From Sphingosinicella sp. (GTDB taxonomy: Bacteria > Pseudomonadota > Alphaproteobacteria > Sphingomonadales > Sphingomonadaceae), in contig NZ_JACESP010000010.1 in assembly GCF_013911755.1 (NCBI RefSeq), positions 49,704 to 113,703 on the forward strand: 64,000 bases of DNA, in the 5' to 3' direction. Positions 1 to 64,000 of this stretch are shown in pieces; position 1 is the stretch's first letter; every line of letters starts with the position of its first letter. A program made the position numbers and the translations under genes. Below the pieces are notes generated by a model, which was given only the letters and a program-made list of their open reading frames with translations, was not told where the DNA came from and did no database searches.

Positions 1-600
1 GACACGGCCCGGCGCGATGATGCGGATCGGCGGCTGCTCGCTCATCATCGTGCGGATCTGCACGGGCGATGTGTGCGTGCGCAGCAGGAAGCGGCGGCCT
101 TCCTTCGCGAGCTGTTCGGGGAAGTAGAACGTATCGTGCATCGCGCGCGCCGGGTGCGATTCCGGGATATTGAGCGCGGTGAAATTGTGCCAGTCGTCCT
201 CGATCTCCGGGCCGGTCGCGACCGCGAAGCCGAGATCGGCGAAGATTTCGGCAAGTTCGTCCATCACTTGGCTGACCGGATGCACGGTGCCAAACCGGGC
301 GGGCTCGACGGGAAGCGTGACGTCCACCGCCTCGGCGGCGAGCTTGGCATCGAGTTCGACAGCCTCAAGCTCCGCTTTCCGCGCGGAAAGCGCGTCCGAA
401 ACCGCCTCGCGCAGCACGTTCAGCGCCGCGCCCGCGACTTTCCGGGCTTCCGGGTCCATGCCGCCCAGCGCCTTCAGCTTCTGCGTGATCGCCCCCGATT
501 TGCCGAGTGCCGCGACGCGCAGCGCCTCGACGGCGGCGGCATCGGGTGCGGCGGCGATTTTAGCGAGCCACTCGCCCTGCTCGGCGGAAAGGTCGGACAT
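1..600 (-). CDS. pheS: Phenylalanyl-tRNA synthetase alpha subunit, N-terminal 200 residues (cut by window edge)
   Basis: PheS with PheT forms the cytoplasmic heterotetramer that charges tRNA-Phe. The visible 200 residues show the N-terminal helical arm (about 1-95, with [17 protein letters not shown]), followed by the start of the class II catalytic core: [36 protein letters not shown], and the class II motif 2 region [12 protein letters not shown]. The start is the ATG at 598-600. It lies downstream of rpmI-rplT on the same strand, the usual neighbourhood, but an intrinsic terminator-like hairpin separates it from rplT. The C-terminal part lies beyond position 1. Confidence 0.96.
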
Positions 601-616
601 CATTGAACCCCGGTTT

Positions 617-662
617 TCAAAAGAAAAAGGCGCGGCCGCTGCCGTAAGCAGCGCCGCGCCTT
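617..662 (-). terminator. Intrinsic terminator or attenuator between rplT and pheS
   Basis: On the minus strand a GC-rich stem (627-662, AAGGCGCGGC paired with its complement around a short loop, one bulged base) is followed directly by TTTTTCTTTT (617-626). It sits after rplT and 17 bases before the pheS start, so it would stop or attenuate read-through from the ribosomal protein genes into pheS. Confidence 0.75.
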
Positions 663-685
663 ACCATTGCTTTGGTTCGCGTTTG

Positions 686-1051
686 TTACGCGGCCTTCGC
701 GAGCGCAGCTTCTGCCTGCTTGACGATGACCTTAAACGCGTCGCCCTCGTGGACGGCGAGATCGGCGAGCACTTTGCGGTCCAGCTCGACGCCGGCCAGC
801 TTCAGGCCGTGCATGAACCGGCCATAGGTGAGGCCTTCTTCGCGGACAGCGGCGTTGATGCGCTGAATCCAGAGTGCGCGGAAATTCCGCTTCTTCACCT
901 TCCGGTCGCGATAAGCGTACTGGCCGGCCTTTTCGACCGCCTGACGCGCGATGCGGATGGTGTTCTTCCGGCGGCCGAAATAGCCCTTGGCTGCCTTCAG
1001 GATCTTCTTGTGCTTGGCGTGCGTGGTGACGCCGCGTTTGACACGTGCCAT
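686..1051 (-). CDS. rplT: 50S ribosomal protein L20
   Basis: Large-subunit assembly protein that binds 23S rRNA. The 121 residues match the normal L20 length. The basic N-terminus ([19 protein letters not shown]) and the conserved stretches [20 protein letters not shown] and [20 protein letters not shown] are diagnostic. It follows rpmI by 11 bases. In other bacteria L20 represses its own operon through the rpmI leader; a hairpin lies upstream of rpmI here, but regulation is inferred only. Confidence 0.98.
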
Positions 1052-1062
1052 GCGTTATCCTC

Positions 1063-1269
1063 CTATTTCAGGCCGTAAGGCGCCCACTGCTTCAAGACCT
1101 TCTTGGTCTCGCAGTCGGCCAGCACGTCGGTGCCGCGGTTTTGGCGGATATACTTGGAATTATGGCTGATGAGCCGGTGGCGCTTTCCGGCGACACCATG
1201 CTTGAGCTTGCCAGTCGCGGTGATCTTCAACCGCTTCTTGACGCCGCTCTTCGTCTTGAGCTTGGGCAT
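1063..1269 (-). CDS. rpmI: 50S ribosomal protein L35
   Basis: Small basic large-subunit protein of 68 residues. [20 protein letters not shown] and [19 protein letters not shown] are the L35 signature. It is the first gene of the rpmI-rplT-pheS group. The infC gene, which precedes rpmI in many bacteria, is not upstream: the next gene is a divergent LysE exporter after a 388-base gap. A good Shine-Dalgarno sequence (AAGGAGA on the minus strand) precedes the ATG. Confidence 0.98.
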
Positions 1270-1293
1270 TTCCGTCTCCTTGAAACGCTATAA

Positions 1294-1327
1294 GACCGCC
1301 TCGGCAGCCCACACTGGCCGGGCGGTC
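1294..1327 (-). promoter_or_regulatory. Leader hairpin upstream of rpmI
   Basis: GACCGCC (1294-1300) pairs with GGCGGTC (1321-1327), and inside it CGGC (1302-1305) pairs with GCCG (1317-1320) around an 11-base loop, with one bulged base. It lies about 25 bases upstream of the rpmI start in its probable 5' leader. No T-run follows. It may be the L20 feedback site or a simple leader stem. Confidence 0.4.
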
Positions 1328-1657
1328 ACGTTTTCGAAGCGCGCGCTATAGCGGGGACACGCGAGAAGGGCAAGAGCAGCCTGCGTGTTCGGCAAAGGCA
1401 TGACAGGATCGAAACCTGCTTGCAGAAAGGCGTGTCCGAATGACCTCGGCAACGACTCAACACCACGAAGACACGATGAACGATCATCAGAAGACCACGG
1501 CCCGAACCTGCCTTGCCGCCGGGTGCGCGGGCTACATCGTATCCTTCTCCGGCCGCCGCGCGCTTTACATCGGACGCACAGCCGAAATCCACGTCGAGCC
1601 ATTTCCCGGCCAATAGGCCGCAACGGAACGATTCCCGTGGATCGTCAATCGCGCTAG
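1328..1657. other. Gap between rpmI and the LysE gene, with a possible 46-codon ORF
   Basis: This stretch must hold the promoters for rpmI (leftward) and the LysE-type gene (rightward). The only other thing seen is a 46-codon plus-strand ORF at 1476-1616 (MNDHQKTTARTCLAAGCAGY at its start). It has a weak ribosome site and no recognisable family. I do not count it as a gene. Confidence 0.3.
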
Positions 1658-2290
1658 ATGCGCGGCATGACCATCATGCAATCCCTGATCGCCTTCACCG
1701 CCGCCGCGACCGTGCTGACACTGACGCCCGGCGTCGATACGGCGATGGTGCTGCGGAGTGCCACCACCGGTCCACGCAGCGCGGCGTTCGCAGCGCTCGG
1801 CATCGGGCTTGGCTGCCTGATCTGGGGCGGCGCCGTCTCGCTCGGCCTCGGCGCACTGCTTGCGGCCTCGGAAACCGCCTTCATGATCGTAAAATGGGCC
1901 GGCGCGGCGTATCTTCTTTATCTCGGCGTCGGCCTGCTCCTGAAACCGCGCAGCGCGCTTGCCGTGGGCAGTGCCTCGACCGACGGCAGCGCGGGCGAGG
2001 CCTTCACGCGGGGGCTCGTCACGAATCTTCTCAACCCGAAGATCGGCGTTTTCTACATCACCTTCCTGCCGCAGTTCATCCCGACCGGGGTCGATCCCGC
2101 GGGGTATTCGTTCCTTCTTGCAGGCGTGCATGTCGTGCTCGGCACCTTGTGGTTCGCCGTGCTGATCGCCGCGACCGTGCCGCTCGGCCGGTTCCTTGCG
2201 CGGCCGCGCGTTGTAAAGACGATGGACCGGCTGACCGGCGGCGTCTTCATCGCGTTCGGGCTGAAACTGGCGCTTTCACGGCAGGGCTGA
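1658..2290 (+). CDS. LysE/RhtB family amino acid exporter
   Basis: Inner-membrane exporter of the LysE/RhtB/LeuE superfamily, predicted to expel amino acids or related small molecules by proton exchange. The 210 residues contain about six hydrophobic segments and the family N-terminal signature TLTPGVDTAMVLRSATTGPR, followed by GIGLGCLIWG and a conserved LVTNLLNPKIGVFYITFLPQ motif. Substrate cannot be told from sequence. Starts at 1658, 1667 and 1676 are all ATG in frame; none has a strong ribosome site. It ends 2 bases before ogt on the opposite strand, and the inverted repeat CAGGGCT/AGCCCTG (2282-2309) spans both stop codons. Confidence 0.9.
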   Translation: MRGMTIMQSLIAFTAAATVLTLTPGVDTAMVLRSATTGPRSAAFAALGIGLGCLIWGGAVSLGLGALLAASETAFMIVKWAGAAYLLYLGVGLLLKPRSALAVGSASTDGSAGEAFTRGLVTNLLNPKIGVFYITFLPQFIPTGVDPAGYSFLLAGVHVVLGTLWFAVLIAATVPLGRFLARPRVVKTMDRLTGGVFIAFGLKLALSRQG

Positions 2291-2292
2291 GC

Positions 2293-2850
2293 CTATCCGA
2301 ATAGCCCTGGCTGCACGGCTGCCACCGCCGCGCCTTCGTGCGCGAGCAGCCAGCGTTTGCGTTCGATGCCGCCGCCGAAGCCGGTGAGCGAGCCGTCCGC
2401 ACCGATCACGCGGTGGCAGGGCACGATGATCGCCACGGGGTTCGCGCCGTTCGCCGCGCCGACCGCCCGAACGGCGGCCGGACGTCCGATGGCGGCGGCC
2501 TGCTCCGCATAGGTACGGGTTTCGCCTGGCGGGATACGCCTGAGCGCCGCCCAGGCCTCCTTCTGGAACGCCGTGCCGCCCGGATCGACCTCGACGCCTG
2601 CCGCCGCCGCGAAATCGCCCGCGAAGTAGGCCGCGAGCGCACGGGACACGACCGCGGGCGCCGCTTCCTGCATTTCGAGCACCACATCCGCGCCCTGATA
2701 GCGGGCGAGCAACGTTTGAAAACGATCGTCCTTGTCGGCCCATTCGAGCGCACGCACGCGGCCGTCCGCGCCCCAGACGCAGAGCATGTCGCCGGTCGGC
2801 GTGCCGATTGCCGCGGCGGCAAGAGTGTGCCTAGGGGAACGCGAGATCAT
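2293..2850 (-). CDS. ogt: Methylated-DNA-protein-cysteine methyltransferase
   Basis: Suicidal repair protein that moves the alkyl group from O6-alkylguanine onto its own cysteine. The 185 residues carry the active-site motif [19 protein letters not shown] (cysteine of PCHR) and the DNA-binding helix-turn-helix region [19 protein letters not shown]. There is no Ada-type N-terminal regulatory domain, so it is an Ogt/MGMT-type stand-alone enzyme. The longer N-terminus begins at an ATG with [20 protein letters not shown], the usual N-terminal strand. Confidence 0.93.
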
Positions 2851-2870
2851 CGCCGCACGTTAGCCCCCTC

Positions 2871-4925
2871 ATGCAGACGTCGTCCATCCGCACAAGGGGT
2901 CGGACCTGGGGCCGATCCGGCCGCGACACATGGGACCGGTTTCCCGGTCCGGTGAAACTCGCCCTGAAAGTTGTAGCGTGGGTGATCGGCATTCTGTTCC
3001 TGCTATGGCTGGTCTTGTTCATCACCAAGGGGCGCTTCCTCGAACGCCCCTTCGAGCGGATCGCAACCGGCATCGTCGGGCGCGAGGTGCGCGTGGGCGG
3101 CGATTTCCAGCTTTATTCGAACCCGCACATCAAATTCCGCGCCGAAAGACTGGTTATCGACAATCCGGACTGGACCGAAGGCGAGCGCTTTGTCGATTCG
3201 AAGCTGATCGACCTGCGGATCGACATCCTGCGGCTGATCTTTGGCAAGATGCTGTTCCGGCAAGCCACGCTGGAAGATACGCATTTCGCGCTGGAATGGG
3301 ACAAGGCGGGCGCGCGCAACAGCTGGACCTTCGGCGAAACACGCGGCGAGCCCTTCCGGCTTCCCGAAATCCGACGCGCGGCCATCACCGGCGCGACGCT
3401 CGCCTATCGTGACCCGCCGCGGCGGCTGATCGCCGATCTCGCCTTTGCGCCAATCGCGGCGCGCTCGAGCCGGTTCGGGGAGGCGATCGGCTTCAAGGGC
3501 GGCGGCACCTCGATGGGCGAGGCGTTCCGCGTGACGGGCCGCCTCGAGAGCCCGGACGCCACGGCGGGAGGCGGGCGCAACGATCTGACGGCGCGGATCG
3601 ACGTGGGCGACAGCCGCATCGACGTCGCGGGAATGCTGCCGGGCGCGACGGAACTGGACGGCGCAGTGCTGAACCTCCGCGCCCAGGGCAGCAATCTTGC
3701 AACGCCCTTCCTGCTGCTCGGCGTCGCCGTGCCCGAAACGCGACGCTTCGATCTGGGCGGCGAGCTGCGGCCCGTGGGCAACGAATGGCGCATGACCAAG
3801 ATCGCAGGAACGTTCGGCGAGAGCGACCTTTCCGGCAGCATGACCGTGCGGACCGGCGGCAAACGACTGTTCATCGCGGCAGACCTCGCGAGCCGCGCGC
3901 TCGACATTCTGGATGCGGGCCCCTGGATCGGCATACCGCCCGAACGGTTGGAGAGCATGGGCGGCAAGGGCGCGATCACCACTGAGGGCGGGCGGCCCCG
4001 CGTGCTGCCGAACGCGCCGCTGAACGCCGAAGGGCTGAGCCGGTTCGACGCACGCATCGCGTACCGCGCCGCGAACGTCCGCACGGGCACCATCCCGCTG
4101 CAAAACCTTCGCCTCTCGCTCGGGCTCGATAACCGGCTGTTGACGCTGAAACCGGTGCAGTTCGATTTCGCGGGCGGCACGCTGACCGGGAATATCAACC
4201 TCAACGCCCGCCGGTCGCCGGTGGTGACGCGCTATGACATCAGCCTGACCCCCGTCCGCATCGCCGAGCTGCTGCGCGGCTTCGATGTCGAAAGCACCGG
4301 AACGAATGGTGTTCTGAAAGGCCGGCTGGATCTAACCGGATACGGCAACGACGTGCGCGAATCGCTGGGATCGGCGAGCGGACGCATCGCGGTGGTCCTG
4401 CCGCAGGGCGATTTCTGGATTCGCAATGCGGAGCTTCTCGAACTCGACATTGGCGACTTCGTGGAAGCCGCGCTCGGCGACAAGCTGAAGGAACCTGCGC
4501 GCATCCGCTGCGGGCTCATTGCCTTCACGGTGAAAGACGGAGTGGGACGCGCCGATCCCATCTTCATCGATACGCGCAAGAATGTGATCCGCGGCGGCGG
4601 GCACATCAGCTTCAAGGACGAAAGCCTCAACCTCGCGGTGGAGGCCGATGCCAAGAACCCCAGCCTATTTTCCGGCCAGTCGCCGATCAGCGTCGGCGGT
4701 TGGTTCGCGGCGCCGACAGTAAACCCGATCTCGGGCGAACTGGCGAGCCGCGCGGCGGTAGGCGGCATCTTGGGGGCGCTGATCTCACCGCTCGCCGCGC
4801 TTGTCGCGTTCATTGACCTCGGCGACGAGGACGACACGGACTGCGCGCCAGTGCTGGCTGGGGCGAGCGGCGCGGCGGTGCGGGCGGCAGACAAGGCTGC
4901 CGAGAAGACAAAGTCGGACAGCTAA
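2871..4925 (+). CDS. AsmA family envelope protein
   Basis: A 684-residue inner-membrane-anchored periplasmic protein of the AsmA/YhdP-like superfamily, which takes part in outer-membrane lipid homeostasis. A short cytoplasmic N-terminus (residues 1-25) is followed by one membrane anchor (VAWVIGILFLLWLVLFI, about 32-50). A long beta-rich periplasmic part follows, ending in the typical AsmA C-terminal domain (GVLKGRLDLTGYGNDVRESL, GSASGRIAVVLPQGDFWIRN). A hydrophobic stretch GILGALISPLAALVAFIDLG lies near the end. It overlaps the convergent hisN-like gene by four bases. Confidence 0.9.
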   Translation: MQTSSIRTRGRTWGRSGRDTWDRFPGPVKLALKVVAWVIGILFLLWLVLFITKGRFLERPFERIATGIVGREVRVGGDFQLYSNPHIKFRAERLVIDNPDWTEGERFVDSKLIDLRIDILRLIFGKMLFRQATLEDTHFALEWDKAGARNSWTFGETRGEPFRLPEIRRAAITGATLAYRDPPRRLIADLAFAPIAARSSRFGEAIGFKGGGTSMGEAFRVTGRLESPDATAGGGRNDLTARIDVGDSRIDVAGMLPGATELDGAVLNLRAQGSNLATPFLLLGVAVPETRRFDLGGELRPVGNEWRMTKIAGTFGESDLSGSMTVRTGGKRLFIAADLASRALDILDAGPWIGIPPERLESMGGKGAITTEGGRPRVLPNAPLNAEGLSRFDARIAYRAANVRTGTIPLQNLRLSLGLDNRLLTLKPVQFDFAGGTLTGNINLNARRSPVVTRYDISLTPVRIAELLRGFDVESTGTNGVLKGRLDLTGYGNDVRESLGSASGRIAVVLPQGDFWIRNAELLELDIGDFVEAALGDKLKEPARIRCGLIAFTVKDGVGRADPIFIDTRKNVIRGGGHISFKDESLNLAVEADAKNPSLFSGQSPISVGGWFAAPTVNPISGELASRAAVGGILGALISPLAALVAFIDLGDEDDTDCAPVLAGASGAAVRAADKAAEKTKSDS

Positions 4926-5692
4926 CCCAGAAGGCGCCGCGACACTTCGGGAAGCAGCGATGGGTCGCCCAGCGCGATGACGCTGCCGTTGCTGTTTCGG
5001 TCGAGGGGACGGCCTTCCCAGTCCGTCATCGAGCCACCCGCACCGATCACGATGGGGGCGAGCGCGGCGAAATCGTGGAGCTTGAGGTTCGCCTCGACGA
5101 CGACGTCGATGTGGCCCGCCGCGACAAGGCCGTAGTTGTAGCAATCCCCACCGTAGACGAGTTGTCCGGCTGCCGCAGCGAGCGCCTCGAAGCGCGCACG
5201 CTCAGCCGCGTGGAAATACTGCGGACCGGTGGAGGCGATGAGCGCCATCGACAGCGCGGGACAGCGACGCGTGGTGACGGGCGTGCCGTTCAGCGTGGTC
5301 GCCTCGCCCTCCGCGCCCATCCAGCGATCTCGCCCGATCGGCTGATCGATGATGCCGAGCACAGGGCGGCCCTCTTCGAGAAGCGCGACAAGCGTACCGA
5401 AGATCGGGCGCCCGGCGATGAAGCTGCGCGTACCGTCGATGGGATCGAGTACCCAGACACGCGACGCGCCGGGATTCGAAGCACCGAACTCCTCACCGAC
5501 AATGCCGTCGCCGGGGCGCTCGGCTTCGATGAGCGCGCGCATCGCGGTTTCCGCCGCGCGGTCCGCCACCGTGACGGGCGAGGCGTCGCCCTTCGTCTCG
5601 ACCTCGACGCGGGCGCGGAACCACGGGCGGATCGCTTCGCCCGCCGCATCGGCAAGCCGGCGCGCGAACGCGAGGTCGTCGGCGCGGCTCAT
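4922..5692 (-). CDS. hisN: Histidinol-phosphatase, inositol monophosphatase family
   Basis: Mg-dependent phosphatase of the IMPase superfamily (256 residues). Metal-binding motifs are GDGIVGEEFG, VWVLDPIDGTRSFI and LKLHDFAALAPIVIGAGG. The last, with GGDCYNYGLVAAGHIDVVVE, resembles the HisN type that makes L-histidinol in many alphaproteobacteria, rather than SuhB. Inositol-phosphate or other sugar phosphate activity cannot be excluded. Start is the ATG at 5690-5692. No other histidine genes lie nearby. Confidence 0.82.
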   Translation of the reverse strand: MSRADDLAFARRLADAAGEAIRPWFRARVEVETKGDASPVTVADRAAETAMRALIEAERPGDGIVGEEFGASNPGASRVWVLDPIDGTRSFIAGRPIFGTLVALLEEGRPVLGIIDQPIGRDRWMGAEGEATTLNGTPVTTRRCPALSMALIASTGPQYFHAAERARFEALAAAAGQLVYGGDCYNYGLVAAGHIDVVVEANLKLHDFAALAPIVIGAGGSMTDWEGRPLDRNSNGSVIALGDPSLLPEVSRRLLG

Positions 5693-5755
5693 GGTTCGAC
5701 TTTCCTTGCCGGCACCGCGCGGCTAGCGTGCGCGAAATTGTTCAGGGAATCATGC

Positions 5756-6364
5756 ATGAAGCTCTATATGTCCTACACCTCGCCCTATGCGCGCAAGGTG
5801 CGCGTGTTCGTCCGCGAACTCGACCTTGAGGATGCGGTCGACGAGGTGCCGGTCAATCCGCTCGACGACCCCGACGATCTCGTCTCCGTGAACCCTGTTT
5901 CCAAGATCCCCGCGCTCATCACCGACGACGGTACGTCGGTGCACGACAGCCGCGTCATCCTCGCCTACCTCGCGAGCCTGAGAGACGCGGGCGACCTCTA
6001 TCCCGCCCCCGGCGACCCGAAGCGTTGGGCAGCAATGACGCTCGCCGCGCATATCGATGCGATCCTCGACGCCGCCGTTGCGTGGCGCATGGAAACGCAG
6101 CGCCAGCCGGGCGAGCGCTCCATCTTCTGGCAGGGCCGCTGGCGCGGCAAGATCGAGCGCGCGCTCGACGCGCTCCCTGCGATGCTAGACGCCGCGCCCG
6201 CCTATCGCCGCTACGCCGAGATGCTCTCCGTGATCGCACTCGAATATATCGACTTCCGCCATCCCGTACTCGATTGGAAGCGCACGCGGCCCGAGCTCAC
6301 GAAGCTCCACGATGACTGGGCCTCGCGCTCTTCGATGGTGGAAACGCAGTTTCCAGCGGCTTGA
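5756..6364 (+). CDS. Glutathione S-transferase family protein
   Basis: Cytosolic GST-fold protein of 202 residues. The N-terminal thioredoxin-like domain begins MKLYMSYTSPYARKVRVFVR, with the cis-Pro motif SKIPALI and the glutathione-binding VHDSRVILAYLA. The C-terminal all-helical domain follows from about residue 85. The catalytic residue is probably Ser or Tyr in YTSPY. Its stop codon overlaps the ATG of the short PEP-CTERM-like ORF. Substrate is unknown. Confidence 0.9.
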   Translation: MKLYMSYTSPYARKVRVFVRELDLEDAVDEVPVNPLDDPDDLVSVNPVSKIPALITDDGTSVHDSRVILAYLASLRDAGDLYPAPGDPKRWAAMTLAAHIDAILDAAVAWRMETQRQPGERSIFWQGRWRGKIERALDALPAMLDAAPAYRRYAEMLSVIALEYIDFRHPVLDWKRTRPELTKLHDDWASRSSMVETQFPAA

Positions 6365-6450
6365 TGGTGCATATCGTTTCGGTGCCGGGAATGCTTGGCC
6401 TGCTCGGACTCGGCCTCGCCGGCATCGGAGCGCTACGCCGCCGTCGCTGA
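6364..6450 (+). pseudogene. Orphan PEP-CTERM-like sorting tail
   Basis: A 28-codon ORF overlapping the GST stop (ATGA). It reads VPGMLGLLGLGLAGIGALRR plus two more arginines, then stops. That is the three-part layout of a PEP-CTERM signal: Val-Pro near the start, a Leu/Gly-rich membrane helix, and an Arg cluster at the C-terminus. The EP of VPEP is missing and no exported protein domain precedes it in frame. It is most simply the surviving end of a deleted PEP-CTERM gene, although translation by coupling to the GST gene is possible. Confidence 0.6.
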
Positions 6451-6473
6451 CCCTCGGCAAGCGAACGAAAATC

Positions 6474-6505
6474 GGGGCGGCCCCTTCCGGGGGTCGCCCT
6501 TTTTC
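6474..6505 (+). terminator. Intrinsic terminator after the GST gene
   Basis: A GGGCGGCCCC stem pairs, with one G-T pair, with GGGGGTCGCCC around a TTCC loop and is followed by a run of T residues to 6505. It ends plus-strand transcription from the GST gene and PEP-CTERM-like tail before the tRNA gene on the other strand. Confidence 0.8.
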
Positions 6506-6546
6506 GTCTGGCTGCAATCCGTTATTTTCGGAAACCATACTGCGCG

Positions 6547-6623
6547 TGGTCGGGGAGAGAGGATTCGAACCTCCGGCCCCTGCCTCCCGAAGACAGTGCT
6601 CTACCAGGCTGAGCTACTCCCCG
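6547..6623 (-). tRNA. tRNA-Pro (CGG anticodon)
   Basis: Read on the minus strand, a complete cloverleaf: acceptor CGGGGAG pairing with CTCCCCG, D-arm TAGCTCAGCCTGGTAGAGCA, anticodon stem CTGTC/GGCAG around loop TTCGGGA (anticodon CGG, reading CCG), T-arm with GGTTCGAATCC, discriminator A, and CCA encoded in the DNA at 6547-6549. Confidence 0.97.
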
Positions 6624-6708
6624 ACGCGCAAGCGATGACCGCTGTGGGCGGAAGCCCTCGGGACAGCGGACGGCGGCTTATAGCGGCGAGGTTTGCACCC
6701 CGCAAGCC

Positions 6709-8013
6709 TCAGCTTCGTGCCGCCGATATCATCTCGTCGACTGCCACGAATTTCTCGCGCGGGGCGCCGCCGCGCGCCCGCGCCACCTCGGCGGCGTCGA
6801 TCTTCTGCCAATCCCGGAATGTGACGATGTCGATGCCCTTTTCGGCCGCGAGCGCATCGAGACCAGCGCGGCCCATCTTGTCCGAGGCCGTTACCTCCGC
6901 CGCGATCAGGTCGGCGATGGCGTAGCCGTCGGGCCGGTTCGTGCCGATCGTGCCGGTGGGGCCGCGCCGCGCCCAGCCGACGCAGTAAAGGCCGGGCGAT
7001 ATGCGGCCTTCGTCGTTCACGAAGCGGCCGCCGCGCTCGTCGTAGGGCACGCCCGAGATCGGAAGCGTGCGGTAGCCGATGCAGCTGACCACCATGCCGC
7101 AGGGGATGTCGATCATCTCTCCGGTGCCTTCGGCGCGGCCTTCGACGAGGCGGGTGCGTTCGAGGCGGAGCGCTTCCACCCTGCCCTCGCCCAGCGCCTC
7201 GACCGGGCGGAGGAAGTAGTCGAAGTAGACGCGGACGGGCTTGTTCGGGTCGGGGGCGGTGGCGGCGAAGGCGCGCAGGGTGGTGACTACTTTGCGGAGA
7301 CCCGGCTCGAGCGCTTCGTCTTCCTCGACGGGCGGGAACACCGCCGGATCGACGACCGGAGAGGCGCGAGCAAGCTCGCCCATCTCACCGACCTCCTTGG
7401 GCGTGAAGCTCACCTGATGCGGGCCGCGGCGGCCGATGATGCGGATCCGCTCCACCTGCGATGTGCCGAGCGCATCGACGGCGTGCTGGACGATGTCGGC
7501 GCCTTCGAATTCCTCCGGCAGCTTCGCAAGGATGCGGGCGCAGTCGATCGCGACATTGCCGTTGCCGATGACGACGACCGTCTCGCTTTCGAGCGGCGGC
7601 GCCAGATCGACGAAATCGGGGTGCCCGTTGTACCAGCCGACGAACGCGGCGGAGCCGAGCACGCCCGGCAGATCCTCGCCCGGGATGCCGAGCGGGCGAT
7701 CGGTCGGCGCACCGGTCGCCAGCACCACGGCGTCGTAGAGCCCGAGGAGTTCGGCGACGGAGATGCCGCCGTCGCCCACCGGCACGTTGCCGACGAAGCG
7801 GACATTGTCCGACAGCGCCGTCTTCTCGTAGCGACGCGACACCGCCTTGATCGACTGGTGATCGGGCGCGACGCCCGCGCGGATCAGTCCGAAGGGCGTG
7901 GGCAGCCGGTCGATGATGTCGATACGCACATCGCCGCTGTTGAGCTTCTGGGCGGCTTCCGCTGTATAGTAACCTGCCGGACCCGAACCGACGATCGCGA
8001 GATGAAGCGTCAT
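6709..8013 (-). CDS. Adrenodoxin/ferredoxin reductase-type FAD flavoprotein (FprA-like)
   Basis: A 434-residue NADPH-dependent flavoprotein of the adrenodoxin-reductase family, which feeds electrons to ferredoxins. The FAD-binding motif LAIVGSGPAGYYTAEAAQKL is at the N-terminus. The NADP-binding motif is TVVVIGNGNVAIDCARIL. The C-terminal GWARRGPTGTIGTNRPDGYA is the family's conserved FAD/NADP region. Start is taken at the ATG 8011-8013, preceded by GGGGAAGAG; an upstream in-frame GTG at 8028 is less likely. The partner ferredoxin is not in the window. Confidence 0.9.
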   Translation of the reverse strand: MTLHLAIVGSGPAGYYTAEAAQKLNSGDVRIDIIDRLPTPFGLIRAGVAPDHQSIKAVSRRYEKTALSDNVRFVGNVPVGDGGISVAELLGLYDAVVLATGAPTDRPLGIPGEDLPGVLGSAAFVGWYNGHPDFVDLAPPLESETVVVIGNGNVAIDCARILAKLPEEFEGADIVQHAVDALGTSQVERIRIIGRRGPHQVSFTPKEVGEMGELARASPVVDPAVFPPVEEDEALEPGLRKVVTTLRAFAATAPDPNKPVRVYFDYFLRPVEALGEGRVEALRLERTRLVEGRAEGTGEMIDIPCGMVVSCIGYRTLPISGVPYDERGGRFVNDEGRISPGLYCVGWARRGPTGTIGTNRPDGYAIADLIAAEVTASDKMGRAGLDALAAEKGIDIVTFRDWQKIDAAEVARARGGAPREKFVAVDEMISAARS

Positions 8014-8098
8014 TAAACTCTTCCCCACAGGTCGTTTTTTCCGATGCTAGACTCGCGAGGCGCGATGTAAAGACGCTTTGAGTGGGGGGTCTCGTGTC

Positions 8099-8755
8099 GT
8101 GCTCGTGCTGTCTGGAATCGCCATCATCGTGCTCGGCTTCATGGCCCGGCTCAATCCCCTGCTCGTCGTCGCGATCGCGGCGCTCGCGACGGGCATCGCC
8201 GCCGGTCTCGACCCGGTCGCGGTGGTTTCCGCGTTCGGCAAGGCGTTCAACGACAATCGCTATGTAAGCGTGGTGTGGATCGTGCTGCCGGTGATCGGGC
8301 TGCTTGAGCGCTACGGATTGCAGCAGCGCGCGCGGACGCTGATCGCGGGCCTGAAGGGCGCGACCGTGGGCCGCCTGCTGATCATCTATCTGATCGTCCG
8401 CCAGATCGCCGCCGCGCTCGGGCTGACCTCGATCGCCGGACACGCGCAGACCGTGCGGCCGCTCGTCGCGCCGATGGCGGAGGCGGCGGCGGAAGTGCAG
8501 GGCGGGGGCGATGCGGAGACTCGCGAGGAGGTGAAGGCGATGGCGGCGGCGACCGACAACGTCGGGCTGTTTTTCGGCGAGGACATCTTCATCGCGATCG
8601 CTTCGATCCTGCTCATCAAGGGCACGTTCGAAACCTACGGTATCATCCTCGCGCCGCTCGAACTCTCGGTCTGGGCGATCCCGACCGCGATCGCGGCGCT
8701 CCTCATCCACGGGGCGCGGCTGATCCTGCTCGACCGGCGGCTGGGCGCACGATGA
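8099..8755 (+). CDS. DUF969 membrane protein, probable 5-oxoproline transporter subunit
   Basis: Hydrophobic protein of about 218 residues with six or so membrane segments, for example IAIIVLGFMARLNPLLVVAI, SVVWIVLPVIGLLERYGLQQ and a conserved GRLLIIYLIVRQIAAALGL. These match DUF969. DUF969 and DUF979 proteins occur together and, from memory, are labelled as subunits of a 5-oxoproline (pyroglutamate) transporter. The start is uncertain: GTG 8099 follows a G-rich ribosome site, while TTG 8078 is also in frame. It overlaps the DUF979 gene (ATGA). Confidence 0.85.
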   Translation: MLVLSGIAIIVLGFMARLNPLLVVAIAALATGIAAGLDPVAVVSAFGKAFNDNRYVSVVWIVLPVIGLLERYGLQQRARTLIAGLKGATVGRLLIIYLIVRQIAAALGLTSIAGHAQTVRPLVAPMAEAAAEVQGGGDAETREEVKAMAAATDNVGLFFGEDIFIAIASILLIKGTFETYGIILAPLELSVWAIPTAIAALLIHGARLILLDRRLGAR

Positions 8756-9705
8756 TCGGGCTTCCCGCGCTCTACACGTTCGCCGGACTTATATTCGCAG
8801 CCTTCGCGCTCGGCAGCCTGCGCGACCGCAGCAATGCCAAGCGGCTGGGGAATGCTGCATTCTGGGGCCTGCTGTCGCTCAGCTTCCTCGCAGGCGATCA
8901 ACTCGGCGATCTCGGCAACGGCGTGCTGGTGCTCGGCCTCGTCGCGCTCGCGGGCGCAGGCGCGCTCGGCAGCGGTTCGGCGAAGTCGACGAGTCCGGAA
9001 GAACGGACGGCGCTTTCGGCAAAGCTCGGCAACCGGCTGTTCCTTCCAGCGCTCGTCATTCCGGTTGCGGCGCTCGTCGGCACCGCGGCGTTCAAGGCGA
9101 TCAGCGTGGGCGGCGAACCGCTCTTTGACCCGAAGCAGGTGACGCTGCTGTCGCTCGGCATCGGGGTCGTGCTCGCGCTTGCCGTCTCCATGCTCTGGCT
9201 GAAGCCGCCGCTGCGCGCGCCGCTTGAGGAAGGGCGGCGCCTGATCGATTCGGTGGGCTGGGCGGCGGTACTGCCGCAGATGCTTGCGGCGCTCGGCGCG
9301 GTGTTCGCGCTGGCGGGCGTCGGCGAGGTGGTGGGCGAGATCGCGGGCGCGCTGATCCCAGATGGCAGCCGGTTTGCAGCGGTCGCGGTGTATGCGTTCG
9401 GCATGGCCGGCTTCACGATGATCATGGGAAACGCCTTTGCCGCCTTCCCCGTCATGGCGGCGGCGATCGGCGTGCCGGTGCTGATCCACGGCATGGGCGG
9501 CAACCCCGCGGTGATCGGCGCGGTTGGGATGCTCGCGGGCTTCTGCGGCACGCTGATGACGCCGATGGCGGCGAACTTCAACATCGTGCCCGCCGCGCTT
9601 CTGGAACTCAAGAATAGGAACGGCGTGATCCGCGCACAGATCGCGACGGCGCTGCCGCTGCTCGCCGTGAACCTCGTCATCATCTATATCTTCGCGTTCC
9701 GATGA
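8752..9705 (+). CDS. DUF979 membrane protein, probable 5-oxoproline transporter subunit
   Basis: A 317-residue polytopic inner-membrane protein with about nine hydrophobic segments. The C-terminal half has the conserved MAGFTMIMGNAFAAFPVMAA and MLAGFCGTLMTPMAANFNIV stretches of DUF979. Its ATG overlaps the DUF969 stop and its own stop overlaps the DUF2891 start, so the three proteins are probably made in step. The transport role is taken from the family pairing, not shown by this sequence. Confidence 0.86.
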   Translation: MIGLPALYTFAGLIFAAFALGSLRDRSNAKRLGNAAFWGLLSLSFLAGDQLGDLGNGVLVLGLVALAGAGALGSGSAKSTSPEERTALSAKLGNRLFLPALVIPVAALVGTAAFKAISVGGEPLFDPKQVTLLSLGIGVVLALAVSMLWLKPPLRAPLEEGRRLIDSVGWAAVLPQMLAALGAVFALAGVGEVVGEIAGALIPDGSRFAAVAVYAFGMAGFTMIMGNAFAAFPVMAAAIGVPVLIHGMGGNPAVIGAVGMLAGFCGTLMTPMAANFNIVPAALLELKNRNGVIRAQIATALPLLAVNLVIIYIFAFR

Positions 9706-10670
9706 GTCTTGACCCTCCTCTCGCCGCCCGCTTCGCGCGCATCGCGCTTGGCCACGTGGGGCAGGAATATCCGAACAAGATGGACCATGTGCTCGACGGC
9801 CCCGCCGACGCGCTGGGGCCGCGCGCGCTGCATCCGATCTTCTACGGCAGCTACGACTGGCATAGCTGCGTGCATAGCTGGTGGCTGCTGCTGACGATCC
9901 GGCGACTTTTTCCCGATCTGCCCGAGAGCCGGGAGATCGCCGCGCGGGCGGACGCGGCGCTGGCAGCGGCGAACGTCGCGGGTGAGATCGCGTATCTGGA
10001 GCGGCCCTCGTCGGCGGGCTTCGAACGGCCGTACGGCTGGGCATGGCTGTTCGCACTGCACGGCGAGGCCGCGCGCCATGCGGACAAGCGCTGGGGCGCG
10101 GCGCTGGCGCCGCTCGCCGAGGTGTTCGCGTCGCGTTTCAAGAGCTATTTCCCGAAGCAGCTCTACCCGATCCGCAGCGGCACGCACGCGAACACGGCAT
10201 TTGCCTTCATTCTTGCGCTGGAGTGGGCGGACACGCACGACGCGGCGATGGCGGCACTGATCCGTGAGCGGGCGGGAACCTATTTCGGGACGGATCGCGA
10301 TTGCCCGGCGTGGGAGCCGGGCGGCGACGAATTCCTCTCTTCGACGATGGTCGAAGCGATGTGCATGAAACGCGCGCTCCCCGGCGACGCGTTTGAACGC
10401 TGGCTCGCGGCTTTCCTGCCGCGCCTTGGCATGGGCGAACCGGCGACGCTGCTTCGCCCCGCCGCCGTGCTCGACCGCAGCGACGGAAAGCTCGTCCACC
10501 TCGACGGCTTCAACTTCACACGCGCGTGGGGCTGGCGCGAACTCGGCGATGCCGACGCGGCGGCGCGGCACCTCGCCGCGAGCCTGCCGCACATTGAGGA
10601 GGACTACATGGGCTCCCACTGGCTGTGCAGTTTCGCGCTGCTCGCCCTGCATCCGGAAGGACGGACATGA
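9702..10670 (+). CDS. DUF2891 domain protein
   Basis: A soluble, helix-rich 322-residue protein with no signal peptide. The stretch HPIFYGSYDWHSCVHSWWLL near residue 45 and the later SGTHANTAFAFILALEWADT are typical of DUF2891, a family related in fold to alpha/alpha-toroid enzymes. Conserved His, Asp and Trp residues in the first stretch suggest an active site, but no reaction is known. It is sandwiched by overlapping start-stop codons between the DUF979 and cyclophilin genes, so it probably works on the substrate imported by DUF969/979. Confidence 0.82.
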   Translation: MSLDPPLAARFARIALGHVGQEYPNKMDHVLDGPADALGPRALHPIFYGSYDWHSCVHSWWLLLTIRRLFPDLPESREIAARADAALAAANVAGEIAYLERPSSAGFERPYGWAWLFALHGEAARHADKRWGAALAPLAEVFASRFKSYFPKQLYPIRSGTHANTAFAFILALEWADTHDAAMAALIRERAGTYFGTDRDCPAWEPGGDEFLSSTMVEAMCMKRALPGDAFERWLAAFLPRLGMGEPATLLRPAAVLDRSDGKLVHLDGFNFTRAWGWRELGDADAAARHLAASLPHIEEDYMGSHWLCSFALLALHPEGRT

Positions 10671-11539
10671 AGGCTTTTATCCCTCTCGCCTGCCTGCTCG
10701 CAGGCTTTGCGCCGCTCTCGTCGCAGGGGGTGATCGACGCCTCTCGGCAGGAGGAATGGCGGCAACTTGTCCCGGAGAACACGCTCTACATGGACGTGGG
10801 CGGGAGCACGGTGGTGTTCGAGCTGGCGCCAGAGCTGGCGCCGAACACCGTCCGCAATATCCGGACGCTGGTGCGCGAGGGTTTCTTCGACGGGCTCAGC
10901 ATCAACCGCGCGCAGGACAATTACGTGGTTCAGTGGGGCGACCCGGACGCGGAAGACCCCGCTAAGCAGCGCAAGCAGGGCATCCCCGCGACGCTTGCCC
11001 CCGAATTCGGCATCCCGGCGGCGGGCACAGCCTTCACGGCGATTCCCGGCCCGGACGGCTTCGGCGAGCCCGGATTCGTGAACGGCTTCGCGGCGACGCG
11101 CAAGGACGGCGCGGTCTGGGCGACGCACTGCTACGCCGCGCTCGGCGTCGGGCGCGCGGAGGCTGCGGATAGCGGCAACGGCAGCGAGCTTTATGTCGTG
11201 ATCGGCCACGCGCCGCGTCACCTCGACCGCAACGTCACGATCGTCGGCCGCGCGATTTCGGGCGTCGAGGCGCTTTCCAGCCTGAAGCGCGGCAGCGGAG
11301 CGCTCGGCTTTTACGAAACGGCGGCCGAGCGCGTACCCATCACGCGCATCCGATTGGGCAGCGACGTGCCCGCAGGCGAGCGCCTCGACATCGAGATCAT
11401 GCGCACCGACAGCGCTTCGTTCGCGCGCTATGTGGACACCCGCGCGCACCGCACGCGCGACGGCTGGTTCGTGCACGAGCCGGGATTCATCGACCTCTGC
11501 AATGTGCGCGTACCGCAGCGCGCGCGTGTCCGGCCCTGA
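10667..11539 (+). CDS. Exported cyclophilin-type peptidyl-prolyl isomerase
   Basis: A 290-residue protein with a short signal peptide ([20 protein letters not shown]) and a cyclophilin domain from about residue 35: [47 protein letters not shown]. The Arg of [15 protein letters not shown] fits the catalytic arginine of the family. The domain carries insertions ([20 protein letters not shown]) and an added C-terminal region. Start is the ATG at 10667, overlapping the DUF2891 stop. It presumably aids periplasmic folding; its link with the DUF969/979/2891 genes is unexplained. Confidence 0.87.
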
Positions 11540-11646
11540 ACGCCTGGCCGCAAATAGCTTGTCCGTTCGGTCAATCGGTCGCAGGTGAGCCGCAAGTATG
11601 GCAGTATAATTCAAAATAATGCTAAAGACGTGAGCAGAAGCGGACA

Positions 11647-11660
11647 TTGACCGGAATCAA
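11647..11660 (+). promoter_or_regulatory. FNR/FixK-type box before the fnr gene
   Basis: TTGACCGGAATCAA fits the TTGAY-N4-RTCAA consensus. It ends 9 bases before the ATG at 11670, too close for class II activation of that start, so it would more probably repress (autoregulate) the gene. Confidence 0.6.
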
Positions 11661-11669
11661 GTCCGGCAC

Positions 11670-12386
11670 ATGGAGCGGTGGTTGACCAAAGTTTGCGAAG
11701 ATTGCGTTGTTCGCGACCGGTCGCTGTGCGGCACGCTCGATGACGCCGCGCTGACGGAAATGTCGCGCCTGGGGCGCAGGCGCAAGCTTGCCGCGGGCGA
11801 GTCGCTGCAGTTCGAGGGCGATGACAACATCCTGTGCGCGAACGTGCTGGGCGGTGTGCTGAAGCTCAGCTCGCTCACCCCTTCGGGCGACGCGCAGACC
11901 GTCGGGCTGCTTTACCCTGCCGACTTCATCGGGCGACCCTACGCCGACACGGTGGACCACGACATCACCGCGCTGACCGAAGCCGAGGTGTGCATCTTCG
12001 CGCGCGCGCCGTTCGAGCGCATGATGGCGGAGAACATGCAGCTTGAACGTCAGCTGCTCGAACGCACGCTGAGCGAGCTTGAACGCAGCCGCCGCTGGCT
12101 GCTGTTCCTGGGCCGCAAGAGCGCGAGCGCGCGGCTCGCGGGGCTGCTCATCGATATCGACCGGCGCATGGCGCAAACGGGCTGCGGCGCCGACCTCGGC
12201 GTCGGCCAGTTGATCCAGCTTCCGCTGACCCGCACCGAAATGGCGGACGTGCTCGGCCTTACCATCGAGACGGTGAGCCGCGAACTCGGCAAGCTGAAGG
12301 ACGCGGGTGTGATCGCCACCGAAGGCCGCCGCGGCCTCCGCATCCTGAAACCGGCCGCGCTCAAGACCATCATGGACAGCGAATAG
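11670..12386 (+). CDS. fnrL: FNR-type oxygen-sensing transcription regulator
   Basis: Crp/Fnr-family regulator of 238 residues. The N-terminus has Cys9, Cys12 and Cys20 (CEDCVVRDRSLC, the C-x2-C-x7-C spacing of alphaproteobacterial FnrL), and Cys108 in EVCIFARAPF is the expected fourth ligand of an oxygen-labile 4Fe-4S cluster. A cyclic-nucleotide-binding-like domain spans about 25-140. The C-terminal winged helix contains TRTEMADVLGLTIETVSREL, the FNR recognition helix. It probably activates the cbb3 oxidase genes at 60 kb, which have a matching box. Confidence 0.92.
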   Translation: MERWLTKVCEDCVVRDRSLCGTLDDAALTEMSRLGRRRKLAAGESLQFEGDDNILCANVLGGVLKLSSLTPSGDAQTVGLLYPADFIGRPYADTVDHDITALTEAEVCIFARAPFERMMAENMQLERQLLERTLSELERSRRWLLFLGRKSASARLAGLLIDIDRRMAQTGCGADLGVGQLIQLPLTRTEMADVLGLTIETVSRELGKLKDAGVIATEGRRGLRILKPAALKTIMDSE

Positions 12387-12390
12387 GCGC

Positions 12391-13020
12391 CTATTCGGAC
12401 TGCTTGCGGTAGGTGAGGCGCCCGTTGCCGCGCAGCATCACCAGATCATCGCCTTCGACGACGAGCGGCTGGTCCTTGAACGGGGGCTGGCCGAGGCTGT
12501 TCGGAACGAGGCGGAAGGTGAGATCGTTCGCCCCAGCGAGATCGACCGGGAACGGCGCCGACAGGAAATCGAAAACGCCGAGCCCGAGCCGGAGCGACGT
12601 AACGCGAATCCCTTCCCCGAGGCTCGGCATGTAGCCGTAGGACTGCGTATAGCCCTGAACCTCCTGGCCTTCCGCGAGCGTCAGGATCACGTCCACGGGC
12701 CAGCTCATCGGCGAACCGTCCGGCCCCGTCACCTGCACGCGGAGCGGAAACTCTGCACTGCGCGTCGCCGAGACCGGCTCGAAGACGGGCGACTTCCATT
12801 CGGGCTCGGTGGTGAGCAGGATGCGGTTGCCGTCGCGCACCCAGCGGCCCTCCCCCACCTCGTCGAGCGCACCGTAGGTAAGGCCGTAGCGGAAGCGACC
12901 ATCGGCGGTGAGTTCGAGGCCCGAAGCGGCCTCGCGAACGCCTTCGAGACGGTAGACGCCCTCGACCCCCGCAAACGCGGGTGAGGCGGCCAGGAGCAGC
13001 AGGGCTGCGAGGCTTTTCAT
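12391..13020 (-). CDS. Exported protein of unknown function
   Basis: A 209-residue protein with a clear signal peptide (MKSLAALLLLAASPAFAGVE, cleavage near AFA). The mature part is predicted to be mostly beta strand (GLELTADGRFRYGLTYGALD, RWVRDGNRILLTTEPEW), resembling lipocalin-like proteins of unknown role, and it has no catalytic motif. The start ATG at 13018-13020 overlaps the stop of the DUF2238 gene, so the two are co-transcribed and translationally coupled. It ends 5 bases from the convergent fnr gene. Confidence 0.75.
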   Translation of the reverse strand: MKSLAALLLLAASPAFAGVEGVYRLEGVREAASGLELTADGRFRYGLTYGALDEVGEGRWVRDGNRILLTTEPEWKSPVFEPVSATRSAEFPLRVQVTGPDGSPMSWPVDVILTLAEGQEVQGYTQSYGYMPSLGEGIRVTSLRLGLGVFDFLSAPFPVDLAGANDLTFRLVPNSLGQPPFKDQPLVVEGDDLVMLRGNGRLTYRKQSE

Positions 13021-13634
13021 GTTCGTCTCCCGAAAAGAAAGTGCGCGGCGAGCGCGAGCGCTGCCCCCGCCACAGCGAGCGCGCTGTCCTTGTGCGCATC
13101 GAAGACATCGCCCTGCGTGCCCATGAACGCAAGACCGAGATCGGGCGCCACGACAAGCATCGCCGCCCATTCGAGCAGTTCGTAGATCGTGGAGAGCGCC
13201 GCGATCCACATCCAGGCCGACAGATGGGTCCATACCCGGCCCGCCGCACCAAAGTGCGCCACGGTTTCCCGCATGGGCAGAGCAAGCAGCAGACCGAAGA
13301 GAAGGTGTACGAGCCGGTCGTAGGGATTGCGGACCGTGCCGCCGAGCTCTTTCAGCCAGAAGCCGAAAGGCGCTTCGGAATAGGTGTAGTGCGCGCCGTA
13401 GACATGCGCGGCGAGGAACAGGAACACCGCCAGCGTCGAGAGGCGCGAGAAGCCGACGCGGCGGTCGAGCCACACGAAGATCGGCAGACCCGCGAAGACC
13501 AGCAGGTTTTCAAGCAGCCAGTCCTCCCGATAACTCGGCGCAACGGCAAGCCAGCCCCACAACACGGCGAAACCGGCGACCAGCGGCGCGCGGACCGAAT
13601 CGCGAAAAAATCCATATTGGGGGCAAGCGTTCAT
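13017..13634 (-). CDS. DUF2238 (YjdF-type) membrane protein
   Basis: A 205-residue inner-membrane protein with about six membrane segments (PLVAGFAVLWGWLAVA, LLVFAGLPIFVW, LSTLAVFLFLAAHVYGAHYT and others). The conserved RLVHLLFGLLLALPMRE, and the loop GTQGDVFDAHKDSALAVAGA near the C-terminus, are the DUF2238 signature. Its function is unknown. It is first in a two-gene unit with the exported protein downstream, and is divergent from the VOC gene. A TGCACG-GGAA-CGTGCA palindrome (13676-13691) lies in the intervening region. Confidence 0.85.
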   Translation of the reverse strand: MNACPQYGFFRDSVRAPLVAGFAVLWGWLAVAPSYREDWLLENLLVFAGLPIFVWLDRRVGFSRLSTLAVFLFLAAHVYGAHYTYSEAPFGFWLKELGGTVRNPYDRLVHLLFGLLLALPMRETVAHFGAAGRVWTHLSAWMWIAALSTIYELLEWAAMLVVAPDLGLAFMGTQGDVFDAHKDSALAVAGAALALAAHFLFGRRT

Positions 13635-13743
13635 GCCGCGCGCGAATCAAGCCAGATGATTGTAAAAACAAAGCTTGCACGGGAACGTGCAGGGGTCAAA
13701 AGCAGAAAAAAGTCGGCAGCAGGTCGGCAAACGTCGGGGTGAC

Positions 13744-14652
13744 ATGTTCGATACGCACGGCCGCATCAAGTGCGGCACGCTCTCCGTGCCCGATTTCCAG
13801 GGTTCGCTTGCCGACTGGACGATCCTTCTCGGCTATCAATGTATCGAAACGGGCAAGGTGCCGATCGAGCTGGCGAACGGCTGGGGCGCCATCAAGACGC
13901 TCGGCGCACGCACGGCGCTGCTCGCCCCGCCCGGCGGCGGCGACACCGCGTTCATCCGGCTCGTCGAGCAGCCCGCCGTGCTCGCGTACCTGCCGATGCG
14001 GACATACGGCTGGGTCGGCTATGAGCTTACCGTGCGCGACGTCCCCTCGCTCCACGACCGGCTGCGCGGCAGTAGCATCCGCACCCTGACCCCGCCCGAG
14101 CGCGCACCGGACGGCAACGGCTGGACGCCCATCGAAGCGACCGGACGCGCGGGCGAAGTGCTGTTCTTCAACGCCGTGACCGACACGCTGCGCGACCTCG
14201 AATTCCCGCGCGCGGTCGCCGATGTCGACCGCATCATGGTCGCCATGCTCGCTGCCGCCGATCGTGCCGCCGCCGTGCGCTTCCATGTCGACGCATTGGG
14301 GTTTTCGGAAGGCGGCACATTCCGGCTACCCTATCCCATCATCAACACCGCCTTCGGGCTTCCGCCCGAGACGGAGAGCGAGGCGACGGTGATCAGCGTG
14401 GGACGCATGCCGGTGTGCGAGATCGACCAGTTCCCGCCCGGAACGACGGAGCGCAAGCAGCTGCTCGGCTACCTGCCGCCCGGAAACGCCATGGTGAGCT
14501 TCGCAGTGCGTTCGCTCGACGCGATCCGCGCGCCGCTGATCGCGCCGCCGGAGGCGCTGGACGGGCCGCTCTATGCCGGGCGCCGCACCGCCTGCACGCG
14601 CGGAGCGGCGGGCGAACTCATCGAGCTGATCGAAGTGGGCGGCGGGTTCTGA
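13744..14652 (+). CDS. VOC-fold (glyoxalase/bleomycin-resistance superfamily) protein
   Basis: A 302-residue protein with two tandem VOC-type halves: KCGTLSVPDFQGSLADWTIL at the N-terminus, and a second unit from about residue 158 (DVDRIMVAMLAAADRAAAVR, HVDALGFSEGGTFRLPY). The metal-binding His/Glu pattern is poorly kept, so enzyme activity is uncertain. The start ATG at 13744 is chosen because the upstream in-frame extension is unlike coding sequence. It overlaps the methyltransferase start (TGATG). Confidence 0.72.
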   Translation: MFDTHGRIKCGTLSVPDFQGSLADWTILLGYQCIETGKVPIELANGWGAIKTLGARTALLAPPGGGDTAFIRLVEQPAVLAYLPMRTYGWVGYELTVRDVPSLHDRLRGSSIRTLTPPERAPDGNGWTPIEATGRAGEVLFFNAVTDTLRDLEFPRAVADVDRIMVAMLAAADRAAAVRFHVDALGFSEGGTFRLPYPIINTAFGLPPETESEATVISVGRMPVCEIDQFPPGTTERKQLLGYLPPGNAMVSFAVRSLDAIRAPLIAPPEALDGPLYAGRRTACTRGAAGELIELIEVGGGF

Positions 14653-15278
14653 TGGATTCCGAGCCTTCGGTCGCCGAGCGCATCCGCCAGTCCCGGCGCC
14701 GGATACAGAGCGAATCGGAAGACGCGCTGCGCTTCCTTGGACGCCTGCGCAACGCCCGGATGGTGGGCGCGGTGGCGCCGAGCGGGCCCGCGCTCGCGCG
14801 GCGCATCGTTTCGGGCATCGACCCGGCGCGCGGCGCGGTGCTGGAGGTCGGCGCGGGGACCGGCGTGTTCACCGCGGCGCTCATCGCACGCGGGGTGCCG
14901 GCCGAGGCGCTGACCGCGGTGGAGGCCGATCCTGTCTTCGCGGCGCTGCTGCGGGCGCGGTTTCCGGAAGTCGAGATCGTGGAGGGCCGCGCGGAGGACG
15001 TGCTGGGCGAGGGCGGCCCGCTTGCCGACCGGCGCTATGCCGACGCCGTCAGCGGCCTGCCGCTTCTCAATTTCCCCCCCACGCTCAGGCGGCGTATCCT
15101 GGAGGCGATCTTCGCCCGGCTTATGGAGGATGGTGCGCTCTATCAGTTCACCTACGGCCCGCGCGCACCGCTCGGGCGTGGCAGCCTCGCCGCGCTCGGC
15201 CTCGTTGCCGAGCCGGCGGGCCGCGTGTGGCGCAACCTGCCGCCCGCAACCGTGTACCGGATCCGGCGCCACGCCTGA
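14652..15278 (+). CDS. PmtA-like SAM-dependent methyltransferase
   Basis: A 208-residue class I methyltransferase. The SAM-binding motif I is GAVLEVGAGTGVFTAALIAR, preceded by MVGAVAPSGPALARRIVSGI, which is like the N-terminus of alphaproteobacterial phospholipid N-methyltransferases. The later SGLPLLNFPPTLRRRILEAI and GALYQFTYGPRAPL also fit PmtA. The likely reaction is stepwise methylation of phosphatidylethanolamine toward phosphatidylcholine at the membrane, although rRNA-dimethylase-like relatives exist. It is coupled to the preceding VOC gene by TGATG. Confidence 0.78.
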   Translation: MDSEPSVAERIRQSRRRIQSESEDALRFLGRLRNARMVGAVAPSGPALARRIVSGIDPARGAVLEVGAGTGVFTAALIARGVPAEALTAVEADPVFAALLRARFPEVEIVEGRAEDVLGEGGPLADRRYADAVSGLPLLNFPPTLRRRILEAIFARLMEDGALYQFTYGPRAPLGRGSLAALGLVAEPAGRVWRNLPPATVYRIRRHA

Positions 15279-15317
15279 CTGTCTTGCGCGATCAAGACAG
15301 TGCGCTAGACTTGACGC

Positions 15318-15638
15318 ATGGCACAGCCTGTCTGCTTCGACATTCCGCACCGCCTCGGCCGCGACGAGGCCCGCCGCCGCATGGACAAGGGGCTCGGCGA
15401 TCTCGACCGGGCGATGCCGTTCGCCTCGCGCATCGGCAAGACATGGCAGGGCGACCGGCTGGTGATCGAGGTGACGGCGCTGGGACAGGTGACGACCGCG
15501 AACCTCGACGTGGCCGAAGACCGGGTCAGCATTGAGCTCGCGCTCCCCGGCCTGCTCGGCATGTTCGGCGAGAAGATCGCCGGCGTTTTCCGCAAGCGCA
15601 CGACCGAACTGCTCACCGACGGCCGGACCGACGCCTGA
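15318..15638 (+). CDS. Polyhydroxyalkanoic acid system family small protein
   Basis: A 106-residue protein of the PHA-granule-region family. It begins MAQPVCFDIPHRLGRDEARR and contains WQGDRLVIEVTALGQVTTAN and a C-terminal GMFGEKIAGVFRKRTTELL. Members occur in proteobacteria both with and without PHA synthesis; here no phaC or phasin is nearby, so a direct role in PHA storage is not shown. It overlaps the next gene (ATGATG). Confidence 0.82.
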   Translation: MAQPVCFDIPHRLGRDEARRRMDKGLGDLDRAMPFASRIGKTWQGDRLVIEVTALGQVTTANLDVAEDRVSIELALPGLLGMFGEKIAGVFRKRTTELLTDGRTDA

Positions 15639-16003
15639 TGCTGGCCGCCCTGCTCCTTCTTGCCGCCGCCGCCGAAACGCCGGACGCGATGGCAGTCTAC
15701 CGCGAGGCCACGCGCGCCGAACGCCCGTGCCGCGAAGCGGCGGCACGCGGCGAGATCATCGTGTGTGCACGGCGCGACAGCGTCTATCGCGTGCCGTTTC
15801 GCGAGGCCGACCCCGGCAGCCGCGCCGCACGCGCCGCGAATGTCGCGGCCGAGCGCGAAAAGCTGCACGGGCGCGCGGTTGATGCTGGCGGTATCATGAG
15901 CTGCTCTGCCGTGGGGCCGGGCGGCTTCACCGGCTGCACCAAGGGCATCGACCTCATCGGCTCTGCAAAGACGGTTCTACGCGCGGTCGATATCATCGAC
16001 TAG
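15638..16003 (+). CDS. Small exported protein of unknown function
   Basis: A 121-residue protein beginning with a short hydrophobic signal-like segment (MLAALLLLAAAAETPDAM). The mature part has paired cysteines in PCREAAARGEIIVCARRDSV and again in SCSAVGPGGFTGCTKG, suggesting disulfides in the periplasm. The arrangement CREAA...EIIVCARRD resembles a short conserved hypothetical family of sphingomonads (from memory). It is coupled by ATGA to the PHA-family gene. No function is assigned. Confidence 0.6.
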   Translation: MLAALLLLAAAAETPDAMAVYREATRAERPCREAAARGEIIVCARRDSVYRVPFREADPGSRAARAANVAAEREKLHGRAVDAGGIMSCSAVGPGGFTGCTKGIDLIGSAKTVLRAVDIID

Positions 16004-16085
16004 CGCCGACCCTCATCGCACACCGCTTGCGAAGCGCGGCGCGGGAAGGCAAGAGGCGGGGTCTTGTTTCCGGGAAAGGTCGCGT

Positions 16086-18464
16086 ATGTCAGGACGTTCG
16101 CTGTTGCATCGAAGCTGCGCCGTTGCCGCAATCGCTGTCGCGGCGGCGCCTGCAATGGCAGCCGAGGAGGCGGCAAAGCCTGTGCTTCCCGACATCGTCG
16201 TCGGCGCGCAGCTTCGCCCCCAGCCGATCGAAACGGTTCCGCTAGCCGTCTCGGCACTGCTTTCGGGCGAGATCGAGGCACGCGGCATCGACGAGCCGCT
16301 CGATGCCCTGCGCGGCATTCCGAACACGATCGCGGCGCATGTGCCCGGTTTCGGCAGCGACAATGATTATGTGATCCGCGGACGGGACGGCGTCGCCACG
16401 GTGATCGACGGCGTATACGTCGGACGCGGCGCGGCCACGAATTACGGCTTCTTCGATATCGACCGCATCGAACTGCTGCGCGGGCCGCAGGGGCCACTTT
16501 ACGGCCGCGACACGAGCGGCGGCGTGCTCCACATCCTGAACCGCACGTCGGGCGACCGGACGAGCGGCTATGTCGACGGCGCCTACGGGCGTTTCGGCAC
16601 CTACCAGTTCCGCGCAGGGCTCGACGTGCCGATCGGCGAGCGCTTCTCGCTCGGCCTTTCGGGATACTGGCGCAAATCGAACGGCTATGTGCGGAACTCC
16701 ACCACGGGCGACCGGCTGAACGAGGACGACGGCTGGGGCCTGCGCGCCGCCGCGCACGCAAAACTCTCCGACACGCTGACGTGGACGGGATCGATCGCGC
16801 GCATGGAGAGCACGGCGCTCTACGCGCCCGATTTCGAATGCGACCCCGCCGCCCCCGCCGACTGCAAGGGCCGCTTTGCTTCGACGGGCTATGCCGAGAC
16901 GGTCGGCCCGAACCATTTCGGACCGATCGGCGTGAGCGGGCGCAAGGCGAGCTTCGGCCTGGGCAATTCGGCCAAGACCTATCTCGCGACCTCGCGCATC
17001 GCATGGATGCCGAGCGAAGCCGCCACCTTCGAGGCGATCACCGGCTATGTCGATACCAAGCGGCAGCACGGCATCGACCTTCGCGACGGGCGTGACGCGC
17101 CGACGATCGCGGACCCCGTGCCCGCCGCGCGCGGCGATGTTTACGGCGGCTACACGATCCTCGGCGACACGCATTTCAAGCAATTCTCGCAGGAACTGCG
17201 CCTGAGCGGTACGCTCGCGGGCGGCTTCGTGAATTACGTTGCGGGCGTTTCCTATGCCGAGGAGGACGGCCAGAGCGACCTTGCCGACATCTTCACATCG
17301 ACCGACAGTATCGCGAGCCTTCTCGCCGACCGACGCGTGGCGACCGAGACGAAATCGAAATCCGCCTACGCGCAGGTGGACGTGAACGTCACCGATGCGC
17401 TGACGCTGACCGGCGGGCTGCGCTACAGCGACGAGGATCTGCGCTTTGGCCTGACCGACAATCGCGCGGGCTGCGCCGTGCTTCCGGGCGGCTGTTTGGA
17501 GGACGCACTCGTCACCGCAGGCGTGCCCGCGAAGATCAGCGACAGCTTCTGGTCACCGCGCTTCGCCGCCAGCTTCAAGGCGAACGAGAATGCCATGCTC
17601 TTCGTATCCGCGACACGCGGATACCGTTCGGCGGGATGGAGCGAGCACGGCGCGACCACCGCCACGATCCGTCCCTATGCGGCGGAATCGATCTGGAGCT
17701 ATGAGGCAGGCCTGAAATCCGCGTGGTTCGAGCGCCGCCTCGCGATTGATCTCACCGGCTTTTACGCGGACGGCAGCGACGCGCAGATCGTGGATGGCGG
17801 TTTCGATTATGTCGGCACCGCAGGCTTCCGCAACAAAGGCATCGAGCTGGAAATCGCGGCTGTGCCGCTCACCAATGTCACGGTTCGCGCCGCTGCCGGC
17901 TGGCAGGACGCGAAATACAAAGCGGGCAGCGCGGTTCGTGCCCAGCAGGCAGCTTGCGGTGCGGAACTTGCGGCAGGATTGATCGCCGGCGCATCGGGGC
18001 CGGACAATGCGCTCTCGTGCGGCAGCGGCATCGTCACGGCCGCCGGAGACATCGCTGACCCGGTCCGCGCGCCCAAATGGACATTCTCCGCGGGCGCAGC
18101 GTGGGACATCTGGCTGCCGCCGGTCTCGGGCTCGATCGTCACGCCTTCGGTGGACGTGACCTATCGTTCAGCGATGGAAACGGGAGCGGCTAACGCCTCA
18201 CTCTATACCGGCAGCGAGACCGGCGTCAGCGGTACCATCTATCCCGCCAACCCCTACGGCGGCGATTTCCTCACCGGATCGCGGTCCAAATCGCAGCTTC
18301 TGGTGAATGCGGGGATCGCGCTGCGGACCGACGACAATTTCTGGCGGGTGAGCGTTGAGTGCGAGAATTGCCTGAATGAGACGACGGTCGATGCCTCACT
18401 CGGCAACGTCTCGTGGCTGAACACGCCGCGTGTGTGGATGCTTCGCGCGCGCCGCCAGTTCTGA
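16086..18464 (+). CDS. TonB-dependent outer-membrane receptor
   Basis: A 792-residue outer-membrane transporter. It has a signal peptide to about residue 28 (ending AAPAMAAEE), a TonB-box-like LPDIVV segment, and a plug domain (about 45-165; DYVIRGRDGVATVIDGVYVG, IELLRGPQGPLYGRDTSGGV, LHILNRTSG). A 22-strand-type barrel follows and ends in a C-terminal aromatic residue (LRARRQF). It is oriented with, and 73 bases from, the alkaline phosphatase gene, so the two may serve uptake of a phosphorylated nutrient. The actual substrate is unknown; the family also imports siderophores, B12 and glycans. Confidence 0.93.
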   Translation: MSGRSLLHRSCAVAAIAVAAAPAMAAEEAAKPVLPDIVVGAQLRPQPIETVPLAVSALLSGEIEARGIDEPLDALRGIPNTIAAHVPGFGSDNDYVIRGRDGVATVIDGVYVGRGAATNYGFFDIDRIELLRGPQGPLYGRDTSGGVLHILNRTSGDRTSGYVDGAYGRFGTYQFRAGLDVPIGERFSLGLSGYWRKSNGYVRNSTTGDRLNEDDGWGLRAAAHAKLSDTLTWTGSIARMESTALYAPDFECDPAAPADCKGRFASTGYAETVGPNHFGPIGVSGRKASFGLGNSAKTYLATSRIAWMPSEAATFEAITGYVDTKRQHGIDLRDGRDAPTIADPVPAARGDVYGGYTILGDTHFKQFSQELRLSGTLAGGFVNYVAGVSYAEEDGQSDLADIFTSTDSIASLLADRRVATETKSKSAYAQVDVNVTDALTLTGGLRYSDEDLRFGLTDNRAGCAVLPGGCLEDALVTAGVPAKISDSFWSPRFAASFKANENAMLFVSATRGYRSAGWSEHGATTATIRPYAAESIWSYEAGLKSAWFERRLAIDLTGFYADGSDAQIVDGGFDYVGTAGFRNKGIELEIAAVPLTNVTVRAAAGWQDAKYKAGSAVRAQQAACGAELAAGLIAGASGPDNALSCGSGIVTAAGDIADPVRAPKWTFSAGAAWDIWLPPVSGSIVTPSVDVTYRSAMETGAANASLYTGSETGVSGTIYPANPYGGDFLTGSRSKSQLLVNAGIALRTDDNFWRVSVECENCLNETTVDASLGNVSWLNTPRVWMLRARRQF

Positions 18465-18537
18465 CAAATCGCGCGCCTTGACTTCCCGCTGTCACATATG
18501 CGGGACAATGGTGCCCGCGACATCTTGAGGGGATACC

Positions 18538-19977
18538 ATGCGCGCGTTCGTCACCGCTTTGCTGCTTGCCACCGCCACACCCGCAATCGCCGCGGACATG
18601 CCGAAAAACGTGATCGTGATGATCGCCGACGGCGCCGGGCATAACACGCTCGCCGCAACGCGCTTCTGGACCGGGCGGCCGCTCACGATGGACACGGGGC
18701 CTTGGGTGCGCGCCTCGATGGTAACTTACGGCCTTCGTATGCAGCGCAAGGTGCCCGAAGGCGGCGATCCCTACGCGCAGGATCCTGATGCCGTCTACGA
18801 CCCCGCGAAGGCGTGGGACACGCGCCCCGTGAAGGGCATGGCGGAAAAAGGCAGCACCTATCCGGCGCTGTTCGCCGGATACCAGTGGCACCGCCGCATC
18901 GCACCCGACAGCGCCAACACCATGTCCGCGATGATGACGGGCGTGCGCACCTTCGACGGCGCGATCGATGTGGACGGCGCCGAAAAGCCCGTGCGGTCCG
19001 TCGCTGAAGCGGCGAAGGCGGCGGGCAAGATGACGGGCAGCCTGTCGAGCGTGCCGTTCAACCACGCGACGCCCGCAGCCGGCGGCGGCGCACACAATCC
19101 CGACCGCGACGATTATCACGGCCTCGCGCGCGAAATGTTCGCCGGATCGCTCGACGTGATCGGCGGCGGCGGCAACCCGGACTATGACCAGGACGGCAAG
19201 CCGATCACCGACGAGCACGCCGAAATCCGCTTCAAGTTCATACCGCCCGAGCTGTGGGCGGAGTTGAAGGCCCCGACCTCGCGCTGGAACCTGGTCGAGA
19301 CGGCGGGCGACATCCGCGATCTTGCCGACGGCAAGGCGACCTCGGCGAAGCCGCTGGCGATGATCGCCGCGGTGAACCCGACGCTGCAGGCGCAGCGCAG
19401 CTATCCGGCGAACGTCGCGCGCGGCACGGCGGACCCGGGCGCGGTGCCGCTGACGCCCGGCATGGTGAAGCTCGACGAGATGGCGATCGCGGCGCTGAAG
19501 CACGTCGGCACCGACCCCGACGGCTTCTTCATGATGATCGAGGGCGGCGCGGTCGACTGGGCGATGCACGCCAATGATTTTCCGCGCATGATCGAGGAAT
19601 ACATGGCGTTCGACGACGCCGTGCGCGCCGTGGTCGCGTGGGTCGACAGCCCGGAAAGCGCGGCAAGCTGGGACGACACGCTGCTCATCGTCACCGCCGA
19701 TCACGACCACCTGCTCTATGGCCCGAAACTCGACGAGCCGTTCCAGCGTGTGACCAACAACGGCGCGGGCAAGCTGCCCGGCTATTCATGGGCGTGGAAC
19801 TCGCACTCCAACCAACTCGTCCCCTTCTTCGCGCGCGGCAAGGGCGCGGAGCTGCTGAAAGCCGAAGCCGACCAGATCGACGAGTATACGGACAAGGAGG
19901 GCCGCAAATTCGGCTACGGCCGCTATCTCACGCAGCCTGAGATGGGCGCATTTCTGATGAAGACGCAGGGAAAATAG
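18538..19977 (+). CDS. Alkaline phosphatase (PhoA-type)
   Basis: A 479-residue periplasmic phosphomonoesterase with a signal peptide (MRAFVTALLLATATPAIA). Metal and active-site motifs are NVIVMIADGAGHNTLAATRF, the nucleophile region PDSANTMSAMMTG (Ser of DSA), SSVPFNHATPAA, EGGAVDWAMHAND and LLIVTADHDH. It follows the TonB receptor in the same direction. Its stop lies only 7 bases before the att repeat of the integrated element, so the element inserted without harming it. Confidence 0.94.
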   Translation: MRAFVTALLLATATPAIAADMPKNVIVMIADGAGHNTLAATRFWTGRPLTMDTGPWVRASMVTYGLRMQRKVPEGGDPYAQDPDAVYDPAKAWDTRPVKGMAEKGSTYPALFAGYQWHRRIAPDSANTMSAMMTGVRTFDGAIDVDGAEKPVRSVAEAAKAAGKMTGSLSSVPFNHATPAAGGGAHNPDRDDYHGLAREMFAGSLDVIGGGGNPDYDQDGKPITDEHAEIRFKFIPPELWAELKAPTSRWNLVETAGDIRDLADGKATSAKPLAMIAAVNPTLQAQRSYPANVARGTADPGAVPLTPGMVKLDEMAIAALKHVGTDPDGFFMMIEGGAVDWAMHANDFPRMIEEYMAFDDAVRAVVAWVDSPESAASWDDTLLIVTADHDHLLYGPKLDEPFQRVTNNGAGKLPGYSWAWNSHSNQLVPFFARGKGAELLKAEADQIDEYTDKEGRKFGYGRYLTQPEMGAFLMKTQGK

Positions 19978-19984
19978 CGGGGAA

Positions 19985-20034
19985 GATGGTGGGCGCGGCA
20001 AGGATTGAACTTGCGACCCCTGCGATGTCAACAC
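19985..20034. repeat. Left attachment repeat (displaced tRNA-Val 3' end)
   Basis: Fifty bases identical to 28523-28572. They contain the complement of the tRNA 3' end (CCA, acceptor, T-arm, variable loop and anticodon loop) but stop inside the anticodon stem, so no tRNA can form here. Matching ends exactly at 20034, where the left side continues G and the right side A. Confidence 0.95.
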
Positions 20035-20462
20035 GTTCTCAGAAGACTAAGACAGTCGACTCACTTTCACAACTTCTTGTAATTTAACAACTTCCTCTAA
20101 CGCTCTTTTTGAAAGTTACCGGCATTCCCTGCCATAATCAAGGGTCCGGTGTGTCAGGATTGTGTCAATATTGACCGCCTGATGAACAGCTTTGCCTAAC
20201 CCTCCCTTCCTTACTCTTCCCAATTTTTTTAAATTTTTTTCGCCTGCGGCCCATTCCGCAAGTGATTGATATAGCCTGATAATATTATCTATCTTCATAT
20301 CAAATAAACTAAATAAACAATATCAATTTGCATGGCATTGACGTCGTCAAGTCAATCCCTAATTAAACGCCCAAGAGCGGTTCACTTTACGCATCCCGGC
20401 GTCAGTAATGTTCCAATCGAAACCAAGTTCATAACTTTCCATATAGTTATATATAGAGAAAT
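20035..20462. other. AT-rich left end of the element; weak 60-codon ORF on the minus strand
   Basis: No convincing gene. A 60-codon minus-strand ORF at 20116-20298 (MKIDNIIRLYQSLAEWAAGE at its start) has no clear ribosome site and overlaps the TGTGTCA repeats, so it is unlikely but not excluded. The stretch 20430-20470 is nearly all A/T and probably holds the promoter for the SF2-like gene. Confidence 0.3.
20150..20167 (+). repeat. Left pair of TGTGTCA repeats (candidate integrase arm sites)
   Basis: TGTGTCA at 20150-20156 and again at 20161-20167, 11 bases start to start, 116 bases inside the left att repeat. The same pair, spacing and orientation recur at 28440-28457 near the right att repeat. 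This suits arm-type integrase or directionality-factor binding sites. Confidence 0.5.
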
Positions 20463-20501
20463 ATGAACTTACTTATGATTATATTCTTAGGTTTTAAATT
20501 T

Positions 20502-22235
20502 ATGCTTAAATTAAGAAAAAGTCTTATTGAAGAGATTATTATTAAACCTAAATTGGACCCGTCTATAAAGAAACTTTATACATCCAAGTCAAAAGATTTG
20601 GCTTTGAATGATTTAAATAATATACTTTTAAAGCTTTTTGAAAAATATTGTGAAAGGAAATTCTATCTTTCCTCAATTGATCCCGGTTCAGGAAAAACAA
20701 CTTTAATTTATGAGTTTTTAAAGGAGTTAGATTTTATTAAATGTACTGCGGAGTGTTCTATCGTAATCTTCTTCAATACCATTGAAGAGATTAAATCATT
20801 TATAGCTATTGCCGGATTAGATTACGACGACTTCGCCGTTTGGTGCTCCGATAGCGTTTTGAGCTCTTATGGTAGGGGCGCGGATAACAAAGAATTAGCC
20901 CGCATTCTTTTGACCACGCAAGAAAAGTTCCGCAGATACATCCGGGAAAGCTTCGAGAAATGCGAAGAATTTTACTTTTTAGGTAAACCTCGCTCACTCC
21001 GGATTTGGGATGAATCGCTGTTGCCTGCCACTCCCAGATCAATTCCTATGGATGAGATGGTCAAACTGTATGCGCCTTTGCGGCATCGTTGGGAGACGTT
21101 CATCAAGGCATTGGAGGCGGTTCAGACCACGGTAATGGCTAGGCCTACCGGTGAACTTGTTGAATTCCCCAGCTTTAAGGATTTCCCCTCCCCCGACCAA
21201 CTTAAGGAAATCATAGGAATCACGGACAAGCATCGGGACTTAGTGAGCGATCTCACCTCTCTTCAGGGGCAAAGGCTCGAAATCAGCAAGGACTTTGGTG
21301 GTGGCAAATCCATTATTGGCCTTATCCGTCGCATTCCGGATGATTTTGCTCCCGCTGTGATCCTCGACGGCTCAGGGCGTTTAAAAGCCACCTACAGCAT
21401 TTGGGAAAAACATAAGCGGAATCTGGTCAGGCTCCTTTCCCATAACCATGACTATTCCCCTTTGACGATCCATCATTGGAATCGGGCATCGGGAAAAACG
21501 GAACTGTTGCATTCCCATCATAGGGAGGAAATCCTCAAACACGTTGCAGAGGTGATCAATCGTGACCGTGAGGAGTGGCTTATCATTCATCACAAGGATG
21601 ACGAGAAGCTGAAAGGCTATAGCCTTGAAAACGAGCTTAGAAAGTTGGTGGCGAACCCTGATCGCCTGCATTTCCGGCATTGGGGCTTACACAAGGCCAC
21701 GAATGAATTCCGTGACATCAAACATGTTATGGTCATCGGCCTTATGCATTACCGTGAAAGTGACTACAGGGCGATCTATAGGGCTGCTTCGGGCACGAAA
21801 GCATGTGCCCCCATTGACAAGAACGATATCGGTCACCTGAAGCGGTCGGAACATCAAGACCATCTGTTACAGGCCATTTGTCGTAGCAATGTCCGGAACG
21901 TAGATGAGGACGGCAAATGCGGTGACGCTGTCGCCTACATCATTGGCAAGGGCACGGTAAATAAGGGCATGTTGGAAGAAACGTTCCCGGGTTGCACCGT
22001 CAACACGTGGGAGCCTGTAACCAAGCTCCTCACAGGTAATGCCGCCAAACTGATCGATGGGCTTCGGAAACGGTTCTCAGAGGGCATAACGTCGATAACC
22101 AAAAAGGCGATCAGGGAAGAAATTGGTGTTAGTGCAAGCGCATTTTCTGAACTTCTGAAGAGAAAGAATGTGAAAAAGTGCATTTCTGAAGATAAAATCG
22201 TAATTTTGAATAAGATATTCAAGAAAAAAGAGTAA
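20502..22235 (+). CDS. SF2 helicase-like ATPase of the integrative element
   Basis: A protein of 577 residues from the ATG at 20502; an in-frame ATG at 20463 would add MNLLMIIFLGFKF. Counting from 20463, a Walker A motif DPGSGKTT is at 73-80, a DEAH-like box IWDES at 181-185, and the helicase motif VI-like QAICRSNVRN at 470-479. The C-terminus (about 540-575, ITKKAIREEIGVSASAFSEL) looks like a helix-turn-helix. I do not recognise a named family; a role in replication or mobilisation of the element, or a defence function, is possible. The first 300 codons' 5' part is very AT-rich compared with the middle, suggesting mosaic origin. Confidence 0.7.
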   Translation: MLKLRKSLIEEIIIKPKLDPSIKKLYTSKSKDLALNDLNNILLKLFEKYCERKFYLSSIDPGSGKTTLIYEFLKELDFIKCTAECSIVIFFNTIEEIKSFIAIAGLDYDDFAVWCSDSVLSSYGRGADNKELARILLTTQEKFRRYIRESFEKCEEFYFLGKPRSLRIWDESLLPATPRSIPMDEMVKLYAPLRHRWETFIKALEAVQTTVMARPTGELVEFPSFKDFPSPDQLKEIIGITDKHRDLVSDLTSLQGQRLEISKDFGGGKSIIGLIRRIPDDFAPAVILDGSGRLKATYSIWEKHKRNLVRLLSHNHDYSPLTIHHWNRASGKTELLHSHHREEILKHVAEVINRDREEWLIIHHKDDEKLKGYSLENELRKLVANPDRLHFRHWGLHKATNEFRDIKHVMVIGLMHYRESDYRAIYRAASGTKACAPIDKNDIGHLKRSEHQDHLLQAICRSNVRNVDEDGKCGDAVAYIIGKGTVNKGMLEETFPGCTVNTWEPVTKLLTGNAAKLIDGLRKRFSEGITSITKKAIREEIGVSASAFSELLKRKNVKKCISEDKIVILNKIFKKKE

Positions 22236-22264
22236 CGCTATTAATCAATATGCCCTAGAATCTG

Positions 22265-22348
22265 TTTTAAAGCCCGTAGAGCACGTTTTGATCATGCTCG
22301 GCTACCATGGTGCCCAATTATCACCCTCCTTCTGTGTGGGCTTTAAAA
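22265..22348. other. Possible structured RNA or bidirectional terminator
   Basis: TTTTAAAGCCC (22265-22275) is perfectly complementary to GGGCTTTAAAA (22338-22348). Within it, GAGCA/TGCTC (22279-22283 with 22295-22299) and GGTG/CACC (22309-22312 with 22322-22325) can form two further stems, giving a three-way junction. It lies 30 bases after the SF2-like gene and before the convergent HTH gene. Confidence 0.4.
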
Positions 22349-22691
22349 GACATTATAGAGGCATATGTTAAAAGTCCGTTCTAATTTTCAGAGGCGAAGT
22401 CCTAGAAATAATTGAATACTGCCCGTACCATTAGGTAAATGTTTGTGAACTTAAATTAAAATAATTCACACTTTCGCATTTATAAAAAGAATTATTTTCT
22501 TAAGGTAAGTTTAAGTAACTTACTGAATTTATTGATATTTCAGATTTTCGATTTAGAATTAACTTGGATTCATGAGATTTGCTGTTCATTCGAATTGCAA
22601 TTTATCTTTATAATACTGAAAATGAATGATGAGTTTTAATTTTCACACAGAAACGTTCTCAAAAGTGGGGAAATACGGCCGGAACTGAGCG
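22349..22691. other. AT-rich gap without a gene
   Basis: About 340 bases of strongly AT-rich DNA between the possible structured RNA and the HTH gene. Stop codons occur often in all frames, and I see no repeat, tRNA or convincing promoter. Confidence 0.5.
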
Positions 22692-22940
22692 TCAAAGGCC
22701 TTTAATCAGGTCCGATGCATCCAGCCCAAGGGCTTGGGCAACGTCCACAAACTCGACGATATCCAACCTGCGTTCCCCAATCTCATACCGGGAAACGAAC
22801 TGCTGATGACGATTAAGCAGGGAAGCTAGGGAATCCTGGCTCAAAGCCTGAATCTTCCTTGCCTCGATCAGCTTCTCGATCAGCGCCCGGTATCGAGCGT
22901 CATGAAAACCTTTGCCGTGTTGAGAGACCCTTGCCTGCAT
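22692..22940 (-). CDS. Small XRE-family HTH protein
   Basis: An 82-residue protein with an XRE/Cro-type helix-turn-helix: residues 33-70 read LSQDSLASLLNRHQQFVSRY then EIGERRLDIVEFVDVAQALG. It ends LDASDLIKGL, typical of one-domain phage-like repressors. It is probably the element's regulator. The gene is divergent from two small exported-protein genes, and a TACAC/GTGTA palindrome lies between them. There is no partner that looks like a toxin, so I do not call a toxin-antitoxin pair. Confidence 0.85.
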   Translation of the reverse strand: MQARVSQHGKGFHDARYRALIEKLIEARKIQALSQDSLASLLNRHQQFVSRYEIGERRLDIVEFVDVAQALGLDASDLIKGL

Positions 22941-22968
22941 AACAGGCCATGTCAGTGATCCGAGTATT

Positions 22969-22985
22969 TACACCAAAAGCGTGTA
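22969..22985. promoter_or_regulatory. Candidate operator between divergent genes
   Basis: TACAC-N7-GTGTA inverted repeat in the 82-base region between the HTH gene and the exported-protein gene. The position fits an autoregulatory site of the HTH protein; there is no other evidence. Confidence 0.35.
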
Positions 22986-23022
22986 GATGTAGTGAGATGT
23001 CCAGCAACTGAGGGGGAAAATC

Positions 23023-23442
23023 ATGTCGTCTTTTAAGCTTAATAGCATTGCATCCGTTTCGTTTGCAGCCAGTCTTGCCCTCGTAGGATCAGCTTTGAGT
23101 GGCACTGTTCAAGCGCAGCCCAAGGCTAAGGCAGAGCCAGAGGCATGTGCAAAGCTGAGAAACGACTATGAGGATGCTAGCAAAAAGCTAGCTTTGAACG
23201 ATGCTAGAAATAGACATGATAATAGCGCCATCCGGGCCACCATGAGAGAAACAGAAAATAGCAATATTATCAGTCAATCTCGAATGGTTTTCGATATTAT
23301 GAAATCAAATGGATGCAAACTACCTGACCATATTCCGTCTGCATCATTCTACTCAATTTCTGCGGCATTTTGCGCTATTTCTCCAAAAGATTCATGCGAC
23401 ATTTCCGAATGGAAACGCAATAAGAGCGAGCAGAATCAATGA
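23023..23442 (+). CDS. Small exported protein on the element, unknown function
   Basis: A 139-residue protein with a signal peptide (about residues 1-31, ending SGTVQAQPKA). The mature part is polar and helical with four cysteines (ACAKLRNDYEDASKKLA, NGCKLPDHIPS, AFCAISPKDSCDISEW), so it is probably periplasmic with disulfides. I recognise no family. A good ribosome site (GAGGGGGAAAATC) precedes the ATG. It overlaps the next gene by four bases, making a two-gene operon. Confidence 0.7.
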   Translation: MSSFKLNSIASVSFAASLALVGSALSGTVQAQPKAKAEPEACAKLRNDYEDASKKLALNDARNRHDNSAIRATMRETENSNIISQSRMVFDIMKSNGCKLPDHIPSASFYSISAAFCAISPKDSCDISEWKRNKSEQNQ

Positions 23443-23765
23443 ATAAGCGCTCTATCGTCGCCATACTCGTTACGGCTTTTTTCTCCGTCCCATCATTTGC
23501 GGTCAGCATGGATGAATTGTGGGAAATGATGAAAACACAGCAAGACTTTTCATCTGAAAAATCAATGCTTTCCTTAGAATATTGCCTCTCAAAGGGAATC
23601 AGTGATTGGGGTTATCCGACCGTTGTGCACGGAGAAAAAACAGTCGAGATTTATGGCGCTGGAATAATCAAGATTTTAGATAATGGAGTGAACCGGGAAA
23701 TAAAATCTAAGTCTAGAAAAATATATGACGACAGGTTGCGTGGCGCGATTGAAAAATGCTTGTAG
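23439..23765 (+). CDS. Second small exported protein on the element, unknown function
   Basis: A 108-residue protein with a signal peptide (MNKRSIVAILVTAFFSVPSF, cleavage near SFA). The mature part contains two cysteines (LEYCLSKGISDWGYP and the C-terminal EKCL). No family is recognised. Its ATG overlaps the stop of the preceding exported-protein gene (ATGA), so they are co-translated. It ends 6 bases before the convergent serine recombinase gene. Confidence 0.65.
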   Translation: MNKRSIVAILVTAFFSVPSFAVSMDELWEMMKTQQDFSSEKSMLSLEYCLSKGISDWGYPTVVHGEKTVEIYGAGIIKILDNGVNREIKSKSRKIYDDRLRGAIEKCL

Positions 23766-23771
23766 TTTCTT

Positions 23772-24347
23772 TTAGCACTTTTTCTCCACCCTCTGAATAG
23801 CAGCCCGAGACACCCCATATTCCTTTGCCAGAATGCCCAAGGAAGCCCCCTGAGCACGCTTCTGGCGTATGACTGCCTGTTGATCAGAATTTAGCGCTGA
23901 TGGCCTTCCCAGAGCTTTCCCCGATGCCTTTGCACGTGCAAGACCTGATTGGGTCCGTTCGATTAAAAGGTCACGCTCAAACTCGGCAACAGCGCTTATG
24001 ACTGCCATTGTCATCTTTCCTGCCGCACTGGTTAAATCTACACCTCCAAGGGCAAGGCAATGGACCCGGACTCCTTCATCAGCGAGCTTTTCGACTGTTG
24101 CCCTAACGTCCATGGCATTCCGGCCTAAGCGATCAAGCTTGGTCACGATCAGCACGTCACCCGCTTCAAGGCGATCTACGAGCTTTGCAAAGCCCTTTCG
24201 CTCCATAGCTGCAACAGAGCCGGATATGGTTTCCTCAACGATACGCTTGGAATCCACGGCAAAACCGGCAACTTCAATTTCACGCACCTGATTGGAGGTT
24301 GTCTGATCAATGGTTGAAACCCGGCAATAAGCGAAGGTGCGTGTCAT
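23772..24347 (-). CDS. Serine recombinase (resolvase/invertase family)
   Basis: A 191-residue small serine recombinase. The N-terminal catalytic domain contains the nucleophile Ser11 in [10 protein letters not shown], plus [15 protein letters not shown] and [20 protein letters not shown]. The C-terminal helix-turn-helix is [20 protein letters not shown]. The length is normal and the catalytic residues are kept, so it is probably active. Upstream repeats of the type TGTAACGAAAA (24370-24447) look like its binding sites. It might resolve element multimers, or be a transposon remnant: no Tn3-type transposase is present. Confidence 0.93.
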
Positions 24348-24369
24348 ACTTCGAATCCTTGTATCTAAA

Positions 24370-24447
24370 ATGTAGATCGAAATATGAGTATGTAACGAAA
24401 ATGAGTCAATCTATTTTTCGATACACCTTATGGGCTTGTAACGAAAA
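24370..24447. repeat. Repeat cluster upstream of the serine recombinase (candidate res site)
   Basis: TGTAACGAAAA occurs at 24390-24400 and 24437-24447. An inverted near-copy TTTTCGATACA is at 24414-24424, and a looser copy TGTAGATCGAAAT at 24370-24382. The array sits 23-100 bases upstream of the recombinase start, as res sites usually do. Confidence 0.45.
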
Positions 24448-24482
24448 CGGAGGTTATCGATCCGGCTGGGTTATCGCATTGA

Positions 24483-25178
24483 TTATTGCGGCTCCAAGAG
24501 AGCACCTTGAGATGCACGAGCATCGAGCTTCGCCTGCAACTGCGCACCATCAGAAGTGTAAAGCGGTGCTTCAAATCGCATATCAAGCGCTGGATCAATA
24601 ACGATGACGCGTTTGTGTGGTTTATAGAACCTCCACCGCGTCTCCAAAGTCGCTACATGGTGCATTGCGCTGCCCATTGCGGCTTTGATGGCGGCTTTGT
24701 TGGCGCCTTCTGCAAAGCTGAAAATAGCCTCGCACTTATCGAGCAACGCAGCGACACGGCGATTCTGCTGTTGCCTATGGATGCCTTTCCCACGCTCAGA
24801 TGGCGCAACGTAGCCCGAATATATACTTGCAGCGTTCGTTGGAAAGATGATCTTTTGGTCCACATACGGCATATAGCTCTCGGTTGTCGGAATGCCGAAG
24901 CTCCAGGAAACGAGCTTTCCATCTCTTACCAACGTAACTGCTACGCCGCCTCGCGCAATGCGGGATTTCGCATCAGCAAGGAAGGTGTCCCGGTCGTGCC
25001 ATCGCTCGATAGGTTCAAATCGCTCAAGAGCATCGATAGAATTCACCTCAAATGGCTCAGTCCACTTGAGATTATCTCGGTCCCGGTTGTCAGCCCGAAA
25101 AACCCAAAGCTGACGCGTCGACCAGAAACGGTAAACGACTGGCTTTTTAGAAAGAGCTTTCCACAGCCTTTTGATCAT
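24483..25178 (-). CDS. GNAT-like acyltransferase (third gene of the GNAT / PP-loop / GNAT operon)
   Basis: A 231-residue protein that looks like a GNAT N-acyltransferase. Residues 119-133 (IYSGYVAPSERGKGI) contain the acetyl-CoA pyrophosphate loop R-G-K-G, followed by a helix (HRQQQNRRVAALL). It is clearly homologous to the protein at 26441-27124: both have (R/K)xWxTRxxxxFxAD near residue 18-30, SYxPxVDQxIxxP near 101-113, MxHVATxxTRW near 172-182 and PxYTxDG near 205-211. It is last of three minus-strand genes, 68 bases after the PP-loop gene. The substrate is unknown. Confidence 0.75.
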   Translation of the reverse strand: MIKRLWKALSKKPVVYRFWSTRQLWVFRADNRDRDNLKWTEPFEVNSIDALERFEPIERWHDRDTFLADAKSRIARGGVAVTLVRDGKLVSWSFGIPTTESYMPYVDQKIIFPTNAASIYSGYVAPSERGKGIHRQQQNRRVAALLDKCEAIFSFAEGANKAAIKAAMGSAMHHVATLETRWRFYKPHKRVIVIDPALDMRFEAPLYTSDGAQLQAKLDARASQGALLEPQ

Positions 25179-25246
25179 ACGACGGCCTCCCTTCGGCGCT
25201 AAGAGATCATATCTCTGTCGAGATTAATTTTCCCTGCCCGCATGGG

Positions 25247-26398
25247 CTAATCGCGGAATTTACTTGGGTCTGGAAGAAGGACATTCGCAGACTGCCAATC
25301 CCGCTTGGGCCGCAAAAGCCTTGCCAAGTGCCTGCCAATCAGTTCACGACCCGCGTCTTGAAGGGCACGTTTTCTTACAAACGATGATATCTTGCGCGAA
25401 AAGAGATTTTCCAGTTTCCGATTACCAACCTCACGCGCCAAATGCATAAGATGAAAGGCATGTTCTGCCGCGCCATCTTCTTCAAGTATCCAATTTTCAA
25501 CCTTTTGCTCTATACCCTTCAAAGGAACTGGGCCTTCCTCTACCCCCAACAGATGGAGCGTAATACCGGTCCGCACACATTTCGCACATTTACCACAATT
25601 TTTTGCGTTAGATGACCAGCAGACTTGGAGATATCTATATATTTCTGGATCGCTCGCAATTGCCGCAGTCTTCTGAACACGCGTTGCTTCAAGGCCAATA
25701 TGTTCGATTTTGGTGCTATCCGTCGACCAAAGGGGGTCTAGAAGCGGGTGACTTCCCCATGGCTTCAACATTCTATAATTAAAGCTCGATGATATTAAAA
25801 ATCTAGAACAATATGAAGAAAGTGCCAAGCCAGCTAGGACTGGACCATGCAAAAATCTCCAAGATATTTTGGTATCTGATGAAAATTGCCTAGCGCTATA
25901 ATCAATAGAAATCAATTTTTTATCAAAATTACTAGCAAATCTTTGCAAGTGGATTTCAGCGTTTTCACTTTCTTCTTTGGAACTAACAGGTTCAAATTCT
26001 TTTAAAAAGATTAGATGACTGACCGAATTTTTGTGTTTTAAAAACGTATAAAGAGAGTCCACACCGCCTGAAAAGCTCATACCTACAATCGACATGTCTT
26101 TTTGTTTATGCATTGTTTTTGATTTAACATTTACTCGATTAAGATTTGGACTCCATTGGTTCAATAAATTCTGTACAGCCGTTAAACTCGATAAAAAGCC
26201 ATCTTCGACAAAAATGTCGTCATATACTTCTATGTCTATCCTTTCAAACATTGCCAAAAGGATAGCCGTAGCTACCGGAAGTTCAGCGCTATCTGGGTTA
26301 ATAAATGAGAATTTATCTTCTAGATGAAGCTTGTATTTACCAATATGAAATTCTGTTACAAAATTATTGTTAGTTCTTCGGATGTTAATCGATGACAT
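25247..26398 (-). CDS. QueC-like PP-loop ATPase of unknown function
   Basis: A 383-residue protein with an N-type ATP pyrophosphatase PP-loop (FSGGVDS, 109-115), a WGSHPLLDPLWST motif (214-226), and a zinc-binding-type cysteine set: Cys260 plus NCGKCAKCVRT (Cys268, 271, 274), as in QueC. Such enzymes adenylate a carboxyl or carbonyl group for attack by nitrogen. The extra N-terminal domain (1-100), the C-terminal extension and the lack of other queuosine genes argue against true QueC. QueC-like proteins also occur in some phage-defence systems (for example QatC, and type IV CBASS), but the rest of those systems is not here. Confidence 0.75.
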   Translation of the reverse strand: MSSINIRRTNNNFVTEFHIGKYKLHLEDKFSFINPDSAELPVATAILLAMFERIDIEVYDDIFVEDGFLSSLTAVQNLLNQWSPNLNRVNVKSKTMHKQKDMSIVGMSFSGGVDSLYTFLKHKNSVSHLIFLKEFEPVSSKEESENAEIHLQRFASNFDKKLISIDYSARQFSSDTKISWRFLHGPVLAGLALSSYCSRFLISSSFNYRMLKPWGSHPLLDPLWSTDSTKIEHIGLEATRVQKTAAIASDPEIYRYLQVCWSSNAKNCGKCAKCVRTGITLHLLGVEEGPVPLKGIEQKVENWILEEDGAAEHAFHLMHLAREVGNRKLENLFSRKISSFVRKRALQDAGRELIGRHLARLLRPKRDWQSANVLLPDPSKFRD

Positions 26399-26440
26399 CT
26401 CTATATGTCCCTAATGCAATATTTAAATTGCTATTCAATA

Positions 26441-27124
26441 TTAATTTGTAATCGATCTTATTCCGTCATGTATTTCGGAGTATGGGTGAAAGCTTCCATC
26501 TTTTGTATAAACCGGAGAGCTAAAATCTATGCCAGTTTCATTGTCCATGAGAATTGTCTTTTTGATGGGAATAAAAAGTATCCATCTAGTTTGTATAGTT
26601 GCAACGTGTCTCATGGATATTTTGACTAGATATTTAATCTTTTTGACATCATCACTACGTGAAAGTGCGAATACGTATCGAAAATTATCAAGTAAATTAT
26701 TGAATTGAATCTCTTGTTTATGGCTGCAAGTTTCCCCATCTTGCATTTCGAGTTTCGTGCAATCTGACAGAAATCTTGCGGATCGCCGGGGGTAAACAAT
26801 CTCCTGATCGACCCAAGGAATGTAACTTTTCCCCGAAGGTGCCGCAAAATTCTGCACCATAAGAATTTTCTCCCCTGCCGACGTGGGGCCTAAGTCGCTC
26901 GTCTCGACGCGACCTTCTCCTTCTAAAAGAAGTGTGTTGTTATGCTGCCATTGCTCACAAAGCTCAGAAAACGGCAAATTTGCGCTGGGCTTCTCAGCAC
27001 CTCTCAACGAGAAAAGCCGATTCTTAGTGGCTTGATCTGCCATAAAAATTAGCACTTCGCGCGTATGCCAAATTTTATAAAGGCGTGCGCTGTTGCCGAT
27101 CGCGGCAAAAAGGCGGCAAAGCAT
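26441..27124 (-). CDS. GNAT-fold paralogue lacking the RGKG loop (first gene of the operon)
   Basis: A 227-residue paralogue of the protein at 24483-25178, sharing YKIWHTREVLIFMAD, SYIPWVDQEIVYP, MRHVATIQTRW and PVYTKDG at matching positions. The acetyl-CoA loop region (117-135, ARFLSDCTKLEMQDGETC) has lost R-G-K-G, so it may be inactive, regulatory, or use another donor. It has a strong ribosome site (AGGGGGA) and leads the three-gene operon. It lies 42 bases before the PP-loop gene. Confidence 0.65.
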   Translation of the reverse strand: MLCRLFAAIGNSARLYKIWHTREVLIFMADQATKNRLFSLRGAEKPSANLPFSELCEQWQHNNTLLLEGEGRVETSDLGPTSAGEKILMVQNFAAPSGKSYIPWVDQEIVYPRRSARFLSDCTKLEMQDGETCSHKQEIQFNNLLDNFRYVFALSRSDDVKKIKYLVKISMRHVATIQTRWILFIPIKKTILMDNETGIDFSSPVYTKDGSFHPYSEIHDGIRSITN

Positions 27125-27412
27125 TGGTCCCCCTGTCGGCTTCTTACGAACTAGCGCTAGGCGTATTAAGGCAAGCTTACTCGTTGCAAGATGGTAACGA
27201 AATTCATTTTTGATGTCATGTCATGGCAATTTTGACGGTAAAGATATGGTCCGAGCGCCGGTCATGAGGGCTTTATGACGCCGGGAAATGCGTTACGCTG
27301 CTGCCTGCAACACAAAGATTGGCTGAGAATGGGGCATGGGGGGCTTCTACGAAGTGCCGAGAGAAGCCTGCCTATGCCGATAGAAAATGTCGGTTGGGGT
27401 GTTGGGCGACCG

Positions 27413-28426
27413 TCATCGAGCAGGACTCCCAACCGACAGCATAGCTAACTTCGCAGCAATGTCTTGTGGACGTAGGTGGGCATAACGAAAGAGCATCCGC
27501 GGGTCGCGATGACCGCTGATTACGGCAATCTCTGGGATACTCAGCCCAAGCTCACAGAAGCGGGAAATCGCTTCGTGGCGTAGGTCGTGGAACCGAAAGT
27601 CAGATAGACCTGCCCTGTCTCTGGTCCGTTCCCATGCCATCTGGAATGCGTTGACCGTGATTGGGAAAACCAACCCTTCCTTTCCCTCTTGGGCACGCTC
27701 TGAGAGCACATTCAAAGCGCCATCGTTCAAGGGAATGGTCCGACCGTAGCCCGTCTTTGACCAAGGGATATGGGCAATACGGCTTTCCATATGCACATGC
27801 TCCCAACGGAGATTGAGGATTTCAGAGCGACGAAGGGCAGTTTCCAAAGCAAATTGGACCACAGGCCCTACGAGCTTGTTTCTCGTTTGCTGAAGGGCAG
27901 CATGAAGCCGTGGCACCTCATGCTTCTCAAGCCTTCTCGTCCTTGCATTGTTCAAACGGGGAAGAGCCAAATCCTTCACAGGGTTCTGAGGCAGGGCATA
28001 TCCCCACTCTATTCTGGCTATGTCCAAGGCGTGATGGATGAGGGAAATTTCCCGCCTGATCGTTCCGGGCTTCACCGTTCGAAGCCTCTTGTCTCTGTAT
28101 ACAGCAAGAGCCTGCTTGGTCAGTTCCCCAAGCGGCAGGTCGCAGAGAGCATCCCGTAGCAGCTTCTCCAACCTGTTCCGTTCACTCTCTTCGCTACGCT
28201 TACGGGGGGTCACCTCTTCAAGGTATCGGCGAATCACATCCCCAAGGGTGACGTTCTTTAGAAGCTTCGGATCAGCGGCAGGTTCATGCTGATCAATCCT
28301 ATTTTCCTGAGCCCTTCCCCATGCTTGGGCATCCGCTTTTGATGAGAAGGTCTTGTAGAGGGATGGGTAACCTTTGCGGCGGACCTGTACGGACCAACCC
28401 TGTCCCCTTCTCGTAATCGTCGCCAC
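27413..28426 (-). CDS. int: Tyrosine integrase
   Basis: A site-specific recombinase of about 337 residues that inserts and excises the element at tRNA-Val. It has an N-terminal arm-binding region (ATITRRGQGWSVQVRRKGYP), a core-binding SAM-like domain (TLGDVIRRYLEEVTPRKRSE), and a catalytic domain. Catalytic residues are the Arg of ETALRRSEILNLRW, HDLRHEAI (His and Arg), ISGHRDPRMLFRYAH (His and nucleophile Tyr). The GTG at 28426 follows a good ribosome site; TTG 28447 is an alternative that overlaps a TGTGTCA repeat. It lies 99 bases from the tRNA. Confidence 0.95.
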   Translation of the reverse strand: MATITRRGQGWSVQVRRKGYPSLYKTFSSKADAQAWGRAQENRIDQHEPAADPKLLKNVTLGDVIRRYLEEVTPRKRSEESERNRLEKLLRDALCDLPLGELTKQALAVYRDKRLRTVKPGTIRREISLIHHALDIARIEWGYALPQNPVKDLALPRLNNARTRRLEKHEVPRLHAALQQTRNKLVGPVVQFALETALRRSEILNLRWEHVHMESRIAHIPWSKTGYGRTIPLNDGALNVLSERAQEGKEGLVFPITVNAFQMAWERTRDRAGLSDFRFHDLRHEAISRFCELGLSIPEIAVISGHRDPRMLFRYAHLRPQDIAAKLAMLSVGSPAR

Positions 28427-28439
28427 TTCCAAACCTCGC

Positions 28440-28457
28440 TGTGTCAAGAGTGTGTCA
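28440..28457 (+). repeat. Right pair of TGTGTCA repeats (candidate integrase arm sites)
   Basis: TGTGTCA at 28440-28446 and 28451-28457, with the same 11-base spacing and orientation as the pair at 20150-20167. They overlap the 5' leader of int, so integrase binding here could also repress its own gene. Confidence 0.5.
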
Positions 28458-28522
28458 GCGAGCGAAAAAGGAAGAATAATCCAGCAAAAGCCGGAGAATT
28501 TTTGTTTTAATTACAAGGAGTT

Positions 28523-28572
28523 GATGGTGGGCGCGGCAAGGATTGAACTTGCGACCCCTGCGATGTCAACAC
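28523..28572. repeat. Right attachment repeat (inside intact tRNA-Val)
   Basis: Fifty bases identical to 19985-20034. This copy forms the 3' half of the working tRNA-Val gene, including encoded CCA, T-arm and anticodon loop; the element therefore restored the tRNA on insertion. Confidence 0.95.
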
Positions 28573-28599
28573 AGTGCTCTACCACTGAGCTACGCGCCC
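28525..28599 (-). tRNA. tRNA-Val (GAC anticodon)
   Basis: Full cloverleaf on the minus strand: acceptor GGGCGCG/CGCGCCC, D-arm TAGCTCAGTGGTAGAGCA, anticodon stem CTGTG/CGCAG around loop TTGACAT (anticodon GAC), T-arm with AGTTCAATCC, discriminator A and encoded CCA at 28525-28527. Its 3' half doubles as the att site of the element. Confidence 0.97.
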
Positions 28600-28644
28600 A
28601 CGCGGCGTGCCTTCTAGGCGAGCGCCGGGCGCGGCGCAAGCCGC

Positions 28645-29034
28645 TTATTCGCCTTCGAAGATGCGGTCGATTTCGGCGACGAGATCGCGCAGGTGGAAGG
28701 GCTTGGAGAGCACCTTCGCGTCGCTCGGCGCGCCCGAGCCGCGGCTGAGCGCCACGGCGGCGAAGCCAGTGATGAACATGACGCGCATCGTGGGTGCGAG
28801 CTGCGCGGCGCGCTGGGCAAGCTCGATGCCGTCCATTTCCGGCATGACAATGTCGGTGAGCAGCAGCCCGAAGCTGCCGGTCGCGATATGCGGCAGCGCC
28901 GCCGTGCCGCGATCCACGGCGACGACCTCGTAGCCCGCACGGGAAATCGCGCGTTCCAGGAAAAGACGCATGGAGTCGTCATCTTCCGCGAGCAGGATGC
29001 GGCCCGTGATGCGGCCTTCAGGTTGTGTCGTCAT
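28645..29034 (-). CDS. cpdR: Single-domain response regulator, CpdR-type
   Basis: A 129-residue stand-alone receiver. Acidic pocket RILLAEDDDSMR, phosphorylation site in LLLTDIVMPEMDGIE, conserved Thr in VMFITGFAAVAL and Lys in KVLSKPFHLRDLV. These stretches match CpdR of alphaproteobacteria, where the unphosphorylated form directs ClpXP to the cell pole to degrade cell-cycle proteins. No kinase is adjacent. It lies immediately beyond the tRNA-Val gene, and is divergent from the N-formylglutamate amidohydrolase, a pairing I have seen in related genomes (memory, not checked). Confidence 0.87.
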   Translation of the reverse strand: MTTQPEGRITGRILLAEDDDSMRLFLERAISRAGYEVVAVDRGTAALPHIATGSFGLLLTDIVMPEMDGIELAQRAAQLAPTMRVMFITGFAAVALSRGSGAPSDAKVLSKPFHLRDLVAEIDRIFEGE

Positions 29035-29178
29035 GGTCTTATCCGCCGCTTCTTACGGCTGAGGACTTAACATTTCCTGTCGTGGGCTTGCCAGCCCGAA
29101 ACCCGTGGCGCCCCTCTTTTGCTTTCGCTTCGCCAGGGTTAGGCTGACGCCCATGCCGCACCCTGCAGACCATCGCAC

Positions 29179-30069
29179 TTGAGCGCCGAACCCTCTGTCT
29201 CCGCGCTGATGCCCGGACACTTCGTTTCGGGTCCGCGCGGCACGCCCGCACCGCTGGTGCTCGCATCGCCGCACAGCGGCCGCGCGCTGCCGCCCGGGTT
29301 TCTCTCCGCAGCCGCGCTCGACATGAACGGGCTGCGCCGCGCCGAGGATGCCTATGTCGACGAGCTGCTGGCACCCGCCGCCGAATCGGGGGCGCCACTG
29401 ATTACCGCACGCTGGGCGCGGGCCTATGTCGATCTGAACCGCGATCCGCAGGAGATCGACCTTTCGATGCTGAGCGATCCGGCGGCGGCGGGGCCGGTGA
29501 AAGCCACCGAGCGCGTCCGCTCCGGGCTCGGCGTGCTGCCGCGCCTCACCGGGCCGGGGCTTCATATCTACCGCGAGCGGATCAGCAGCGCGTCGGCGCT
29601 GCAGCGAATCGCCGCGGTGCACGCGCCCTATCATCAGCGGCTTGCATCGCTGATCGAGGACGCCGCCGCCTGCCACGGTTATGCGCTGCTCATCGACGGC
29701 CACTCGATGCCGCCACTCTCCCTCCCCGCGCGGCAGCGGCCACAGATCGTCATCGGCGACGCGGGCGGCACGTCCGCGCCCGAATCGATTGTCCGCTACG
29801 TGGAGGCCCACTTCCGCCGGGCGGGCCTGCGCGTCGCGCGCAACACGCCCTACGCGGGCGGCTATACGACGCGCTTCCACGCCGCGCCCGCACGGAACCG
29901 ATTCGCGATCCAGATCGAGATCGACCGCACGCTCTACATGGACCCGGACACGCTGGAACGGCACGCCGGCTTCGATTCCGTCGCAGAAACGCTGAAAAAC
30001 CTGGTGACCGAGCTTCTGGGCTGGCTTCCGCAAATGTTCGGAAGACCGCAGGCCATCGCAGCTGAATAA
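29179..30069 (+). CDS. N-formylglutamate amidohydrolase family protein
   Basis: A hydrolase of up to 296 residues related to HutG-type N-formylglutamate deformylase. Key motifs are LVLASPHSGRALPPGFLS, EDAYVDELL, ARAYVDLNRDP, HAPYHQRLASLI, ALLIDGHSMP and the C-terminal RFAIQIEIDRTLYM. They carry the His, Glu and Arg residues of the family. No other histidine degradation genes lie beside it, so its true substrate is open. The start is unclear: TTG 29179 or ATG 29209 are both in frame. Confidence 0.86.
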   Translation: MSAEPSVSALMPGHFVSGPRGTPAPLVLASPHSGRALPPGFLSAAALDMNGLRRAEDAYVDELLAPAAESGAPLITARWARAYVDLNRDPQEIDLSMLSDPAAAGPVKATERVRSGLGVLPRLTGPGLHIYRERISSASALQRIAAVHAPYHQRLASLIEDAAACHGYALLIDGHSMPPLSLPARQRPQIVIGDAGGTSAPESIVRYVEAHFRRAGLRVARNTPYAGGYTTRFHAAPARNRFAIQIEIDRTLYMDPDTLERHAGFDSVAETLKNLVTELLGWLPQMFGRPQAIAAE

Positions 30070-30082
30070 AGCCGCCTGAAAG

Positions 30083-30117
30083 AAAAAAGGTCACTTCGAC
30101 GAAACGTCGAAGTGACC
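30083..30117 (-). terminator. Intrinsic terminator downstream of the cytochrome b561 gene
   Basis: A perfect 13-bp stem (30089-30101 with 30105-30117, GGTCACTTCGACG) around a three-base loop, followed on the minus strand by TTTTTT. It ends leftward transcription of the b561 gene, 118 bases past its stop. A second weaker stem, GCATCAT/ATGATGC, lies at about 30139-30161. Confidence 0.85.
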
Positions 30118-30234
30118 AGGGTTCAGGGAGGACGTGGCATCATCCTCGTCAGATGATGCTACGCGGGCGTGCCGCGCAAAAGGGGGGGAACGCAGCGCCG
30201 CCTGAAATCTAGATGGGCCGGAATTGTTAAGTTT

Positions 30235-30789
30235 TCAAGCGTCGGTCCGATTTTTTCGCAAAAAAGGGAGCATCCGCGACAAAACGTCGTCTCGATCGAT
30301 GAAATGGTGCTTCAAAGCGCCGAGGACGTGCAGAACAACGAGCACGAGCGCAAGGAACGCGGCGGGCCCATGCAGCGCATGGAAGACACCGCGGCCGGCC
30401 TTCCCCAGCGGCGAATCGGGAAGCGGCACGAGATCGAACCACACGAGCGGCCATTCGGGGCTCGCGGCAAACGCCCAGCCGCTCAGCGGCAGGATGAGAA
30501 GCAGCACATAGAAACCGATGTGCGTGAAGCGGGCGAGCGCGATCTCCCACGCTTTCATGTGCGCGGGCAGCACGAGGAAGCCCGCCTTCAGCCGCAGCAC
30601 GAGCCGCCACAGCGTGAGCGCGAGGACCGTGATGCCGACCGACTTGTGGATGCCCATGATGGCACCGCGCTCTGCGTCCGGGAGCCCTTCGGCGTAGACC
30701 GCGCCGACGATATTGCCGAAAACGAGAACGGCGATCAGCCAGTGAAGCGTGATCGCCGTTCGTGAATAGCTGCTGTGAACCGTCGCCAT
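30235..30789 (-). CDS. Cytochrome b561 family membrane protein
   Basis: A 184-residue four-helix di-heme inner-membrane cytochrome of the CybB type. Helices include TAITLHWLIAVLVFGNIVGA, GIHKSVGITVLALTLWRLVL, FTHIGFYVLLLILPLSGWAF and HGPAAFLALVLVVLHVLGAL. The heme-ligand histidines are in LHWL, IHKS, FTHIG and HALHGP/LHVLGALKHH. The start ATG at 30787-30789 is preferred over an upstream in-frame ATG because TVHSSYSRTAITLHW is the family N-terminus. It may move electrons from quinol; its partner is unknown. Confidence 0.9.
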   Translation of the reverse strand: MATVHSSYSRTAITLHWLIAVLVFGNIVGAVYAEGLPDAERGAIMGIHKSVGITVLALTLWRLVLRLKAGFLVLPAHMKAWEIALARFTHIGFYVLLLILPLSGWAFAASPEWPLVWFDLVPLPDSPLGKAGRGVFHALHGPAAFLALVLVVLHVLGALKHHFIDRDDVLSRMLPFLRKNRTDA

Positions 30790-30870
30790 GAGACCCCTCC
30801 CGCGATTGCCCTGCACGTACCGGAACTCTAAGGCGAATCCCCTGCGGTGCAAGACAGCGCGGGCGGGCGC

Positions 30871-31635
30871 TCAGGCCTCCGTCTTTTCCGCCGCGGCCTT
30901 CGCCGCGCCCTGCGAGAAGAGGTCGGTGACGTAGGACAGCGAGAAGAGGTGCGCATACATCAGCGGCAACATGCCGTTCTGGATGAGCTTGCGCGCCTGA
31001 TCGCCGCGCAGATCACGGATCTTGTCCTGCGAGATCATCTTGAAGCCGCGGTAGATCGCGGGCTGCGCCATGCCGTCCATCTGGATGGAAACCTCGCCGT
31101 CCATCAGGAACTCGCCCTTTTCGAGCTCCTGCACGAATGCCTGCGTCTTGCGCATCGAGTTTTCGAACTGCTCGCAGAACTCGAGGACGTTCTTCACGAC
31201 ATCGGTCGCCTCGCCTTCCTTGAACAGCGGCTCGCCTTCGTCGGCGCCGAGATCTTCGGACGTCTCGTCGAAGCAGAGCGTCAGCTCCTCGGACTGCGGA
31301 TTGATCCGCGCGAGGAGAAACGGATAGCGGCGCACATAGGCAGGCACGTAGGTGCCGGCGCGCCAGTTGCCCGCTTCGTCAACGAACAGGTTCTGGCCCT
31401 CGCTGAGCGAGGTGAGCGCGAGCGGCACGGGCGTCTGGCCCGCCGCGAAGACGATCGGGTAGTGGCGCTGCACGAGGTGGAACTCGTCGACCGTGATCGG
31501 AATCGCGTGCAGGGCGCGCGCGAAGGGCGCTCCCGTCCGGGATTTCAGCCCGAGCGTCTGATGCACCGACGAGGAAAGCGGCGCGAGCGCGTTGTACAGC
31601 GGCGGCAACTGGGCGGCTTGCGGATTGGTGGCCAT
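30871..31635 (-). CDS. SapC family protein
   Basis: A 254-residue cytosolic-looking protein with no signal peptide. The conserved stretches HAIPITVDEFHLVQRHYPIV, LTSLSEGQNLFVDEAGNWRA and PAYVRRYPFLL are those of the SapC family. It was first described beside S-layer genes in Campylobacter and later found widely in alphaproteobacteria near TonB receptors and tryptophan halogenases. No S-layer gene is here, and its biochemical role is unknown. It is divergent from the aminopeptidase gene. Confidence 0.88.
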   Translation of the reverse strand: MATNPQAAQLPPLYNALAPLSSSVHQTLGLKSRTGAPFARALHAIPITVDEFHLVQRHYPIVFAAGQTPVPLALTSLSEGQNLFVDEAGNWRAGTYVPAYVRRYPFLLARINPQSEELTLCFDETSEDLGADEGEPLFKEGEATDVVKNVLEFCEQFENSMRKTQAFVQELEKGEFLMDGEVSIQMDGMAQPAIYRGFKMISQDKIRDLRGDQARKLIQNGMLPLMYAHLFSLSYVTDLFSQGAAKAAAEKTEA

Positions 31636-31739
31636 TGTGTTCCTTCAGGCGCAGGTGCGGAGTTGAAATTTGGCGGATCGTTTAGGCGGTCTGCCGCTTC
31701 GCGGCAAGCGAAGAGCGGGAACGGAAAAGCGCGAACACG

Positions 31740-33137
31740 ATGGAATCTACGAGCCTGATCGAACATGACACGGGGCAGGACGCCCGCGAGATCGCGCTTG
31801 TCGATCCCGCCGGCTTCGAAGCGTGGCGGGACGCGCTGCCGGCGCGGGCGCGCGCCGCCGTGGACGCCGCGCAGTTCAAGGGCGCGGCGGGCGCGCGGGT
31901 GATCCTTCCTGGGAGCGAGGCGGAAAGCTGGAGCGCCGCTTTCGGCGCCCCCGCTACGCTCGGCCCGTGGGATCTCGCCGGTGCCGTGAAGGCGCTGCCG
32001 CCGGGACGATACCGAATTGCCGGGCGCGAACCGGGCGCGGCGGCGCTCGGCTGGATGCTCGCGCATTACACGTTCACGCGCTACCTTTCAGAACCCAAGC
32101 CGATCGAACCGCGCACGCTGCTCGTCCCCAAATCGGTCGATATCGCCGCGCTCGGAAGACTTGCGGACGGGCAGGTGCTGGTGCGCGATCTCGTGAACAC
32201 GCCCGCCGAGGACATGGGGCCCGAAGCGCTGGAGGCCGCCGTGCGCGATGTCGCGCGCCACCACGGCGCCGAGGTGAAGGTCACGGTCGGCGACGATCTG
32301 CTCGCAGCGAACTTCCCGACGATCCACGCCGTGGGCCGCGCCGCCGCCGCCGGCCGCGAGCCCCGGCTGATCGACATGGGCTGGGGCCGCAAGGGCGACC
32401 CGAAACTGACGATCATCGGCAAGGGCGTGTGCTTCGATTCGGGCGGGCTCGACATCAAGACCGCGGGCAACATGCTGCTGATGAAGAAGGACATGGGCGG
32501 CGCGGCGCACGCGCTTGCGCTCGCGGGGCTCGTGATGGGTGCGAAGCTGCGCGTGCGGCTGCGCCTGCTGATCCCGGCGGTCGAGAACGCCATCGACGGC
32601 GGCGCATTCCGCCCCGGCGACATCATCAAGACGCGCAAGGGCGCCACCGTGGAGATCGGCAACACCGATGCCGAAGGGCGGCTCGTGCTCTGCGATGCGC
32701 TCGCGCTCGCGGACGAGGACAGCCCCGAGATGATCCTCGACTTCGCGACTTTGACCGGCGCAGCGCGCGTGGCGCTCGGCCCCGATCTCCCCGCACTGTT
32801 TGCCAACAACGAAGCCCTTGCCGAAGGGCTGCTCGAAGGTGCGGACACGAGCAGCGACCCGCTGTGGCGGATGCCGCTTTGGAAACCCTATGCGGAGATG
32901 CTGAAGTCCGATGTGGCGGACATCAACAACAGCCCTTCGGGCGGTTTCGCGGGCGCGATCACGGCAGCGCTCTATCTCGAAAAATTTGTCGATCCGAAAA
33001 CGCCGTGGGCGCATCTTGACACGTTCGCATGGATGCCTGCGGCGAAGCCGGGGCGCCCAAAAGGCGGTGAAGCGCTAGGTCTCAGGGCATTTTGGGCGTA
33101 TATCGAGAGACGTTACGGCACCCATCGCACCGAATGA
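31740..33137 (+). CDS. M17 leucyl aminopeptidase family protein
   Basis: A 465-residue dizinc aminopeptidase of the PepA/PepB family. The C-terminal catalytic domain shows the zinc-binding motifs GKGVCFDSGGLDIKTAGNML, KKDMGGAAHALALAGLVMGA and the M17 signature EIGNTDAEGRLVLCDALALA, plus DFATLTGAARVALGPDLPAL. The N-terminal domain is shorter than in E. coli PepA. It cleaves N-terminal residues from peptides in the cytosol. Confidence 0.95.
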   Translation: MESTSLIEHDTGQDAREIALVDPAGFEAWRDALPARARAAVDAAQFKGAAGARVILPGSEAESWSAAFGAPATLGPWDLAGAVKALPPGRYRIAGREPGAAALGWMLAHYTFTRYLSEPKPIEPRTLLVPKSVDIAALGRLADGQVLVRDLVNTPAEDMGPEALEAAVRDVARHHGAEVKVTVGDDLLAANFPTIHAVGRAAAAGREPRLIDMGWGRKGDPKLTIIGKGVCFDSGGLDIKTAGNMLLMKKDMGGAAHALALAGLVMGAKLRVRLRLLIPAVENAIDGGAFRPGDIIKTRKGATVEIGNTDAEGRLVLCDALALADEDSPEMILDFATLTGAARVALGPDLPALFANNEALAEGLLEGADTSSDPLWRMPLWKPYAEMLKSDVADINNSPSGGFAGAITAALYLEKFVDPKTPWAHLDTFAWMPAAKPGRPKGGEALGLRAFWAYIERRYGTHRTE

Positions 33138-33191
33138 ACGCTTCAACGGGTTAACCTAAAATATCAACACATCATTAACGCCCGTTAAAAT

Positions 33192-33617
33192 ATGGTGACC
33201 CGAAACGAGATAACGGGTGAAAAAACCATGTCCCTCTCAGGCCTAGACGACCGGATCGATGCGCTGCTCTCCCCCTGGATGCAGACGGTGATTGCCTATG
33301 TGCAATCGAACCGTCCGGATCTTACCAACCGGCAGATGGCGCTGCTGCTTGTCGTCTACCTGACGCAGGGACCGCACACGGTGCGCGGCCTTGCCGCCAA
33401 ACTGAGGGTTTCGAAGCCGGTCATCACGCGGGCACTCAACACGCTCGGCGCCTTCGGCTATATCCGCCGCCAGAAGGACGAGAGTGACCTGCGCAACATC
33501 TTCGTCGAGCGGACCGCGCAGGGCCACGAATTCCTCGAAACCTTCGCAGGAATGATCGAGGCGACACAGGGCCATGCCGAACGCAGCAACGCACGCGAGG
33601 ATCGCGCCTACATCTAG
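33192..33617 (+). CDS. MarR family transcription regulator
   Basis: A 141-residue winged-helix protein. MALLLVVYLTQGPHTVRGLA and AAKLRVSKPVITRALNTLGA are the helix-turn-helix, and GYIRRQKDESDLRNIFVERT the wing, as in MarR/HTH_12-type proteins. The ATG at 33192 or 33228 could start it. Its end overlaps the NlpC/P60 gene by 44 bases, so it may control it; the ligand is not known. Confidence 0.85.
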   Translation: MVTRNEITGEKTMSLSGLDDRIDALLSPWMQTVIAYVQSNRPDLTNRQMALLLVVYLTQGPHTVRGLAAKLRVSKPVITRALNTLGAFGYIRRQKDESDLRNIFVERTAQGHEFLETFAGMIEATQGHAERSNAREDRAYI

Positions 33618-34458
33618 CGCCGAACGTCCGGACCCACGCACAAACGCGTGGCGCGATGACCTTGCCGATGTAGCCCTTGAGGGGCTTGTCGAGGCGCCGC
33701 GCTTTGCCGCGCCGATTCGCCATCGGCTGGCGGCACAGCAGGCGCCTATCCGCAAGACGCCGAAAGCGGATGCCGTGGCCGTGAGCGAACTTCTTTCAGG
33801 TGAAGCCTTCGACGTGCTCGATGTGTCGGGCGGTGTCGCTTGGGGATACAGCGCTCACGACCATTATGTCGGCTATGTCGACGCCGCGCTGCTTTCCGAA
33901 GGCGCGGAGGTGCAAACGCACCGGATCGCCGCGCCGACCGCTCTCGTCTTCGCGAAGCCCGACATCAAGGCCACGGTGATCGGCGCGCTGCCGATGGGCG
34001 CACAGACCAGCGCCGCAGCGCATGACGAGAAGTTCGTGTCGGCCGCCGGGGGCTATGTTCACAGGCGCCACATCGCCGCGATCGACGAATATGCTGCCGA
34101 TCCGGTCGCGGTCGCCGAACTTTTCCTCGGCACACCTTACAAGTGGGGCGGCCGCACGCGCGGCGGGATCGACTGTTCGGGGCTCGTGCAGGTCGCGTTC
34201 GGCGCTTGCGGCATCGCCTGCCCCCGGGACAGCGACATGCAGGCCGCGCTCGGGCACGAGGTCGAGGACCGGCGCTATCGACGCGGCGACCTCGTGTTCT
34301 TCCCCGGTCATGTCGGTTTCATGTTCGACGAGACGCGGCTGCTACACGCCAACGCCTTCTTCATGTCGACGGTGATCGAGCCGCTCGACGACGTGATCGG
34401 CCGCCTGCTGCCGCAGTACGACCAGCCCGTGACGGCGGTTCGACGGCTGGGGGACTGA
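33574..34458 (+). CDS. NlpC/P60 (C40) cell wall endopeptidase with SH3-like domains
   Basis: A 294-residue peptidase. Residues about 50-165 form two SH3b-like segments. The C-terminal NlpC/P60 domain has the Cys nucleophile in GGIDCSGLVQVAFGACGI, the His of FFPGHVGFMFDETRLLHANA, and YKWGGRTRGG before the Cys. Such enzymes cut D-Glu-meso-diaminopimelate bonds in murein peptides. There is no obvious signal peptide, so the protein may act on recycled muropeptides, as the YkfC type does. It overlaps the MarR gene. Confidence 0.9.
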   Translation: MPNAATHARIAPTSSAERPDPRTNAWRDDLADVALEGLVEAPRFAAPIRHRLAAQQAPIRKTPKADAVAVSELLSGEAFDVLDVSGGVAWGYSAHDHYVGYVDAALLSEGAEVQTHRIAAPTALVFAKPDIKATVIGALPMGAQTSAAAHDEKFVSAAGGYVHRRHIAAIDEYAADPVAVAELFLGTPYKWGGRTRGGIDCSGLVQVAFGACGIACPRDSDMQAALGHEVEDRRYRRGDLVFFPGHVGFMFDETRLLHANAFFMSTVIEPLDDVIGRLLPQYDQPVTAVRRLGD

Positions 34459-34462
34459 GGTT

Positions 34463-34540
34463 GTGCGTCCCTCGACTTCGCTCGGGGTGAAACACTTTTT
34501 GCGCTAAGACCACCATCCCGAGCGAAGTCGAGGGACGCAC
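34463..34540. repeat. 24-bp perfect palindrome, sphingomonad-type intergenic repeat and terminator
   Basis: The arms 34463-34486 and 34517-34540 are exact inverted copies (24 bases, beginning GTGCGTCCCTCGACTTCGCT), 30 bases apart. They lie between the convergent NlpC and mltG genes, so the hairpin can end transcription from both sides. The arm sequence is one I recall as a frequent dispersed repeat in sphingomonad genomes. Confidence 0.8.
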
Positions 34541-34545
34541 CGGGC

Positions 34546-35505
34546 CTATAGTTCGCCGCGTTCCCGGCGGATCGCGCGCCACTTCACGACGTTGGCGTTG
34601 TGCTCGGCGAGCGTGCGCGCGAACACGTGTCCACCGGTACCGTCCGCCACAAAATAGAGCGCATCGGTGGTTTCCGGGTCGAGCACGGCTTCAATCGACG
34701 CGCGCCCCGGATTGGCGATCGGTCCCGTGGGCAAGCCCGCCTTCGCATAGGTGTTGTAGCCGTTGTCGGCGCGCAGTTCCGACTGGCGGATGCGGCGGCC
34801 GAGCGGTTTGCCCTTCGTGATCGGGTAAATGACCGTGGGATCGGCCTGCAGCATCATGCCGATGCGCAGCCGGTTTGAATACACGCCCGCGATCGTGCGG
34901 CGTTCCTCCGCCTTGGCGGTTTCCTTCTCGACGATGGCGGCGAGGTTCACGGCCTCCTCGGGCGTCTTTACGACCGACGAGGATTTGCGCGCGGGCCAGA
35001 GTTCGGCGAGCGTTTTCGCCATCGCGTCCTGCATCCGTTTCAGCACGGCGCCGCGCGGCTCGCCGCGCTCGAAGCTGTAGCCGCCGGGCAGCACCGAGCC
35101 TTCCGCCGGCACATCGACCTCCCCGGTAAGCAGGTCTTCCGCCATCAGCTTTTCATGCACGAGGATGGACGGCAGGCCTTCGGGGATGATGATGAGTCGC
35201 TGCAGCGGTTCGCCGTGCTGGAGAATGCGCAGGATCGCCGCCGCGCTGCTGCCCGCGGGGATGCGGAACTCGCCCGCCTTGATCGGCGCGCCGGAGCCGA
35301 GCACACGCGCCATCAGCCGGAACGCGTCCGACGAGCGGATCGCGCCGGCCTCTTCGAGGCGGACGGCAGTGGCGGCAAGCGATGCGCCGCGCGGCACGAT
35401 GATGTCCGCATCCTTCGCGAGCGGGCCCGTGGCGGTCCATTGGAACGCGAGCACGGCAGCAGCCGCCAGCGCCGCGACGACGATGGCGACCAGCAGTTTT
35501 TTCAT
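34546..35505 (-). CDS. mltG: Endolytic murein transglycosylase MltG
   Basis: A 319-residue inner-membrane protein that cuts nascent glycan strands and sets their length. It has an N-terminal membrane anchor (MKKLLVAIVVAALAAAAVLA) and a LysM-like region (IVPRGASLAATAVRLEEAG). The YceG catalytic domain contains the catalytic Glu in LAAIVEKETAKAEER, QADPTVIYPITKG, and YNTYAKAGLPTGPIANPGRA. It is last of the fatty acid operon, 4 bases after fabF, as is usual in alphaproteobacteria. Confidence 0.95.
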   Translation of the reverse strand: MKKLLVAIVVAALAAAAVLAFQWTATGPLAKDADIIVPRGASLAATAVRLEEAGAIRSSDAFRLMARVLGSGAPIKAGEFRIPAGSSAAAILRILQHGEPLQRLIIIPEGLPSILVHEKLMAEDLLTGEVDVPAEGSVLPGGYSFERGEPRGAVLKRMQDAMAKTLAELWPARKSSSVVKTPEEAVNLAAIVEKETAKAEERRTIAGVYSNRLRIGMMLQADPTVIYPITKGKPLGRRIRQSELRADNGYNTYAKAGLPTGPIANPGRASIEAVLDPETTDALYFVADGTGGHVFARTLAEHNANVVKWRAIRRERGEL

Positions 35506-35509
35506 AAAG

Positions 35510-36769
35510 TCAGAGCGCCTTGACGATCAGCGAGGCGTTGGTGCCGCCGAAGCCGAAGCTGTTGTTGAGCGCGGCCTTGATCTTCCGTTCGCGGGCGACG
35601 AGCGGCACAAGATCGACACCCGCGCAGCCATCGCTGGGGTTTTCAAGGTTGATCGTCGGCGGGGCGATCTGATCGCGGATGGCGAGCAGGCAGAAGATCG
35701 TCTCGACCGCGCCGGCGCCGCCAAGCAGATGCCCGATCGCGCTCTTCGTCGACGACATCGAGACCGCGTCCATGGCGCTGCCGAACAGGCGGCGGACGGC
35801 GCCGAGTTCGATTTCATCGCCGAGCGGCGTCGAAGTGCCGTGGGCGTTGATGTAGTCGATGTCGGCGGGGTTCATGCCCGCCTTCTTCAGCGCCATCTGC
35901 ATCGCACGGAAGCCGCCGAAGCCTTCCGGATGCGGCGCGGTGACGTGGTAGGCGTCTCCGGTGAGACCGTAGCCGACGACTTCGCCGTAGATCTTCGCGC
36001 CGCGGGCCTTCGCGTGCTCATACTCCTCAAGCACGACGACGCCAGCGCCCTCGCCCATGACGAAACCGTCGCGGTCCTTGTCGTAGGGGCGGCTGGCGCG
36101 TTCGGGCTGATCGTTGAACGCGGTCGAGAGAGCACGCGCCTGCGCGAAACCAGCGATGCCGAGTGGGCAGATCGCGCTTTCAGCGCCGCCCGCGAGCATG
36201 ATGTCGGCGTCATCAAGCGCGATCATGCGCGCAGCATCGCCGATCGAGTGCGCGCCCGTGGAACAGGCGGTGACGACGGCGTGATTCGGGCCCATCAGGC
36301 CGTACTTGATCGAAACCTGACCCGACACGAGGTTGATGAGGCGTCCATGCACGAAGTGCGGGCTGACGCGGCGGGGTCCCTTTTCGTGGAGCACGATCGA
36401 TTCGGATTCGATGCCCGGCAGGCCGCCGATGCCCGAGCCGATCGAGCAGCCCGCGCGCAGCTTCTGCTCGTCGGTGAGATGGGCAAGGCCCGCGTCCTCG
36501 ATCGCCTGACCGGCGGCGTCGATACCGAACTGGATGAACAGGTCGACCTGGCGCTGGATCTTGTGATCGACGCGCTTCGAGACGTCCCAGCCATCCTCGC
36601 GGCCATCCATCTTCACTTCGCAGGCGATCGTGCACGCCTGATCCGAAGGATCGAACCGGGTGATGCGCGCGGCGCCCGACTTCGAGGCAAGGATATTGCG
36701 CCAGCTGGATTCAACGTCCCCGCCAAGCGGTGTGACAAGACCCAGTCCGGTGACGACGACGCGGCGCAT
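35510..36769 (-). CDS. fabF: 3-oxoacyl-ACP synthase II
   Basis: A 419-residue condensing enzyme of type II fatty acid synthesis. Cys-His-His triad motifs: VVTACSTGAHSIGDAARMIA (Cys), INAHGTSTPLGDEIELGAV (His) and KSAIGHLLGGAGAVETIFC (His). The N-terminal RRVVVTGLGLVTPLGGDVES is typical of FabF. A hairpin separates it from acpP, which lies 100 bases upstream. Confidence 0.98.
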   Translation of the reverse strand: MRRVVVTGLGLVTPLGGDVESSWRNILASKSGAARITRFDPSDQACTIACEVKMDGREDGWDVSKRVDHKIQRQVDLFIQFGIDAAGQAIEDAGLAHLTDEQKLRAGCSIGSGIGGLPGIESESIVLHEKGPRRVSPHFVHGRLINLVSGQVSIKYGLMGPNHAVVTACSTGAHSIGDAARMIALDDADIMLAGGAESAICPLGIAGFAQARALSTAFNDQPERASRPYDKDRDGFVMGEGAGVVVLEEYEHAKARGAKIYGEVVGYGLTGDAYHVTAPHPEGFGGFRAMQMALKKAGMNPADIDYINAHGTSTPLGDEIELGAVRRLFGSAMDAVSMSSTKSAIGHLLGGAGAVETIFCLLAIRDQIAPPTINLENPSDGCAGVDLVPLVARERKIKAALNNSFGFGGTNASLIVKAL

Positions 36770-36796
36770 TCGGTTCTCCCGTGTCCTGATAACAAG

Positions 36797-36832
36797 CGAG
36801 CGGCCCTCCGGCTTTTTCCGGGGAGCCGCTCG
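36797..36832 (-). other. Hairpin between acpP and fabF
   Basis: CGAGCGGC (36797-36804) pairs with GCCGCTCG (36825-36832), with a further CCGG pair inside it and two mismatches. No T-run follows on either strand. It may be a processing or stability element that lets acpP be made in excess over fabF. Confidence 0.5.
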
Positions 36833-36869
36833 TGATTCCGTGCCGTTTGATTCGGCAAGCGTCCCCGTG

Positions 36870-37109
36870 TCAGGCGGCGCTGTTTTCCTCGATGTAGCCG
36901 ATCGCGTCCTTCACGGTGAGGATCTTCTCGGCGGCATCGTCAGGAATCTCGACCCCGAACTCTTCCTCGAACGCCATCACCAGCTCGACGGTGTCGAGGC
37001 TGTCCGCGCCGAGATCGTCGATGAAGCTCGCGTCCTCGGTCACCTTGTCCGGCTCGACGCCGAGGTGCTCGACGACGATCTTCTTCACGCGTTCTGCGAC
37101 ATCGCTCAT
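36870..37109 (-). CDS. acpP: Acyl carrier protein
   Basis: A 79-residue acidic four-helix carrier. The phosphopantetheine serine is in [20 protein letters not shown], followed by [20 protein letters not shown]. It sits between fabG and fabF and supplies the fatty acid and lipid A pathways. Confidence 0.99.
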
Positions 37110-37192
37110 ATAAATGGTCCCCTAGAAGAACAGACTGATGTTTGAAGTTGGCAGTAGCCGTGTGTCAGTGGCCTTGCAAGTCCCCGTGTCGC

Positions 37193-37930
37193 TCAGATCA
37201 TCGCCATTCCGCCGTTCACATGAAGCGTCTGGCCGGTAACGTAGGCCGCTTCACGGCTGGCGAGATAGACGACCGCGCCCGCCACATCGCTTCCTTCGCC
37301 GAGACGGCCGGCCGGAATTCGGCCGGTAAGCGCCTCTTTCTGGGCATCGGGAAGCGCGTCGGTCATCGCCGAAACGATGAAGCCGGGCGCGACGCAGTTC
37401 ACGGTGATGTTGCGGCTGGCCACTTCCTGCGCGAGCGCCTTCGACATGCCGACGAGGCCGGCCTTCGACGCCGCGTAGTTCATCTGGCCGGGGTTTCCGG
37501 TGGCACCGACCACGGATGTGATCGAGATGATGCGCCCGAAACGCGCTTTCATCATGGGCTTAAGCGCCGCGCGCGAGAGGCGGAAGGCGGCTTCGAGGTT
37601 GATGCGGATCACGTCCGTCCACTCCTCGTCCTTCATGCGCATGGCGAGGTTGTCGCGCGTGACGCCCGCATTGTTGACGAGGATGTCGATGCCACCCATC
37701 GCCTCGACCGCCTGACCGACGAGCGCGTCGACCGCCGCACTGTCCGAAAGGTTGCAGGGCAGGATGTGCGTGGTGCCGCCGATTTCGGCCGCCACGGCCT
37801 TCAGGGCTTCCTCGCGCGTTCCCGAAAGCGCGACCGTCGCGCCCTGCGCCACGAGCGCCTTCGCGATCGCCGAGCCGATGCCGCCGCTCGCGCCGGTGAC
37901 GAGCGCCTTCATGCCGGTGAGATCGAACAT
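37193..37930 (-). CDS. fabG: 3-oxoacyl-ACP reductase
   Basis: A 245-residue short-chain dehydrogenase. NADP-binding VTGASGGIGSAIAKALVAQG, catalytic Ser in ISITSVVGATGNPGQ and YAASKAGLVGMSKALAQE (Tyr-x3-Lys), and a C-terminal GQTLHVNGGMAMI typical of FabG. It lies 11 bases after fabD and 83 bases before acpP. Confidence 0.98.
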   Translation of the reverse strand: MFDLTGMKALVTGASGGIGSAIAKALVAQGATVALSGTREEALKAVAAEIGGTTHILPCNLSDSAAVDALVGQAVEAMGGIDILVNNAGVTRDNLAMRMKDEEWTDVIRINLEAAFRLSRAALKPMMKARFGRIISITSVVGATGNPGQMNYAASKAGLVGMSKALAQEVASRNITVNCVAPGFIVSAMTDALPDAQKEALTGRIPAGRLGEGSDVAGAVVYLASREAAYVTGQTLHVNGGMAMI

Positions 37931-37941
37931 GTTTGCCTCCC

Positions 37942-38880
37942 CTAGAGTGTCTTTGCCGCGGCTTCGATGTCGTCCATCGAAACGAGGCTGAGCGTTGCCG
38001 CATCGGGCGTGATGCGCTTGATCATCGGGCCGAGCACCTTGCCGCCGAATTCGACGAAGCTGTCGACGCCGAGACCCGTCATCGCAAGCACGCTTTCGCG
38101 CCAGCGCACGGTGCCGGTCACCTGCTCGACGAGGAGGCGGCGGATTTCCGCCGGATCGGCAACGGGCGCAGCGGTGACGTTCGCAACCAGGGGCACGAAC
38201 GGCGCGGCGATGTTAGCGCCCGCCAGCGCCTCCGCCATCTTTTCGGCGGCGGGCGCCATCAGCGAACAGTGGAAGGGCGCGGACACCGGCAGCAACATGC
38301 CGCGCTTCGCGCCGAGCCCCTTGGCGATCTCGATGGCGCGCTCGACGGCGGCTTTGTGGCCCGAAATGACGACCTGCCCCGGCGCGTTGTCGTTCGCGGC
38401 CTGGCAGATTTCACCCTGCGCGCCTTCCGCGGCGGCCTTCACGGCGGCTTCGAAATCAAGGCCGAGCAGCGCGGCCATCGCGCCTTCGCCCACCGGCACC
38501 GCCGCCTGCATCGCCTGCCCGCGCAGCTTCAGGAGCCGCGCCGTCTCGGCAAGGCCCAGGCTGCCGGCCGCGCACAGCGCCGTGTATTCACCGAGGCTGT
38601 GGCCCGCCACGTAGGCGGCCTTGTCGGCGAGCAGCAATCCGCCTTCCTTTTCAAGCACGCGGAGCGCCGCGATGGCGTTCGCCATGATCGCGGGCTGAGC
38701 GTTCTCGGTGAGCGTGAGATCGGCCTCCGGGCCTTCGAACATCAGCTTGGAGAGGTTCTGCCCGAGCGCCTCGTCGACCTCCTGAAACACCTCGCGCGCG
38801 GCCGCACTCGCAAGGCTGAGCGCCTGCCCCATGCCGACCGCCTGGCTGCCCTGCCCCGGAAAAATGAATGCGCGTGCCAT
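37942..38880 (-). CDS. fabD: Malonyl-CoA-ACP transacylase
   Basis: A 312-residue enzyme that loads malonyl groups onto ACP. FIFPGQGSQAVGMGQAL at the N-terminus, the nucleophile motif VAGHSLGEYTALCAAGSLGL (Ser), the Arg loop KLRGQAMQAAVPVGEGAMAA, and the catalytic His of SAPFHCSLMAPA are all present. It is first in the fabD-fabG-acpP-fabF-mltG unit; the 275-base region upstream is shared with a divergent gene. Confidence 0.98.
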   Translation of the reverse strand: MARAFIFPGQGSQAVGMGQALSLASAAAREVFQEVDEALGQNLSKLMFEGPEADLTLTENAQPAIMANAIAALRVLEKEGGLLLADKAAYVAGHSLGEYTALCAAGSLGLAETARLLKLRGQAMQAAVPVGEGAMAALLGLDFEAAVKAAAEGAQGEICQAANDNAPGQVVISGHKAAVERAIEIAKGLGAKRGMLLPVSAPFHCSLMAPAAEKMAEALAGANIAAPFVPLVANVTAAPVADPAEIRRLLVEQVTGTVRWRESVLAMTGLGVDSFVEFGGKVLGPMIKRITPDAATLSLVSMDDIEAAAKTL

Positions 38881-39155
38881 AGGGGCCGCCCCTTCTTCGT
38901 TGGTTACGATGCCTTCGGCAGGCGCTTAGTGATGTCCGTGCGCACGCGCAAGCGACAGAGGAATGTTGCGATTCGGCTCCGAATCGTTAAGGTTCGCGCG
39001 GTTTTCATTCGCCGTGATGAACGGCCCGTTCAGCAGCGGGCCATCATTGCCGTGTAATAAAGCATGGTCAAAGGCTTGGAGCGGAGGGCCTCTTCAGGCG
39101 TTAATGTGCCGAGATTCGGTACGCTGGACCCGAAACTGGGAGTGGAAGGATTACA

Positions 39156-40289
39156 ATGACGTTTGTTTCTCGCTTGACGATGGCTGCCGCGCTCGCGCTT
39201 GCGGTTCCGGCCGGCCTTTCGGCGCCGGCCATGGCGCAGGCGCTTTCCTCGGGCGTCGGCAAGCCGCTGCAGGAAGCCTCCAAGCTCGCGAACGCGGGCA
39301 ATAATGCCGCTGCCACCGCGCGCGTGAACGCCGCCCGCAGCGCCGCAAGCACCGCCATCGAGCGCCGCAAGGTCGCCGAAATGGCGGCGTTCGTGCACAC
39401 CAAGGGCGGCCGCTGGGCCGCTGCCGCGCAGGAACTGGAAAGCATCGGGGCGCCTGCCTCGCAGCTCGCGCCGCTCTATTACCGCGCCGGCCAGCTCGAC
39501 AAGGCGATCGCGCTCGGCAAGAAGACCGGCGGCGTGCAGGGCCAGACGATCGTTGCCCAGTCGTATTTCCGTCAGGGCAACTTCAAGGGCGCCGCGGGCG
39601 TCTACCAGAACCTCATCAAGCAGCACGGCGCGCGCGAAGGCTGGCTGCAGAGCCTCGCCAACGCCCAGTACAAGATGGACGACAAGAAGGGCTACCTCGC
39701 CACGACCGAGCGGCTCATCAAGATCGATCCGTCGCCGGCGCGCTGGCGTGCTCTGCTCATCGACATGAAGAACGGGCAAATGCCCCGCGAAGCGAAGCTC
39801 GCGCTCTTCGAGCTGATGGAGCAGACGGGCAACATCACGAAACCCGAAGATTATCAGGAATATGCGAAGCTCGCGATCGTCGCGAACCAGCCCGCGATCG
39901 CCAAGCGCACGCTGGAAAGCGGCATGAAATCGGGCGCAATCCCTGCAAGCGACGCGATGAACGCGCGACTTCTCGAAGCCGCCGCCAAGCGCTCTGCCGC
40001 CGCTACCGCGGGCGTCAGCAAGCTGCCGAAGACCGGCGCTGGCCAGTTGCAGGCCGCTCACGTCGCGTTCGGCGCGGGCGATTATGCCAAGGCCGCCTCG
40101 CTTTACGGCGCGGCAGCGAAGGCGGGTGGCGCCACGGCGGATCAGGCGAAGGTGCTGGGCGGCATCAGCCAGCTGCGTGCGGGCAACCGTTCGGCGGCAG
40201 CGGCGACGTTCAAGAGCGTTCCCGAGGCAAGCGGCTTCAACGGCGTTGCCGCGCTTTGGGCACTCTACGCCTCGACGAACGCAGCCTAA
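39156..40289 (+). CDS. Exported TPR-like repeat protein
   Basis: A 377-residue protein with a signal peptide (about residues 1-28, ending APAMAQ). The mature part is Ala-rich helical repeats resembling tetratricopeptide units: AAFVHTKGGRWAAAAQELES, LAPLYYRAGQLDKAIALGKK, IVAQSYFRQGNFKGAAGVYQ, AHVAFGAGDYAKAASLYGAA. No enzyme motif. It is probably a periplasmic scaffold. The 275 bases between it and fabD hold divergent promoters but no other feature I can see. Confidence 0.8.
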   Translation: MTFVSRLTMAAALALAVPAGLSAPAMAQALSSGVGKPLQEASKLANAGNNAAATARVNAARSAASTAIERRKVAEMAAFVHTKGGRWAAAAQELESIGAPASQLAPLYYRAGQLDKAIALGKKTGGVQGQTIVAQSYFRQGNFKGAAGVYQNLIKQHGAREGWLQSLANAQYKMDDKKGYLATTERLIKIDPSPARWRALLIDMKNGQMPREAKLALFELMEQTGNITKPEDYQEYAKLAIVANQPAIAKRTLESGMKSGAIPASDAMNARLLEAAAKRSAAATAGVSKLPKTGAGQLQAAHVAFGAGDYAKAASLYGAAAKAGGATADQAKVLGGISQLRAGNRSAAAATFKSVPEASGFNGVAALWALYASTNAA

Positions 40290-40333
40290 CTGCGCTTGCC
40301 TTTCCGGCGCTTTTGCGCCATAGGGCCGTCACC

Positions 40334-40369
40334 AGCGGCGGGGAGCCAGGCTTCCCGCCGCTTGTTTTT
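40334..40369 (+). terminator. Intrinsic terminator before rpsF
   Basis: AGCGGCGGG pairs with CCCGCCGCT, with further pairing inside, followed by TGTTTTTG. It ends the exported repeat-protein transcript 45 bases after its stop and separates it from the ribosomal operon. A smaller GGCGC-TTTT-GCGCC stem lies just before it. Confidence 0.75.
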
Positions 40370-40443
40370 GTATCCCGTAGCCAGCCGGAGGGGCGGCGGA
40401 TTGCCCGTCGTCAGCGATCGGTATTTGAGGAGAAGATAGGACC

Positions 40444-40881
40444 ATGCCCTCTTACGAGCATGTTTTCCTGGCGCGCCAGGATCTGTCCACCGCGCAGGTG
40501 GATAGCCTTGCCGAAACGTTCACGAAGATCATCGAGGACGGCGCGGGCAAGGTTGCAAAGACCGAATACTGGGGCCTGAAGAGCCTCGCCTACCGCATCA
40601 AGAAGAATCGCAAGGCGCACTACGTGCTGCTCAACATCGAGGCCCCGGCCCCGGCGGTGCACGAGCTGGAGCGCAACATCGCGATCAACGAAGATGTGAT
40701 TCGCTATCAGACGATCCGCGTCGACGAGCTTGAAAAAGAGCCTTCGGCGATGATGCGCAAGAGCGATCGCGGCGACCGCGACTCGCGCGGACCGCGCGGT
40801 GATCGTGGGGATCGCGGCGACCGTGGAGACCGCGGTGGCGATCGTGACCGCGGCCCGCGCCGCGAGCGTGAAGGAGAATAA
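40444..40881 (+). CDS. rpsF: 30S ribosomal protein S6
   Basis: A small-subunit protein of 145 residues. [20 protein letters not shown] and [20 protein letters not shown] are typical S6. The C-terminus from about residue 103 is an added, highly charged tail of repeated Gly-Asp-Arg units ([20 protein letters not shown]), longer than E. coli S6. It starts the rpsF-rpsR-rplI operon; S18 follows after 2 bases. S6 binds with S18 to the 16S rRNA platform. Confidence 0.98.
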
Positions 40882-40883
40882 CG

Positions 40884-41108
40884 ATGGCACGCCCGTTTTT
40901 CCGTCGCCGCAAGACCTGCCCGTTCAGCCGGGCCGATGCGCCGAAGATCGATTACAAGGACGTGCGCCTGCTTCAGGGCTTCGTCTCCGAGCGCGGCAAG
41001 ATCGTGCCGAGCCGCATCACCGCGGTTTCGGCCAAGAAGCAGCGTGAGCTGGCCAAGGCGATCAAGCGCGCCCGCCACCTCGGCCTGCTGCCGTTCCTCG
41101 TTCGCTAA
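40884..41108 (+). CDS. rpsR: 30S ribosomal protein S18
   Basis: A 74-residue basic protein. [20 protein letters not shown], the [20 protein letters not shown] region and [20 protein letters not shown] are diagnostic. It partners S6 in the platform of the 30S subunit. It lies 2 bases after rpsF and 15 before rplI. Confidence 0.98.
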
Positions 41109-41123
41109 GGAAGGATAAGACCC

Positions 41124-41732
41124 ATGGCTATGGACATCATCCTGCTTGAACGCGTCGAGAACCTCGGCGGCATCGGCGACGTTGTTTCGGTGAAGCCGGG
41201 CTACGCCCGCAACTTCCTGCTGCCGCGCGGCAAGGCGCTTCGCGCCAACGATGCCAACAAGGCGAAGTTCGAGGCGAACCGCGAACGCATCGAGAAGGAA
41301 AACGCCGAGAAGCGTTCGAGCGCCGAGACGGACTCGAAAAAGCTCAACGGCGCGAAGATCGTGCTGATCCGCGCGGCTTCGGATGCCGGTCACCTTTACG
41401 GCTCCGTCGCCGCGCGCGACATCGCCGAGGCGCTGACCGAGGCGAACGGCATCGCCGTCCACAAGAACCAGGTGGTGCTGAACACGCCGATCAAGGCCCT
41501 CGGCATTCACAAGGTCCGCGTGGCGCTGCACCCGGAAGTCAGCATCGAGATCGAGGCGAACGTCGCCCGTTCGAGCGACGAGGCAGATCTGCAGGCGCAG
41601 GGCGTCGACGTGCTTGCCGACATGTTCGAAAAGGACGTGAGCGGCTTTACCGAAGAGCGCGACCCGAACCTTGAGCCGGGCGAATTCGCCGCTGAGGGTG
41701 AGGCTGAGGCCGAAGGCGAAGCGAACGCCTGA
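41124..41732 (+). CDS. rplI: 50S ribosomal protein L9
   Basis: A 202-residue protein with the L9 N-terminal domain (MAMDIILLERVENLGGIGDV, VKPGYARNFLLPRGKA), a long linker helix, and the C-terminal rRNA-binding domain (LYGSVAARDIAEALTEANGI). Beyond about residue 175 is an extra acidic tail (LEPGEFAAEGEAEAEGEANA), longer than the 149-residue E. coli protein. It is last in the rpsF-rpsR-rplI operon and is followed by a terminator. Confidence 0.98.
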   Translation: MAMDIILLERVENLGGIGDVVSVKPGYARNFLLPRGKALRANDANKAKFEANRERIEKENAEKRSSAETDSKKLNGAKIVLIRAASDAGHLYGSVAARDIAEALTEANGIAVHKNQVVLNTPIKALGIHKVRVALHPEVSIEIEANVARSSDEADLQAQGVDVLADMFEKDVSGFTEERDPNLEPGEFAAEGEAEAEGEANA

Positions 41733-41755
41733 CAACAGGCTTCGTGACAAAAAAG

Positions 41756-41790
41756 GAAGCGGCGCGGGGCAACCTGCGCCGTTTCTTTTT
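41756..41790 (+). terminator. Intrinsic terminator after rplI
   Basis: GAAGCGGCGC pairs with GCGCCGTTTC (one G-T pair) around a ten-base loop and is followed by TTTTT. It closes the ribosomal operon; the convergent DUF938 gene ends just beyond it. Confidence 0.85.
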
Positions 41791-41795
41791 AGGGA

Positions 41796-42410
41796 TCAGT
41801 GCTTTCGGAAGATTAGCGACAGGTTGTTCGCGGGCATTTCCACGAAGCCTTCGAAGCCGAGCCCGTTCGTGCCGGCTTCGGTCCGCACGTCCTCCAGCAT
41901 TCTGAGGCCCCAGCGCGCATCGCGGGATTTGAGGTCGGCATCGAAGGCTTCGTTGCTGGGTGCAGTCGGCGCATCGGCGCGGCGGAACGGCCCGTAGATG
42001 TAAAGAAGGCCGCCCGAAGGGAGGCGCGTGCCGACGCCGCGCATCAGCCCCTCCGTCGCCGCCCACGGACTGATGTGCAGCATGTTGATGCAGACCGCGG
42101 CATCGACGCCTGCCACCGGCCAATCCGCCGCCGCCGCATCGAGCGCGAGCGGAGCGCGCACGTTGGGCAGACCCTCGGCCGCGACCCACGCCGCGATCGA
42201 TTCGCGCGCCTCGGGCGAAGGATCGCTCGGCTGCCAGACGAGACGCGGCCGCGCCCGCGCGAAATGCACGACGTGCTCGCCCGTGCCGCTCGCCAGTTCA
42301 AGGATCAGCCCCGATTCGGGCAGCAGCGGCCCCAGCACCTTCAGAATCGGATCGCGGTTGCGCGCGGTTGCCGGGGCAAAGCGGCGGGCGGCCCGAACGG
42401 GTTCTGACAC
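41796..42410 (-). CDS. DUF938 SAM-dependent methyltransferase-like protein
   Basis: A 204-residue class I methyltransferase-fold protein. RRFAPATARNRDPILKVLGP and the SAM-binding ILELASGTGEHVVHFARARP, with CINMLHISPWAATEGLMRGV, are the DUF938 pattern. Start is the GTG at 42408-42410, which has GGAG seven bases upstream; an ATG at 42464 would add an unlikely arginine-rich leader. The substrate is unknown. Confidence 0.87.
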   Translation of the reverse strand: MSEPVRAARRFAPATARNRDPILKVLGPLLPESGLILELASGTGEHVVHFARARPRLVWQPSDPSPEARESIAAWVAAEGLPNVRAPLALDAAAADWPVAGVDAAVCINMLHISPWAATEGLMRGVGTRLPSGGLLYIYGPFRRADAPTAPSNEAFDADLKSRDARWGLRMLEDVRTEAGTNGLGFEGFVEMPANNLSLIFRKH

Positions 42411-42548
42411 GATGAATCTCCGGATCTTTCGCGATACGATGAACGGAGCGCGGCACGGGTTCAATACGGTCGATCACCCTGCGCGTGGATTGTTATGTTC
42501 GGGCGCCCGGACACAAAACGCCGCCGCGTGACGAAGGGAGAGATCGCC

Positions 42549-43022
42549 ATGTCATCCATTGCCCCCTGCCTCTGGTTCAACGGCAATGCCGAGGAGGCCG
42601 CGAATTTCTACGTGTCGCTGTTCCCGAATTCATCGATCGACGTGATTTCGCGCTACGGCGAGGGCGCGCCCTTCCCTGCCGGAACGCCGCTGCTGATCAG
42701 CTTCACGCTCAGCGGCCGCCCGTTTCAGGCCCTGAACGGCGGGCTGCACTTCACGTTTTCCGAAGCCGTTTCCTTTTCGATCGACTGCGCCGATCAGGCG
42801 GATGTGGACCGCTACTGGGATGCGCTGACAGCAGATGGCGGCGAACCCAGTATGTGCGGCTGGCTGAAAGACCGCTTCGGCGTTTCATGGCAGGTCGTGC
42901 CCCGCACCATTCTCACCATGCAGCAGAACGGCACGGCAGAGCAGGTCGCCCGCATGATGGACGCACTGCTCAAGATGCGGAAGCTGGACGTGGCGACGCT
43001 GGAAGCCGTGTTCAAAGGCTAG
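42549..43022 (+). CDS. PhnB-type VOC superfamily protein
   Basis: A 157-residue protein of the PhnB/3-demethylubiquinone-9 methyltransferase-like VOC family. It starts SSIAPCLWFNGNAEEAANFY and contains SLFPNSSIDVISRYGEGAPF and GWLKDRFGVSWQVVPRTI. The ATG at 42549 follows GGGAGAG. It is a metalloenzyme-fold protein without an assigned reaction. It overlaps the convergent dipeptidase gene by four bases. Confidence 0.88.
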   Translation: MSSIAPCLWFNGNAEEAANFYVSLFPNSSIDVISRYGEGAPFPAGTPLLISFTLSGRPFQALNGGLHFTFSEAVSFSIDCADQADVDRYWDALTADGGEPSMCGWLKDRFGVSWQVVPRTILTMQQNGTAEQVARMMDALLKMRKLDVATLEAVFKG

Positions 43023-44182
43023 CGCGCGGCGTTTTCCTCGGCGAGGCGGAGGACGCGCAGCACGTTGCCGCTCCAGATCTTCTCGATGTCCGCGTCCGAG
43101 AAGCCCTCGGCGCGGAGGCGCTCGGTGACCTTCGGGAGCCCGCCGATATCCTCGAGGCCCTTGACGCCGCCGCCGCCATCCCAGTCCGCGCCGATGCCGA
43201 CATGGTCGACGCCCGCCACCTTGATGATGTGGAGCAGGCTTTTCATGAAGGCTTCGAAATCGGTGTTCTGGATCGGCATCACCGCATCGAGCGCGCGCGT
43301 TTCGCGCGTCAGCTTCTTCTGTTCCTCCGGCGTCATCGTGCCGATGTTTTCGAGCTGGGCGAACAGCGCGTTGCGTTCGGGCGTGAAGTTCATCGGGGCG
43401 AGGAACACCGTGGTGACGCAGATCACGCCGCCCGCCTCGGCAAGCTTGCGAATGCGCGCGTCGTCGAGGTTACGGGGCTGATCGGAGATCGTCTTCGAAC
43501 CTGAATGCGACAGGATCAGCGGCGTCTTTGACAGCGCCAGCATCTGGTCGAACGCCGCGTCAGACGAATGGCTGCCGTCGATCACGATGCCGAGCCGGTT
43601 CATCTCCGCGACCCACTGGCGCCCGAGCGGGCTGAGACCGTTCCACTGCGGCGTGTCGGTCGAAGAATCGGCAAACTGGTTGTTCTTGCCGTGCACCGGC
43701 CCCGCGAGACGCACGCCGAGATCGTAGAAGGTCTTCAGCAGCGAGAGGTCTTCGCCGATGGGATAGGAATTCTCGATGCTGAGCCAGCCGAAGCGCTTGC
43801 CGGCGGCATCCATGCGCTTCGCGTCGGCGGCGGTCGAAATGAGCGCGATGCGATCGGGGAACTTCGCCAGCGTCGCACGGATGAGATCGGCGCGGCCGAG
43901 CGCGAACGCCTTCGCCTTCGCGAAACCTTCCGCCGTCACAGGGCCCTGTTCGGTGTAGATGACGAAAAAGCCGCCATCGAGATCGCCTTCGTCCATGCGA
44001 CCCATGTCGACCTGAACAAGATCGGTGTCGTAGCTGTGCTTGTCGCCGAAGCTCCAGCCCTGGCGCGCGAAGTGCATCGGCGTATCGAGGTGGGTATCGA
44101 GCGTGAGCGTGCGCTGGTGGAGCGTTTCGGCGTTGGCCGGAAATGCGGCGGCGAGCAGGATAGAGGCAAGAACACGCTTCAT
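43019..44182 (-). CDS. Exported M19 membrane-type dipeptidase
   Basis: A 387-residue zinc dipeptidase with a signal peptide (MKRVLASILLAAAFPANA). Zinc ligands are His and Asp in LTLDTHLDTPMHFARQG, plus later His residues in IVIDGSHSSDAAFDQM and PLILSHSGSK, and the GVDHVGIGADWDGGGGVKGL motif. M19 enzymes cut dipeptides, often with a D-residue at the C-terminal position, which suits the D-Glu cluster. A hairpin in the 162-base gap separates it from the permease gene, so it may have its own promoter. Confidence 0.92.
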   Translation of the reverse strand: MKRVLASILLAAAFPANAETLHQRTLTLDTHLDTPMHFARQGWSFGDKHSYDTDLVQVDMGRMDEGDLDGGFFVIYTEQGPVTAEGFAKAKAFALGRADLIRATLAKFPDRIALISTAADAKRMDAAGKRFGWLSIENSYPIGEDLSLLKTFYDLGVRLAGPVHGKNNQFADSSTDTPQWNGLSPLGRQWVAEMNRLGIVIDGSHSSDAAFDQMLALSKTPLILSHSGSKTISDQPRNLDDARIRKLAEAGGVICVTTVFLAPMNFTPERNALFAQLENIGTMTPEEQKKLTRETRALDAVMPIQNTDFEAFMKSLLHIIKVAGVDHVGIGADWDGGGGVKGLEDIGGLPKVTERLRAEGFSDADIEKIWSGNVLRVLRLAEENAAR

Positions 44183-44216
44183 TTCAAATCTCCCTTTTCA
44201 TCATCGCGAAAGGCTT

Positions 44217-44260
44217 GCCGGTCGATCGGATCCGAAAAACATCGTCCCGGATCGACCGGC
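44217..44260. other. Inverted repeat between permease and dipeptidase genes
   Basis: GCCGGTCGATC (44217-44227) is perfectly complementary to GATCGACCGGC (44250-44260). No T-run follows. It sits in the intergenic gap, as a terminator-like or mRNA-stability stem. Confidence 0.5.
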
Positions 44261-44344
44261 GCACGCTCGCCGAGTTTCAAAGCCCGAGGCCCTGGGACAG
44301 CGACGGGTTATCGCTCCTGGCGATCGCGATGGATATGGTATTTC

Positions 44345-45463
44345 TTACGCTGGCGTCGCCCGGCTCCTGACGATCTTTGCAACGCCGAGCGTGAGCAGCG
44401 GCACGACGAACACCGCGAGCATGATGTAACCGAATGCGCCGTAACCCGACGCTATGAGATCGATAAGGCCGACCCGTGCGGCGACGAAGCCGCAGACGAG
44501 CAGAACCGCCGCCGAAACCCCAAGACGGGCAAGCGGCGTAAAGCGCTTGCCGCGCGTTTCCGCGACACCGGCAATGCGCTCGTTGAGCGAGGTGATGATG
44601 CCCACGCCCGTTTCAAGCAGCGCGCAGAAGATCATCAGCTGAAAAACGATCTGAAGCCATGGCGCTTCCATCCGGCGCAGCAGGAAATCGGACGGCAACG
44701 CGACATTCGCGATTTCCGGATAGAACGCGACCATGCAGAGGAAGAAGACGATCGCCGGAATCATCGCGAGCGGACCGGCGACGACCCCCGCGATCACCGC
44801 ATCGCGCGGCCGTGTGAAGTTCGTCACGAACGAAAGCACGGCAATCGCGCCGACCACGTTGTAGCTGGCGTACGTCAGGCCGCCCATGACCCAGCCTGTT
44901 GTGGGAACATCGAGCGCCAGAGACGGCGCGATCCTGTCTCCGAACGTCGACAGCGCGAGTATGAGGAACACCGCGTAGGTCAAATAGATGAAGCTCGAGG
45001 CGTATTTGAAGACGTGCTCCACGCCCGCATTGCCGAAACTTGCCGTCGCGGCGATCGCGAAGACGAGGAAGAGCGTGCCGACAATCTGCGGCAGGCCGAA
45101 CACCTCCGCGCCGATCGTGCCCGCCGCCGCCGCAACGACGGCCAGAATGAGCACCAGCAATGCCAGATAGGCGATTTCGAAAACCACCCAGCCCGGACCG
45201 AGCAAGCCCTTGAAGAAGTCGCGGTAGTTGTAGAGCGAAAATCGATACGAAAACAGGAACGTCACCGCGCACACCGCGCTCCAGACGAGCATGGCAAGCA
45301 GGATGCCCATCAGCCCGCCGAAGGGACCGCTGCCGAGAAAGAATTCGGCAAGCTCGCGGCCCGTCGCATAGCCGCCGCCGATGACGACGCCCTTGAAGAT
45401 GAGGCCCGGTAGCAGGAAACGCTGGAACCACGACGGCTGTGTGGTTGTCGTGGTTGTCATCAA
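44345..45463 (-). CDS. YkvI-type membrane transporter
   Basis: A 372-residue inner-membrane protein with about ten membrane segments, including FLLPGLIFKGVVIGGGYATG at the start, VWSAVCAVTFLFSYRFSLYN and LIDLIASGYGAFGYIMLAVF near the end. The GGGYATGRELAEFFLGSGPF stretch fits the YkvI group of the amino acid-polyamine-organocation superfamily. In this gene order it probably imports the amino acid or peptide product of the dipeptidases. The substrate is not proven. Confidence 0.8.
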   Translation of the reverse strand: MMTTTTTTQPSWFQRFLLPGLIFKGVVIGGGYATGRELAEFFLGSGPFGGLMGILLAMLVWSAVCAVTFLFSYRFSLYNYRDFFKGLLGPGWVVFEIAYLALLVLILAVVAAAAGTIGAEVFGLPQIVGTLFLVFAIAATASFGNAGVEHVFKYASSFIYLTYAVFLILALSTFGDRIAPSLALDVPTTGWVMGGLTYASYNVVGAIAVLSFVTNFTRPRDAVIAGVVAGPLAMIPAIVFFLCMVAFYPEIANVALPSDFLLRRMEAPWLQIVFQLMIFCALLETGVGIITSLNERIAGVAETRGKRFTPLARLGVSAAVLLVCGFVAARVGLIDLIASGYGAFGYIMLAVFVVPLLTLGVAKIVRSRATPA

Positions 45464-45465
45464 TA

Positions 45466-46506
45466 TTATCCCAGGCAGTTGTCGACGAGTTTCTGGAAAG
45501 CGGCACCGCCGCGGATCGGGTCCGCAACCGGGAGGCCGAGGCGCTTGCTTTCCGCTTCCATAAGAGCTTCGGCCGCCGCGGCGTCCATGCCGCTGGTGTT
45601 GAATGCGATGCCCGCGCAGCGGATCGCCGGGTTGGTGCGGCGGCCCAGCAGCAGGTTGAGTTCGATCGTCTCTTCAAGGCTCGGGATCGTATAGCCCGGC
45701 GCCCCGAGGATCTCCGCACGCCCCGGCTGGTGGCACACGACGATCACGTCGGGCTGGCTCCCGTGCAGAAGGCCGAGCGACACCGCAGCATAAGCCGGGT
45801 GGAACAGCGAACCCTGCCCTTCGATCACGTCCCAATGATCAGGCGCTGCGTCCGGGCTCAGCACCTCGGCGGCGCCCGCCTCGAAATCAGAGACCACGGC
45901 ATCCATCGGAATGCCGCCGCCCGCGATCATGATACCGGTCTGCCCGGTGGCGCGGAAATCGGCGTCCACGCCGCGTTCCGCAAACGCGTTTGCGAGTGAC
46001 AGCGCCGTGTATTTCTTGCCGAGCGCGCAGTCCGTTCCCACCGTCAGCAGGCGCTTGCCCGTCCGCTTGCGACCGGTGCCCACCGGCAGACCCGCCGGCG
46101 GGACGCGCACGTCGATCAGGCGCCGGCCGTGCTTCGCGGCCGCCTCGGCAAGCTCGGGGACATCCCCGAGCCGGACGTGCATGCCGCTGACGAGATCAAG
46201 GCCGGCTTCGAGCGCTTCCACGAGCGCAGGCACCCACGACGGCGCAATGCCGCCGCCGCCGGGTGCAACCCCGATCACCATCGACCGCGCGCCCCGCGCA
46301 TAGCCCTCCGCAGGCGTCATCTCGGCCAGACCCGCCGTCACTGTCCCCGCCGCAAGCCGGTACTCCCCCACGCACTTGTCGCCCGCCCAGTCGCGAAGAC
46401 CGAACGCCGTCTTTGCATAACCACTTTCTACAATGTCCCCCAGAAACAGCAAATACGGGGTCGGAAGCCGAAGCTGGGCATTACCGGGGAAAGACGACAT
46501 GTGCAT
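45466..46506 (-). CDS. dgcN: DUF1611 protein, probable D-glutamate N-acetyltransferase DgcN
   Basis: A 346-residue DUF1611 protein. LPTPYLLFLGDIVESGYAKT at the start, a P-loop-like LLTVGTDCALGKKYTALSLA near the middle, and GQGSLFHPAYAAVSLGLLHG are its landmarks. DgcN proteins N-acetylate D-glutamate and work with DgcA, which then racemises N-acetyl-D-Glu; both are in this cluster. The ATG at 46506 or 46500 is the likely start; an upstream in-frame ATG at 46566 is disfavoured. It lies 2 bases before the permease gene. Confidence 0.82.
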   Translation of the reverse strand: MHMSSFPGNAQLRLPTPYLLFLGDIVESGYAKTAFGLRDWAGDKCVGEYRLAAGTVTAGLAEMTPAEGYARGARSMVIGVAPGGGGIAPSWVPALVEALEAGLDLVSGMHVRLGDVPELAEAAAKHGRRLIDVRVPPAGLPVGTGRKRTGKRLLTVGTDCALGKKYTALSLANAFAERGVDADFRATGQTGIMIAGGGIPMDAVVSDFEAGAAEVLSPDAAPDHWDVIEGQGSLFHPAYAAVSLGLLHGSQPDVIVVCHQPGRAEILGAPGYTIPSLEETIELNLLLGRRTNPAIRCAGIAFNTSGMDAAAAEALMEAESKRLGLPVADPIRGGAAFQKLVDNCLG

Positions 46507-46620
46507 GGGGACCAGTCTGTTCTCTTGGCTAGAATGAAAGATCGAGTGCGGCCGTGTGCGCCGCACCGTGAATACAAGTTACCATCGTTCGATCCTGCCC
46601 CCTGTTTTACCGCCCGGACT

Positions 46621-47769
46621 TCATGCCCAGGTCGCACCCAACAGCCGCCTGAAATTCCCCCCCAGGATGGCTGTGATGTTCTCGTTCGAATATTTGCGGC
46701 GGATGAGTTCCTCGACGAGGTCGTAGGTCTTCATCGGGTGATCGAAGCCGTCGGTGTCGATCTTGTCGCGGAACGCGTAGCTCGACTTGTAGCCCGCCTT
46801 CAGCATCTTGTACTGATCGGCGGGCATGTCGTCGTAGCCGTTGAGATCGGCATCCGAACCGATGCCGACGTGATCGACGCCGATCAGCTTCACGACATGA
46901 TCGATGTGATCGACCACGTTCGCGATCGTCGTCGGCTCCTTTTCGCTGACGAACATGCGCACGCCCGTGATGCCCATCACGCCGCCCTTCGCGCCGAGCG
47001 CCTTGATCGCCTCGTCGGTCTTGACGCGCGGGTGGTTGACGAGCGCGCGGCAGTTGCTGTGCGTAATCGCGATGGGTTTGGGCGAAATGGCGATGGCGTC
47101 GAGCGTCGTGCGGTCGCCGCAGTGCGAGACGTCGACCAGCATCCCGACCTTGTTCATCGCCTCGATGATCGCCGCGCCGAAATCGGTGACGCCGCCATCG
47201 ACGCGCTCGGTGCTGCCCGAGCCGAGGAGGTTCTGGCTGTTGTAGGTGAGCTGCGAGCAGCGCTGGCCGATCTCGTAGAACGCCTTTACGTCTTCCACCT
47301 TGCGGAAGTGCTCGGAATTCTGGACGCCCATGATGACGGCGCACTTGCCTTCACGCTTGGCGCGGTCGAGATCCTCGGCCTTGCCGACGAGCGAGAACAC
47401 GTGCGCGTTGCGACCGGCAAAGCCTTGCCACGCGGCGAACCAGCCCAGCGTTTCGGCATAGGCATCCGGGCCGCCCACGCCGACGGCATTGTGGAAGCCG
47501 GTGATGCCGCTCGCGCGGAAATCGGCGGCGTCCTTCTCGCTGAGCGGGTTTGCGTAATATTCAGACCGGAAATCGATCTTCAGCGGCGCGAGCATATCGA
47601 TGACAAGCGATTGCTTGACGAGATCGACAGCGCGCTTCGAATAGGCCTTCGTTGCCGCGGCGTGGGCGCGGAACATGCCCGTATTGATCATCGGAAAACC
47701 CGTCACGGTAGCTGCTGCAACCGCGCCGCCGATCAGCTGACGCCGTGAAACTCCGGGCAACGTAGCCAT
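46621..47769 (-). CDS. Tat-exported M19 dipeptidase
   Basis: A 382-residue zinc dipeptidase with a twin-arginine signal (SRRQLIGGAVAAATVTGFPM), so it folds before export. Metal-binding stretches are VIDMLAPLKIDFRSEYY and VDVSHCGDRTTLDAIAISPK, PIAITHSNCRALVNHPR, GVDHVGIGSDADLNGYDDMP. It is a divergent paralogue of the M19 protein at 43-44 kb. Its own promoter region, with operator-like repeats, lies just upstream. Confidence 0.92.
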   Translation of the reverse strand: MATLPGVSRRQLIGGAVAAATVTGFPMINTGMFRAHAAATKAYSKRAVDLVKQSLVIDMLAPLKIDFRSEYYANPLSEKDAADFRASGITGFHNAVGVGGPDAYAETLGWFAAWQGFAGRNAHVFSLVGKAEDLDRAKREGKCAVIMGVQNSEHFRKVEDVKAFYEIGQRCSQLTYNSQNLLGSGSTERVDGGVTDFGAAIIEAMNKVGMLVDVSHCGDRTTLDAIAISPKPIAITHSNCRALVNHPRVKTDEAIKALGAKGGVMGITGVRMFVSEKEPTTIANVVDHIDHVVKLIGVDHVGIGSDADLNGYDDMPADQYKMLKAGYKSSYAFRDKIDTDGFDHPMKTYDLVEELIRRKYSNENITAILGGNFRRLLGATWA

Positions 47770-47796
47770 CGCTTCTCTCCCCTACCTGATGATTAT

Positions 47797-47840
47797 CCTG
47801 ATCAGGATTAGTAGTCCTGATCGGAAAATTGTCAATCAGG
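47797..47840 (-). promoter_or_regulatory. Promoter and operator-like repeats of the dipeptidase unit
   Basis: On the minus strand a TTGACA -35 (47830-47835) is spaced 17 bases from ACTAAT (47807-47812). Overlapping it are CCTGAT-N13-ATCAGG (47816-47840) and the palindrome CCTGATCAGG (47797-47806). The core AATTGTCAA (47827-47835) also occurs at 52286-52294 before the S12 hydrolase gene. Confidence 0.6.
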
Positions 47841-47853
47841 GATCACGCCGCCG

Positions 47854-49137
47854 TCACTGGACGGGCTTGGCGACAGCGCCGCCCTTCATCACGAATGCGG
47901 TGGTTTCCAGCGCCCTGATGTTGGTGAGCGGATCGCCCTTCACAGCGACGATATCCGCCGCCTTGCCAGGCGCGAGCGTGCCGATTTCGTTCGACAACCC
48001 GGCATGATCTGCAGCCCACACCGTTGCTGCACGGATCGTTTCCAGCGGGGTCATCCCCGCCTCCACCATCAGCGCGAATTCCTGCGCATTGTCGCCGTGG
48101 GCGGAGACGCCGGAATCGGTGCCGAACGCGATCTTCACGCCCGCCTTGTGCGCGCGCCGCAGCGCATCGACCATCAGCGGCCCGACCTGACGCGCCTTGG
48201 CGCGCACCGGCGCGGGCATCCACTCCGCCGTCTCGGCGCGCTTCTTCACCGTGTCGCCGGCGAGCAGCGTCGGCACGAGATAGCTGCCCTTCGCCTTGAA
48301 GAGCTTGATGGATTCAGCGTCAAGGTAGGTGCCGTGCTCGATCGAATCGACACCAGCGCGAAGCGCGGCATTGACCCCGTCCGTGCCGTGCGCGTGCGCC
48401 GCCACCTTGCGGCCGAGCCGGTGCGCGGTTTCCACGAGCGAAGTGAGTTCCGCGTCGCTCATCTGCTGGCCGAGACCGGCGGCAGTGTTCGACATCACGC
48501 CGCCCGTGGACGCCGTCTTGATGACATCGGCGCCGCTCTGAATCGCCTGGCGCACCGCGCGCGCACAGTCGTCCGCGCCCGAGCACAAGGTCGGCGAGCG
48601 GTAGAGATCGAGGATTTCCTGGCGGTAGCCGTGAATGTCGCCGTGGCCGCCGTGTGCCGCCACGCCGCCCGCCGCGATGATGCGCGGCCCTTCGACCTTG
48701 CCCGCCGCGATGGCGTTGCGGAGGCCGTAGATGGCCTGCGGCTCGCCGCCGAGATCGATCACGGTCGTGAACCCGGCGCGCAGCGTGCGTCCGGCGAAGA
48801 CGACACCGTCGAACGCCGAATCCGTCGCCGATTTGCTGAGCGCCTCGCTACGCTCGTTCGGATTGGATTCGCCCGTGATGTGGACGTGGCTGTCGATGAA
48901 GCCCGGCATCACGAAGGCGTCGCGCAGATCGACGACCTTGCCCTCGCCCACATAGCCGTCGCGAATTTCGGCGATGCGGCCGTCCTTGACGACGATGGTT
49001 TTCGCCGTCTCGACCCGGCCGGTGCCCGGGTCTGCAAGCAGGCGGCCAGCCTGAATATAGGTGGCAGGGCTATCGGCCGCGGCCAGTGCCGGCGCCGTCG
49101 CGGCTGCAAGCAGCAGCCCGCAAAGAACAGACTTCAT
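47854..49137 (-). CDS. Exported amidohydrolase (metallo-dependent hydrolase)
   Basis: A 427-residue amidohydrolase-superfamily enzyme with a signal peptide (MKSVLCGLLLAAATAPALA). The metal-binding motifs are VMPGFIDSHVHITGESNPNE, VAAHAHGTDGVNAALRAGVD, SIEHGTYLD and IAFGTDSGVSAHGDNA. It is most like imidazolonepropionase-related and Xaa-Pro dipeptidase-type amidohydrolases, which in other bacteria cut dipeptides. It lies 26 bases after dgcA. A start at the ATG 49135-49137 has a good GAGGGGGA site. Confidence 0.9.
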   Translation of the reverse strand: MKSVLCGLLLAAATAPALAAADSPATYIQAGRLLADPGTGRVETAKTIVVKDGRIAEIRDGYVGEGKVVDLRDAFVMPGFIDSHVHITGESNPNERSEALSKSATDSAFDGVVFAGRTLRAGFTTVIDLGGEPQAIYGLRNAIAAGKVEGPRIIAAGGVAAHGGHGDIHGYRQEILDLYRSPTLCSGADDCARAVRQAIQSGADVIKTASTGGVMSNTAAGLGQQMSDAELTSLVETAHRLGRKVAAHAHGTDGVNAALRAGVDSIEHGTYLDAESIKLFKAKGSYLVPTLLAGDTVKKRAETAEWMPAPVRAKARQVGPLMVDALRRAHKAGVKIAFGTDSGVSAHGDNAQEFALMVEAGMTPLETIRAATVWAADHAGLSNEIGTLAPGKAADIVAVKGDPLTNIRALETTAFVMKGGAVAKPVQ

Positions 49138-49163
49138 GATCTTCCCCCTCAAATAGGCTTCGT

Positions 49164-50174
49164 TCAGGCGTCCCGGCCCCAGACGTTGTCGGGACAGCGC
49201 ACATATCCATCCTCGTAAACGATGCTGGGTTCGCGATCCTTCGCAAGGAAGATCGGTCCGTCGAGATCGACGACATCGCAAAGCTGGCCGACGACGTAGG
49301 CGGGCGCCATCGCGAGGCTGGTGCTCACCATGTTGCCGACCATGACGCCGAGCCCGAGTTCGCGGGCCTTGCGCGCCATCGCCAGCCCTTCGGTAAGCCC
49401 GCCGCACTTGTCGAGCTTGATGTTGACGACATTGAAGCGCCCGACGAGGCCGGGAACGTCGGCGAGCGTCAGCACGCTCTCATCCGCAGCAATCGGGATG
49501 GGACACGAGAAGCCGTCGAGGTCGGCTTCGGCACCGCGACGAAGCGGCTGTTCGAGCAGCTTCACATCAGCCTCGACGAGCACCTCGACGAGCGCCGGAA
49601 GATCGGCAATGCCGTAGCCCTGGTTGGCATCGACGCCGATCCAGCAATCGGGCCGCGCCGCACGCACGGCGCGAACGCGGGCGATATCGTCTTCAAGATC
49701 GCCGGTGAGCTTCAGTTTCAGGGCACGTGCCTGCGCGTATCCGACCGTGGCGCCCTCCGCCATCACTTCGGGCGAATCCGCGCCCAGCGTCATGGTGGTG
49801 AGCAGCGGACGCGAGGTTTCGAACCCCGCAATGTCCCACACGCTGCGCCCGGTCTGCTTGGCTTCGAGTTCCCAGAACGCGCAGTCGAGCGCGTTGCGCG
49901 CGCCGCCTGCGGGCATCAGCGTCTGGAGACCGGCGCGGTCGATGCCGCGCTCGATCTCCGGACGTACAGCTTCGATGGCCTGAAGCATCTCAGGCACATT
50001 ATCACCCAGATAATAGACGCCGGAAGCCTCTCCCCGCCCCGAATGGACGCCGTCGGAAAGCGTGACGACGACCAGATCGGAGTGGGTGAAGACGTGCCCC
50101 GAAATCCTGAACGGCTTCGCCAGGGGCAGGGACTCGACAGCAACTTCAAGAGAGAGCTTTCCGGCAACCGACAT
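49164..50174 (-). CDS. dgcA: Enolase-superfamily N-acetyl-D-glutamate racemase / dipeptide epimerase DgcA
   Basis: A 336-residue member of the enolase superfamily, muconate-lactonising subgroup. Catalytic residues are the Lys of ARALKLKLTG, metal ligands in WIGVDANQGYGI (Asp), LLEQPLRRGAE (Glu) and IPIAADESVL (Asp), and the second Lys in VVNIKLDKCGGL. The fit is to L-Ala-D/L-Glu epimerases and DgcA. With DgcN next door, racemisation of N-acetyl-D-glutamate is the most likely reaction; L-Ala-D-Glu epimerisation is the alternative. Its ATG overlaps the stop of the S12 hydrolase gene (TAATG), so they are coupled. Confidence 0.88.
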   Translation of the reverse strand: MSVAGKLSLEVAVESLPLAKPFRISGHVFTHSDLVVVTLSDGVHSGRGEASGVYYLGDNVPEMLQAIEAVRPEIERGIDRAGLQTLMPAGGARNALDCAFWELEAKQTGRSVWDIAGFETSRPLLTTMTLGADSPEVMAEGATVGYAQARALKLKLTGDLEDDIARVRAVRAARPDCWIGVDANQGYGIADLPALVEVLVEADVKLLEQPLRRGAEADLDGFSCPIPIAADESVLTLADVPGLVGRFNVVNIKLDKCGGLTEGLAMARKARELGLGVMVGNMVSTSLAMAPAYVVGQLCDVVDLDGPIFLAKDREPSIVYEDGYVRCPDNVWGRDA

Positions 50175-52159
50175 TAGAATTGAACTCCAAAGCTGATGAG
50201 ATGGAAGGCGAACGCGGCCCACAGGATCACGACCGCGGCGAGAAGCACGAGGATGCTCCACAGCTTAGAGAACCAGCCGCGACGACCCGTCCAGACGAGA
50301 AGCAGGTTCCATGCCGCGACGGCAACCATGCCGATGAAGGCGATCGTGCCGACGATCTGGAGCAGGTAGATAGCCCAGTCCATAGCACCGCCGAGCAGGT
50401 GGAAGTCCGACATCATCGCGGCGAGCGTCGCGACCCAGCCGATGAGCACCAGCGTCACCACCGCCGCGAAGCCGCGGACGAGGCGGAACGCCTTGAGCTC
50501 CTTGCCGGCAAGGGCCAGCTTCGCGCCGTAGCGACGACGGGCGATGGCGCCGATCGGCCATGACAGTGCCGTGAGGCCGAGGATCGCGAGACCCGCGATC
50601 ACGCCGGGCGACAGCCAGCCGGGCGAGGCGTACCACACCGGGCGCTGAAGCATCATGATCGCCGAGATGGCATCGATGCTGACCCAGTCGACCTTGCCGT
50701 CCTTGAGTTTCGCGGCAAGGCGGCCATGGCCACCGACCTCTTCCCAGACGAAGGGCGCGGTTTCGACCCACTTCGAATCCTCACCGCCCGTGTTCTTGAA
50801 CGGGAGGATGAGGTTGCCCTTGTCGTCGACACCGATCTTCATGCCGCCCGCAAGGTCGAGCGCCTTCATGAAGCTCGATTCCGGACGCCGCGAGCTGATG
50901 TACGTGCCCGCCAGCATCTTGGCGTGCTCGGCCGCGGTCTTTTCATCGACGCCGGCCTTGATCGTGCGCTCCATCGGGAAATACCGATCGGCGAACCCTT
51001 CGAACAGCGTGCTGCGGATGGGGCCCGTGACCCCCTCCTTGCCCGAGCTGTTCATCGAAATGTAGATGCCCACGTTCTCCTTCGGGAACAGCATCAGATC
51101 GGAATGGAACCACTGCGTATCGCCGCCGTGGCCGATCGCCGTCTGCCCGTTGATCCGCTGTTCGTAGAAGCCGAGCGCCATGCGGTTCAGAGGCGGCAGG
51201 ATGGTGAGCGTCGTCGTGTGCATCATCTTCGCGGTTTCGGGCGACAGCAGCGGCCCGCCGTTCGCGAGATGCGCGATCATGAACTTGCCCATGTCCGCGC
51301 CGGTCGAGGCGAGGCTGCCTGCGGGCGCGAGGCCGATGACCTCATAAGGCTTCGGTTCGCCTGATGCCGTCGCATAGCCCTTCGACACCAACGGCTGCAG
51401 CCTCTCGGGCAGCGGCTGGCGGAAGCTCGAATGGTTCATGCCGAGCGGCGCGAAGATGCGCTGGTCGATATAATCGTCGAACGACATGCCGGAGGCGCGC
51501 TCCACGATGTAGCCGGCAAGAGCGGTCGCGTAGTTCGAATAGGCAGGCGTCGTGCCAGGCGCGAAGATGCGTTCGGGCGTCCAGCGTTTCAGAAGGTCGC
51601 CGAGCGGCGCTTCCGGCTTGCCTTTGGAGATGAGACCGCGAATCTGCTCCTCGAAGCCAGCGGTGTGCGTCATGATGTTGCGCAGCGTGATGGGCTTGCC
51701 GTCGCGCGGCGGAATCTTGAAATCGAGGTAGGTGTTCACATCGGTGTCGAGGTCGAGCTTGCCCTCCTGAACAAGCTGCATCACCGCCGTCCAGGTGAAC
51801 AGCTTCGATACCGAGCCCGGACGGAACAGCGTCTTTTCCGGATCGACCGGGGTACGCTTCTCGACATCCGAATAGCCGTAGCCGCGTTGCGTCAGCACCT
51901 GGCCGTCCTTCACGACGACGACGACGGCACCTGCCACCGCGCCGCGCGCGAGCGCATAGGGCATGTATCCATCGAGCCACGCATCGACATCAGCCTTGGT
52001 GAGCGCGGGCGCGCTCGGCACCGGGATCGGCACGGCGGGCGATGCAGCCGTCACCGCCACGGGATTGACAGGTACCGGCGCAGGCGCGGGCTGCGCCAGC
52101 GCGGGCAACGCCATCAGGGCGATCGCCCCCGCAAACAGAGATTTCAGTGAACCTCGCAT
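50174..52159 (-). CDS. Exported S12 serine hydrolase (beta-lactamase fold) with C-terminal membrane region
   Basis: A 661-residue protein with a signal peptide (MRGSLKSLFAGAIALMALPA). The beta-lactamase-fold domain has the SxxK serine in FRPGSVSKLFTWTAVMQL, a YSN motif in TPAYSNYATALAGYI, and HGG in AIGHGGDTQWFHSD. A C-terminal part adds four membrane helices (GVIAGLAILGLTALSWPIGA and so on). S12 enzymes act as D-aminopeptidases, DD-carboxypeptidases or esterases. It is first in the minus-strand unit and is coupled to dgcA. Start at 52157-52159 has GGAGGGGGAAT upstream. Confidence 0.88.
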   Translation of the reverse strand: MRGSLKSLFAGAIALMALPALAQPAPAPVPVNPVAVTAASPAVPIPVPSAPALTKADVDAWLDGYMPYALARGAVAGAVVVVVKDGQVLTQRGYGYSDVEKRTPVDPEKTLFRPGSVSKLFTWTAVMQLVQEGKLDLDTDVNTYLDFKIPPRDGKPITLRNIMTHTAGFEEQIRGLISKGKPEAPLGDLLKRWTPERIFAPGTTPAYSNYATALAGYIVERASGMSFDDYIDQRIFAPLGMNHSSFRQPLPERLQPLVSKGYATASGEPKPYEVIGLAPAGSLASTGADMGKFMIAHLANGGPLLSPETAKMMHTTTLTILPPLNRMALGFYEQRINGQTAIGHGGDTQWFHSDLMLFPKENVGIYISMNSSGKEGVTGPIRSTLFEGFADRYFPMERTIKAGVDEKTAAEHAKMLAGTYISSRRPESSFMKALDLAGGMKIGVDDKGNLILPFKNTGGEDSKWVETAPFVWEEVGGHGRLAAKLKDGKVDWVSIDAISAIMMLQRPVWYASPGWLSPGVIAGLAILGLTALSWPIGAIARRRYGAKLALAGKELKAFRLVRGFAAVVTLVLIGWVATLAAMMSDFHLLGGAMDWAIYLLQIVGTIAFIGMVAVAAWNLLLVWTGRRGWFSKLWSILVLLAAVVILWAAFAFHLISFGVQF

Positions 52160-52265
52160 ATTCCCCCTCCAAAACTCATCTCGCCGCAAGGCGGCATGTT
52201 GGATTGCGTGTTCAACGCGGACGGGATACCGTGCGCGAGAATACGTTGTTTTGTCCCATGCAGAC

Positions 52266-52301
52266 AATAATGATCCTATTTAGAGAATTGTCAAACAGGA
52301 T
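52266..52301 (-). promoter_or_regulatory. Promoter and operator-like repeats between the S12 hydrolase and regulator genes
   Basis: On the minus strand TTGACA (52289-52294) stands 16-17 bases from a CATTAT/ATTATT -10 region (52266-52272). ATCCT-N19-AGGAT (52273-52301) overlaps it. The core AATTGTCAA (52286-52294) equals that before the M19 dipeptidase gene at 47.8 kb. It lies just upstream of the XRE-cupin gene, which reads the other way. Confidence 0.6.
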
Positions 52302-52316
52302 GATACAAGAGGAACC

Positions 52317-52985
52317 ATGGCGGATCATCGGGGTGCAGGCGTGAAATCGGACAAACCTACGCTGGGCACGCTATTACGCAGCCTTCGCACCCGCAACGAC
52401 TGGACGCTGAAGGAGATGAGCGAACGGAGCGGCATCCCCGTCTCCACGCTCTCCAAGGTCGAGCACGACCGCCTGACGCTCACCTATGACAAGCTGCTGC
52501 AGCTCAGCCAGCGCCTCAACATCCGCATGTCGGAGCTGTTTGCCGAGGAAGATCCGCAGGAAGCCGCAGCCGTCACCGGGCGGCGCAGCATCGGCAGCCA
52601 GGACCGCGCGATCCGCGTGAAAACGAACAACTACGACTACTTCTACCTGTGCACCGAGCTCAGGCGGAAACGGATGATCCCGCTGGTGACGCGCATCCGC
52701 GCCAAATCCGTAAAGGAGTTCGGCGAGCTGGTGCGGCACCCCGGCGAGGAGTTCGTTTACGTCATCGAAGGCCGCATGGTCGTTCACACGGAATATTACG
52801 ACCCGATCGTGATCGAGGCCGGCGAATCGATCTACCTCGATTCGAGCATGGGTCACGCCTATGTCGTCGGCGAAGGCTGCGAGGAGGCGCTCACCATCGG
52901 CGTCTGTTCGGCGGCCGAGGGCGACCTGATGGATTCGCTGATGAGCCTGCACGGCGAGGAACCGGGCGGCATTCACGAGGTTTGA
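52317..52985 (+). CDS. XRE-cupin transcription regulator
   Basis: A 222-residue regulator with an N-terminal Cro/XRE helix-turn-helix (about 15-70: LGTLLRSLRTRNDWTLKEMS, RSGIPVSTLSKVEHDRLTLT) and a C-terminal cupin domain (about 110-210: HPGEEFVYVIEGRMVVHTEY, AGESIYLDSSMGHAYV). In this family the cupin usually binds a small effector. It is divergent from the D-Glu/peptide catabolism operon and probably controls both promoters that share the AATTGTCAA core. The ATG at 52317 has AGAGGAACC upstream. Confidence 0.92.
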   Translation: MADHRGAGVKSDKPTLGTLLRSLRTRNDWTLKEMSERSGIPVSTLSKVEHDRLTLTYDKLLQLSQRLNIRMSELFAEEDPQEAAAVTGRRSIGSQDRAIRVKTNNYDYFYLCTELRRKRMIPLVTRIRAKSVKEFGELVRHPGEEFVYVIEGRMVVHTEYYDPIVIEAGESIYLDSSMGHAYVVGEGCEEALTIGVCSAAEGDLMDSLMSLHGEEPGGIHEV

Positions 52986-53029
52986 CCGCGCCGCGGGAAC
53001 TTTCCCGCGTGTTCACCTATATTGCAGGC

Positions 53030-54028
53030 ATGGCGCCGCGCTTTTCCTGGATCGAAGCCCATCCGACGGGCATTTACCTGCCTTCGGCCGACGCCTGGAT
53101 CGACCCCGCCGTCCCGGTCGACCGCGCCATCATCACGCACGGCCATTCGGACCATGCCCGCGGCGGACACCGCACCGTGCTCGCCACGCGCGAAACGCTT
53201 GCCATCATGGAATGCCGTTATGGGCCGCAAACCGGGCAGTCGCTCGGCTACGGCGAGACCCTCCGCATCGGCGATGTCGACCTTCGTCTTGTGCCGGCCG
53301 GGCACGTGCTCGGATCCGCGCAGGCGGTGCTGGAGCGCGGCGGCGAACGTGTTGTCGTATCCGGCGACTACAAGCGCCGCCCCGATCCGACATGCGCGCC
53401 TTTCGAGCCCGTGGCGTGCGACGTCTTCGTCACCGAAGCGACGTTCGCGCTGCCGGTGTTCCGGCACCCGCCGATCAGGGGCGAGATCGACAGGCTGCTC
53501 GCTGCGCGGCAGGCGCAGCCTGACCGTGCCATCCTGATCGGCGCCTATGCGCTCGGCAAGGCGCAGCGCGTGATCGCCGAACTGCGCGGGAGCGGACATG
53601 GTGGCCCGCTGTTCATTCACGGCGCACTGCAGCGCCTGTGCGACCTCTACCGTGAACTCGGCGTCGAGCTCGGTGAGCTTCGTCCCGTCGCCGGTCTGAA
53701 GCCAGCCGAACTTGCGGGCGAGATCGTGCTCGCACCGCCCTCCGCGCTGAACGATCGCTGGTCGCGGCGGCTCCCCGATCCGGTAACGGCGATGGCGAGC
53801 GGCTGGATGCGCGTGCGCCAGCGGGCACGGCAACGCGGCGTCGAGATGCCGCTCGTGATTTCCGATCATGCCGACTGGGACGAACTGACCGGCACGATCA
53901 GTGAGATCGCCCCCGGAGAAGTGTGGGTGACGCACGGGCGGGAGGATGCGCTCGTCCACTGGTGCCGCGAGCGGCAAATCACCGCGCGCGAACTCGCGCT
54001 CGTGGGCCGCGAGGATGAAGACGACTGA
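53030..54028 (+). CDS. Ligase-associated DNA exonuclease (metallo-beta-lactamase fold)
   Basis: A 332-residue metallo-beta-lactamase-fold protein of the Artemis/CPSF-like, ligase-associated type. The zinc-binding motif is ITHGHSDHARGGHRTVLATR, followed by LVPAGHVLGSAQAVLERGGE, VSGDYKRRPDPTCAPFEPVA and SDHADWDELTGTISEI. Start is the ATG at 53030. Its last base overlaps the start of the ligase gene, so the two proteins are made together, presumably to process and seal DNA ends. Confidence 0.93.
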   Translation: MAPRFSWIEAHPTGIYLPSADAWIDPAVPVDRAIITHGHSDHARGGHRTVLATRETLAIMECRYGPQTGQSLGYGETLRIGDVDLRLVPAGHVLGSAQAVLERGGERVVVSGDYKRRPDPTCAPFEPVACDVFVTEATFALPVFRHPPIRGEIDRLLAARQAQPDRAILIGAYALGKAQRVIAELRGSGHGGPLFIHGALQRLCDLYRELGVELGELRPVAGLKPAELAGEIVLAPPSALNDRWSRRLPDPVTAMASGWMRVRQRARQRGVEMPLVISDHADWDELTGTISEIAPGEVWVTHGREDALVHWCRERQITARELALVGREDEDD

Positions 54029-55596
54029 TGCAGGCGTTCTCGCAGCTGCTCGACAGCCTCATCTACACGCGCTCGCGCAATGCAAAGCTCGATCTCATCG
54101 GCGCCTATCTCAAGACGGCGCCCGACCCCGACCGCGGCTGGGCGCTCGCCGCACTCACCGGGGAGCTTTCGCTCCCTGCCGTGCAGCCGAGCATCATCCG
54201 CGCGCTCGTTGCCGAGCGCGTCGACCCGGTTCTGTTCGGGCTGAGCTATGACTATGTCGGGGACCTTGCGGAAACCGTGGCACTGATCTGGCCAGGCGGG
54301 GAGACACCTGCCGCACCGCCAAGACTTTCCGAGGTGGTGAATGAACTGCAGCTGATGACCCGCGCGCAGGCGCCCGCGGTGATGACGCGGCTGCTCGACC
54401 GCCTCGACGCAAACGCCCGTTTCGCGCTCCTCAAGCTCGCGACCGGCGGGATGCGCGTCGGCGTTTCAGCGCGCCTCGCCAAGACGGCGTTTGCGGGAGC
54501 CTTCGCGCTTGATCCCGACGATGTCGAGGAAGTCTGGCACGGCGTCTCGCCGCCCTACGCCGCGCTCTTCGCCTGGGCTGAAGGCGATGGGCCCCGCCCC
54601 GCGCCGGAGGATGCGCCGGTGTTCCGCCCGTTCATGCTCGCGCACCCGCTCGAGGACCGCGATATCGACCTTTCGGACTTCGCTGCCGAATGGAAGTGGG
54701 ACGGCATCCGCGTGCAGCTCGTGCACGTCGGCGGCGAGACCCGGCTTTACAGCCGGGCGGGCGACGACATCACGCGGAGCTTTCCCGATGTGGCGGAGAG
54801 CTACCGCACGCCGGGCGTGCTCGACGGCGAACTGCTCGTGCGCGGCGATTTTCAGGGCGGCGAGGCCGCGAGCTTCAATGCGCTGCAGCAGCGGCTTGGC
54901 CGCAAGACCGTGTCCCCGGCGATGCTGCGCGACTTTCCGGCTTTCGTGCGGCTCTACGATATCCTGTTCGATGGCCCGGAAGACCTTCGCCCGCAGCCGT
55001 GGACGGAGCGGCGCATCCGGCTCGAAACCTTCATGTCACGGCTGGACCGCGACCGCTTCGACCTGTCGCCGCTCGTCGACGTGTCCGATTTCGCCGCGCT
55101 TGAAGATTTGCGCCTCGGCGCGCGCGATGCGGCGATCGAGGGCCTGATGCTGAAGCGGCGCGACGGCCCCTATGTCCCCGGTCGGCGTGTCGGGCTCTGG
55201 TACAAGTGGAAGCGCGACCCGCTCGTGGCGGACTGCGTGATGATGTACGCGCAGCGCGGGCACGGCAAACGATCGAGCTATTATTCGGACTACACGTTCG
55301 GCTGCTGGACCGAGAACGGCGAGCTGCTGCCGGTGGGAAAGGCCTATTCGGGTTTTACCGACGAGGAGCTGATGATGCTCGACCGCTTCGTGCGCAACCA
55401 CACGGTCGCGCGCTTCGGCCCCGTGCGTGAGGTGGAAAAGACGCTGGTGCTGGAGGTTGCCTTCGATTCGGTCCACGCCTCGAAACGTCACAAGTCCGGC
55501 CTTGCAATGCGTTTTCCGCGCATCAGCCGCATTCGCACCGACAAGCCCGCCGCCGAGGCCGACCAAATCGAAACGCTGCGCCGCATGGTGAGCTGA
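54028..55596 (+). CDS. ATP-dependent DNA ligase
   Basis: A 522-residue ATP-dependent ligase of the cluster that includes a dedicated exonuclease. The N-terminal domain (about 1-190) is helical; the adenylation domain has the nucleotide-binding lysine in EWKWDGIRVQLVHVGGE (K of KxDG). Also seen: GVLDGELLVRGDFQG, EGLMLKRRDGPYVPGRRVGL and WYKWKRDPL. The C-terminal OB-fold begins near residue 400. The helicase that often joins this pair is not adjacent here. Confidence 0.95.
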   Translation: MQAFSQLLDSLIYTRSRNAKLDLIGAYLKTAPDPDRGWALAALTGELSLPAVQPSIIRALVAERVDPVLFGLSYDYVGDLAETVALIWPGGETPAAPPRLSEVVNELQLMTRAQAPAVMTRLLDRLDANARFALLKLATGGMRVGVSARLAKTAFAGAFALDPDDVEEVWHGVSPPYAALFAWAEGDGPRPAPEDAPVFRPFMLAHPLEDRDIDLSDFAAEWKWDGIRVQLVHVGGETRLYSRAGDDITRSFPDVAESYRTPGVLDGELLVRGDFQGGEAASFNALQQRLGRKTVSPAMLRDFPAFVRLYDILFDGPEDLRPQPWTERRIRLETFMSRLDRDRFDLSPLVDVSDFAALEDLRLGARDAAIEGLMLKRRDGPYVPGRRVGLWYKWKRDPLVADCVMMYAQRGHGKRSSYYSDYTFGCWTENGELLPVGKAYSGFTDEELMMLDRFVRNHTVARFGPVREVEKTLVLEVAFDSVHASKRHKSGLAMRFPRISRIRTDKPAAEADQIETLRRMVS

Positions 55597-55603
55597 ACCG
55601 CGT

Positions 55604-56407
55604 TTAGACCGGCGGCAGGATTGCGGGACGCAGGCTCCGCGCCCGCCACATATCCCCGAGCATCAGCCGCCACTCGCGGAAGGCGAGGGTGAGCGGGTTC
55701 GCGGTCGCCGGGCGGTGGGCGAGGCCGTAGCGGATCGGTTCGCCTTCCACCTCTTTCGCAAGCGTGCCGAACAGCCGGTCGAACACGATGAGTACGCCCC
55801 CGTAGTTGCGATCGATATAGGCCGGGTTCGAGGCGTGGTGCAGCCGATGATGCGCGGGCGTGTTGAACACCCACTCGATGGGCCCGAGCCGCCCGACCGC
55901 CTCGGTGTGCAGGAAGAACTGGTAGCGCAGGTTGAACGCGAGCAGCGTGAAGACGAGCAGCGGATCAAACCCCGCCAGCACCAGCGGAACGTAAACGATC
56001 CAGCCCGCCGAGAAGAGATTTGTCCACCCGAGCCGGAGCGAGGAGAGCAAGGTCATCTGCTCCGCCGAATGGTGCACCGAATGCGTCGCCCACATCCAGC
56101 GGATGCGGTGGCTGGCTCGGTGGAACCAGTAGTAAGCGAATTCCACGGCCAGGAAACCAGCGGACCAGGTCCGCCAGTCGGCAAGCGCCCAGCGCACGAA
56201 GGCATGGTCCCATGCGAGGCTGAACACGCCAGCGAGCGCAAGGCCGTTCAGCAGTCCAAAGGGAATGTTGCCGACGACGACGCCCAGCGTCGTCAGTGCC
56301 GTGCGGGGGTCGTAGCCGCGTCCGCTCCGCAGGCGCCAGAGCGCCTCGGCGAGGACGAGCGCGGCGACGAACCCCAGCCAGAGCGGCGAGCGCTGGAGCA
56401 AGTCCAC
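55604..56407 (-). CDS. Sterol desaturase / fatty acid hydroxylase family protein
   Basis: A 267-residue di-iron integral membrane protein. Histidine-box motifs are FHRASH in YYWFHRASHRIRWMWATH, HSVHHSAEQMTLLSS and HHRLHHASNPAYIDRNYGGV. Four hydrophobic segments are predicted. Such enzymes hydroxylate or desaturate lipids (for example carotenoids, fatty acids or hopanoids), and the substrate cannot be told. The gene ends 8 bases from the convergent ligase gene and starts 2 bases from the end of the EF-hand gene. Confidence 0.9.
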   Translation of the reverse strand: MDLLQRSPLWLGFVAALVLAEALWRLRSGRGYDPRTALTTLGVVVGNIPFGLLNGLALAGVFSLAWDHAFVRWALADWRTWSAGFLAVEFAYYWFHRASHRIRWMWATHSVHHSAEQMTLLSSLRLGWTNLFSAGWIVYVPLVLAGFDPLLVFTLLAFNLRYQFFLHTEAVGRLGPIEWVFNTPAHHRLHHASNPAYIDRNYGGVLIVFDRLFGTLAKEVEGEPIRYGLAHRPATANPLTLAFREWRLMLGDMWRARSLRPAILPPV

Positions 56408-56408
56408 G

Positions 56409-56858
56409 TCACTGCCTCCCGGCCTTCATCATCTCGGCTTTATTTCGGAAGGTTTCGCGCTCCGCCGTATCGACCTTGTCGTCGCTGTTGGTGTCGGCGA
56501 GGTCGAACACCGGCGTCGGCGCGGCGTCCATCTCTGCGCGCGTCACCTTGCCGTCGCGGTTCGCGTCGGCCTCCGCGATCAGGCGTTCGAGCCGTTCGCC
56601 GGCTTCCGGCCGGAACTTCAATATTCGCCCGAAATCGGATTCGCTGACGACACCGTCGTCGTTGCGATCGAGCGTATCGAAGCGCGCGCTGCGGTTCTTC
56701 AGGAACTCGCTGCGGGTGACGACGCCGTCGCCATTGGCATCAGCCTTGTCGAAGGCGGCAGCGCCGTCACCACCGCCCCAGCGCTGCGCAGCGGCGGGGG
56801 GCGCTATGAGCGTCGCAGCGGCGAGGGCGATCAAAATTCTGCGGGTCATTGAAATCAT
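56409..56858 (-). CDS. Exported EF-hand protein
   Basis: A 149-residue protein with a signal peptide (about 1-24, ending APPAAAQ). It has four EF-hand-like loops: DKADANGDGVVTRSEF, DTLDRNDDGVVSESDF, AEADANRDGKVTRAEM and the weaker DLADTNSDDKVDTAER. It probably binds calcium in the periplasm. It directly precedes the sterol desaturase-family gene (one base between them), so they are co-transcribed. Confidence 0.9.
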   Translation of the reverse strand: MISMTRRILIALAAATLIAPPAAAQRWGGGDGAAAFDKADANGDGVVTRSEFLKNRSARFDTLDRNDDGVVSESDFGRILKFRPEAGERLERLIAEADANRDGKVTRAEMDAAPTPVFDLADTNSDDKVDTAERETFRNKAEMMKAGRQ

Positions 56859-56938
56859 CCTGGAGAAAGGGCGGCCGCGCCCCGGCTGGGGTTGTGGTGG
56901 GGCGCGGCCAGTCGGAGGGAGGATACGGGTCAGGGTCC

Positions 56939-57340
56939 TCAGTCGTTGCGGGTCACGGTCCCGCTCTTCGTTGTGGTTGAGCCGTCGCGGTGGGTGCGCG
57001 TCGTTGAATAGTCGGCGCTGCCGTCGCCGTTGGCGGTCGCGGTGGTGCTACGGCCGAAGGTGGTGCCGCTGTTGGTGGTCGTCGTGCGGCCGCCCGTGTA
57101 GGTGCCGTCCTCGACCGACCTGCCGCGCGAGGACACATAGCCGCGACCTTCGCTGCCCTGCACTGACCGCGTGACCGCGCGGCTGCCCGGTTCGCGCGAG
57201 ACGCTGCGCTGCTTGACGAGGCTTCCGTTCGCGCCCTGCACGTTGACGACGCGGGTACGGTCGCGTGCCTCGGCGGGAAGCGCGGCGGCGGTGAGCGCGG
57301 TCGTGCCGATCGCCGCGAAAACAAAGAGGTGCTTCATCAT
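56939..57340 (-). CDS. Exported low-complexity protein of unknown function
   Basis: A 133-residue protein with a signal peptide (about 1-26, KHLFVFAAIGTTALTAAALP then AEA). The mature part is rich in Ser, Thr, Gly and Arg (QRSVSREPGSRAVTRSVQGS, GGRTTTTNSGTTFGRSTTAT), with repeated T/S-rich runs and no catalytic motif. ATGs at 57338-57340 and 57335-57337 could start it. It is divergent from the response regulator gene. Confidence 0.65.
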   Translation of the reverse strand: MMKHLFVFAAIGTTALTAAALPAEARDRTRVVNVQGANGSLVKQRSVSREPGSRAVTRSVQGSEGRGYVSSRGRSVEDGTYTGGRTTTTNSGTTFGRSTTATANGDGSADYSTTRTHRDGSTTTKSGTVTRND

Positions 57341-57510
57341 GGGTCTTGCTCCGGTTCTTCGTTCGATGCCGACGGCTCTTGTCCGTCTTCGCTCGGTGTA
57401 GAGGGCTCGCGTAAGCGGCATGCTTCGGCAAGGTAACGGACGGTAACAAAATGTAACGGCAGCGCCGTGCCCCGTTCCCCTCGCCGCGCGGCTGCGGCAC
57501 AAACGGGCGC

Positions 57511-58227
57511 ATGGGCAGCAGCTTCATCGCCGTCGTCGAGGACGACAACGAAATCCGCGCACTCGTGACCGGGCTCCTCGCGCGCGAAGGCTTCGAGGTT
57601 TCCGGGTGCCGATCGGGTGCCGAGCTCGACCGGCTGCTCGAACGCCAGCGCGTCGACCTTGCCGTACTCGACATCATGCTGCCGGGCGAGGACGGGCTTT
57701 CGATCTGCCGCCGCCTGCGCGCGCGTGGCGACCTTGCCGTGCTGATGGTGACGGCGAAGGGCGAGGACGTCGACCGCATCATCGGGCTCGAGATCGGCGC
57801 CGACGACTATCTCGCCAAGCCGTTCAACCCGCGCGAGCTGGTGGCGCGCGTCCGCGCCATTTTGCGCCGCACGCGCGAAACGAACCGCGTTTCGGTCGCC
57901 GCGCAGCCTTCGGAGCGCTACCGGTTCGGCGGCTGGACGCTTGATGTGGGCGCCCGCGCGCTGGCATCGCCTGCGGGAGACGCGGTGGACCTCACCGGCG
58001 GGGAGTTCGACCTGCTGCTCGCCTTCATCACGCACCCGCAGCGCGTGCTGAACCGGGACCAGCTTCTGGACTGGACACGCGGGCGCAGCGCCGGCCCCTT
58101 CGACCGCGCCATCGACGTGCAGTTGAGCCGCCTGCGCCGCAAGCTCGGCGACCATGGCGGCGCAGCGCTCATCAAGACCGTGCGCGGCGGCGGCTACCTG
58201 TTTGCGGCAAGCGTCGAGCGGGACTGA
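57511..58227 (+). CDS. OmpR-family response regulator
   Basis: A 238-residue DNA-binding response regulator. The receiver (1-120) has the acidic pair in IAVVEDDNEIR, phosphorylation Asp54 in LAVLDIMLPGEDGL, and Lys in DDYLAKPFNPRELV. The C-terminal winged helix (about 140-235) has LTGGEFDLLLAFITHPQRVL and RGGGYLFAAS. The histidine kinase gene follows after 5 bases, so the two form one system. Targets are unknown; the divergent exported-protein gene next to it is a candidate. Confidence 0.95.
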   Translation: MGSSFIAVVEDDNEIRALVTGLLAREGFEVSGCRSGAELDRLLERQRVDLAVLDIMLPGEDGLSICRRLRARGDLAVLMVTAKGEDVDRIIGLEIGADDYLAKPFNPRELVARVRAILRRTRETNRVSVAAQPSERYRFGGWTLDVGARALASPAGDAVDLTGGEFDLLLAFITHPQRVLNRDQLLDWTRGRSAGPFDRAIDVQLSRLRRKLGDHGGAALIKTVRGGGYLFAASVERD

Positions 58228-58232
58228 GCGCC

Positions 58233-59573
58233 GTGTCCAACCTTGGCCTTCGCATCATCGCCATCCTGCTGTCGGGGTTCGTGATCATCCAGCTGCTGCT
58301 GGTGACGGTGACCGCGCTGCCGACGCGCGGCGATGATCGGCGGCCTTACAATCTCCCCCGCCCCGCCGATGTGCGCGTGCTCGCCGAAACGCTGGAAGCT
58401 GCCCCGCCCGCACGGCGTGCGGAGCTGCTCGATGTGTTCAACGGCTCGCTTTACACGCTGAGGCTCGCGCCCGGTATCCCCGCCGGCTTCGAAGGCGGCC
58501 TCCCGGAACTGCGCGCAAGTTACGCGGCAGCGCTGCCGGACCGCACGGTGACGCTCACGTCGCGCCGCCCGCTGATCGGCCGCGCACTTCGGGAGCAGCC
58601 ATGGGCGGGGCGCCTGTTCGCGCCGGTGCAATTAACGGTCGGCCTCAAGAGCGGCGAAACGCTCGTCATCGAAAGCCGCCCCTCATCGGTCGTCCGCACC
58701 TATCTGCGCCGGCGCGCACTAATGGGCGCGCTTGGCGGCTTGCTGCTGCTCGCGATCCTCACGGCCGCGGTACGCCGCGCGACGAAACCGCTCGTTCGCC
58801 TCTCCGCCGGGGTCCGCCGCTTCGGCAGCGAACTCGATGCGCCCGACGTGCCCGTGGAAGGCGCGCGCGAGATGCGCGAGCTCGCAAGCGCCTACAACGA
58901 CATGAAGCGGCGCATCGCCGACCTTGTCGGCGAACGCACGCGCATCCTCGCCGCCGTGGCGCACGACATGCGCACCTACATCACGCGGCTGCGGCTGCGC
59001 GCCGACTTCATCGACGATCCCGAACAGCGCCGGAAGGCCGCCTCCGACCTTCAGGAAATGTCTGCGATGCTCGACGACACGCTGCTTTTCGCGCGGCAGG
59101 ACGCGAGCAACGGCCCCGAGCCCATGCATCTCGATATCGATGCGGAGATCGAGGCGGTCGTCGCGGTACGCCGCGAAATGGAGGAGACCGTCTGGTTCGA
59201 CGCGGGCGCGAAAGGCGCAGCCGTGCGCCTGTCGCCGCTCGCGCTGCGGCGCATCCTCGCCAATCTCATCGACAACGGCCTGCGCCACGGCACGGCGGTT
59301 TCGCTCAGCACGACGCGCGAGGGTGAAACGGTCGAAATCCGTGTCTCCGACAACGGCCCCGGCGTGCCTTCGGCCGCGCTCGCCCGGCTCGGCGAGCCGT
59401 TCGGACGGCTCGACCCCTCGCGCGACCGCACGACGGGCGGCGTCGGGCTTGGGCTTGCCATCGTACGCGCGCTCGCCGAGCGGAGCGGCGGCACCGTCCG
59501 CTTCGCCAATCAGGACGGCGGCGGCCTCCTCGCCTGTCTCAGCTTTCCCGCAGAGCCTCCAGCGCGCGGATAG
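58233..59573 (+). CDS. Sensor histidine kinase
   Basis: A 446-residue membrane kinase with N-terminal membrane segment (LGLRIIAILLSGFVIIQLLL), a periplasmic domain (about 35-155), a second membrane segment (ALMGALGGLLLLAILTAAVR) and a HAMP linker. The H-box is AAVAHDMRTYITRLRLRADF, with Tyr where most kinases have Pro after the Arg-Thr. The ATPase domain has N-box ILANLIDNGLRHG, SDNGPGVPSAAL (G1) and RTTGGVGLGLAIVRALAE (G2). It overlaps the convergent PadR gene by 35 bases. Confidence 0.94.
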   Translation: MSNLGLRIIAILLSGFVIIQLLLVTVTALPTRGDDRRPYNLPRPADVRVLAETLEAAPPARRAELLDVFNGSLYTLRLAPGIPAGFEGGLPELRASYAAALPDRTVTLTSRRPLIGRALREQPWAGRLFAPVQLTVGLKSGETLVIESRPSSVVRTYLRRRALMGALGGLLLLAILTAAVRRATKPLVRLSAGVRRFGSELDAPDVPVEGAREMRELASAYNDMKRRIADLVGERTRILAAVAHDMRTYITRLRLRADFIDDPEQRRKAASDLQEMSAMLDDTLLFARQDASNGPEPMHLDIDAEIEAVVAVRREMEETVWFDAGAKGAAVRLSPLALRRILANLIDNGLRHGTAVSLSTTREGETVEIRVSDNGPGVPSAALARLGEPFGRLDPSRDRTTGGVGLGLAIVRALAERSGGTVRFANQDGGGLLACLSFPAEPPARG

Positions 59574-60120
59574 TCTCGTCGCACCATTCGATCTGCGCAC
59601 GTGCGCCGCGAATGCCGAAATCGAGCGGCGCGAGCAGATAGATCAGCGTCCTGCTCGTCCGCCCTGCGCGGATCGCATCGTCGTAACCCGCGCGAAACGC
59701 CTCGAACGTGGCCAGCTCGTGCGCGAGCTGGCGCCGGTAGTCCGCAAGGTGCGCAATGCTCACTTCGGGCGCGACGTGGCGGCCGAAGAACAGCTTCAGC
59801 AGATATTCGTTGCGGATCCCCGCGCTTGAAACCGGCGCGGCGAGCCAGTCCTTCAAGGCGTCCCGACCGGTTTCGGTGATCGCGTACTTGCGGCTCTGGC
59901 GGCGTCCGCGGCCTTCCGCGCCCACGCATTCCACCAGCCCCTCGGCCTCCAGCTTCTGCAGGATCGGATAGATCTGGCCGAAGCTCTCGTTCCAGAAATA
60001 GCTGGTGCTGCGCCCGATCGCCTTCTTGATGTCGTAGCCCGAGCGCGGCCCGCCGGCGAGGAAGCCGAGCACGGCGAAAGCCGATCGGTTTTTGCCCAGG
60101 CGCTGTGCGGCATTGGTCAT
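59539..60120 (-). CDS. PadR family transcription regulator
   Basis: A 193-residue PadR regulator. The winged helix (about 12-80) contains FAVLGFLAGGPRSGYDIKKA, SFGQIYPILQKLEAEGLVE and RKYAITETGRDALKDWL. The C-terminal helical domain (Vir_act_alpha_C type) runs LLKLFFGRHVAPEVSIAHLA. It is divergent from ccoN across a 113-base gap holding an FNR box, and may respond to a small molecule; its target is unknown. Confidence 0.9.
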   Translation of the reverse strand: MTNAAQRLGKNRSAFAVLGFLAGGPRSGYDIKKAIGRSTSYFWNESFGQIYPILQKLEAEGLVECVGAEGRGRRQSRKYAITETGRDALKDWLAAPVSSAGIRNEYLLKLFFGRHVAPEVSIAHLADYRRQLAHELATFEAFRAGYDDAIRAGRTSRTLIYLLAPLDFGIRGARAQIEWCDETIRALEALRES

Positions 60121-60143
60121 CGTTGCGGGGCGTCTCCCGTTAT

Positions 60144-60157
60144 TTGACGCAGGTCAA
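60144..60157 (+). promoter_or_regulatory. FNR/FixK-type box before ccoN
   Basis: TTGACGCAGGTCAA is a near-perfect FNR/FixK palindrome (TTGAY-N4-RTCAA), 76 bases before the ccoN start. A site centred 41.5 bases upstream of a start point near 60192 would be activating. The FNR protein at 11.7 kb is the obvious candidate. Confidence 0.8.
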
Positions 60158-60233
60158 GGTCTGGTGAGCAGAACGGCTCCATGTCAGCCTCAGAAACTGC
60201 GGCATTATGCCGACCAAACGGCGGGGACCGGTT

Positions 60234-61889
60234 ATGGAATCACTCACATTCAAGGCCTTCGGCTGGCTGGGGGCGGCATTGATTGCGATCATCGCAATCG
60301 CGCTTTCGGCCGATCAGGGATTTGCGATCCACATGGCGATCGTCGCGGCCGCGGCACTGCTTGCGCTCGCCGCGACGCTCTCGGGCGCGGACTACACCGT
60401 CGCGCGCGGCATCCTCAAGGCGCCGGCCGACACCGGCCACTATGATGACGATCCCGTCCGCTGGGGCGTGATCGCGACGGTTTTCTGGGGCGTGGTCGGC
60501 TTCCTCGCCGGCCTGTTCATCGCGCTCCAGCTGGCCTTCCCGGTCCTCAACCTCGGCTTTGAATACACCACGTTCGGCCGGCTGCGGCCGCTGCACACAT
60601 CGGCGGTGATTTTCGCATTCGGCGGCAACGCGCTCATTGCGACGAGCTTCTACGTCGTGCAGCGTACGTGCCGCGCTCGTCTTGCGCTGCCCGGCCTCGC
60701 CCGCTTCGTGTTCTGGGGCTACCAGCTCTTCATCGTGCTCGCCGCCACCGGCTACGTGCTCGGCATCACCGAGGCGCGCGAGTATGCCGAACCCGAATGG
60801 TACGTCGACATCTGGCTCACCATCGTCTGGGTCGCGTATCTCGCGGTTTTCGTCGGCACGCTCCTGAAGCGCCGCGAGCCGCACATCTACGTGGCGAACT
60901 GGTTCTACCTGTCCTTCATCATCACCATCGCGATGTTGCACCTCGTCAACAACCTGTCGATGCCGGCCAGCCTGCTCGGCTCCAAGAGCTACAGCGCCTT
61001 CGCGGGCGTGCAGGATGCGCTGACGCAGTGGTGGTACGGCCACAACGCGGTCGGCTTCTTCCTCACCGCCGGCTTCCTCGCGATGATGTATTACTTCGTA
61101 CCGAAGCAGGCCGAGCGGCCGGTCTATTCCTACCGGCTTTCCATCATCCACTTCTGGTCGCTGATTTTCCTCTACATCTGGGCGGGTCCGCACCATCTGC
61201 ACTACACGGCACTGCCCGACTGGGCGCAGACGCTCGGCATGGTCTTCTCGATCATGCTGTGGATGCCGAGCTGGGGCGGCATGATCAACGGCCTGATGAC
61301 GCTGAACGGCGCCTGGGACAAGATCCGCACCGACCCGATCATCCGCATGATGGTGATGGCGCTCGCCTTCTACGGCATGAGCACCTTCGAAGGGCCGATG
61401 CTCTCCATCAAGGCGGTGAACAGCCTGTCTCACTACACAGACTGGACCATCGGCCACGTTCACTCCGGCGCTCTGGGCTGGAACGGCATGATCACCTTCG
61501 CGGCGATCTACTACCTGACCCCGCGCCTTTGGAACCGCCAGCGGCTCTACTCGCTGCGCATGGTGAACTGGCACTTCTGGCTCGCGACGGTGGGCATCGT
61601 GCTCTACGCCGCGTCCATGTGGGTCGCGGGCATCATGCAGGGCCTGATGTGGCGCGAATATGGGGACGACGGCTACCTCGTGTACGCCTTCTCCGAGGTC
61701 ACCGCAGCGATGCTGCCGATGTACCTCATCCGCGCCGCCGGCGGCGTCCTCTACCTCGCCGGTGCGCTGGTCATGGTCTGGAACGTCTGGCTGACCATCG
61801 CCGGCAAGCTCCGCGCGGAGAAGCCGATGACCGAAACCCCGTATGACGCCGCGGCGGACCGTCCGCTCGCCCCGCAGCCCGCAGAGTAA
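60234..61889 (+). CDS. ccoN: cbb3-type cytochrome c oxidase subunit I
   Basis: The 551-residue catalytic subunit with about 14 membrane helices, carrying low-spin heme b, high-spin heme b3 and CuB for oxygen reduction at very low oxygen. Heme and copper ligands are in [40 protein letters not shown] and [20 protein letters not shown]; late histidines are in [13 protein letters not shown]. The ATG at 60234 is taken because [12 protein letters not shown] fits the family start. It leads ccoNOQP. Confidence 0.97.
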
Positions 61890-61900
61890 GGACGCGCGCA

Positions 61901-62635
61901 ATGGCATCCCGTTTCTTCGATCACAAACGTCTTGAAAAGAACGTCACCCTGCTCGGCGTCGCCGCGCTCGTCGTCGTCGCCATCGGCGGCATCGTGGAGA
62001 TCGCGCCGCTCTTCTGGATCGACTCCACGATCGAGAAGGTGGAGGGCGTGCGTCCCTACACGCCGCTCGAGCTCGCAGGCCGCAACATCTACATGCGCGA
62101 AGGCTGCTACAACTGCCACAGCCAGATGGTGCGCCCGTTCCGCGACGAGGTGGAGCGCTACGGCCACTACAGCCTCGCGGCGGAAAGCATGTACGATCAC
62201 CCGTTCCAGTGGGGCTCCAAGCGCACCGGTCCGGACCTCGCACGTGTCGGCGGCCGCTATTCGGACGAGTGGCACGTCCAGCACCTCACCGATCCGCGCT
62301 CGGTGGTGCCGGAATCGATCATGCCGCCCTACGCGTTCCTGAAGGATCGCCCGCTGAAGGCCGGCGACATGACGAAGCACCTCACCGCGCTCAGCCGCGT
62401 CGGCGTTCCCTACGATGCCGCTGCGATCAAGGCGGCGAACGACGATCTCAAGCTCCAGACGGACGAGTTCGGCGATCTCGAGGTCTTCCAGAAACGCTAC
62501 CCCAAGGCGCAGGTCCGCGACTTCGACGGCAATCCGAAGCAGCTCACCGAGATGGATGCGCTCGTCGCCTATCTCCAGATGCTCGGCACGCTCGTGGACT
62601 TCCAGGCCGCCGCACCGCAGGAGCAGCCACGATGA
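61901..62635 (+). CDS. ccoO: cbb3-type cytochrome c oxidase subunit II
   Basis: A 244-residue membrane-anchored mono-heme cytochrome c. N-terminal anchor [20 protein letters not shown], heme motif [20 protein letters not shown], and [20 protein letters not shown], then a Met ligand region. It passes electrons to CcoN. It overlaps the ccoQ start (ATGA). Confidence 0.97.
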
Positions 62636-62793
62636 GCTACGAGACGCTCCGTCATCTCGCCGACAGCTGGGGGCTCGTCTTCATGAGCGTGACATTCCTC
62701 ATCCTCGTCGGCTGGACCTTCCGCCCGAAGGCGCGGGAAGACCACCAGCGCGCCGCCAACATGATTTTCGATCAGGACGACCACAATGGCTGA
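62632..62793 (+). CDS. ccoQ: cbb3-type oxidase small subunit CcoQ
   Basis: A 53-residue single-pass membrane protein ([20 protein letters not shown] then [20 protein letters not shown]). It sits between ccoO and ccoP, overlapping both (ATGA with ccoO, 8 bases with ccoP). The size and the short basic/acidic tail fit CcoQ, which steadies the complex. Confidence 0.92.
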
Positions 62794-63706
62794 GAACAAG
62801 CGCATCGACGAGCCGACCGGCACCGAAACCGTCGGCCACGAATGGGACGGCATCGAGGAACTCGACACGCCGCTTCCCCGCTGGTGGCTGTGGACCTTCT
62901 ACATCACGATCGTTTGGGCGCTGATCTATACGATCCTGTTCCCGGCCTGGCCGATGCTGGAACGCGCCACGGCGGGCGTGCTCGGCTGGTCGAGCCACGG
63001 CGAGCTCGACGCGCAGCTCGCCGCCGCAGACGCGAAGCTGCTGCCGATCCGCGAAGCGATCGGCCGCACGCCGGTGGAGAACATCCCCAATGATCCCAAG
63101 CTGCTGCAGGCTTCGATCGCCGGCGGACAATCGACCTTCAAGGTCTACTGCGTGCAGTGCCACGGCTCCGGCGCGGCAGGCGCGAAGGGCTATCCGAACC
63201 TCAACGACGACGACTGGCTGTGGGGCGGCGACATCAACGCCATCCACTACACGATCGAGCATGGCATCCGGAATCCCGAACACGACGAAACACGGCTGTC
63301 AGTGATGCCCGCGTTCGGACGCGACGGCATCCTGACGCCCGCGCAGATCAGCAACGTCGTCAGCTACGTCCAGCTCATCTCCGGGCAGGGCAAAGCCTCG
63401 AAGGCGACCGCGCGCGGCGCACAGATCTACGCCGAGAACTGCGTCTCGTGCCACGGCGCCGAAGGCAAGGGCGACCGTGCACAGGGCGCACCGAACCTCA
63501 CCGACGGAATCTGGCTCTACGGCGGCGACCGCGACACGCTCGTCGCGACCGTCACCAACAGCCGCCAGGGCGTGATGCCGCGCTGGGGCAACCGCCTCGA
63601 CCCGGCAGCCGTGAAGATGCTCGCCACCTACGTACATTCGCTGGGTGGCGGCGAAGCGCCTGTCGTCACCGCGGCCGCAGATGGAAGCGGCGATGTCACA
63701 CCCTGA
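62786..63706 (+). CDS. ccoP: cbb3-type cytochrome c oxidase subunit III (di-heme)
   Basis: A 306-residue membrane-anchored di-heme cytochrome c. The N-terminal WDGIEELDTPLPRWWLWTFY is the classic CcoP start, followed by a membrane helix. Heme motifs are YCVQCHGSGAAGAKGYPNL and NCVSCHGAEGKGDRAQGAPN. Met-ligand regions VMPAFG and GVMPRWGNRLDPA follow each. It overlaps ccoG (ATG at 63693). Confidence 0.97.
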   Translation: MAENKRIDEPTGTETVGHEWDGIEELDTPLPRWWLWTFYITIVWALIYTILFPAWPMLERATAGVLGWSSHGELDAQLAAADAKLLPIREAIGRTPVENIPNDPKLLQASIAGGQSTFKVYCVQCHGSGAAGAKGYPNLNDDDWLWGGDINAIHYTIEHGIRNPEHDETRLSVMPAFGRDGILTPAQISNVVSYVQLISGQGKASKATARGAQIYAENCVSCHGAEGKGDRAQGAPNLTDGIWLYGGDRDTLVATVTNSRQGVMPRWGNRLDPAAVKMLATYVHSLGGGEAPVVTAAADGSGDVTP

Positions 63707-64000
63707 AGAACTGAAGGGCCTCAAGCCCTCGCTCTACGAGGCCCGGAAGGGCGTCTATCCGAAAGCGGTGGACGGCACCTTCCGGCGCCTCAAATGGGCG
63801 ATCATGGCGATCACGCTGACGATCTACTACGTCACACCGTGGCTGCGCTGGGACCGGGGGCCCTACGCCCCCGACCAGGCCGTGCTCGTCGATCTCGCGC
63901 ACCGCCGCTTCTACATGTTCTCGATCGAGATCTGGCCGCACGAATTCTATTATGTCGCGGGCCTGCTCATCATGGCCGGCATCGGCCTGTTTCTCGTCAC
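63693..64000 (+). CDS. ccoG: cbb3 oxidase assembly protein CcoG (partial, cut by window edge)
   Basis: The first 102 residues of a membrane iron-sulfur protein needed for copper reduction and assembly of the oxidase. It begins SHPEELKGLKPSLYEARKGV and YPKAVDGTFRRLKWAIMAIT, then YYVTPWLRWDRGPYAPDQAV and LVDLAHRRFYMFSIEIWPHE, all typical of CcoG/RdxA. The iron-sulfur motifs lie beyond the window. It overlaps ccoP, so it belongs to the same transcript. Confidence 0.93.
   Translation, partial: MSHPEELKGLKPSLYEARKGVYPKAVDGTFRRLKWAIMAITLTIYYVTPWLRWDRGPYAPDQAVLVDLAHRRFYMFSIEIWPHEFYYVAGLLIMAGIGLFLV

Follow-up and report, generated by a model that had tools for sequence, protein, structure and literature searches.

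Open reading frame (ORF) calling across the window, by which we mean the whole 64-kb stretch of DNA that was analyzed, placed the trio as minus-strand ORFs, each with an ATG start: P0003, P0002, and P0001. The gaps between them are 42 bases (P0003/P0002) and 68 bases (P0002/P0001); the coordinates and spacing of the three-gene unit given in the original prediction were thus recovered. The trio is the cargo of an 8.5-kb tRNA-Val element bounded by a 50-bp exact repeat. The features are as follows.

19985..20034, no strand: second att repeat (50 bp), the far end of the element
23772..24347, minus strand: serine recombinase of the resolvase/invertase type (PF00239, E 1e-36), a mobile-element gene directly downstream of the trio
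24483..25178, minus strand: P0001 (231 aa), last in the unit; a GNAT-family acyltransferase carrying the RGKGIH motif
25247..26398, minus strand: P0002 (383 aa), a PP-loop ligase from a family without a name, QatC-like in overall shape
26441..27124, minus strand: P0003 (227 aa), first in the unit; a paralogue of GNAT origin that lacks the acyl-CoA motif
27413..28447, minus strand: tyrosine integrase of the element (PF00589, E 3.1e-29)
28523..28572, no strand: att repeat (50 bp) over the 3' part of the tRNA-Val gene, identical to 19985-20034
28525..28599, minus strand: tRNA-Val (GAC), the integration site (tRNA prediction)

The tRNA, the integrase, and the 50-bp repeat agree with the earlier description of the genes as cargo of a tRNA-Val element. 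The three genes are also AT-rich, as had been claimed: the G+C content is 40% for P0002, 42% for P0003, and 52% for P0001 versus ~65% in the surroundings of the element. Among the nine element proteins scanned, Pfam recognized no glycosyltransferase, flippase, or sugar gene, and no ATP-grasp gene was recognized on the tRNA-Val element. We considered and rejected an invertible switch at the trio because long, close inverted repeats are absent around it. A 19-nt repeat (24383-24401 and 24429-24447) may be a site for the recombinase. The idea that P0002 is a gene of sequenced phages was also discarded, since neither the phage collection nor, by pattern search, the viral contigs contained a match. 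Searching plasmids for P0001 and P0003 yielded no lead.

All the motifs that had been ascribed to the PP-loop protein were located: the phosphate loop SGGVDS (residues 110-115), Cys260 and the rest of the four-cysteine site, and the WGSHPLLDPLWST motif (residues 214-226, with GSHP at 215-218). Alignment of 18 members of the family showed C260, N267, C268, C271, and C274 to be invariant, and the cysteine spacing (C260-x7-C268-x2-C271-x2-C274) predicts a zinc-type site. Both the PP-loop and the cysteine motifs of P0002 are intact in sequence.

The P0002 family is a widespread PP-loop family without a name in Pfam, NCBIfam, or PADLOC, in keeping with the earlier statement that no named system has this layout. 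No PADLOC model matched any of 39 family members at E values up to 0.01. DUF6395 (PF19932) matched 7 of the 39 at the same threshold (best, 0.002), but against P0002 it scored 16.9 of the 25 bits required, which is below the Pfam cut-off, and covered the cysteine region only. The family and the trio are undescribed in the titles and abstract openings of the literature searched, a collection that leaves most subscription journals outside its coverage.

P0002 had been described as a QueC-type PP-loop ATPase outside true QueC, and the phylogeny agreed; a branch with 100/100 support separates 35 family members from 3 QueC and 5 QatC-type rows. The window's own genome has a true QueC on contig 44 (243 bits). 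The QueC model, PF06508, did not match P0002 at E values up to 1 or in the search of its own genome, and it matched 2 of the 39 family members at E values up to 0.01 (best, 0.0022). We therefore rejected P0002 as a canonical QueC, given the lack of a PF06508 match, the absence of QueC motifs (detailed below), and its position outside QueC in the tree. The structure model of P0002 has a fold of the QueC/QatC type and aligns with QatC over 285 residues, and QatC is its best full-length structural match.

P0001 and P0003 are paralogues, with 28% identity over 212 residues (E 1e-33). Motif A of GNATs, which binds acyl-CoA, has the form R/Q-x-x-G-x-G/A. The corresponding loop of P0001, RGKGIH, is present and is common to its relatives; P0003 has QDGETC in the same columns, and motif A is lost. 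P0001 itself scored 14.9 of 20.7 bits with the Pfam GNAT model, under the cut-off, with a match that starts at residue 50. Three of its relatives (L029, L033, and L032) passed a GNAT-family cut-off, and a profile built from 8 members of the P0001 family matched solved GNATs (best E, 7.6e-6). P0003 had no Pfam match and appears to be GNAT-like by descent only. An AlphaFold2 model of P0001 made from two sequences to assess the GNAT fold was poor (pLDDT, 34.6). Of the paralogous GNAT-like pair originally proposed, the common descent and the GNAT derivation stood; two equally active GNATs are unlikely because P0003 has lost the acyl-CoA motif.

The expectation that the trio would be conserved together elsewhere was not borne out. 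A P0001/P0003-family profile gave 0 matches to the ORFs of the other PP-loop loci examined, and so by the criterion set in the original prediction the layout is not conserved. The relatives of each part were compared by neighborhood, separately.

For P0002, we used 14 other genomes chosen by PP-loop search alone. Within 5 kb of the PP-loop gene, ATPgrasp_ST was found in 4 of the 14 and polysaccharide pyruvyl transferase in 3, so that 6 of the 14 had at least one of the two markers. Of 11 pyruvyl-transferase copies in these genomes, 3 were within 5 kb, with 0.06 expected (Poisson P = 4e-5); for ATPgrasp_ST, 0.04 was expected against the 4 genomes observed (P = 9e-8). These estimates exclude the window's own genome, use rounded genome sizes, and count tandem copies as one place. 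Neither marker was within 5 kb in the remaining 8 genomes (G108, G127, G133, G257, G270, G377, G486, and G545), some contigs of which are short (that of G133 is only 7.6 kb).

A tally of the genes no more than two genes away from the PP-loop gene gave mixed neighbors, with 114 Pfam families in 117 genes from 42 loci. The commonest family was polysaccharide pyruvyl transferase (8 of the 117 genes), followed by ATPgrasp_ST (5) and glycosyltransferase family 2 (5). A simple script was used in place of a gene finder to pick the neighboring ORFs, and the 117 genes came from 157 candidates and 42 of 43 loci; the other 40 genes encode proteins shorter than ~150 or longer than ~580 residues, and locus L091 was lost with them. 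Also outside the tally were proteins of at least 1,200 residues, the near-duplicate loci L018 and L071, and L038 and L078, which the ORF picker missed.

For P0001, an ATP-grasp-like gene (a label resting on Pfam matches under the cut-offs) adjoins relatives in contig 9 of the window's own genome (G000) and in G001, G004, and G122. ATPgrasp_ST is also there in the first three of these places, and a polysaccharide deacetylase and a flippase lie beside the relative in G122. Six ATPgrasp_ST genes are present in the window's own genome, all on contigs other than that of the trio; the pyruvyl transferase had no match there.

P0002 falls in a clade of 8 (support, 88/77), and in 4 of the 6 other genomes of that clade (G120, G111, G131, and Rhodoferax) ATPgrasp_ST adjoins the PP-loop gene. 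The ATP-grasp-like, deacetylase, and flippase families are alongside it as well in two of these genomes, G120 and Rhodoferax. In Aliagarivorans, the PP-loop gene has a zinc dehydrogenase on one side and a pyruvyl transferase on the other; a lipopolysaccharide (LPS)-type glycosyltransferase 25 is two genes further. Inspection by eye of G108, which carries the sister gene of P0002 (L063), found no recognizable adjoining sugar gene. The integrase island of G108 is apparently separate from the PP-loop gene, with a tRNA-Lys gene between the two and, by eye, an apparent tRNA end on the far side; the G108 gene was therefore not counted as mobile cargo.

Thus, the PP-loop and GNAT parts are separately tied to surface-polysaccharide clusters, through only some relatives of each. 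The target had originally been left as a protein, a glycan, or a nucleoside; the glycan option is now favored because both parts occur independently in such clusters.

We propose that the trio, the cargo of a tRNA-Val integrative element, is a module that modifies a surface glycan, a reading that we give about an even chance of being right. Besides the neighborhoods, the comparison of P0001 with its nearest relative by codon position and the chemistry proposed for NASAT/WbpG, both described below, speak for it. With ATP bound at its PP-loop, P0002 would adenylate a sugar, or a group attached to one, at a carboxyl or amide carbonyl, and attack by ammonia or an amine would then yield an amide or amidine. 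With acyl-CoA as the donor, P0001 would acylate an amine of that precursor; P0003, lacking the acyl-CoA motif, may be a partner of P0001 or the subunit on which P0002 docks. The trio would act on the product of a host ATP-grasp/ATPgrasp_ST surface-polysaccharide pathway, and the result would be a changed outer surface, for instance, a changed phage receptor. The substrate, the chemistry, the subunit roles, and the benefit are the parts of this proposal that we infer. Against a glycan target stand the 8 of 14 genomes without either marker, the element without a recognized sugar gene, the lack of the trio in the other loci examined, the mixed neighbors of the family, the G108 sister gene with no recognizable sugar gene beside it, the marker genes of the window's own genome (no pyruvyl transferase match, and ATPgrasp_ST on other contigs), and the full-length structural match of P0002, which is to QatC.

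A rival reading is a Qat-like antiphage module, in which P0002 would use ATP to modify the N terminus of a partner, either P0001 or P0003, and so arm a defense; the partner of QatC is a protein (PMC12424860). We consider this improbable for the trio. The QatA ATPase (PF07693) and the QatD/TatD nuclease (PF01026) had no Pfam match among the nine element proteins, and PADLOC found none in six; the QatC model NF041925 had no match in the window's genome, and PADLOC matched none of the 39 family members. P0001 starts with MIKRLW and P0003 with MLCRLF, so that neither has the N-terminal glycine motif of QatB, as far as that motif is set out in the part of the report available (PMC12424860). In addition, members of the P0002 family are linked to sugar genes. 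No CD-NTase partner, as in Cap9 or type IV CBASS, was found among the nine element proteins by Pfam or among six by PADLOC, and Qat and CBASS as these databases define them were rejected for the trio, their models being without a match.

It is distinctly unlikely, in our estimation, that the trio tailors a small molecule or peptide, with a soluble metabolite gaining an amide or nitrile through P0002 and an acyl group through P0001, as in natural-product clusters. Very unlikely is a leftover, that is, pieces of larger sugar clusters captured by the element and now decaying without a present function. The lost GNAT motif of P0003, the mixed G+C content within the trio, and the truncation of the nearest P0001 relative (in G002) would fit decay; however, the three frames are open and closely spaced, and P0002 has kept its invariant PP-loop and cysteine residues. 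Moreover, most of the differences between P0001 and that nearest relative fall at third codon positions (identities of 79, 86, and 44% at positions 1, 2, and 3; dN, 0.125; dS, not estimable).

The glycan module has a wider form, which, taken with all its clauses, is improbable: the QatC-shaped ligase family, widespread in many bacterial phyla and in haloarchaea, would be a general, unrecognized decorator of surface polysaccharides. Here, an active GNAT and its catalytically dead sister would work with the ligase; the GNAT would acylate an amino sugar, the ligase would convert the new amide to an amidine or substituted amide, and a phage or mobile element would thereby re-coat its host. If the P0002 family does tailor surface sugars, many "hypothetical proteins" in polysaccharide loci would gain a testable reaction, and there would be a metabolic relative that could help to establish which reaction QatC catalyzes (PMC12424860). 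If the wider form holds, the Qat defense ligase would share its origin with a glycan-tailoring family. A survey of the QueC family, in the sections available, describes an N-sugar amidotransferase branch with WbpG tied to O-antigen LPS; none of its seven detailed clusters has the P0002-family signature, clusters 7, 8, and 10 are undescribed there, and it started from PF06508, which misses P0002 (PMC13329287).

Among known systems, phosphinothricin/YncA-type GNAT acetyltransferases are matched by the P0001-family profile over the acyl-CoA region, but P0001 differs in its sub-cut-off Pfam match from residue 50 and in its degenerate sister gene, P0003. ATPgrasp_ST clusters (PF14397, sugar-transfer-associated ATP-grasp; the name was reportedly given by Iyer and colleagues in 2009) include some relatives of P0002 and some of P0001, whereas the trio's element has no recognized ATP-grasp gene; our literature search found no paper on the product of such clusters. 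NCBIfam includes a model for N-acetyl sugar amidotransferase (NASAT), the family of WbpG and WbuX, and this family is absent from the NCBIfam tally of the 39 P0002-family members at E values up to 0.01; nor is a NASAT structure among the 50 structural matches listed for P0002. NASAT and P0002 are alike as PP-loop enzymes with a zinc-type four-cysteine site, and the portion of the NASAT/WbpG report available proposes that these enzymes amidate N-acetyl sugars in LPS (PMC10607449). Their tetracysteine pattern, however, is CxxC(x)n[GN]xCxxC, versus the one-plus-three order of P0002 (C-x7-C-x2-C-x2-C), and on the cysteine order and the NCBIfam tally we rejected P0002 as a member.

QueC (PF06508) shares with P0002 the PP-loop core with its SGGxDS loop, a profile match of 92% probability over 165 columns, and the putative zinc motif C(x)8CxxCxxC, with the spacing one shorter in P0002. 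The QueC motifs YxQxHxxE, VPxRN, and YPDC, as given in the available part of the survey, are absent, and GSHP replaces YPDC-R-P (PMC13329287). QatC is like P0002 in its SGGxDS motif, its four-cysteine zinc-type site, the HP motif that replaces YPDC, and the extensions that flank the QueC core at the N and the C terminus; P0002 differs from it in belonging to a separate clade, some of whose members have sugar genes as neighbors.

As was originally predicted, the three ORFs occupy exactly the expected coordinates, and the observation as a whole was confirmed. On the minus strand, P0003 (227 amino acids) comes first, followed by P0002 (383 amino acids) and P0001 (231 amino acids), with intergenic gaps of 42 and 68 bases. 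The element that carries them extends from tRNA-Val to about position 19985 and has a G+C content of 45% versus ∼65% outside.

Features of the element (window positions)
28525-28599, tRNA-Val, one end of the element
28523-28572 and 19985-20034, exact 50-base repeat of the 3' part of tRNA-Val
27413-28447, integrase, adjoining tRNA-Val
23772-24347, serine recombinase, after the trio

Upstream of the serine recombinase is a 19-nt direct repeat (84%; 24383-24401 and 24429-24447), possibly a recombinase site. Near the far att repeat, a plus-strand ORF of 590 residues with a GSGKTT stretch (20463-22235) could not be convincingly assigned to a family with Pfam, PADLOC, or PHROGs. Two small plus-strand ORFs (23023-23442 and 23439-23765) overlap by a few bases and have, by eye, signal-peptide-like starts; neither had a convincing family match in Pfam.

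The main interest lies less in the trio itself than in the unnamed family of the PP-loop protein, P0002, and in its link to surface sugars. P0002 belongs to no named family in Pfam, NCBIfam, or PADLOC, and in PHROGs it has a single match, to "QueC-like" (E = 1.6e-9), confined to residues 90 to 180. Its relatives are widespread but thin. Counting the window's own genome each time, they were present in 8 of 148 near genomes, convincingly in 9 of 396 genomes of the order (11 listed, 2 excluded as weak and of GMP-synthase length), and convincingly in 6 of 385 genomes of the class (18 listed, 12 excluded as weak, mostly of GMP-synthase length). Relatives were also found in 25 plasmid records, each at <60% identity, the haloarchaeal matches being the weakest (E = 1e-4 to 4e-8), and at 36 loci in named genomes of Pseudomonadota, Planctomycetota, Cyanobacteriota, Actinomycetota, Chloroflexota, Nitrospirota, Omnitrophota, and Bacteroidota (three of them identical to G108, G120, and G133). 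There was no match among 50,697 phage records, and a pattern search of viral contigs found none. Across 39 sequences, G112, D114, G215, S216, H217, D221, H233, R240, K243, C260, C268, C271, and C274 are invariant. Three loci (L073, L091, and L039, the last in G127) have three PP-loop paralogues each; in L073 and L039 all three are adjacent, and in L091 two of them are.

The two GNAT-like proteins are true paralogues by sequence (28% identity over 212 residues; E = 1e-33). P0001 scores 14.9 bits against the Pfam GNAT cutoff of 20.7, and P0003 has no Pfam match; three relatives of P0001 pass a GNAT-family cutoff, and an eight-member P0001-family profile matches solved GNATs, e.g., YncA (E = 7.6e-6). 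The structure model of P0001 (pLDDT of 34.6) was too poor for use. Because QDGETC replaces the acyl-CoA loop that P0001 retains as RGKGIH, P0003 is probably no longer an acyltransferase. The nearest relative of P0001 comes from a congeneric species and is truncated.

L028 8572-9132 (G002), truncated P0001 relative, ∼75% identity over 153 residues

Identities at codon positions 1, 2, and 3 were 79, 86, and 44%, and dN was 0.125 (dS was not estimable), a pattern consistent with past selection on the protein, although the copy is truncated. By eye, the copy lies near genes resembling an IS21-type pair.

The original interpretation was partly supported. The paralogous pair stood, but the conserved trio was not seen: a P0001/P0003-family profile found nothing in the other PP-loop loci covered (88 locus identifiers, of which 5 belong to the window itself; some overlap, and many are short). 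Among the 396 genomes drawn evenly from the order, 6 were listed and 3 had a clear P0001-type gene (the window's own, G108, and G122); the near relatives with one were G001, G002, and G004. G108 also has a sister of P0002 (support of 96/92), but on a different contig from its P0001-type gene.

We tallied 117 genes lying ≤2 genes from the PP-loop gene at 42 loci. The commonest family was polysaccharide pyruvyl transferase (8 genes), followed by ATPgrasp_ST, a sugar-transfer-associated ATP-grasp (5), and glycosyltransferase 2 (5); the context is mixed, since 114 families occur in all. We also counted across 15 whole genomes with PP-loop genes, including the window's own, whose loci were not chosen by their neighbors. 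Pyruvyl transferase had 11 copies in 9 genomes, 3 of them ≤5 kb from the PP-loop gene (G063, G779, and G524) versus 0.06 expected (P = 4e-5). ATPgrasp_ST was that close in 4 genomes (G111, G120, G131, and G524) versus 0.04 expected (P = 9e-8). Of the 14 other genomes, 6 had either marker nearby and 8 had neither. The window's own genome has no pyruvyl transferase match, and none of its six ATPgrasp_ST genes is near the trio; four are beside a resident GNAT.

Contig 9 of the same genome, about 20760-27300 (L027), resident cluster of GNAT, ATP-grasp-like gene, and four ATPgrasp_ST genes

By eye, this cluster lies behind a gene reading like biotin synthase. P0001 relatives directly precede an ATP-grasp-like gene (so labeled from Pfam matches under their cutoffs) on contig 9 and in G001, G004, and G122. 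Behind it is ATPgrasp_ST in the first three; around it in G122 are a polysaccharide deacetylase and a flippase. In G120 and Rhodoferax it is the PP-loop gene that has ATP-grasp-like, deacetylase, and flippase genes of these same families around it. Thus, the PP-loop and GNAT genes, joined in the window, occur separately elsewhere, in clusters that appear to serve one kind of pathway.

Given a GNAT in the same unit as a PP-loop enzyme, we infer as the simplest scheme that P0001 would transfer an acyl group to an amino sugar, P0002 would form an amide or amidine, and P0003 would be a noncatalytic subunit, the substrate being, on this scheme, a cytoplasmic precursor of a host polysaccharide. The main rival is Qat-like protein modification (PMC12424860). 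In its favor, P0002 resembles QatC, the ligase of the qatABCD defense system, over its whole length; against it, no QatA or QatD was recognized among the nine element proteins scanned, P0001 and P0003 have no N-terminal glycine, and sugar genes lie beside some P0002 relatives. Mobile carriage fits both readings: one relative, between an integrase (similar to one matching PF00589) and endolysin and tail genes, is apparently prophage cargo.

L072 (Massilia sp. YIM B02769) 9851-11023, PP-loop family member, with an integrase at 7375-8613 on one side
L122 1348-2721 and L123 1225-2586, QatC-like proteins in which SDGMDS replaces SGGxDS

At L122 and L123, by eye, each QatC-like gene is preceded by a small ORF, possibly equivalent to QatB, and followed by an ImmA/IrrE-like HTH protein.

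Among known systems, deazaguanylation is reported in CBASS (PMC11996544). The glycan scheme draws on PP-loop enzymes with a similar zinc site, namely QueC, which joins an ATP-activated carbonyl to a nitrogen nucleophile (PMC13329287), and NASAT, for which PMC10607449 proposes the same PP-loop chemistry on LPS sugars.
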